32,298 nucleotides of DNA from Candidatus Dadabacteria bacterium RIFCSPHIGHO2_12_FULL_53_21. GTDB taxonomy: Bacteria; Desulfobacterota_D; UBA1144; Nemesobacterales; UBA2774. The stretch lies in the NCBI GenBank assembly GCA_001775255.1, contig MFCJ01000082.1, forward strand, positions 1 through 32,298, read 5' to 3'. Shown one piece after another: positions 1-32,298 of the stretch; position 1 is the first letter of the stretch; each line of letters opens with the position of its first letter. The position numbers and the translations under genes are program-made. The notes below the pieces were generated by a model. The model worked only from the letters and a program-made list of their open reading frames with translations, was not told where the DNA came from and did not search any database.

Positions 1-1692
1 AAGCTCAGCGTCCTTGTTCTTTACGGCATCGCTGATACTGAGCCTTAACGATTTTAGTCTTTCATCGAGCTTGGCGAGCTTTAATTTTTTTATACAACTC
101 ATTATCATCTTGCTCGCAGTATCCCTGTCGGAAATGCCCGGGGAAGACATGAGGGCTTCAGATATGAGTCCCTGGGCCGCGCTGCCCTGAAACGAAAGGA
201 GAAGGGAGGACATGTCATGTACACCCTTTACAATTATTTCCTCTAAAATGGACATAACATCCGGGTTGGAAACGCACCCTTCCCAGTCCTCTTCCGCAAC
301 GACCCGGGATAGTTCCGGGTATGTGAGGAGAATATTGAGCATCAATTTTTCATGGTTGCTGTGCGCCTTTACGGTTTTAACACCGCCCGTCTGCCCATGT
401 ACCTTTCCGCGCCTGACGAGCGACAAGACCTCATTCTCCCCAAGCCCCAGCTTTTCGGCGGTCTTCCTTATATAACTGCTCCTTAGTATGGGGTCATTCA
501 CCTTTACAAGCACATCAGCTATCTCTTTCACGCCGCTGTTTAATGTTACAGCCCCGTTCTTATATTCATTCACAGTGTTATCGATGTAGAAATCGAGGAG
601 GGTCGGCGCTTCGTCGATCAATTTATAAAACGCCTCTGTCCCTTTTTCCGCCAGGAAAGAGTCCGGATCATCGCCCTCGGGGAGTATGACCACGCCCGGG
701 AGAAGACCTTCCTCGAGGAATATATCGAGTGACCTGACGGCCGCCTTTACGCCGGATTCGTCACCGTCGAAAACAACGACTATCCTGTCCGTGTAGCGTC
801 TGAGTGTGACTACGTGGTCCCTCGTCAGGGACGTTCCAAGCGTCGCGACTACGTTCTTAATGCCAGCCGAGAATAGAGAGAGGAAATCCGTGTATCCCTC
901 GACGATGATCGCCCTCTTATTTTTTCTGATGTGGTCTTTTGAGCTGTCGAGCCCGTAGAAGTTTTTTCTCTTATGGTAAATTTCGGACTCGGGGGAATTG
1001 ATATATTTAGGCTCGTCGCTTTCCTTTATCCTCCTTCCTCCGAAGCCTATGACCTTCCCCTCCACGTTGCATATGGGGAAAATAACCCTGTTTCTGAACC
1101 TGTCGTAATAACCGTCCCCGCTCTGCTTCTTAACGACGAGACCTAACTTTTCAGCGAGAGAAGGAGGGATGTTATGCTTCTTTAAGAATTTTACGAGCGT
1201 GTCCCAGCCGTCGGGCGCATAACCGAGCCTGAATTCCTCTATGACATCGGACGGTATTTTTCTCTCTTCGAGATAGTCTCTTGCAGAGCCGCCCTTGCGG
1301 CTCTCGAGCAGGACCCTATGATAAAAGCCGGACACAGCGGAGTTTAATTTAAACAGGGTGCTTGTCTGGGAATCGCCCTTAACGGGAGGTGTGCTTTTTT
1401 CGATGGTGATATTCGCGCGCTTCGCGAGGTCTGAAACCGCTTCGGGGAACGTGAGGCCGTTATACCTCATGTAAAACCCCAGCATGTCGCCGCCCGCGCC
1501 GCAGCTGAAACAATGGAAGAGGCCCTTTTCCTCGTCTACGTGCATCGATGGGGTATGATCGTCGTGAAAAGGACAGAGCGCCACATAACCCTTCCCGGTT
1601 TTTTTAATAGATGTGTAACCTTCAATGAGGTTAATAATACTCAACCTCCTCTTTATTTCTTTGACGAGGAAATCATTGTTAAAATTTACCAT
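1..1692 (-). CDS. dnaG: DNA primase DnaG, C-terminus truncated by window start
   Basis: Open minus-strand frame from ATG at 1692 to the window edge (absent from the ORF track because no stop falls in the window). N-terminus reads MVNFNNDFLVKEIKRRLSIINLIEGYTSIKKTGKGYVALCPFHDDHTPSMHVDEEKGLFHCFGCGAGGD, the CHC2 zinc-binding motif of DnaG. Lies directly downstream of rpsU. Confidence 0.95.
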   Translation of the reverse strand, partial: MVNFNNDFLVKEIKRRLSIINLIEGYTSIKKTGKGYVALCPFHDDHTPSMHVDEEKGLFHCFSCGAGGDMLGFYMRYNGLTFPEAVSDLAKRANITIEKSTPPVKGDSQTSTLFKLNSAVSGFYHRVLLESRKGGSARDYLEERKIPSDVIEEFRLGYAPDGWDTLVKFLKKHNIPPSLAEKLGLVVKKQSGDGYYDRFRNRVIFPICNVEGKVIGFGGRRIKESDEPKYINSPESEIYHKRKNFYGLDSSKDHIRKNKRAIIVEGYTDFLSLFSAGIKNVVATLGTSLTRDHVVTLRRYTDRIVVVFDGDESGVKAAVRSLDIFLEEGLLPGVVILPEGDDPDSFLAEKGTEAFYKLIDEAPTLLDFYIDNTVNEYKNGAVTLNSGVKEIADVLVKVNDPILRSSYIRKTAEKLGLGENEVLSLVRRGKVHGQTGGVKTVKAHSNHEKLMLNILLTYPELSRVVAEEDWEGCVSNPDVMSILEEIIVKGVHDMSSLLLSFQGSAAQGLISEALMSSPGISDRDTASKMIMSCIKKLKLAKLDERLKSLRLSISDAVKNKDAEL

Positions 1693-1819
1693 CTATCAAT
1701 AATTCAAATTTTAAAGGAATACTAGGATTTTCAAACGAAAGGGCCCCGACCCTGAACCCACGGAATATAGAATACAAAGTAGTGTTCCCCCTACCGGTAT
1801 TATGTATTTCTATAATATG

Positions 1820-2017
1820 CTAGTTTTTTCTAGTACGTTTTATTACGCGCTTTTTAGCGGCAAACAGCTTTTTCTTTTTCCTCTCACTGGGTTTTTCGTA
1901 ATATTCCCGCCTCCTTACTTCGGACAGTACCCCGCCCTTCTCAACCTGCTTCTTGAACCTTTTAAGCGCGCTGTCTATGCTTTCGTTATTTCCGACCACA
2001 ATTCCTGGCATTAACAA
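1820..2017 (-). CDS. rpsU: Small ribosomal subunit protein bS21
   Basis: 65 aa, [48 protein letters not shown]..., typical S21. Precedes dnaG as in the macromolecular synthesis operon. Confidence 0.95.
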
Positions 2018-2111
2018 ACTCCTCCCGATTTATGTGAGAACTCCGAATAGAAAAACCTAAAGGATTAGCAATAAATTGTCAAGTACGCGTAGCACTTCCG
2101 ATATGCTACCC

Positions 2112-2288
2112 CTAATTTCTCCCTTTTCTATCTTCAAACACGCCGACCCTCCTGAGATTCTCTTTTATCCTCTTTTCCTCTTCCTTCGGGTCCCGGTTCT
2201 CAGGCATGCCCTCGTCCTCCTGGCGATGCTCCTCGAACCTCCTGACCCATGAATCACGCTTCTTTCGCACATCGTCTACGAGTCCCAT
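2112..2288 (-). CDS. Small highly charged hypothetical protein (58 aa)
   Basis: Hand-translated, below the length cutoff of the ORF track: MGLVDDVRKKRDSWVRRFEEHRQEDEGMPENRDPKEEEKRIKENLRRVGVFEDRKGRN*. Same strand as its neighbours and fits the gap between the deacetylase and rpsU. Confidence 0.55.
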   Translation of the reverse strand: MGLVDDVRKKRDSWVRRFEEHRQEDEGMPENRDPKEEEKRIKENLRRVGVFEDRKGRN

Positions 2289-2330
2289 GACGAGCTTCCT
2301 CCGCTCTATACAATAACATAGAATAAATAT

Positions 2331-3680
2331 TTATCTTTCGCTTACCTCGCCGCCCCCGGTCAATATGCTCGAAACAGGGACTATCTCCACCCGGCTGTCT
2401 ATTTGCGGTATCATCTCCGTGAGGGCCTCCACGGTACCGGGGTACGGGTGGCATATCCCAACCGCGTAACCGTTTTTCTCGGCGATCCGGACAAGCTTCT
2501 CTATTTGTGATTTCACATAAGCGGCGTCTTTTGACGAGTCGTCTAAAAATACATCCCTTTTGCCGGTTTTCATACCCATCATCAACGCCGTCTTGTAGCC
2601 CACGCTGCCCGATGATGTCATGCTATCTATAAAGAAGAGCCCTCTGCCGTCGATCTCCTCGAGAACCATGTCCATCAGCTCCTGATTCTCCATGAACTTG
2701 GAGCCCATGTGGTTATTAACACCTTTAATGTAGGGGACGGAGGAGAGGTTCTTATCGAGCTTCGCCAGCACGGCTTCCTTGGGCAGACCGACCAGGAGGG
2801 CATCTTCCCCGGCGTCCGATCCCGTGTATCCCGACGATTCCATAGGCTCCATGGGGAGATGGAGCATGACGTCCAGGCCTTTGTTGCGGGCAGCTTCGGC
2901 CGCGTACCTGGAATAAGGCAGGTTGGGAAGGACGGCCAAAGTAACGGGGGCCGGGAGCTCGATGAGTTTATCGATAGGCCCCTTGTTCGTTCCGATGTCA
3001 TCCACTATTATCGCGATTTTCGGTTCAAATGCCCCTGAGTCTGCGCTCTCACCCTTACCGACGGCCTCGTCCGTCTTGCCCGGCTCCCGAGCGCCCTGAG
3101 GCTCCTTGACCTCAGTCTCTTTGCCGGTTCCGTCTGCGGCCTTCTTGACTACTTTTGCAGGCGGCGCTTCTTTTGACGGAGGCTCAAACTTAATAACGTG
3201 AGTTTTAAAGCCGAGGGCTTTCAATTCCGCGGTGAGCGCATCGCCCGAGCCCTTGAACGTCAGCTCATACGATTTCTCGGCCGCGAACGATTTTTTAAAA
3301 ACGCCTTTTATCTCTTTACCGTCGACTCCGCCCGGGGTGCCGACGGTTATAACCCTGGACTCCCACTTTATACCGTCCCCGGACCTTTTAGACGTCCTTT
3401 TCGATTCTATGTCTTTGGCCGATATGCCGAGGTCAAAAAAGGCGCCTGCGATAATGCGGTCGGCTTCCTTCACGAGGCCGCTCATCTTCTCAGCCGTAAC
3501 CGGCTGAGCCCGATCATCAGGGGGTATGTACTTTTTTATCTGATAGAGCCCGTAGAGGCCGAGTATAAGGACGACAACGAACGACAACGCGTAGGCGAGC
3601 GCCCTGCGGGCATTCTTATTCCCGTTACCGCCTCTCCCGCGGGGTCTCCTCGATTTATTGTTCCTTGTCGATTTCGGCAA
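2331..3680 (-). CDS. Divergent polysaccharide deacetylase family protein with N-terminal TM segment
   Basis: 449 aa. C-terminal domain PKIAIIVDDIGTNKGPIDKLIELPAPVTLAVLPNLPYSRYAAEAARNKGLDVMLHLPMEP...GVNNHMGSKF...FFIDSMTSSGSV...GICHPYPGT is characteristic of the divergent polysaccharide deacetylase (YibQ-like) family. Confidence 0.88.
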   Translation of the reverse strand: MPKSTRNNKSRRPRGRGGNGNKNARRALAYALSFVVVLILGLYGLYQIKKYIPPDDRAQPVTAEKMSGLVKEADRIIAGAFFDLGISAKDIESKRTSKRSGDGIKWESRVITVGTPGGVDGKEIKGVFKKSFAAEKSYELTFKGSGDALTAELKALGFKTHVIKFEPPSKEAPPAKVVKKAADGTGKETEVKEPQGAREPGKTDEAVGKGESADSGAFEPKIAIIVDDIGTNKGPIDKLIELPAPVTLAVLPNLPYSRYAAEAARNKGLDVMLHLPMEPMESSGYTGSDAGEDALLVGLPKEAVLAKLDKNLSSVPYIKGVNNHMGSKFMENQELMDMVLEEIDGRGLFFIDSMTSSGSVGYKTALMMGMKTGKRDVFLDDSSKDAAYVKSQIEKLVRIAEKNGYAVGICHPYPGTVEALTEMIPQIDSRVEIVPVSSILTGGGEVSER

Positions 3681-3694
3681 TAGAAGGGCGCTCC

Positions 3695-4843
3695 CTAGCC
3701 CTTGGGAATTGTTTTATCAGCTTCTGAGGAGTTTAATATGTTGATCGCGCTTTCGAGCTGTTTGTCCTGATCCTCGCTGTTCTCGACCTTGATATCGGGG
3801 GTCACGCCCACTTCGTTGATGGACCGTCCGCTCGGGGCATAGAACTTGGCCGTCGTCAGCTTGAGCCCCGAGCCGTCTTCGAGCTTTATAATTGTCTGAA
3901 CGGACCCCTTGCCGAAGGTCTTCGTGCCCAATATCACGGCGCGTTTGCTGTCCTGAAGCGCTTCCGCGACGACTTCCGAGGCGCTTGCGCTACCGTCGTT
4001 TACTATCACCACGACAGGGAACGTCTGGAAGCTCCCGTTCTTCGTCGCGTAGTATTCCCTCGTCTGGTCCTCTGTCCTTCCCCTGACGCTCACTATCAGC
4101 CCGCTGTCGATAAATTCATCCACGACGTCGATAGCCTCGGTCAGAAGCCCGCCCGGATTGTTTCTGAGATCCAGAATCAGCCCGCTGAGCTCATTTCCGT
4201 TCTCCGCTCGGAGCCCGGCAATCGCTTCCGTAAGCTCCTGGGAGGTGCGGTCCTGAAATTGCGCGAGCTTGACGTACCCGATGCCGTTTTCGAGGAGCTC
4301 GGGCTTTACACTCTTAACGACTATTTTGTCCCTTATGAGGGTGATTACCCGGGGCTCCTTCTCCCCTTCCCTTCTTATAGTGATTTTTACCGGTGTTCCG
4401 CTTGGGCCCCTCAAAATCCTGACCGCCTCCTGAACCACCATGCCCTGTGTGGATTTCCCCTCGATCTCTATTATCTGGTCCCTGGGTTTTATACCGGCTT
4501 TTTCCGCCGGGCTTCCCTCTATCGGCGTAATGACGGTGAGCACGCCGTTTTCCTCGGAGACCTCCATTCCGACCCCTCCGAATTCCCCGGAGGTGCCTAT
4601 CTCGAGCTCCCTGTAACGCTCGGGGCTCAGGTATGTGGAGTATGGATCGAGCGTCTTCAGCATCCCGTCGATCGCGCTGTTCGTAAGCTTTTCGGGATCG
4701 ACCTCTTCCACGTAGTTCCTTTCTACGAGATCGAGGACCCGCGTGAAGTTGGAAAGCCCCTCGTATGTGGCGTCATTCGCAATGGACGGGGTGTAATTAA
4801 GGAGCAGCAAAAGCAATAAGATGTAAATTCTTTTCATTTTCAC
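3695..4843 (-). CDS. ctpA: S41 family carboxyl-terminal processing peptidase with one PDZ domain
   Basis: 382 aa. Signal-like N-terminus, PDZ (SPAEKAGIKPRDQIIEIEGKS), catalytic Ser motif VNDGSASASEVVAEALQD and Lys motif GTKTFGKGSVQ. Confidence 0.93.
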   Translation of the reverse strand: MKMKRIYILLLLLLLNYTPSIANDATYEGLSNFTRVLDLVERNYVEEVDPEKLTNSAIDGMLKTLDPYSTYLSPERYRELEIGTSGEFGGVGMEVSEENGVLTVITPIEGSPAEKAGIKPRDQIIEIEGKSTQGMVVQEAVRILRGPSGTPVKITIRREGEKEPRVITLIRDKIVVKSVKPELLENGIGYVKLAQFQDRTSQELTEAIAGLRAENGNELSGLILDLRNNPGGLLTEAIDVVDEFIDSGLIVSVRGRTEDQTREYYATKNGSFQTFPVVVIVNDGSASASEVVAEALQDSKRAVILGTKTFGKGSVQTIIKLEDGSGLKLTTAKFYAPSGRSINEVGVTPDIKVENSEDQDKQLESAINILNSSEADKTIPKG

Positions 4844-5211
4844 TTTACAATTACCTCTTTAATAGAGATTAACCAAACATCTTTTATTCGGCAACCCGGA
4901 TTTCGGGGACAATTCCCGCGCTATGCCGAATTAACCGGGAATCCCGGGCTGGCATTATGAAGAAAGGGTCGAGGCTTCTATGCCGTTTCCGGCATCTATC
5001 ATCTATACGAGACTCGAATTATATATCATGTTATTTTTACAGGATACTTAACCGGTGATATTGGACTGAGCCCGCGGCGGGGGAAGCGGCGTTTTACCCT
5101 CGATTCCGTCATCCAACAAAGCCGGTATCGGCACATCCGGGAATAAAACGTCAAATATGCGCAATTTGAAGAGTCTTGAAGATTGATATAAATTAATCGT
5201 GGGAGAGAATT

Positions 5212-5436
5212 ATGTTTGAAATGGTCGTTACGGTCCTAAGCAGGTTCATACAGAGCTACACTTCGGTCGTGCTCCAGCTTTCGAAGGATTGGTTCATACT
5301 TTTTAGGGTGTTATTCATTCCGGTTTCTTTATATATTTATTGCCTGACATTCCTGGTTATCGTCACGGTCCTGCTCATAGTAGTCATTATCGCATTCCCC
5401 TTGTCCTTTTTCTCGAAACTGGCATTCAAACAATAA
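5212..5436 (+). CDS. Small membrane protein, hypothetical
   Basis: 74 aa with a long hydrophobic stretch (FRVLFIPVSLYIYCLTFLVIVTVLLIVVIIAFPLSFF). ATG preceded by gggagag. Confidence 0.55.
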   Translation: MFEMVVTVLSRFIQSYTSVVLQLSKDWFILFRVLFIPVSLYIYCLTFLVIVTVLLIVVIIAFPLSFFSKLAFKQ

Positions 5437-5512
5437 ATCCCGGATAATTGATTAATTTACAATTACATAACAGCTTTGTTAACGATAATGAGGTGATATA
5501 CTTAGAGGGTTT

Positions 5513-6265
5513 ATGAAGGGGAAACTGGAGTCATTCATAGACAAAGAGAAGCTTCCTGCGCACATCGCAATAATTATGGATGGGAACGGGAGATGGGCAA
5601 GGAATAAGAACCTCGACAGAATCAGCGGACACAGAGAGGGAATGAAGTCTGTCCGCGCCGTGGTTACGGCGGCAAAAGACCTCGGTATCGGCTACATCAC
5701 GCTCTATGCTTTCTCAGCGCAGAACTGGAAACGACCGAAGAGCGAAGTCGACGCCCTCATGGAGCTCCTTAAACATTACCTGCTCAAGGAGCGGGACAAA
5801 TTGATCGAGAACAGCACCAGGCTGAACGCTATAGGGAGACTGCAGGAACTCCCGAAGGCCGTATCCGACGTGCTGAGGGAAACGATAGAAATGACGAAGC
5901 ACGGCCGTGATATGACCCTGACACTCGCCCTCAGCTACGGGGGGAGGGAAGAGATCGTCGACGCCGTCAAGAAAATCCTGGCCGGTGACAAGGTATCCCC
6001 CGAATCCGTAGACCAGTCGACTATATCTCAATTCCTTTACACGGCCGACATGCCGGAACCCGACCTGTTAATACGCACGAGCGGCGAGATGAGGCTCTCC
6101 AATTTCATGCTATGGCAGAGCGCCTATGCGGAAATCTATGTCACCAGGACGCTCTGGCCTAATTTCAGGAGGAGGCATCTGGTGAAAGCCATACTCAATT
6201 ACCAGAGCCGGGAACGGAGATTCGGACTCACCGGAGAGCAGGTGAAGAAAAGGGAAGCGATTTGA
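5513..6265 (+). CDS. uppS: Isoprenyl transferase / undecaprenyl diphosphate synthase
   Basis: HIAIIMDGNGRWARNKNLDRISGHREGM...YLTLYAFS-like region...PEPDLLIRTSGEMRLSNFMLWQSAYAEIYVT, classic UppS motifs. Confidence 0.96.
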   Translation: MKGKLESFIDKEKLPAHIAIIMDGNGRWARNKNLDRISGHREGMKSVRAVVTAAKDLGIGYITLYAFSAQNWKRPKSEVDALMELLKHYLLKERDKLIENSTRLNAIGRLQELPKAVSDVLRETIEMTKHGRDMTLTLALSYGGREEIVDAVKKILAGDKVSPESVDQSTISQFLYTADMPEPDLLIRTSGEMRLSNFMLWQSAYAEIYVTRTLWPNFRRRHLVKAILNYQSRERRFGLTGEQVKKREAI

Positions 6266-7422
6266 AAAATATTTCCATACTCGGCTCCACGGGATCCATA
6301 GGGAGACAGACCCTCGAAGTAATATCCCGGTACCCTGAAAGATTCAGGGTCCTGGGGCTTTCGGCGGGAGAGAACATAGGGCTCCTTCTGGAACAGATCC
6401 GGGAATTCAGACCGGAGGCCGTGTCGGTGAAGGACAGCGGGCTCGCGGAGTCCCTGCGTTCACGGCTTGGAGATACCAGGGTCGAGATTTTATCCGGCAC
6501 TGAAGGGGCGAGCGGGATCGCGGCTCTGGATTCGAACGATCTGGTGGTATCGGCCATGGTGGGGGCTTCCGGTCTCGTCCCTACACTGTCGGCCGTCAAA
6601 GCGGGAAAAGACGTGGCGCTCGCGAACAAGGAATCGCTCGTCGTGGCCGGTGAGATACTGACAGGGGAAGCGGAAAGGAAAGGCGTCAGGATAATACCCG
6701 TCGACAGCGAGCACAGCGCGATATTTCAGGCGCTCGAGACGTGCGGGAAGGAATACGCCAAGGGGCTCATAATAACCGCCTCGGGGGGGCCCTTCCTCGA
6801 CACGCCCGCGGCTGAGCTCGGCGGCGTCACCGTCGAAGTGGCGCTCAACCATCCGACATGGAAGATGGGGGACAAGATAACTATCGATTCAGCCACGCTA
6901 ATGAATAAAGGTTTTGAAGTGATCGAGGCCAAGTGGCTCTTCGGCTTCGACCCGGAGCGTATCTCAGTATGGATACACCCGCAGAGCATCGTACACTCTA
7001 TGGTAGAATATATTGACGGGTCATTGATATCGCAGATGAGCCTGCCTGATATGCGGATTCCTATTGCTTATGCGCTTTCTTATCCCGAGCGGATGTTTAT
7101 GAACGGGCACAGGGTGGTGCCCGAAAACTTCCGTGAGCTCACCTTCCGGGGAGTAGATAACGAGAAATTCCCCTCGATATCCCTCGCATTCAGCGCTCTC
7201 AGGGAGGGAGGGACCATGCCCGCCGTGATGAACGGCGCAAACGAGGTAGCGGTCCGAGCCTTTCTCATGAGGGAAATAGGTTTCACGGACATAGTTCGTA
7301 TCGTAGAGAAGGTGATGAGTATTCACCAAGTCAGTCCCGCGGAATCCCTCGAATCCGTCCTCGAGAGCGACGCATGGGCCAGAGATAAAGCCCGCATATT
7401 AATCAAAAACCAGGAGAATTAA
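6262..7422 (+). CDS. dxr: 1-deoxy-D-xylulose-5-phosphate reductoisomerase
   Basis: ISILGSTGSIGRQTLEVISRYPERFRV, ALANKESLVVAGE, VDSEHSAIFQ, SGGPF, NHPTWKMGDKITIDSATLMNKGFEVIEAKWLF. TTG start overlaps the uppS stop. Confidence 0.97.
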   Translation: MKNISILGSTGSIGRQTLEVISRYPERFRVLGLSAGENIGLLLEQIREFRPEAVSVKDSGLAESLRSRLGDTRVEILSGTEGASGIAALDSNDLVVSAMVGASGLVPTLSAVKAGKDVALANKESLVVAGEILTGEAERKGVRIIPVDSEHSAIFQALETCGKEYAKGLIITASGGPFLDTPAAELGGVTVEVALNHPTWKMGDKITIDSATLMNKGFEVIEAKWLFGFDPERISVWIHPQSIVHSMVEYIDGSLISQMSLPDMRIPIAYALSYPERMFMNGHRVVPENFRELTFRGVDNEKFPSISLAFSALREGGTMPAVMNGANEVAVRAFLMREIGFTDIVRIVEKVMSIHQVSPAESLESVLESDAWARDKARILIKNQEN

Positions 7423-7425
7423 AAT

Positions 7426-9024
7426 ATGACCGCAATAGTAGCTTTTATTTTCGTCATCGGAATATTGGTATTCATACACGAGCTCGGGCATTTTCTATTG
7501 GCAAAGTGGAGCGGGGTAAGGGTAGAAAAGTTTTCTCTCGGCTTCGGCAAAAAACTGTTCGGATTCAGGAAGGGCGAGACGGAGTACTTGATCTGCGCGC
7601 TGCCGCTCGGCGGATACGTCAAGATGTACGGCGAGGGTTCGGAGGGGAACTTCATCGTGGACAAGGTGGACCCGGGCTCGGACGCAGATAAAGCCGGTTT
7701 CAGGCCGGGCGACAGGATAGTGAGCATAGAAGGTATCGAGCTCACGTCTTTTCCCAGGTGGAAGCAGCTGGAGGGTACCCTGAAAACGGAGCCCGAGAGG
7801 GATTATATGTTCGTCCTCGAAAGGGACGATAAGAAGATAGAACTAACCGCAAAGGCGCGGAGCCTCGAAGGGGCGGACACTTATTCCGAGAAGGAATACC
7901 CGAGGGGGTTTTCGAACCAGCCCTTATTCAACAGACTCCTGATAGTGGTAGCGGGTCCGTTCATGAACTTCCTGCTGCCTTTCGTATTCCTCCCTATTGT
8001 GTTCATGATAGGAATCACGGTGCCTGCGTACCTCGAGCAGGTTCCGGTTATCGGTTATATAAAGCCCGGATCCCAGGCCGCGGAAGCGGGTTTCAGGAAA
8101 GGCGACAAGATAATTGAAATAGAGGGGAAAAAGGTATCCGACTGGAAGGATGTTAACATCGAGCTCCAGACCAACCCCGACGCCCTGCTTAATATCGAAG
8201 TGGAGAGAGAGGGAGCGATGGAAGTAATTCCCGTAAAGGCGACGGCGTCTTCCGAAGGAATCGTGGCAATCGGGTTCGGCGAGCCTTTAAAAGCCAAGGT
8301 CGGGACAGTTGTAGCCGGCACCCCTGCCGATAAAGCCGACCTCGTCAAAGGAGACGAGATTCTGAACATAGACGGAACGAAGATAGCCGACTGGGATCAG
8401 ATGTCATCGATAGTTAAAGAGAATTCGGGGAAAGAGCTCACTCTCCTCATAAACAGGCAGGGCAAGGAGATAACCAAGACAATAACGCCTGAAACTTCAG
8501 TCGAGACGGGGAAAGGCGCGATAGGCGTATCCCCGTATCAGGACGAGATCGTAAAAAAATATGGTTTCCTCCAGGCCATTGTCAACGGGGTGAAAGAAGC
8601 CGCGAACATGATAATCGAGGTCGTGGCGCTCCTGTTCGGATTCCTGTTTAAGCTGGTCACGGGCAAGATTGCGCTCGGCACCGCGGGAAAGAGTCTCGCA
8701 GGCCCGATACTGATTGCGAAGGTCTCGGGGGCGGCGGCGGAAAACGGCATAGCGCAGCTCCTTCAGTTCACATGCTTCATAAGCATTAACCTCGCGATTA
8801 TAAACCTGTTCCCGATACCTATGCTGGACGGGGGCCACGTCCTCTACCTGGCGATAGAGAGCATCAAGAAAAAACCGCTCAGCCAGAGGACCCTCGAAAT
8901 AAGCCAGCGTATCGGACTAACGATACTCATATTCATTATGTTCCTCGCGATCTATAACGACCTCTCGAGGGTTAAGGGAGACATACTCAACTCGCTCAGC
9001 CGCGTCGTCAATTTAGTAAAATAA
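7426..9024 (+). CDS. rseP: RIP metalloprotease RseP (site-2 protease) with apparently three PDZ-like segments
   Basis: FIHELGHFLLAKW (HExxH), GGYVKMYGEG, VVAGPFMNF, C-terminal NLFPIPMLDGGH. PDZ-like motifs AGFRPGDRIVSIEG, AGFRKGDKIIEIEGKK and ADLVKGDEILNIDG. Confidence 0.95.
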   Translation: MTAIVAFIFVIGILVFIHELGHFLLAKWSGVRVEKFSLGFGKKLFGFRKGETEYLICALPLGGYVKMYGEGSEGNFIVDKVDPGSDADKAGFRPGDRIVSIEGIELTSFPRWKQLEGTLKTEPERDYMFVLERDDKKIELTAKARSLEGADTYSEKEYPRGFSNQPLFNRLLIVVAGPFMNFLLPFVFLPIVFMIGITVPAYLEQVPVIGYIKPGSQAAEAGFRKGDKIIEIEGKKVSDWKDVNIELQTNPDALLNIEVEREGAMEVIPVKATASSEGIVAIGFGEPLKAKVGTVVAGTPADKADLVKGDEILNIDGTKIADWDQMSSIVKENSGKELTLLINRQGKEITKTITPETSVETGKGAIGVSPYQDEIVKKYGFLQAIVNGVKEAANMIIEVVALLFGFLFKLVTGKIALGTAGKSLAGPILIAKVSGAAAENGIAQLLQFTCFISINLAIINLFPIPMLDGGHVLYLAIESIKKKPLSQRTLEISQRIGLTILIFIMFLAIYNDLSRVKGDILNSLSRVVNLVK

Positions 9025-9113
9025 TCTTCCGGGACCCCGGAATAGGGAATATAATTCCATCAGAGGGATGCGCGGCGCCTTAACGAATCCCCACTGCGCG
9101 TACGTTTTCTCAA

Positions 9114-10037
9114 ATGAGCCTCCTCAAGCTGGGAAAGGATAACTGGGTGAGGACAAGACCTACGAAGGAGGGGCTAACCTTTATCGCACTCAGCCTCTTC
9201 GTCGGATTTGCGGCCATCAACACGGGGAATAACCTCCTTTATCTCACTTTCGGTATCATGATGAGCTTCGTGGCCGCCTCGGGATTCCTGTCGATGATCA
9301 ACCTCTCGGGGATAGAGGTGAAAATACTGTCTCAGGGAGACGTGTTCGCGCTTACTCCCGCAACACTGAGATTCTCGCTCATTAACGGCAAAGCCGTCAT
9401 CCCTTCATACTCCCTCAATCTGGAAATCGATGAAAAAACAGCCTTCATTCCATACCTGCCGCCAAAGGCCGGGTCCGGGGCGTCGCTGAAACACGTATTC
9501 AGGGAGAGGGGGTGGAATAAAATTCCGGAAGCCAGGCTCTCGACGAGGTTCCCTTTCGGGTTTTTCAAGAAATGGATAAAGATAGACCTCGGGGACGACG
9601 AAGTCCTCGTATTCCCCAAAATAGATCCCATAGATCCCGGGGACGAAATATTCAAGGAAGGGCCGGGAGAGGCGGAATCGGAGAAGACGGGGTTCGGGTT
9701 TGACCTGAGGTCGATCAAGGAATTCCGGCAGGGCGACAACCCCAGGCTCATACACTGGAAAATGACAGCCAAAACTGGGAGGCTCATGGTGCGGGAGATG
9801 GAGGACGAGGAAATAAGGGGAGCGGTTATCGAATTCCACCCCGAAAGGGACAAAACGAGACTCGAGCACCAGATAAGCCGCCTCGCGTCGCTTTTCGTAG
9901 AGCTTCTGAAACGGGGGTTCGAGGTGGAGCTCAAAACCCCCGATATGACCTTTTCGAGCTCCCGGACCGGCAGATCTCCGAGGCCCGTGTTGAGATACCT
10001 GGCTTTGTTCAGGGCTGAAGAAAGAATCCGCGCCTGA
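9114..10037 (+). CDS. DUF58 domain-containing protein
   Basis: Two N-terminal TM segments and the DUF58 signature FDLRSIKEFRQGDNPRLIHWKMTAKTGRLMVREMEDEE. Confidence 0.9.
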   Translation: MSLLKLGKDNWVRTRPTKEGLTFIALSLFVGFAAINTGNNLLYLTFGIMMSFVAASGFLSMINLSGIEVKILSQGDVFALTPATLRFSLINGKAVIPSYSLNLEIDEKTAFIPYLPPKAGSGASLKHVFRERGWNKIPEARLSTRFPFGFFKKWIKIDLGDDEVLVFPKIDPIDPGDEIFKEGPGEAESEKTGFGFDLRSIKEFRQGDNPRLIHWKMTAKTGRLMVREMEDEEIRGAVIEFHPERDKTRLEHQISRLASLFVELLKRGFEVELKTPDMTFSSSRTGRSPRPVLRYLALFRAEERIRA

Positions 10038-10141
10038 TCTCCGAAACCGCCCCGAAACAGACGTTCGCCTGCGATCGGATGACGAGAACCTTCAGGGTGA
10101 ACGGAAAAAGACATACCCTCTATTTTCAGGTATAAATTCGT

Positions 10142-10576
10142 ATGCCGAATAAATCCGACGAGGAACTCATACTCGAAGTAAACGAAAGGTTCTACAGGGC
10201 TTTGGGCACGAGGGACCTGGGGCTCATGGACACCGTGTTCGTCCGCGACGAGAGGGCCGGCTGCACGCATCCGGGCTGGGTGATGCTCAGGGGATGGGAA
10301 GCCATCAGGCAGAGCTGGGAGAACTTCTTCGACCCGGAAGACAGGCTCGCTATAAAACTCCACAACGTCACCATCGACATAAATGGGGACGCCGCGTGCG
10401 TTACATGCGTTCAGGAGCTCATGTACGTAAAGAGAAACCCGGTCATGATGAACGTCTCGATATCGACGAATATATTCGAGAGGACCGAATCAGGCTGGCT
10501 GATGGTAATCCACCACGCCTCCCCAATCCCCTTCGTCACCGAAGAAAAAGAGAGAAAACAAAGTAAGCTGCAGTGA
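10142..10576 (+). CDS. SnoaL/NTF2-like (DUF4440-type) protein
   Basis: 144 aa: NERFYRALGTRDLGLMDTVFVRDERAGCTHPGWVMLRGWEAIRQSWENFF...NIFERTESGWLMVIHHASP, NTF2-like fold pattern. Confidence 0.82.
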   Translation: MPNKSDEELILEVNERFYRALGTRDLGLMDTVFVRDERAGCTHPGWVMLRGWEAIRQSWENFFDPEDRLAIKLHNVTIDINGDAACVTCVQELMYVKRNPVMMNVSISTNIFERTESGWLMVIHHASPIPFVTEEKERKQSKLQ

Positions 10577-10703
10577 GGGGCATATCCCTATCATGCCTTG
10601 TCTCTTCATCGATTCCTTCAGAAAGCGGAACAGGATAAATTAAATACTTACTTTGCTAAGCACCACCCTCCGTGATAACCTTTTCTTGAGTTTATAACTT
10701 ATT

Positions 10704-13586
10704 ATGACGAAAGAAGAATATGATGTTTTCTTTAGTTACGTCCATAAGGACAAAGATAGCGCGATCAGAATTGTCGAAGCCCTCCGAGCATCAGGTATAA
10801 AAGTCTGGTTTGATGAAAACGAAATTAAAGATTACGATGGGATCATAAGACATCTTACCAAAGGTCTCTCCCACTCAAAAGCCCTAGTCGCCTATTACTC
10901 AGCCAAATATCCTAAAAGCCGTTTCTGCCAATGGGAATTCACCTCCGCTTTCCTGGCAAGTCAAAGAGAGGGTGATCCCACCAAACGAATCATGGTTTTA
11001 AATCCCGAAAAAGGTCATGAGCACATTATGCCTTCGGAATTTCAAGGTGCTCTATTTAAAAGAGTTCCAGAAAATGTAGATGATGCGGCCTTAAATGTTA
11101 TTGTAGAAAGTATAAAAGAACGAGTCTCAAGAATTGCTAACCCTATAGGACATATATCCACTTTTGACAAGCCGACTTGGTATGGAAGAAATGGAATCTT
11201 TTACCCAAACTTTGTGGGACGGCTCAGCGATATGTGGAACATTCATACAAAACTGAACTCCTATGAAACTATACTAATAACAAGTGGCACGGCACAAGTA
11301 CAGGGTATGGGCGGGATTGGAAAGTCTCTATTAGTAGAAGAATATGCTATGAGATTCGGGGCTGCTTATCCGGGTGGTATCTATTGGCTAAGCGCATCTC
11401 AAGCCGACCCAAAAAATCCAGATTCAGAACTAGAAAGACAATTGCGTAACATTGCGCTGGAGCTAGGAATTCCGAGACATGCTTTTGAAACCGATAGAGA
11501 AGAAGAGAGACTGCCTTTAATTATTGGTGCAATAGGTCATCATCTCAAATCATATGAAGCTCCATCACTCTGGATAGTGGACGATATTCCCGTTGGTATG
11601 AACAGCGAAAATTTAAGAAGATGGTTTGCTCCTCATCACAATGGGAAGACACTCATAACTACGAGGAGTACCGAATATAATGTTGCAGAGCGAATACCCC
11701 TGGATGTGCTTGAAAAAGAAGATGCCTATACCCTAATCACTAGCAGAAAAAAACCAAAGAATGAACTAGAAGAAAAAGCTGCATGGGAGATCATCGAGAT
11801 GCTTGGTTTCCATGCGCTTGCGGTTGATGTTGCTTCCTCCGCTCTTCAATTCCAAAGCTATTCAGAATTCTTAGAAGGACTCAAAAATCCAAAAGAAGAC
11901 GAGTTAGAGCTTGCGGCTAAGTTAACTGGCCAATTACCAAATGGGCACGAACCAAGCATTGCAATAACCCTTCTCCGAAGTATAAAACTTTTAAGTGATG
12001 AAGGAAAAGATTTCCTCAGACTCGCATCGATATTAGCAGAGGCCCCAATTCCCTCTAAGCTGGTACAAAAGGTTTTTGAATTCTCTAATGGGATTGATGA
12101 ATCGGAAGCCAGGAAAATGGGCTTACTAGCACTCCATCAGGTTAATTCTCACTCCCTAGCAACACCAGTTGAAGGAGAAGAAGCTTGGGAAGTACATACG
12201 TTAATTTCTCGTACAATGCGATTCCATGAACAAACTGAAAATACAATCAAAACATTCCCTACTAAACTATACAGTACAATTATCGAAGCATTAAATTATT
12301 TGTTGTCTGAAAACGTATTAGAGATACAACGACATGGACAAATAAAATTCGAGATTATTCATGTAAGAAAACTCACAAACAATATAAACACAATGAATTC
12401 CGCATTACTTGCAGATCTGCTGGGTAAGTATGATTTTAATAGAGGTTCTTATAATTCAGCCGAGACTCTACAGAAAAAAGCCTTGAAAGTTTTAAAAAAG
12501 GATCGAGGCGAAAAGGATCGAGATACACTCGGCGTTATGAACAATCTAGCCTTATCATTAGATGCACAAGGAAAATACAACGAAGCAGAAACAATTCAAG
12601 AAAAAATATTGATAGTGACAAAACAAGTATTCGGACACGAGCACCCTAATACACTATCACTTTTGGAGAACACAGCTCTCACAAAATACCGAAAAGGAGA
12701 TTATCATGCTGCTAAAAATATTCTAACAAAGGTTTTATCAACGAAAGAAAGAATCTTGGGCAAAGAACATCTTGATACACTTACAACTATGAATAACTTA
12801 GCTAATATTTTACGAGAACTTGGGAATCCGAATGAAGCTAAAGTAATGCTTGAAAATGCGCTTAAAATACTTTTTCAGATCAAAGGAGAAGAAAATCCAC
12901 AGACGCTAACAACAATGAATAGCTTAGCAATTACATATAGACAAATTGGAGATTTGACGAACGCAAAAACAATATACGAGAAATCATTGACAATTCGTAG
13001 ACGGATACTGGGAGAGAAACACCCGGAGACCCTTAGTTCTGTAAATAATTTAGCCGAATTACTTATTGAAATGAATGAACTAGATGCTGCTACAAAGATG
13101 CTTCAAACTACGATTGAAATTTCAAAAGAATTACTCGGCGAAGAACATCCAGACACACTCACTGCAGTTAGCAATCTAGCAGTGGCAATAGGAACGCAAG
13201 GTGATTTGAATAAAGCTATATCAAGTTACCGAGACTTGCTCAATATTTGCACACGTATACATGGTAAAGAACACCCTGAAACAATACGGTGCATGAGCAA
13301 TCTAGCTTTCTACCTAGGTCAAGATGGTAAATTAGCTGAGGCAATTAAATTATGTGAAAAGGTTTTTGAAATAAGAAAGCGTCAAATGGGAACTAAAAAT
13401 TATAGCACTACCGAAGCCGCGTGGAATTTATTTTGCGCGTTGAATGAAAAAAAGGAACACCATGGAGCAAAAAGAATTCTTCGAGAAGAACTCCTTTGGC
13501 TTCTGAAGGCTGATGTTAATATTCTACACCCAAAACAAAAATACTATCGTGAACAGATCGCTAAAATTACTGGAGCTAAAAACTAA
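10704..13586 (+). CDS. TIR / NB-ARC-like STAND NTPase / TPR (kinesin light chain type) protein, candidate defense sensor-effector
   Basis: 960 aa. N-terminal TIR: YDVFFSYVHKDKDSAIRIVEALRASGIKVWFDENEI...GLSHSKALVAYYSAKYPKSRFCQWEF (putative catalytic Glu78, codon 10935-10937). NTPase: P-loop GMGGIGKS (11304-11327), Walker B-like SLWIVDDI, KTLITTRS sensor-like motif, GFHALAVDVAS in the GLPLA position. C-terminus: 42-aa TPRs of the form EHPDTLTTMNNLA...G...EA......L.....LG. Confidence 0.92.
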   Translation: MTKEEYDVFFSYVHKDKDSAIRIVEALRASGIKVWFDENEIKDYDGIIRHLTKGLSHSKALVAYYSAKYPKSRFCQWEFTSAFLASQREGDPTKRIMVLNPEKGHEHIMPSEFQGALFKRVPENVDDAALNVIVESIKERVSRIANPIGHISTFDKPTWYGRNGIFYPNFVGRLSDMWNIHTKLNSYETILITSGTAQVQGMGGIGKSLLVEEYAMRFGAAYPGGIYWLSASQADPKNPDSELERQLRNIALELGIPRHAFETDREEERLPLIIGAIGHHLKSYEAPSLWIVDDIPVGMNSENLRRWFAPHHNGKTLITTRSTEYNVAERIPLDVLEKEDAYTLITSRKKPKNELEEKAAWEIIEMLGFHALAVDVASSALQFQSYSEFLEGLKNPKEDELELAAKLTGQLPNGHEPSIAITLLRSIKLLSDEGKDFLRLASILAEAPIPSKLVQKVFEFSNGIDESEARKMGLLALHQVNSHSLATPVEGEEAWEVHTLISRTMRFHEQTENTIKTFPTKLYSTIIEALNYLLSENVLEIQRHGQIKFEIIHVRKLTNNINTMNSALLADLLGKYDFNRGSYNSAETLQKKALKVLKKDRGEKDRDTLGVMNNLALSLDAQGKYNEAETIQEKILIVTKQVFGHEHPNTLSLLENTALTKYRKGDYHAAKNILTKVLSTKERILGKEHLDTLTTMNNLANILRELGNPNEAKVMLENALKILFQIKGEENPQTLTTMNSLAITYRQIGDLTNAKTIYEKSLTIRRRILGEKHPETLSSVNNLAELLIEMNELDAATKMLQTTIEISKELLGEEHPDTLTAVSNLAVAIGTQGDLNKAISSYRDLLNICTRIHGKEHPETIRCMSNLAFYLGQDGKLAEAIKLCEKVFEIRKRQMGTKNYSTTEAAWNLFCALNEKKEHHGAKRILREELLWLLKADVNILHPKQKYYREQIAKITGAKN
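12513..13520 (+). repeat. Tandem 126-bp (42-aa) coding TPR units, about eight
   Basis: The codon equivalent to E/K in 'EHPDTL' falls at 12513, 12639, 12765, 12891, 13017, 13143, 13269 and (degenerate) 13395, exactly 126 bp apart each time. Confidence 0.88.
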
Positions 13587-13611
13587 CTTTTGACTCCTGA
13601 GATTAAAGACC

Positions 13612-14388
13612 TCATGAATCCCCGTTGTGGTTGAAGTGGAGTCCGCACTCCTTGTCGGAATCGGTTTCCCACCACCAGCGCCCCGCCCTCTCGTCTTCCC
13701 CGGGTTTGACGGCGCGCGTACAGGGGGCGCACCCTATGCTGGGGTATCCCATGTCGTGGAGCTTGTTGTAGGGAACCTTGCGCTCTTTTATATAATCCCA
13801 CACCATCTTGCTCGTCCAATCCACGAGCGGATTGATCTTTAATATGCCGCCGTTAAGCTCGTCTATCTCGAACTTCCGAGCCTCGGCCCTCGTCTCCATC
13901 TGGTCCCGCCTTATGGATGTTATCCAGCCGTCCATATTCGCCAGGTAGCGTTTGAGGGGCCTCACTTTTCTAATGTCGCAGCAGAGTATCCTGTTTTCCT
14001 TCCCTTTATAGAACAGATTAACCCCGCGCTCGAGCACCATTTCCTCGACCTCGGCCTTATCGGGGAAAACGACTTCTACCCTGGCTCCATATCTTTTTCT
14101 GACCTCGTCCATGACGTCGTAGGTCTCCTGATTGAGCCTGCCCGTATCGAGTGTAAATATCCTCGCCTCCCGGTTTATCGCCATGAGCATATCTATGAGG
14201 ACCATACCCTGGGCCTGAAAGCTCGAAGCGAGCCCGAGTCGCGGGTGTAAATTATCAAAGGCCCACCTGAGCACCTCGTCTGCGCCCCTGCCCTCGAATC
14301 CGAGGTTCAGCTCTCTGACCTCGTCAGGACTGAAAATCCGTTTCCGAGCCTCTATGCCCCGCGCTTTTTTACCTGCCGATCCTGACAA
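13612..14388 (-). CDS. cysH: Phosphoadenylyl/adenylyl-sulfate reductase, [4Fe-4S] type
   Basis: LGLASSFQAQGMVLIDMLMAINREARIFTLDTGRLNQETYDVMDEV, CCDIRKVRPL, ITSIRRDQMETRA, IGCAPCTRAVKPGEDERAGRWWWE, ECGLHF C-terminus. CC plus CxxC cysteines fit the Fe-S (APS reductase) type. Confidence 0.94.
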   Translation of the reverse strand: MSGSAGKKARGIEARKRIFSPDEVRELNLGFEGRGADEVLRWAFDNLHPRLGLASSFQAQGMVLIDMLMAINREARIFTLDTGRLNQETYDVMDEVRKRYGARVEVVFPDKAEVEEMVLERGVNLFYKGKENRILCCDIRKVRPLKRYLANMDGWITSIRRDQMETRAEARKFEIDELNGGILKINPLVDWTSKMVWDYIKERKVPYNKLHDMGYPSIGCAPCTRAVKPGEDERAGRWWWETDSDKECGLHFNHNGDS

Positions 14389-14441
14389 ATTGATTTTTGG
14401 TCACCTCTCCGCCTATCAAGTCCATAATCTTATTATATATC

Positions 14442-15455
14442 CTAATGCCCAAAATTCCTGCTTATCATAGCCGCAACATCGTAGCTGAAATAAAGAGAAG
14501 ACAGGAAATACCCCATAGCCACGGCGATAAACGGTATGACGAACCAGAAGAACGCTATCCTGACGACGTGGCGGTTCTGGGCTGTAGCCGAAAAACCCTG
14601 CTGCGCCAGTGAGAACCCGATTATTCCCGCGGTAACAATCTCTGCAAGAGATACGGGAACGCCTGAGAGCGAGGCGATCAGGATTATTGCAGCCCCGGTA
14701 AATTCAACGGAGATCGCCCTCAATATGCAGATCTCCGTAATTTCCTTCCCGACGCTCTCCAGCACCCTCCCGCCGAAAAGTATAGCCCCGACACCCATTG
14801 CCACGCCCGCCATTACGGCCCCCGCATTGGCGTTCACGAGCCCGAGGCCGACGAGAGGGCCGACAGAATTTGCCGAATTGTTCGCCCCCGCTGAAAAAGC
14901 CACGAACACCCCGGATATGGTTATCAATATGGAAAGTATTTTATTTATACTCCCCTCCGAATAACGTGCCGTCAGAAACTGCAGCGTTTTTAAGTACAGG
15001 TGCCTGGCGATAAGGTAATTCACAGCCAATGCCAGTAGAGGCGTAAGCACCCACCAGACCACTATCTCGAAAAATTTTTCGCTGTTAAGCGACTTCGAAT
15101 AGAGACCCACTCCCACTATCGCGCAGACTATAGCATGGGTAGTTGCCACGGGAACTCGGGATATATTCGCCCAGGAAATGAAAATAATTGCAATAATGAA
15201 GATGATAATGACGAGCCCTATGTGGGTCGAGAACATGGTCCCGGGCACGAGACCGTTCCCGAGGGTTTTGATAACTGGAGTGCCCGCCAGGAGCGCCCCA
15301 AGAACGGCAAAAATGGCAATCATCACGGTCGCTTCCCTTTTGGTCCTCACGCCCGCGCCGTAAGCCGTTGCCATGGAAGCCGCCGAATTGTTCGCACCTA
15401 TATTGAGCGCAAGGAATGCGGACAGAACAATAGCTATGGGAAGGACTAAATCCAA
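14442..15455 (-). CDS. PiT-family permease, probably a CysP-type sulfate permease given its cysH operon context
   Basis: 337 aa, many TM segments, duplicated PiT signatures LALNIGANNSAASMATAYGAG and VAFSAGANNSANSVGPLVGLG. 53 bp upstream of cysH on the same strand. Confidence 0.88.
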   Translation of the reverse strand: MDLVLPIAIVLSAFLALNIGANNSAASMATAYGAGVRTKREATVMIAIFAVLGALLAGTPVIKTLGNGLVPGTMFSTHIGLVIIIFIIAIIFISWANISRVPVATTHAIVCAIVGVGLYSKSLNSEKFFEIVVWWVLTPLLALAVNYLIARHLYLKTLQFLTARYSEGSINKILSILITISGVFVAFSAGANNSANSVGPLVGLGLVNANAGAVMAGVAMGVGAILFGGRVLESVGKEITEICILRAISVEFTGAAIILIASLSGVPVSLAEIVTAGIIGFSLAQQGFSATAQNRHVVRIAFFWFVIPFIAVAMGYFLSSLYFSYDVAAMISRNFGH

Positions 15456-15585
15456 AGATCAGTCTCCGTATGAGTTAGCAGCATATGATTTTGATTACTG
15501 AAACCTGTAAATAGGTGCAAATTGAGTGCCATGACAAATAATCGTGTAATTGAAGGCGATATCTCCAACCAACCCACCCGTCACC

Positions 15586-15614
15586 TTGATTAACAGATAA
15601 TCACTACGTATATT
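15586..15614 (+). promoter_or_regulatory. Candidate sigma-70 promoter for the sigma-54 activator gene
   Basis: TTGATT (15586-15591), 17-nt spacer, TATATT (15609-15614), 33 bp before the ATG at 15647. Confidence 0.4.
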
Positions 15615-15646
15615 TTTGTTACAATCACGAAGGAGATATTATATCC

Positions 15647-17044
15647 ATGACGGGCAAGGTTGCAATTTTAACCGAGGATCAAAGCCTCGTAAAAGAGATA
15701 GCAGATATCATAGGGAGCGGGGCTGTCGAGGTCTTTTCACGGGCGGAGGACATAAGAGAAGCGGATGTAGTTCTCCTGGACGCGGACTCGTCGGGCATAA
15801 AGAATCTGAGCCGGTTAAAGGATAAGTATTTCGTCATAGTAATTACCGCCGAAAAAGGGACGAGATACCTTATCGAATCGATGACCTTCGGCGCGTTCGA
15901 CTGCGTGTTCAGGCCCCTTAAAAACTCGGCTCTCGCGGGATCCCTCGAAAGGGCGTTGGGCATCAGGTCGGAGATTAAGGGCCACCTCGTGGAATTCCAC
16001 GGGAACACACAGGGCACGAGCGTTACGTGCGCTATCGTGGGGGACTCGCCCATGCTCCAGGAGGTGTGCAAGCTCATAGGACAGGTCGGGAGGGTGGACG
16101 TGCCCGTCCTCATAACCGGGGAGAGCGGGACGGGTAAGGAGCTGGTCGCGGAGTCCGTATGGAAGGTGAGCACGAGGTGGGAAAAGCCTTTCGTCGTGCT
16201 TAACTGCGCCGCCATCCCAGAGAACCTTTTAGAGGCCGAGCTCTTCGGATACGAGAAAGGGGCGTTTACAGGGGCGTCTGCGTCCCGTATAGGGAAATTC
16301 GAGGAGGCCGACGGGGGAATAATTTTCCTCGACGAGATAGGCGATATGCCGTTTTTACTCCAGGCGAAGGTGCTGAGGGTGCTTCAGAGCGGGACGTTCC
16401 ACAGGCTCGGCTCCAATAAGGAAATATCGGTCGACGTGAGGATAATCACGGCGACGAACAAGGACCTCGAAAAGATGGTCAGGGACGGGAAATTCAGGGA
16501 GGACCTCTATTTCCGTATAAACGTCGTGAGGATACACCTGCCCGCGCTCAAGGAAAGAAAAGAGGACATACCCCTCCTATGCGAGTGCTTTACGAGGAGA
16601 CACAGCACGCAGATAGGGAAGGAAATAAAGGGGGCCACGAGCAAGTTTGAGAAAACGCTCATGGAATACGACTGGCCGGGCAACGTCAGGGAGCTCGAAA
16701 ACGTGATCAGGAAGGCGATAGCGTTCACTAAAACGCCCTATCTCACTTCTTACGACCTCGATCTGAAAGGCAAACAGCAGTCAGTGAAGCCGATACACAA
16801 TATATCGTTTAAAGACGCCCTCAGGAGCTCCGTCAGGAGCCTGCTCGGCTCGGGACACGAGGAGAACATATACGATATGGTGGTTAAGGAGGCAGAGGTG
16901 GTCCTGCTTCAGGAGGCCCTCGACGCGAGCGGGTGGAACCGTTCGAAAGCCGCAAGGACTCTCGGCATAAACAGGCTCACGCTCAGGCGAAAACTGGAAG
17001 AATACGGAATAGGGGATAAAAGGGACCGGATCGAAACGGATTGA
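15647..17044 (+). CDS. Sigma-54-dependent transcriptional regulator (NtrC-like) with degenerate receiver domain
   Basis: GESGTGKE Walker A, ELFGYEKGAFTGA, GGIIFLDEIGDM, VRIITATNKDL, REDLYFRINV; Fis-type HTH SGWNRSKAARTLGINRLTLRRKLEEYGI. N-terminus resembles REC. Confidence 0.94.
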   Translation: MTGKVAILTEDQSLVKEIADIIGSGAVEVFSRAEDIREADVVLLDADSSGIKNLSRLKDKYFVIVITAEKGTRYLIESMTFGAFDCVFRPLKNSALAGSLERALGIRSEIKGHLVEFHGNTQGTSVTCAIVGDSPMLQEVCKLIGQVGRVDVPVLITGESGTGKELVAESVWKVSTRWEKPFVVLNCAAIPENLLEAELFGYEKGAFTGASASRIGKFEEADGGIIFLDEIGDMPFLLQAKVLRVLQSGTFHRLGSNKEISVDVRIITATNKDLEKMVRDGKFREDLYFRINVVRIHLPALKERKEDIPLLCECFTRRHSTQIGKEIKGATSKFEKTLMEYDWPGNVRELENVIRKAIAFTKTPYLTSYDLDLKGKQQSVKPIHNISFKDALRSSVRSLLGSGHEENIYDMVVKEAEVVLLQEALDASGWNRSKAARTLGINRLTLRRKLEEYGIGDKRDRIETD

Positions 17045-17054
17045 TTGAGCTGTT

Positions 17055-17615
17055 TCAATTTCCGAGAAGCTCAGAAATTTTAAAAATCGAATAAAAGTCG
17101 ACCCCCATCTCCCCGAGCTTCTGTGCAGCTCCCTCCTCACGGTCAACTATAACGAGCACTTTCCTCACCAGGGCTCCTGCGTTCCGGACCGCGTCTATCG
17201 CCGTCAACACCGACCCGCCCGAAGTGACGACGTCCTCGACTACCGCCGTATTGTCGCCGGGCTTGAGGTTGCCTTCTATCAGTTTTCCGGTGCCGTGCCC
17301 CTTCTCCTGTTTCCGAACGAGAAAGCCTCTGAGCGGGTAGTTCTCCCTCTGACTCGCGCAGAGAAGGGAGCCCACGATCGGGTCAGCCCCCATGGTCGGC
17401 CCTCCGACGGTGACGATGAGCGGGTCCCGCCTGATTTCGCCGAGAAAAATGTCCGCCACGAGAGATACACCTTCCGGATGAAGCGTCGTAAGCCTGGCGT
17501 CTATGTAATAATCGCTTTCCTTTCCGGAAGCGAGGGTGAATTTCCCCCTCAGTATAGAGTTCTCGAGGAGTATCCGCTTTAGCCTGTCTTTCTTTTCAGA
17601 TGCCACCGCTGCCAC
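17055..17615 (-). CDS. pyrE: Orotate phosphoribosyltransferase
   Basis: ENSILRGKFTLASGKESDYYIDARLTTLHPEG...VGGPTMGADPIVGSL...AVVEDVVTSGGSVLTAIDAVRNAGA. Confidence 0.95.
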   Translation of the reverse strand: MAAVASEKKDRLKRILLENSILRGKFTLASGKESDYYIDARLTTLHPEGVSLVADIFLGEIRRDPLIVTVGGPTMGADPIVGSLLCASQRENYPLRGFLVRKQEKGHGTGKLIEGNLKPGDNTAVVEDVVTSGGSVLTAIDAVRNAGALVRKVLVIVDREEGAAQKLGEMGVDFYSIFKISELLGN

Positions 17616-17706
17616 CGTCTATGAATCAATCCTCAGATGTGATTTCCTGTCAATTTGTCAGGCTGCCCTAACAGGGAAAGCCCGCATGAGTGAGAGGGAC
17701 CTCGTT

Positions 17707-20172
17707 CTAATCTTTTATTGACCTCACCTTCCAGATATCCTCGGCGTATTCCGATATTGTGCGGTCGCTCGAGAACTTCCCGATACGGGCGACGTTGAGA
17801 ATCGCCTTCCTCACCCAATCCGCCGTCCTTTTAAACTCCAGCCCCACGGTTTTCTGCGTCGCCGCATAGGATTCGAAATCCGCGATGTGGAAATACACGT
17901 CGCCGTTCATGAGGAGGGCTTCATAAATCCATTTGAAGAGCCCGCGCTCTTCCCTGCAGAATATATCCGACTCGAATGAATCCATTACCCTTTTCAGATA
18001 AGGGTTCCGCTCGTATATATCTCTCGGATGATAACTGTGCGACTGTTTCATTTCCATTATCTCGTCGGCCCTCAATCCGAATATGAAGATATTCTCCTCC
18101 CCCACCTCTTCCCTGATCTCTATATTCGCCCCGTCCATAGTACCGATCGTGAGGGCGCCGTTAAGCGCGAGCTTCATGTTGCCGGTTCCTGAAGCTTCTT
18201 TGCCCGCCGTGGATATCTGCTCGCTCAAATCGGCGGCTGGTATTATTTTTTCGGCAAGCGTCACCTTGTAGTCCGGGATAAAGATGACCTTGATCTGATC
18301 GTTCACCCTGGGGTCGTTATTAATGACATTCGCCACGTTATTGATGAGCTTTATGATCTGTTTAGCCGCCCAGTATCCGGGGGCGGCCTTTCCGGCGAAT
18401 ATGTATGTCCTCGGCGTGTTGAGCGCTACACCGTCTTCGGCAACGCTGAAGTATTGATGAATGATATGCATAATGTTTAGAAGCTGGCGCTTGTATTCGT
18501 GAATTCGTTTTATCTGGACGTCGAATAAGCTCGCGGGATTTACCGTTATCCGGGCAATCCTGTGTATCAGCTTCGCGAGACTTTCCTTATTCTCCTTCTT
18601 GATGCGTATGAACTCCCTCTGAAAATTCTCGTCCCCGGAATACGCTTCGAGCGGTCTCAGCTTGTAGAGGTCCGTTGTCCAGCCGTCGCCGACCGTCCTG
18701 TTTATGAGGCTCGCGAGGCCGGGGTTGCAGTTGAGGAGCCATCTCCTTTGAGTGATGCCGTTTGTCTTATTATTGAACTTTTCTGGCGTGAGCTCATAAA
18801 AGTCGGGTACGAGAGAAGTCTTTATAAGCTCCGAATGCAGCGCCGCCACGCCGTTTACGGAGTGGCTGCCTATGATTGAAAGATGAGCCATACGCACCCT
18901 CTTGCCGTTCCCCTCCTCGATCAGCGACATCCTGCTTATCCGGGCGGGATCTTGCGGCCATCTCGCTTTAATCCTCTTTAGGAACCGGTCGTTGATATCG
19001 TAGATTATCTCCAGGTGGCGCGGTATTACGCGCTCGAAAAGCGATATCGGCCACTTCTCCATGGCTTCGGGAAGCAGTGTATGGTTCGTGAAACCGAACG
19101 TGGATTCAGTTATCGACCAGGCCCTGTCCCACGGCATATCGTTTTCGTCGACGAGTATCCTCATAAGCTCGGTTATTGCCAGGGCCGGGTGAGTATCGTT
19201 CAGCTGTATGGCTACCCTCGAGGAGAAATTGCCGAACCCGTCGTGCCTTCTCAGGAACTGCCTCACGATATCGCGGACAGCGCACGAGACCAGGAAATAC
19301 TCCTGAATTACCCTCAGCTCCTTCCCCTGCTCGACGGTATCCGAGGGATAGAGCACTTTCGATATTGTCTCCGATGACATCTTCAGCTCGACTGCCTTCA
19401 TGTAGTCGCCGCTGTTGAAGATCTTCATGTCGAACTCGTTCGACGACCTGGCGGAATAGAGCCTCAGGTAATTGACCGTCCTGTTGCCGTAGCCGACGAC
19501 CGGCATATCGTAGGGGACGCCATAGAGGAATTTCCAATCCTTCCAGGTCGGCCTGTAATTTCCGTTGACGTCTTTTTCAATTTTTACCTGGCCGTATATC
19601 GGCACGACGCATATATCGTCGGGCCTTTCGATGAGCCACGGCGATTCCCCGCCCAGCCAGTGATCGGGGTGTTCCACCTGGTAGCCGTTGATAATATCCT
19701 GTTTAAATATCCCGTAGTCGTAATTAATACCGTAGCCGAACCCGGGGATTCCGAGCGTGGCCAGCGAGTCCAGGAAACAGGCAGCCAGTCTCCCGAGGCC
19801 TCCGTTTCCGAGAGCGGGGTCGGATTCAGTTTCGGCAATATCACACAAATCGACGCCGAGACTCTTAAGCGCGTCCCTGCAGAGGTCCAATATCCCGAGG
19901 TTTATGAGGTTGTTCGTCAGTGACCTGCCTATCAGATACTCGAGGGAAAGACAGTAGACCCTCTTGGGGTCGGTCCTGTTGTATAAATCCTGAGTCTCGA
20001 ACATCCCGTCTATTATCAATTCCCTGACTGCAAGGGAAATAGAGCGGAAGAGGTCGTTATTCGACGCCTCGGTCAATTTCTTGCCCATCGAGTATTTCAG
20101 GTGATAGAGAATCCTGCTCCGGAGGAAGCCGGAGTCATATGACATTTTCAATGCGGAATCGAAGTCTACCAT
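17707..20172 (-). CDS. glgP: Glycogen/starch/alpha-glucan phosphorylase
   Basis: 821 aa. RVYCLSLEYLIGRSLTNNLINLG, DPALGNGGLGRLAACFLDSLATLGIPGFGYGINYDYGIFKQ, QLNDTHPALAITELMR, PLP site EASGTGNMKLALNGALTIGTMDGANIEI. Confidence 0.97.
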   Translation of the reverse strand: MVDFDSALKMSYDSGFLRSRILYHLKYSMGKKLTEASNNDLFRSISLAVRELIIDGMFETQDLYNRTDPKRVYCLSLEYLIGRSLTNNLINLGILDLCRDALKSLGVDLCDIAETESDPALGNGGLGRLAACFLDSLATLGIPGFGYGINYDYGIFKQDIINGYQVEHPDHWLGGESPWLIERPDDICVVPIYGQVKIEKDVNGNYRPTWKDWKFLYGVPYDMPVVGYGNRTVNYLRLYSARSSNEFDMKIFNSGDYMKAVELKMSSETISKVLYPSDTVEQGKELRVIQEYFLVSCAVRDIVRQFLRRHDGFGNFSSRVAIQLNDTHPALAITELMRILVDENDMPWDRAWSITESTFGFTNHTLLPEAMEKWPISLFERVIPRHLEIIYDINDRFLKRIKARWPQDPARISRMSLIEEGNGKRVRMAHLSIIGSHSVNGVAALHSELIKTSLVPDFYELTPEKFNNKTNGITQRRWLLNCNPGLASLINRTVGDGWTTDLYKLRPLEAYSGDENFQREFIRIKKENKESLAKLIHRIARITVNPASLFDVQIKRIHEYKRQLLNIMHIIHQYFSVAEDGVALNTPRTYIFAGKAAPGYWAAKQIIKLINNVANVINNDPRVNDQIKVIFIPDYKVTLAEKIIPAADLSEQISTAGKEASGTGNMKLALNGALTIGTMDGANIEIREEVGEENIFIFGLRADEIMEMKQSHSYHPRDIYERNPYLKRVMDSFESDIFCREERGLFKWIYEALLMNGDVYFHIADFESYAATQKTVGLEFKRTADWVRKAILNVARIGKFSSDRTISEYAEDIWKVRSIKD

Positions 20173-20362
20173 CCTCGTTACCCGTTTATTAATGTTATTT
20201 AACCAATCTACTGCGACCGGGAGTATGCTTACATACAGAGTCCCGGCGTGAGATAATTATACGCGTGTCGGAGAATAAAGTTAAAATCCCTAGTTATCCT
20301 CATCCGCTAACAGTGTATAATAAAAATCCGAAATACCAATCGACCGGAGCACCTAAAGACAC

Positions 20363-22279
20363 ATGGATCAGACAGAAACAGCTAAAAACGAACCGGGATC
20401 GATAACGGATTACGACGTTTACCTTTTCAAGCAGGGCTCCCATACGAAAATGTACGAAAAGCTGGGCTCCCATGTAACGGAGAAGGACGGGACGGGCGGA
20501 GTCCACTTCGCAGTCTGGGCTCCTAACGCGGACAGTGTATCCGTAATCGGGGACTTCAACGGGTGGAATAAGCTCTCGCACAGTATGTCGCCCAGATGGG
20601 ACGAATCCGGCATATGGGAAGCGTTCATTCCGGGGCTCGGGAAAGGAGAGGTTTATAAATACTCCATTACGTCGAAATTCAATAACTATAAAGTCGAGAA
20701 GTCGGACCCATACGCAAGACGCACAGAGACGCCGCCCAAGACGGCCTCGGTCGTATGGGAGTCCGGCTACGAATGGCGCGACCGGGCGTGGCTCGACAAG
20801 AGATACGAATACAACTCCCTCGATGCACCCATTTCCATCTACGAGGTGCATATAGGTTCGTGGAGGAGGGTTCCCGAAGAGGGGCACAGGTCCCTCACGT
20901 ACAGGGAAATGGCCCCTCATCTGGCCGAATACGCGAAGTCTACGGGGTTCACGCACGTGGAGTTCCTCCCGGTCATGGAGCATCCGTTCTACGGCTCATG
21001 GGGGTATCAGGTTACAGGGTATTTCGCCCCTACGAGCAGATACGGAAGCCCGGAGGATTTCATGTATCTCGTCGACGTGCTTCATCAAAACAATATAGGC
21101 GTTATCCTCGACTGGGTCCCGTCACATTTCCCCGGAGACGAGCACGGGCTCATCTACTTCGACGGCACTCACCTATACGAGCACGCAGACCCGAGAAAGG
21201 GGTTTCACCCCGACTGGGGCTCATATATTTTCAACTACAGCAGGAACGAGGTCAGGGCATTCCTCAAGAGCAGCGCAATGTACTGGTTCGACCAGTACCA
21301 CATAGACGGCGTAAGGGTCGACGCCGTAGCGTCCATGCTCTACCTCGATTATAGCCGCAAGCGGGGAGAGTGGATACCGAACGAATACGGCGGCAATGAG
21401 AACCTCCACGCGATAGAGTTTATAAAGGAATTAAACCAGTCGATCTATTCCCGCCACCCCGATGTGCAGACGATCGCGGAGGAATCGACCGCATGGCCCA
21501 TGGTCTCACGTCCCACGTATGTTGGGGGCCTCGGGTTCGGCATGAAATGGAACATGGGGTGGATGAACGATACCCTCGATTACTTCTCCAGGAACCCGGT
21601 TCACAGAAAATATCACCATAACGACCTCACGTTCAGCATTATGTACACGTTCTCGGAGAATTTCGTGCTCCCGTTCTCCCACGACGAGGTGGTTCACGAG
21701 AAAGGGTCGCTGCTCGGCAGGATGCCTGGCGACCTGTGGCAGAAGTTCGCCAACGTCAGGACCCTCTTCGGGTACATGTTCGGGCATCCGGGGAAAAAAC
21801 TGCTGTTCATGGGCGGGGAAATAGGTCAATGGAACGAATGGAGCCACGAGGGCAGCATAGACTGGCACCTCTTACACTATCCCCTCCACAGCGGCCTCAA
21901 ACGCTGGGTCGAAGACCTGAACAGGTTTTACAAGAGCGAGCCCGCCATGTACGAGATCGATTTCTCTTTCGAGGGGTTCGACTGGGCCGATTTCAAGGAC
22001 TATGAGCAGAGCGTTATCAGTTTTCTCAGAAAGAGCCGGGGGGAAAGGGAGATAGTGCTCGTCGTCTGTAATTTCACGCCCGTCCCCAGGAAACACTACA
22101 AGATCAGGGTGCCCAGGGCCGGGCGCTGGAGCGAGCGTTTGAACAGCGATTCGCATTATTACGGGGGCAGCGGTGCAGGCAACTACGGCGGAACCCACAC
22201 CGCATCGAACGGTAACATTTCACAGATTGAGATAGACCTCCCCCCGCTCGGAGTGCTGTTCTTCAAATACGAAGATTGA
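20363..22279 (+). CDS. glgB: 1,4-alpha-glucan branching enzyme
   Basis: 638 aa. VHFAVWAPNADSVSVIGDFNGW, GSWGYQVTGYFAPTSRYGSPEDFMYLVD, DWVPSHFPGD, DGVRVDAVASMLYLDYSR, AEEST, LPFSHDEVVHEKGSL. Confidence 0.97.
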   Translation: MDQTETAKNEPGSITDYDVYLFKQGSHTKMYEKLGSHVTEKDGTGGVHFAVWAPNADSVSVIGDFNGWNKLSHSMSPRWDESGIWEAFIPGLGKGEVYKYSITSKFNNYKVEKSDPYARRTETPPKTASVVWESGYEWRDRAWLDKRYEYNSLDAPISIYEVHIGSWRRVPEEGHRSLTYREMAPHLAEYAKSTGFTHVEFLPVMEHPFYGSWGYQVTGYFAPTSRYGSPEDFMYLVDVLHQNNIGVILDWVPSHFPGDEHGLIYFDGTHLYEHADPRKGFHPDWGSYIFNYSRNEVRAFLKSSAMYWFDQYHIDGVRVDAVASMLYLDYSRKRGEWIPNEYGGNENLHAIEFIKELNQSIYSRHPDVQTIAEESTAWPMVSRPTYVGGLGFGMKWNMGWMNDTLDYFSRNPVHRKYHHNDLTFSIMYTFSENFVLPFSHDEVVHEKGSLLGRMPGDLWQKFANVRTLFGYMFGHPGKKLLFMGGEIGQWNEWSHEGSIDWHLLHYPLHSGLKRWVEDLNRFYKSEPAMYEIDFSFEGFDWADFKDYEQSVISFLRKSRGEREIVLVVCNFTPVPRKHYKIRVPRAGRWSERLNSDSHYYGGSGAGNYGGTHTASNGNISQIEIDLPPLGVLFFKYED

Positions 22280-22331
22280 TAGTATAATGTCTATGAATTT
22301 TTTCCAGAATAACTTTTATTGATAGCTGATC

Positions 22332-24518
22332 TTGAACAGATACGCACCGGAAACCGGAAAAACAACCGATATTCGGACAGGAAGGCCCGAGCCGCTCGGC
22401 GCTTCATGGGACGGCTCCGGCGTAAACTTTGCCATATTTTCAGAGAATGCGGACGGCATTGACTTATGCCTGTTCGCGAAGGGGGTTCCCGATACCGAGA
22501 CCGCGAGGATCCCGCTCACGGCAAAGACAGGCCAAATATGGCACGCTTACATACCCGGGCTCAAGCCCGGTCAGCTCTACGGGTACAAGGCGCACGGACC
22601 CTACAGCCCGGCTCAGGGATTCAGGTTCAATCCCGGCAAATTGCTCCTCGACCCCTACGCGAAGGCGATTTCGGGCGGCATCAATTTGAGTGAAATACAT
22701 TTCGACTACAGGAATACTCCAAAGGGCGGCGCGCCCGCGCCCGACACGAGGGACAGCGCGGCGTATATGCCGAAATCCGTTGTCGTCGACGGGTCTTTCG
22801 ACTGGGGGAAAGACTCCCCCCCTGATATACCAATGGCTAAGACTGTAATTTACGAACTCCACGTCAGGGGATTTACGGCCCTTCACCCGCTCGTCCCTAA
22901 AGAGCTGAGGGGAACCTATGCCGGCTTGACTGTCCCACCCGTGCTCGACCATTTGCGGTCCCTCGGGGTTACGACCCTGGAGCTTATGCCCGTTCACCAG
23001 AGGGTCTCCGAAAAGAGGCTCCTCGAAAGCGGGCTCGGCAATTACTGGGGATACAACTCGATCGGCTATTTCGCTCCCGATATAAGGTTTTCGAGCGCGG
23101 GGGTCACCGGAGGACAGGTGGCCGAGTTTAAGAATATGGTCAAGACACTGCACGGGGAAGGCTTCGAAATAATACTCGACGTCGTGTACAACCACACAGC
23201 CGAAGGGGGCGCAACCGGCCCCACGCTTTCATTAAGGGGGATCGATAACGCCTACTACTACCGCCTCGACCGCAAGAACAAGGGGCATTACACGAACTAC
23301 ACGGGATGCGGGAATACGGTGAATACCGCCAAACCGGAAGTCTATAGATTGATAACCGGGAGCCTCAGATACTGGGTTACGGAAATGCACGTAGACGGGT
23401 TCAGGTTTGACCTTGCGACCGCGCTCTTTCGTGAAGACCCCGAATACAACAGATCGCACACGCTATTCGGCATGATAAACCGGGACCCCGTGTTGTCGAA
23501 GGTAAAGCTAATAGCCGAGCCATGGGACCTCGGCCCGGCAGGGTATCAGGCCGGAAACTTCCCCGACCCATGGTCCGAGTGGAACGACAGGTACAGGAAC
23601 ACGGTCAGGAGGTTCTGGAGAGGGGACCGCGGACAGCTAGGCGACCTCGCATACCGTATAAGCGGGTCGAGCGATCTATACGGGGCGCGGGTGAGGGGAC
23701 CATACACAGGCATAAATTATGTAACCTCTCACGACGGATTCACGCTCAACGACCTCGTAACTTATGAGAAGAAACACAACGAGGCGAACCTCGAGAATGA
23801 TATGGACGGTATGGACTCCAACTACAGTTACAACTTCGGCGTAGAAGGGCCGTCCGAAGACCCGGTTATCAAAAATCACAGGGATCGGCAGAAGCGCAAC
23901 CTGATCGCGACGCTGTTTTTATCTCAGGGCATCCCGATGCTCGCAGCGGGGGACGAGATCGGGAGGACTCAAAGGGGCAACAACAACGCATACTGCCAGG
24001 ACAACGATATTTCCTGGGTGAATTGGACGCTCGGCCCCTCAGAGAAAGAACTCCTAGAGTTTACGCGTTTCATGATCGACTTCCGGAAGAAGCACCCGAT
24101 ACTGAATCAAGGGAAATTCTTTCACGGGAACATCGTCAAGCACAACGGATTCAAAGACCTCATATGGTTCCGGAAAGACGGGAACGAAATGACGAACGGA
24201 GACTGGCAGAACGGCAGCCTCCTGTCGATGGGTTTAATAAAATCGGGCGATAACCTTACAATCATCAGGAGGAGGGGAAAGCCCGGATATGAGAATACGC
24301 TTATGCTGCTTCTTAATGCGGAGCCCGGTGAAGCGGAGTTCGTCATACCGTCATTCGGGATCACGGAGAAATGGCAGACGGTCATCGAAACCTCCTCGTC
24401 ACGCGGCCCTAAAGGACCGAGAAGGCTCCGCTCGGGATATAAATACACAATGGCCGGAAGGTCTCTCACGGTCATGAAGCCGATCTACATAATAAAACAT
24501 AAAGCGGCATCGAGGTGA
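22332..24518 (+). CDS. glgX: Glycogen debranching enzyme GlgX
   Basis: 728 aa (TTG start). GASWDGSGVNFAIFSENADGIDLCLF, YELHVRGFT, NYWGYNSIGYFAPD, DVVYNHTAEG, DGFRFDLATAL, YVTSHDGFTLNDLV, AGDEIGRTQRGNNNAYCQDN. Confidence 0.97.
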   Translation: MNRYAPETGKTTDIRTGRPEPLGASWDGSGVNFAIFSENADGIDLCLFAKGVPDTETARIPLTAKTGQIWHAYIPGLKPGQLYGYKAHGPYSPAQGFRFNPGKLLLDPYAKAISGGINLSEIHFDYRNTPKGGAPAPDTRDSAAYMPKSVVVDGSFDWGKDSPPDIPMAKTVIYELHVRGFTALHPLVPKELRGTYAGLTVPPVLDHLRSLGVTTLELMPVHQRVSEKRLLESGLGNYWGYNSIGYFAPDIRFSSAGVTGGQVAEFKNMVKTLHGEGFEIILDVVYNHTAEGGATGPTLSLRGIDNAYYYRLDRKNKGHYTNYTGCGNTVNTAKPEVYRLITGSLRYWVTEMHVDGFRFDLATALFREDPEYNRSHTLFGMINRDPVLSKVKLIAEPWDLGPAGYQAGNFPDPWSEWNDRYRNTVRRFWRGDRGQLGDLAYRISGSSDLYGARVRGPYTGINYVTSHDGFTLNDLVTYEKKHNEANLENDMDGMDSNYSYNFGVEGPSEDPVIKNHRDRQKRNLIATLFLSQGIPMLAAGDEIGRTQRGNNNAYCQDNDISWVNWTLGPSEKELLEFTRFMIDFRKKHPILNQGKFFHGNIVKHNGFKDLIWFRKDGNEMTNGDWQNGSLLSMGLIKSGDNLTIIRRRGKPGYENTLMLLLNAEPGEAEFVIPSFGITEKWQTVIETSSSRGPKGPRRLRSGYKYTMAGRSLTVMKPIYIIKHKAASR

Positions 24519-24534
24519 GCGAGAACGAGATTAT

Positions 24535-26049
24535 ATGAACAAGAGAGCGAGCGGCATATTACTCCATATCACGTCACTGCCTTCCCTATTCGGGATCGGG
24601 GACATGGGTCCGGAATCTTACAGGTTCGCAGATTTCCTGGCCGAAGCGCGGCAATCATACTGGCAGGTCCTTCCTATTAATCCGACCGACAATACATTCG
24701 GCAACTCCCCTTACAGCGGCCCCTCGTCTTACGCCGGGAACCCCCTCCTGATCAGCCCGGAGATGATCAAGGACGCAGGATACTTATGTGCAGCCGATAT
24801 GAATATGGAGACGACTCCGAAACCGGAAAGGGTCGATTACGGGCTCGTTACCGGCTTCAAGACCGCGCTACTCTACAGTGCGTTCAAGAACGCCGAGACC
24901 CATCTGCCCGGCGACAGCGGATTTATGGAGTTTTCCAGAGAGAACGAACACTGGCTCGAGGATTATGCGCTCTACGCCTCGGTCAAAAAAATATTGAATT
25001 GCAGCACATGGAGGGATTTCCCGGCCGATTTGAGGGACAGGGATGAAAAATCGCTCGAGTTCTGGAGGGACAAGGCGGGGAGCGAGGTCCTCTATCATAA
25101 GTTCCTCCAATACATTTTCTTCAGTCAGTGGAGTTCGTTAAAAAAATATGCGAACGGGAGCGGGATAGAGATAATAGGCGACATCCCCTATTACATAAAT
25201 TACGACAGTTCGGAAGTCTGGACCCATCCGGAGTTATTCAAACTGGACGAAGACAAGAACCCTGCGTTCGTTTCCGGAGTTCCGCCCGATTATTTCAGCA
25301 AGACAGGGCAGCTCTGGGGAAACCCGGTTTACGACTGGGAGGCTTTAAAAGCGACTGACTTCGAATGGTGGATAAAGCGTATAGGCCATAACTTGAAGCT
25401 GTTCGATTACCTGCGGCTCGACCATTTCAGGGGATTCGTCTCGTACTGGGAGGTCAAAGCCTCGGAAAAGACGGCGCTCAAAGGCAGGTGGGTTGACCTC
25501 GACGCCGCAAGCTTCTTCGATACCTTATTTTCGCACTTCGACAAATCTAGGTTCATAGCCGAGGACCTCGGGTATATAACCCCCGACGTAAACAAGATCA
25601 TTAAAAAATACGCCCTCCCCGGAATGAAGATACTGCTCTTCGCCTTCGGGAACGATTTTCCTTACGGCAGTTACCTCCCTAAAAATTTCAGCGATAAAAA
25701 TTGTGTCGTATACACAGGCACCCACGATAACAACACGGTTTTGGGGTGGTGGACAGATGACGCGGGGAAAAACCGAAAAAAAAAGTTTTTCAAGTATATC
25801 GGCGGGGAGATAGATGATAGGGACCTGAATTGGGAATTTGTAAAGTTGGCAATGTCGTCGATCGCCGATACCGCGATAATTCCGATGCAGGACATTCTGG
25901 GGCTCGGCGCAGATGCTAAAATGAACAGACCTTCGACTAAATCGGGGAACTGGGAATGGAGGTTAACACCCGGCTGCTATAAAGATGAGCTGGTGACGAA
26001 GCTGAAGGAAATTACCGAAGCCAATAACAGGGGAGAACTTTCAGGTTAG
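24535..26049 (+). CDS. malQ: 4-alpha-glucanotransferase
   Basis: 504 aa. ASGILLHITSLPSLFGIGDMGPESYRFADFL, WQVLPINPT, NSPYSGPSSYAGNPLLI, GDIPYYINYDSSEVWTHPELF, RLDHFRGFVSYW, AEDLGYITPDV, YTGTHDNNTVLGWW. Confidence 0.97.
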   Translation: MNKRASGILLHITSLPSLFGIGDMGPESYRFADFLAEARQSYWQVLPINPTDNTFGNSPYSGPSSYAGNPLLISPEMIKDAGYLCAADMNMETTPKPERVDYGLVTGFKTALLYSAFKNAETHLPGDSGFMEFSRENEHWLEDYALYASVKKILNCSTWRDFPADLRDRDEKSLEFWRDKAGSEVLYHKFLQYIFFSQWSSLKKYANGSGIEIIGDIPYYINYDSSEVWTHPELFKLDEDKNPAFVSGVPPDYFSKTGQLWGNPVYDWEALKATDFEWWIKRIGHNLKLFDYLRLDHFRGFVSYWEVKASEKTALKGRWVDLDAASFFDTLFSHFDKSRFIAEDLGYITPDVNKIIKKYALPGMKILLFAFGNDFPYGSYLPKNFSDKNCVVYTGTHDNNTVLGWWTDDAGKNRKKKFFKYIGGEIDDRDLNWEFVKLAMSSIADTAIIPMQDILGLGADAKMNRPSTKSGNWEWRLTPGCYKDELVTKLKEITEANNRGELSG

Positions 26050-26138
26050 TTTTATCCGGGTAAATACATTCTTAAAAATTATATTTATACTTATTGGAAT
26101 CTTGATCCCGTCCGAAGCATCAGAGAGGGAGAACTTAA

Positions 26139-27614
26139 TTGATAAAGGTCTTATTCATAGCCTCAGAGATGGTGCCCCTGGCTAAAACAGGCGGGCTTGC
26201 GGACGTCATAGGCGTGCTTCCCAAGAAACTGAACGATATCGGATGCGATGTCAGGATAATTCTCCCTTATTACAGGGAGGTTAGGGAGAACCTGCGGCGC
26301 CTGAAACTCAAGGTCAAGAATTTATCCAAGGAAGTGCTGGTCAGCATCGACTGGCTCGCATATAAAGGCACGATAAAGGAGACGACTGTAGACGGAGTGA
26401 CTGTCTATCTGCTATGCAATGACGAACTTTATGACCGTGACTCCCTCTACACCACGCCTAACGGCGATTATCGGGATAACGACCTGAGGTTCGGATTCTT
26501 TTCTCTGGGAGCGCTTGAAATCGCAAAGGCGCTCAATTTTAAACCCGACATAATCCACTGCAACGACTGGCAGTCTGCCATGGCCCCGATAGCGCTCAAG
26601 TGGAAGAAACATTACAATAACGACCCGTTTTTCTACGATTCGAAAATTGTTTTCACGATCCATAATATCGCGTACCAGGGCATTTACAGCCGGGACATTC
26701 TGGACAAGTTCGGGCTCAGCCAATCGCTCTTCAATACGGAGCACCTTGAATTCTACGGGAGAGCGAACCTGTTGAAAGGCGGGATCATCGCTTCCGATCT
26801 GGTTAATACCGTAAGCCCGACTTACGCAAAGGAGATAAGGACGAGGGAATACGGGTATGGTCTCGACGGCGTGCTCCGCGTAATCTCGAACGAAGGAAAA
26901 CTGGCCGGAATCTTAAACGGCATCGATTACGACGATTGGGATCCGGAAAGAGACAAAAACCTCTATTTTAATTACAGCTTCGACGATCTCCAAGGAAAAT
27001 TCCAGAATAAATCAAAGCTGAAGAGCGTCCTGGGATTCGACGCCAACGGACACAAGCCCCTTATCGGCGTGATCTCGCGTCTCGCCCTCCAGAAGGGGGT
27101 GGACCTCGTGGTAAGGTCGCTCAACAGCATCCTCGATCTCGATGTCGACCTCGTAATTCTCGGAAGGGGCGACAAGAGGTACGAAAAATTGCTTAAAGAC
27201 GTTTCCGCCGATTACAGGGGAAATTTCAAAGCGATCATCGGCTACGACGAGTCTAAGGCGAGGCGTATATACGCCGGCTGCGACATGTTCCTCATGCCGT
27301 CGAGGTTCGAGCCCTGCGGCCTGGGACAACTGATTTCACTCAGGTACGGGACGATACCCATTGTAAGGGGGACAGGCGGGCTTCTCGACACGATTACCGA
27401 TTACACGGAAAACAGGGAGTCGGGAAACGGCTTCATTTTTAAGCGTTTTAACGAAGACGATATGATAGATTCGATAGAGAGGGCGTTAAGCGTATACAGA
27501 AATCATGAAGAATGGCTTAATTTGATCAGAACCGGAATGCGAATGGATTTTTCGTGGAATAAATCGAGCAAAGTCTATCTCAAGCATTATAAGATGCTAC
27601 TCGGAAAGAATTAA
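26139..27614 (+). CDS. glgA: Glycogen synthase
   Basis: 491 aa (TTG start). KVLFIASEMVPLAKTGGLADVIGVLPKKL, HCNDWQSAM, FTIHNIAYQGIY, NTVSPTYAKEI, GILNGIDYDDWDPE, MLPSRFEPCGLGQL-like region. Confidence 0.96.
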   Translation: MIKVLFIASEMVPLAKTGGLADVIGVLPKKLNDIGCDVRIILPYYREVRENLRRLKLKVKNLSKEVLVSIDWLAYKGTIKETTVDGVTVYLLCNDELYDRDSLYTTPNGDYRDNDLRFGFFSLGALEIAKALNFKPDIIHCNDWQSAMAPIALKWKKHYNNDPFFYDSKIVFTIHNIAYQGIYSRDILDKFGLSQSLFNTEHLEFYGRANLLKGGIIASDLVNTVSPTYAKEIRTREYGYGLDGVLRVISNEGKLAGILNGIDYDDWDPERDKNLYFNYSFDDLQGKFQNKSKLKSVLGFDANGHKPLIGVISRLALQKGVDLVVRSLNSILDLDVDLVILGRGDKRYEKLLKDVSADYRGNFKAIIGYDESKARRIYAGCDMFLMPSRFEPCGLGQLISLRYGTIPIVRGTGGLLDTITDYTENRESGNGFIFKRFNEDDMIDSIERALSVYRNHEEWLNLIRTGMRMDFSWNKSSKVYLKHYKMLLGKN

Positions 27615-27965
27615 AGAACCTCTAACAAATCGAATTACGATTCGCTCATTTCAGTGCGAGTTTATTCAGCCGCCGTCATCGGCAATCTCACATAAATACA
27701 CCCTCTTCGTATCCCTGATTCGCATTTAAAATATTTGTTTGCGGAAACCTGAGGACATCGGTGATTTACGATTCCCAGCGATGACGGATCCGGGCGATCG
27801 CCCCGCGGGGGCGCGCTTTCCCCTGATAGCGGGGACACATGCATACCATTCATAAGAATCCCGGGTCACGTGTTGACTAATACCCGATCCGTGTCATAGT
27901 TCGAAAAGTCGTGACGAGACGTTCAGATTCGGAGATACTAACTACACTTTTTGGGTACCGCACCG

Positions 27966-30203
27966 ATGAGTTACGCCGTTGATATAGGCACAGAGCGGAA
28001 CATAGGAATTTTAGGCGCGGTCGGGATAGGTGTAGGCGCGATCGTAGGCGGGGGGATACTCGCCCTTGCGGGCGTTGCGTTCTCGGTTACGGGCCCGAGC
28101 GCAATCCTCGCATTTGCCCTGAACGGAGTGATCGCGCTGATTACCGCCCTCAGCTTCGCAGAGCTGTCGGCCGCGTTCCCGGACTCGGGCGGGACATACG
28201 TCTTCTCGAAGAAGGTATTATCGATCAGGGCCGCCTTCGCCGTGGGGTGGGTCGTGTGGTTCGCATCCATAGTGGCGGCGGTCCTCTATGCCGTCGGCGC
28301 GGGGTATTTCATAGGCGTTCTCTTCGACGGACTGCTGTCCGGGATTCCGGGTTTCCACCACGTGTGGCCAGGCGCTTACCGGACCGCCTTGGGGATCGCG
28401 TTAATCGCCATAGTCTATTTCACGCTCAGCCTGATATTCAAAAAGGGCGGCGGAAGCAGCATAGCGAATATAGGAAAGATTGCCGCTTTTTCGATACTCA
28501 TCATAGCCGGGCTGGCGGCGCTCCCAAGGGAGACAACCGCCGATATCAGAAGGGATTTCACCCCATTCTTATCATTCGGAGCGCTGGGCCTGATCCAGGC
28601 GATGGGATATACGTTTATAACGCTTCAGGGGTTCGACCTCATAGCCGCAGTAGCCGGCGAGATAAAAAATCCCGGAAGAACGATCCCGAGGGCGATGATA
28701 ATTTCTCTCGTCATAGCCCTTGCCATATACATCCCTTTAATCTTTGTAATTACTGTCGCCGGGACGAAAGCGGGGGAATCGATTACCGCTCTCAGCCGCG
28801 CGAACCCGGAATCGATAATCGCAATAACGGCAGAAACGTATCTGGGAAGGGCCGGTTACTGGATCGTCATCGCCGCCGCTATACTCTCGATGCTCTCTGC
28901 CCTCTACGCGAACATATTGGCGGCATCCCGCGTTGCCCAGAGCATGGCCCGGGACCGGGCGCTTCCGAGGGCCCTCGGAAGCGTTGACAGGAAACACGGG
29001 ACCCCCGTTAATGCAATCCTGGTAACCGCGGCAATAATAGTGACGACCGTTTTCGTCATTCCTGACATCGGCTCTGCCGGGGCCGCGGCGAGCCTGATCT
29101 TCCTCATCACATTCGCCCTTGCCCAATGGATAGGAATCGTCGCGCGCCGGAGGAGGGCTTATTCACAGGGCTCTTTCCTTACGCCCTTCTATCCGTATAT
29201 CCCGATCTTCGGAATCGCCGCATGCCTCGGACTCGCGGTATTCCAGGGTCTTACAGTCCCCGCGGCAGGTCTGATCGCCCTGGTGTGGCTTGCCTTCGGG
29301 GGGTGTCTCTACGTCATAATCTTCGGAAGAAGCGCACGGATTTTCGACGCCTCATCCGAGGGATTCGATCCGGATCTCGTTAAACTGAGAGGGAGAAGTC
29401 CTCTCGTACTGGTCCCGATAGCGAACCCCGTGAACGCGGCCCCGATGATAAGGGTCGCAAGCTCACTCGCCCCCCCGGATACCGGAAGGGTGCTCCTCCT
29501 TTCCGTGGTGCTTTCTAAAGGCGTCAATGACGCAGGCCGGGAGGAAGATTTGATTGTTAATTCGCAGAAAGTCTTGAAAGAGGCGATCTCGGCCTCGCTC
29601 GACATCGGGCTCTCTCCCGAAGCCTTGATCACCATTGCCGAGAGACCCTGGCCCGAAATAATACGGGTATCCGAGACACACGGATGCGAAAGCCTCCTGC
29701 TCGGTTTAACACAATTCACCGACAGCGACACGGAAAAGAACCTCGAAACGCTCCTCAACAGCATCGACAGCGATGTGGTCATACTCAGGGCCCCCAGTGA
29801 CTGGCAGATGCTCGAGGTAAAGCGGGTCCTCGTCCCCGTCGGAGGCAGGGGCGGTCACGGGGAGCTTCTGGCCAGGATCCTGGGCAGCATTTGCCGTTCA
29901 GACAATCCTGAAATAACTTTTCTCAGGGTGCTGCCGGAAATTGCCGACTGGAAAACATACGACAGGGCGAGAAAAGAGCTTTTCCTTTATGCCGCCGACC
30001 AGGCCGTCAAGGGGGAGATTAAAGTACAGGTGGAAAAATCAGACGATATTGCGGCTCACATTATAAGGCGTGTGACCGAAAGCGATCTCGCCATTCTCGG
30101 CATCCAGAGACTCGGACGAAGGCGGAAATTTCTCGGGGAGCTGACCTTGAGGATCGCAGGCGAGACGGACCGGCCGTTACTGATTATAAGCAGGAGAAAT
30201 TAA
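27966..30203 (+). CDS. APC-superfamily amino acid permease with C-terminal tandem USP-like domains
   Basis: The track starts at TTG 27951, but ATG 27966 (MSYAVDIG...) is plausible. GILGAVGIGVGAIVGGGILALAGVAFSVTGPSAILAFALNGVIALITALSFAELSAAFPDSGGTYVFSKKVL is the APC signature. Soluble C-terminus has two USP-like segments, RSPLVLVPIANPVNAAPMIRVA... and VKRVLVPVGGRGGHGELLARIL...DLAILGIQRLGRRRKFLGELTLRIAGETDRPLLII. Confidence 0.9.
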   Translation: MSYAVDIGTERNIGILGAVGIGVGAIVGGGILALAGVAFSVTGPSAILAFALNGVIALITALSFAELSAAFPDSGGTYVFSKKVLSIRAAFAVGWVVWFASIVAAVLYAVGAGYFIGVLFDGLLSGIPGFHHVWPGAYRTALGIALIAIVYFTLSLIFKKGGGSSIANIGKIAAFSILIIAGLAALPRETTADIRRDFTPFLSFGALGLIQAMGYTFITLQGFDLIAAVAGEIKNPGRTIPRAMIISLVIALAIYIPLIFVITVAGTKAGESITALSRANPESIIAITAETYLGRAGYWIVIAAAILSMLSALYANILAASRVAQSMARDRALPRALGSVDRKHGTPVNAILVTAAIIVTTVFVIPDIGSAGAAASLIFLITFALAQWIGIVARRRRAYSQGSFLTPFYPYIPIFGIAACLGLAVFQGLTVPAAGLIALVWLAFGGCLYVIIFGRSARIFDASSEGFDPDLVKLRGRSPLVLVPIANPVNAAPMIRVASSLAPPDTGRVLLLSVVLSKGVNDAGREEDLIVNSQKVLKEAISASLDIGLSPEALITIAERPWPEIIRVSETHGCESLLLGLTQFTDSDTEKNLETLLNSIDSDVVILRAPSDWQMLEVKRVLVPVGGRGGHGELLARILGSICRSDNPEITFLRVLPEIADWKTYDRARKELFLYAADQAVKGEIKVQVEKSDDIAAHIIRRVTESDLAILGIQRLGRRRKFLGELTLRIAGETDRPLLIISRRN

Positions 30204-30424
30204 CGGGGTCAGGCGAATCCTGACGATTATTTGAGAAAGAGGCGGCGCATAAGCATTGACTCCACTTAACCTATTGAAACAATTGAATTATATACCGAAT
30301 TACGTCGATTAAGGAAAGAGGGTTGAGTTAGTGTTCAGAACCCTCCGGACCGAGCCGAATTTGACCGACAAATCCTCCATGAATTAATGACCGAACATTG
30401 GTAAAAAAACTGAATTAACTGTGT

Positions 30425-30490
30425 ATTGTGTAATTGCGCACAGCCGCAGAGTGTAAAATTACACAATTGTGTATAGAATGTTCCTATAAT
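30425..30490. promoter_or_regulatory. Nested palindromic operator-like element next to a TATAAT box
   Basis: 11-bp perfect inverted repeat ATTGTGTAATT (30425-30435) / AATTACACAAT (30457-30467), overlapping the perfect 12-bp palindrome ACACAATTGTGT (30461-30472), followed by TATAAT at 30485-30490. Confidence 0.4.
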
Positions 30491-30812
30491 GGCACCTATC
30501 ACGCTGTAATTACTCATTATTGAGCCGACCTTGAAATGGCATATTATTTGCAATATATTATAAGCAAATGCAAATAAAGGTGCAGAAGTTCGAGGTCGCT
30601 CCGTCCAAATTAGAGGCTTCAGCGGTTAAGAAGCACTGGTTATCATCCCTCCCATGATAAAAGGTACAATAGTGCCTGCTTTACTGCATTAATTTAATTT
30701 CCGATTTAACTCTAAAATAGGCAGATTGGTTGAGACTGGATGGATCAAATGATGGGAAGATTGTACGCAAATCAAATTAATTTTCAGGTTCTGAAAGGAG
30801 GATCACACTCAG

Positions 30813-32298
30813 ATGTTTAATTTCGGTGAGTTAATTACAGCGGGCTATATCTACTCGGCTGTGAGTTTTGCTCTTTCGGTTTTGTTGATAACCGTGAAAA
30901 ACCTTATCGGTAAAGACAAACACTACTACAGCCTGATCGAGTACGTGAATGTCAATATAGTAGCGGCGTTGAGTATATGGGTAATGGGGTATTCCTTGCC
31001 TGAGATTATTACCCTCTCGGCGCTGGGCGTTACGACAATGGTTATAGCCCACAAGGTCCTTAAAAATTTCACTATAGCGGGACGGCTCCTCCTCGTTACA
31101 TACGCCCTTTTTACACTCTTCGGAATGATCTGGGGATTCTGGTTCATAACGTCGATAGACGTAAGCACCGTTACGCGTGTGCTGATGTATATCGGGTATC
31201 CGATCCTGTTCATGACCCTGTTCGGCGGGATCATTACGGTATTCGAGCAGTGGGAAGTGCTGGGAAAGGTAAAGTGGGAAAGGCCCAATACCCCGCTTCC
31301 CGGAGGAGAGCTGAAAAATTTCCCGAGAGTGTGTCTCCAGGTGCCGGCTTATTCCGAGCCGCCTGACGTTGTCATAGCCACGCTCGACAGCATAGCAAAT
31401 TTGAACTATCCAAATTTCGAAGTAATGGTTATCGATAATAACACCAAGGACCCGAATCTCTGGAAACCCGTCGAGGCGCACTGCGCCAAACTGGGGGAGC
31501 GGTTCAGGTTCTTCCACGTGGACCCGATTAAAGGCGCAAAAGCGGGCGCGCTAAACTTCGCGCTCAGACACACATATTCCGAGGTGGAGATCATAGGCGT
31601 TGTCGACAGCGACTACCAGGTCGAGCCCGATTTCCTCGACCGCCTCGTCGGCTACTTTGAAGACCCCAAGATAGGTTTCGTCCAGTCCCCTCACGATTAC
31701 AGGGAGTGGGAACAGAGCCTTTATCTGAAGATGTGCTACTGGGAATATAAATATTTCTTCGAAACGATCATGCCGAGCCTCAACGAGAGGGACGCGACCC
31801 TCACGGTCGGAACGATGTGCCTCATCAGGAAAAAAGCGCTCGAAGATGCGGGCGGATGGTCGGAATGGTGCCAGACGGAGGACTCTGAGCTGTCGATACG
31901 TATCCATGCGGCGGGCTATTCCTCGGTGTACACGAACGAAACGTTCGGCCGGGGACTGATACCCGAAACATTCCTCGGTTACAAAAAGCAGCGCTTCAGA
32001 TGGACATTCGGCCCTGTTCAGGAATTAAAGCACCATTTCAGGCTCTATCTTCCGAAGTTCATGGCAAAGCCATCGGCCATGACCAGGCTCCAGAAGGTCC
32101 ATCATCTGAACCACGGGTTCGGATACCTGAACCTCGGTATCGGTTCACTGTTCATACCCTTCGGACTCGCGGCCCTGGTATCGATAGTGCTTAACCATGA
32201 AGTCATAGAGGTCCCGAAGGCCATGTGGATAACCTCTCTCGTCGTCCTCGTTTGCGGATTCACGCTCAGATGGCTCACGTACCATGTATACCTAAAGT
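30813..32298 (+). CDS. Membrane-embedded family 2 glycosyltransferase, truncated at window end
   Basis: Open frame from ATG 30813 (upstream gaaaggagg) to the window end: N-terminal TM segments, then VCLQVPAYSEPPDVVIATLDSIANLNYPNFEVMVIDNNTKD, VVDSDYQVEPDFL, GTMCLIRKKALEDAGGW, QTEDSELSIRI, QRFRWTFGPVQE (QxxRW). Confidence 0.92.
   Translation, partial: MFNFGELITAGYIYSAVSFALSVLLITVKNLIGKDKHYYSLIEYVNVNIVAALSIWVMGYSLPEIITLSALGVTTMVIAHKVLKNFTIAGRLLLVTYALFTLFGMIWGFWFITSIDVSTVTRVLMYIGYPILFMTLFGGIITVFEQWEVLGKVKWERPNTPLPGGELKNFPRVCLQVPAYSEPPDVVIATLDSIANLNYPNFEVMVIDNNTKDPNLWKPVEAHCAKLGERFRFFHVDPIKGAKAGALNFALRHTYSEVEIIGVVDSDYQVEPDFLDRLVGYFEDPKIGFVQSPHDYREWEQSLYLKMCYWEYKYFFETIMPSLNERDATLTVGTMCLIRKKALEDAGGWSEWCQTEDSELSIRIHAAGYSSVYTNETFGRGLIPETFLGYKKQRFRWTFGPVQELKHHFRLYLPKFMAKPSAMTRLQKVHHLNHGFGYLNLGIGSLFIPFGLAALVSIVLNHEVIEVPKAMWITSLVVLVCGFTLRWLTYHVYLK

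Follow-up and report, generated by a model that had tools for sequence, protein, structure and literature searches.

The 32,298-nucleotide stretch of DNA analysed here (the window), from a genome of Candidatus Dadabacteria, a lineage that has received little study, carries a gene for a TIR-NB-ARC-TPR receptor at positions 10704..13586 of the forward strand. The gene stands alone in a short insert between conserved chromosomal genes. Its product is probably a self-contained, horizontally acquired, NLR-like receptor acting by abortive infection, the antiphage function being assigned by analogy with related systems.

Domain anatomy, fold, and conserved residues

The gene is one intact frame encoding 960 aa with an ATG start and no internal stops, whereas the antisense strand of the same interval is riddled with stop codons. 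The TIR domain (residues ~1–150) is followed by an NB-ARC STAND switch (~170–510) and then by seven clear 42-aa TPRs of the kinesin-light-chain type. Pfam matches are TIR_2 (residues 8–102, 5e-17), NB-ARC (residues 198–371, 3.5e-6; 26.9 bits, passing the gathering cut-off of 23.5 bits), TPR_12 (2.6e-86), and TPR_10 (1.6e-73), and no DNA-binding domain is found by Pfam in the protein. This order of domains recalls the build of plant disease-resistance receptors. A full-length AlphaFold2 (AF2) model built with 28 homologues has a mean pLDDT of 86.4 and a pTM of 0.77, and a whole-chain Foldseek search with it returns the STAND-TPR protein of PDB 6mfv, Apaf-1, the plant RPP1 resistosome, and kinesin light chain. 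The top structural match, 6mfv, shares the STAND domain and the TPR sensor; since the whole-chain TM-scores are low (0.35/0.48), this match supports the domain type and not a close kinship. Profile HMMs, the AF2 model, and Foldseek together confirm the single-ORF anatomy of TIR, NB-ARC-like STAND, and TPR that the earlier note had read from the sequence, and all the motifs that it had quoted (SRFCQWEF, GMGGIGKS, WIVDD ending at residue 294, TTR, and GFHALAV) are located in columns highly conserved among ~75 homologues.

The TIR domain occupies 10704..11153 (+; residues 1–150). Modelled alone, it reaches an AF2 pLDDT of 89.7, and its best Foldseek matches are the solved TIRs of BtTir, RUN1, AbTir, and PdTIR; the model shares the fold of solved NAD-cleaving TIRs. 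By sequence, the domain is nearest to BtTir, Cat1, and AbTir. The glutamate at the position equivalent to Glu78 is the catalytic residue of TIR NADases. In a profile alignment, Glu78 (CQWE; 10935..10937, +) is aligned with the Glu residues of Cat1, PdTIR, AbTir, and Roq1, in agreement with its earlier designation as a plausible catalytic residue. The alignment column holds Glu in 71 of the 78 rows that have a residue there (80 loci and the window protein), and in the 29 closest homologues neither Glu78 nor its surroundings vary. The homologues were recruited by two search patterns, one containing CQWE and the other being a Walker B pattern, so the conservation of Glu78 is partly circular by recruitment. 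The loci recruited through Walker B retain the Glu residue amid other neighbours (CQKEL, CQYEL, CRFEM, and CQQEI). Loss of the residue is confined to a distant Methylococcus-type branch, where His or Gln takes its place. These data support a TIR of the NADase type that retains the catalytic Glu, and NAD+ cleavage by it is predicted.

In six loci of the Methylococcus-type branch (L124, L127, L128, L130, L135, and L139), His replaces the catalytic Glu of the TIR domain (CQ.HLA). The replacement suggests that the domain of this branch may be a non-enzymatic, TIR-like one.

The NB-ARC core (11295..11816, +; residues 198–371) contains a complete set of switch motifs, conserved across ~75 homologues, which bears out the reading of an intact P-loop STAND NTPase. 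The P-loop/Walker A motif GMGGIGKS (11304..11327, +; residues 201–208) has its Gly and Lys residues in 75 of 75–76 rows, and in the Walker B motif LWIVDD (11568..11585, +; residues 289–294) Asp293 is found in 76/76 and Asp294 in 75/76 rows. The sensor-I/RNBS-B-like TTR motif (11658..11666, +; residues 319–321) keeps Arg321 in 71/77, and the GLPLA-like stretch GFHALAV (11805..11825, +; residues 368–374) also falls in conserved columns. The MHD-like motif of the winged-helix domain is VHTLISR (12192..12212, +; residues 497–503), with His498 found in 66/77 and invariant in the 29 closest homologues.

The nearest NB-ARC domains in the PDB by sequence (phmmer) are those of AfsR, a transcription factor, and also of Apaf-1. 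NB-ARC/TPR proteins can be regulators, and with AfsR as the closest match the protein could be read as a regulator or scaffold of AfsR/GutR/MalT-like STAND signalling, in which the TIR domain would serve protein-protein assembly instead of NAD+ cleavage. The loss of Glu in the distant Methylococcus branch is in line with this reading, since the family as a whole may include TIRs that are not enzymes. However, the Glu78 region is conserved in the close family, the protein lacks a DNA-binding domain, and a solitary, mobile gene that is missing from sister genomes (see below) is unlike a resident regulator. We consider a regulatory or scaffolding role improbable.

The C-terminal array (12516..13523, +) consists of 42-aa units starting at residues 605, 647, 689, 731, 773, 815, and 857, followed by a degenerate unit at 899. 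The TPR_12/TPR_10 matches and the 42-aa register substantiate the TPR array claimed earlier. The array is all-helical in the AF2 model, and its best PDB match by sequence is kinesin light chain.

Insertion site, distribution, and neighbourhoods

The gene lies within an insert of ~3.03 kb (10577..13611), which stands in place of ~26 bp and holds no other gene. In blastn comparisons with three same-genus genomes, homology to the window ends at 10577 and restarts at 13612. The flanks are a SnoaL-like gene (10142..10576, +; Pfam SnoaL_3) and cysH (13612..14388, −; NCBIfam cysH/APS reductase), which are convergent, conserved neighbours outside the system. In the three sister genomes the site is empty, with a SnoaL-cysH spacing of ~33 bp. 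The gene order rseP, (DUF58-like), SnoaL / cysH, transporter, sigma-54 regulator, pyrE is kept with minor gaps in same-genus and same-family genomes, in all of which the TIR gene is absent from the locus, and cysH is found in 19 of the 21 genomes searched. Relatives within the family lack the TIR gene altogether. The neighbours are uppS, dxr, rseP, and SnoaL upstream, and cysH, a Pho4/CysP-type transporter, the sigma-54 regulator, and pyrE downstream. The gene does, then, sit alone among unrelated housekeeping genes, as had been proposed, and its position is not a conserved core locus but an insertion point that is empty in relatives.

The TIR-STAND gene has a GC content of 0.386 and a GC3 of 0.305, against GC3 values of 0.61–0.75 in the measured neighbours. 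This contrast and the clean empty site favour a recent entry at this locus, and we favour a horizontally acquired single-gene insertion. A binning artefact is unlikely, given that a single contig carries both flanks and both show synteny with genomes of the same genus. The ends of the insert show no terminal repeats, no target duplication, and no recombinase, integrase, or transposase, and no partner gene or RNA is found within the insert (no Rfam match); the leader folds no better than shuffled sequences (z +0.81). Neither is there a defence island around the gene.

An antisense ORF of 343 aa (window 9332-10363, −) overlaps the DUF58-like and SnoaL genes (9114-10576, +). In relatives this frame seems to be broken up and shows less conservation than the forward genes, and it is thus probably a mechanical ORF.

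The distribution of the family is patchy and crosses phyla. In the phylum of the window, the TIR-NB-ARC core is present in 2 of 58 genomes, namely the window's own and that of another Candidatus Dadabacteria member of the same order (G016; JADFKM010000006.1). The G016 gene is also solitary, located between argC-like and cysteine-desulfurase-like genes at another locus, and has a different TPR array. Beyond the gene itself, the DNA around the two copies shares a single 19-bp stretch, which is not significant (E 0.09), and shared mobile-element DNA around both copies is accordingly rejected. The two proteins are sisters in an IQ-TREE phylogeny (100/100). Their core identity (66%) is close to that of cysH in the same two genomes (61%), so that, as judged from these values, the gene may instead have been in the order since ancient times, with extensive loss and relocation.

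A contig scan with a single sequence gave 0 loci, and a scan with a four-sequence alignment gave 80. Additional homologues, with ~31–44% identity, are from Acidobacteria, Azospirillum, Skermanella, Deltaproteobacteria, Brocadia, Chromatiales, Nitrospirales, ANME-2, and other Methanosarcinales. In the tree, Brocadia is paired with a Methanosarcinales archaeon (100/99), and starred branches mix Planctomycetota with Methanosarcinales. No homologue is found in viral contigs, and phage matches are confined to the TIR domain alone or to TPR/ankyrin proteins. With neither end marks, a recombinase, nor a viral-contig relative, transposon or phage cargo is rejected.

Several homologues, including some of Azospirillum and Skermanella, are plasmid-borne. 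Together with the solitary insert, this opens the reading that the gene could serve its carrier element, either in defence against plasmids and other mobile elements or as a selfish, addictive gene, rather than act against viruses. Against this reading, the gene has no antitoxin partner, and neither a recombinase, a terminal repeat, nor a target duplication is found at the insert. Moreover, the one published single-gene TIR-STAND-TPR protein that has been tested acts on phages (PMC9122126). A role of this non-antiviral kind seems quite improbable, and we return to the abortive-infection receptor as the preferred reading.

Some individual relatives have suggestive neighbours of conflict type. 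In Oceanospirillaceae (L086:5728-11713 and L088:5362-11899), the TIR-STAND gene is packed between TPR-S/patatin and MAP3K_TRAF_bd/TPR-S proteins, possibly as an operon with a phospholipase effector; a MAP3K_TRAF_bd/TPR-S neighbour is also found at L078. In Geobacteraceae and Pelobacter (L081:5279-7948 and L083:5290-7929), two co-directed genes precede the TIR-STAND gene. At L081 the pair encodes a C11 (clostripain-type) peptidase and a TIR-PASTA protein, and the set is possibly a three-gene variant. Further conflict-type neighbours are SLATT_2 (L084), HepT-like (L076), and CHAT-TPR (L066) proteins, and other relatives sit amid metabolic genes. PADLOC gives few strong defence matches among 68 neighbours of homologues; since this survey has no matched control set, we make no claim of defence enrichment.

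The genome of the window encodes two further TIR proteins. One, of 390 aa (C72, ~12238; L146:1477-2649), has a TIR domain resembling those associated with short Argonautes. The other, of 457 aa (C37, ~11988; L147:1489-2862), contains a Gly/Asn-rich stretch and probably spans the membrane, and its gene follows that of a 442-aa protein in which several segments are hydrophobic.

Relation to described systems

The window protein has the build of the TIR-NLR type, with TIR, STAND, and TPR in one chain and no partner gene in the insert. The TIR-NLR of P4-like satellites is a single-gene TIR-STAND-TPR protein that blocks phages (Rousset et al. 2022, PMC9122126). Compared by description, the two share an N-terminal TIR, a central STAND NTPase, and C-terminal TPRs encoded by one gene, and the mechanism proposed for the satellite protein is to sense, oligomerise, and degrade NAD+. 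However, the satellite protein resides in an E. coli phage-satellite hotspot. It is listed under TIR PF08937 and AAA PF13245/PF13555 in a later survey (PMC10952713), whereas the window protein is described by TIR_2, NB-ARC, and 42-aa TPRs.

The plant TNPs (TIR-NBARC-TPR; Johanndrees et al. 2022, PMC9806590) have the same domain order and the same set of P-loop, Walker B, TTR, GLPL-like, and MHD-like motifs, but are eukaryotic. Cell death by a maize TNP requires both the TIR catalytic site and the P-loop, and bacterial TIR-NB-TPR proteins have been noted as relatives of plant TNPs, with the likeness in the NB domain and not in the TIR or the TPRs (PMC9806590).

No Avs model of PADLOC v2.0.0 and no Avs structure is matched by the sequence of the window protein. 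Avs/AVAST proteins are STAND receptors that sense phages as single proteins. They share the logic of effector, STAND, and repeat sensor and the single-protein phage sensing (Gao et al. 2022, to the extent recounted in PMC9806590), but the NTPase of the window protein is of the NB-ARC class. The matches of the protein in PADLOC v2.0.0 are all weak, lie at the level of the TIR or the TPRs, and leave the NB-ARC uncovered. Those to Thoeris ThsB are weak and TIR-only (4.7e-6 at best), and the insert holds no ThsA partner.

The protein scores above the cut-off for the FxSxx-COOH TPR family (NCBIfam NF040586 FxSxx_TPR; 314.9 bits, cut-off 300), whose members combine AP-ATPase and TPR and in some cases a TIR (PMC7159879). 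In the account of Kaur et al. (PMC7159879), a TIR-AP-ATPase gene lies downstream of FxSxx peptide systems, and a Prosthecochloris homologue (26% identical) is annotated fxsT. The protein could accordingly be an FxsT-like TPR/TIR AP-ATPase of a peptide-processing conflict system, which needs a partner peptide and a radical-SAM enzyme. The best-scoring stretch for NF040586 is, however, generic TPR sequence (residues 726–929), and no FxSxx peptide or radical-SAM partner is found for the gene. The insert has no second gene to encode the peptide, and a search of the genome for the radical-SAM FxsB (TIGR04269) yields nothing above the cut-off; the genome is 86% complete, so that the absence is not absolute. 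The sole weak TIGR04269 match, of 21 bits, is background, as similar ones occur in 11 of 14 control genomes. The Prosthecochloris plasmid region itself carries no annotated FxsA or FxsB, which indicates that the fxsT label is wider than the system. Because the defining partner is not found, membership is rejected despite the HMM score, and we regard it as very improbable; the self-contained NLR-like receptor is retained.

The earlier note had remarked that TIR-STAND-TPR proteins were seen before in bacteria, and the literature bears this out (PMC9122126, PMC9806590, PMC7159879). The novelty hoped for is correspondingly weak, since such proteins are described and one is already validated as antiphage (PMC9122126). 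The window protein adds a documented member of a published architecture, in a lineage and a clade that PADLOC v2.0.0 does not recognise.

Proposed mode of action and turnover of the sensor

By analogy with related systems, the NB-ARC/winged-helix switch would keep the resting protein inactive in an ADP-bound state. The C-terminal TPR superhelix would bind an infection cue, most likely a phage protein, and binding would lead to nucleotide exchange and oligomerisation, bringing the N-terminal TIR domains together. The assembled TIRs would then cleave NAD+ through Glu78, and the loss of NAD+ would cause growth arrest or cell death before phage release. The class of ligand, the oligomerisation, the NADase activity, and the antiphage outcome are all predicted here from those systems.

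The sensor array diverges faster than the TIR-NB-ARC core between the two Dadabacteria proteins. Their identity is 61% in the TIR, 68% in the NB-ARC/WHD, and 32% in the linker, and 45% in the TPRs for the alignable part only. The eight TPR units of the window protein have a mean identity of 30% to one another, and three units of the G016 relative (L062, the same locus as L056) are mutually 88–90% identical. The number of units varies among homologues. These features fit a sensor whose repeats expand and then diverge, a form of turnover reported for fungal NLRs (PMC12222747).

A wider proposal is that the TIR, NB-ARC, and 42-aa-TPR clade forms a distinct antiviral receptor family, whose gene travels alone between bacteria and archaea that oxidise methane. 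The family would be a prokaryotic counterpart of the plant TNPs, with arrays that re-homogenise and diverge to change the ligand, as in fungal NLRs. We hold this proposal as speculative and, on balance, unlikely.

Neither the general architecture nor its role against phages is new to the literature. The window offers a clear example in which a complete receptor of the plant-NLR kind entered a chromosome as one gene, with the empty site kept in sister genomes, and documents a family common to bacteria and ANME archaea. Its TPR arrays, carried on a conserved core with unit identities of 30% in one protein and about 90% in another, give a direct handle on how prokaryotic NLR sensors change specificity.
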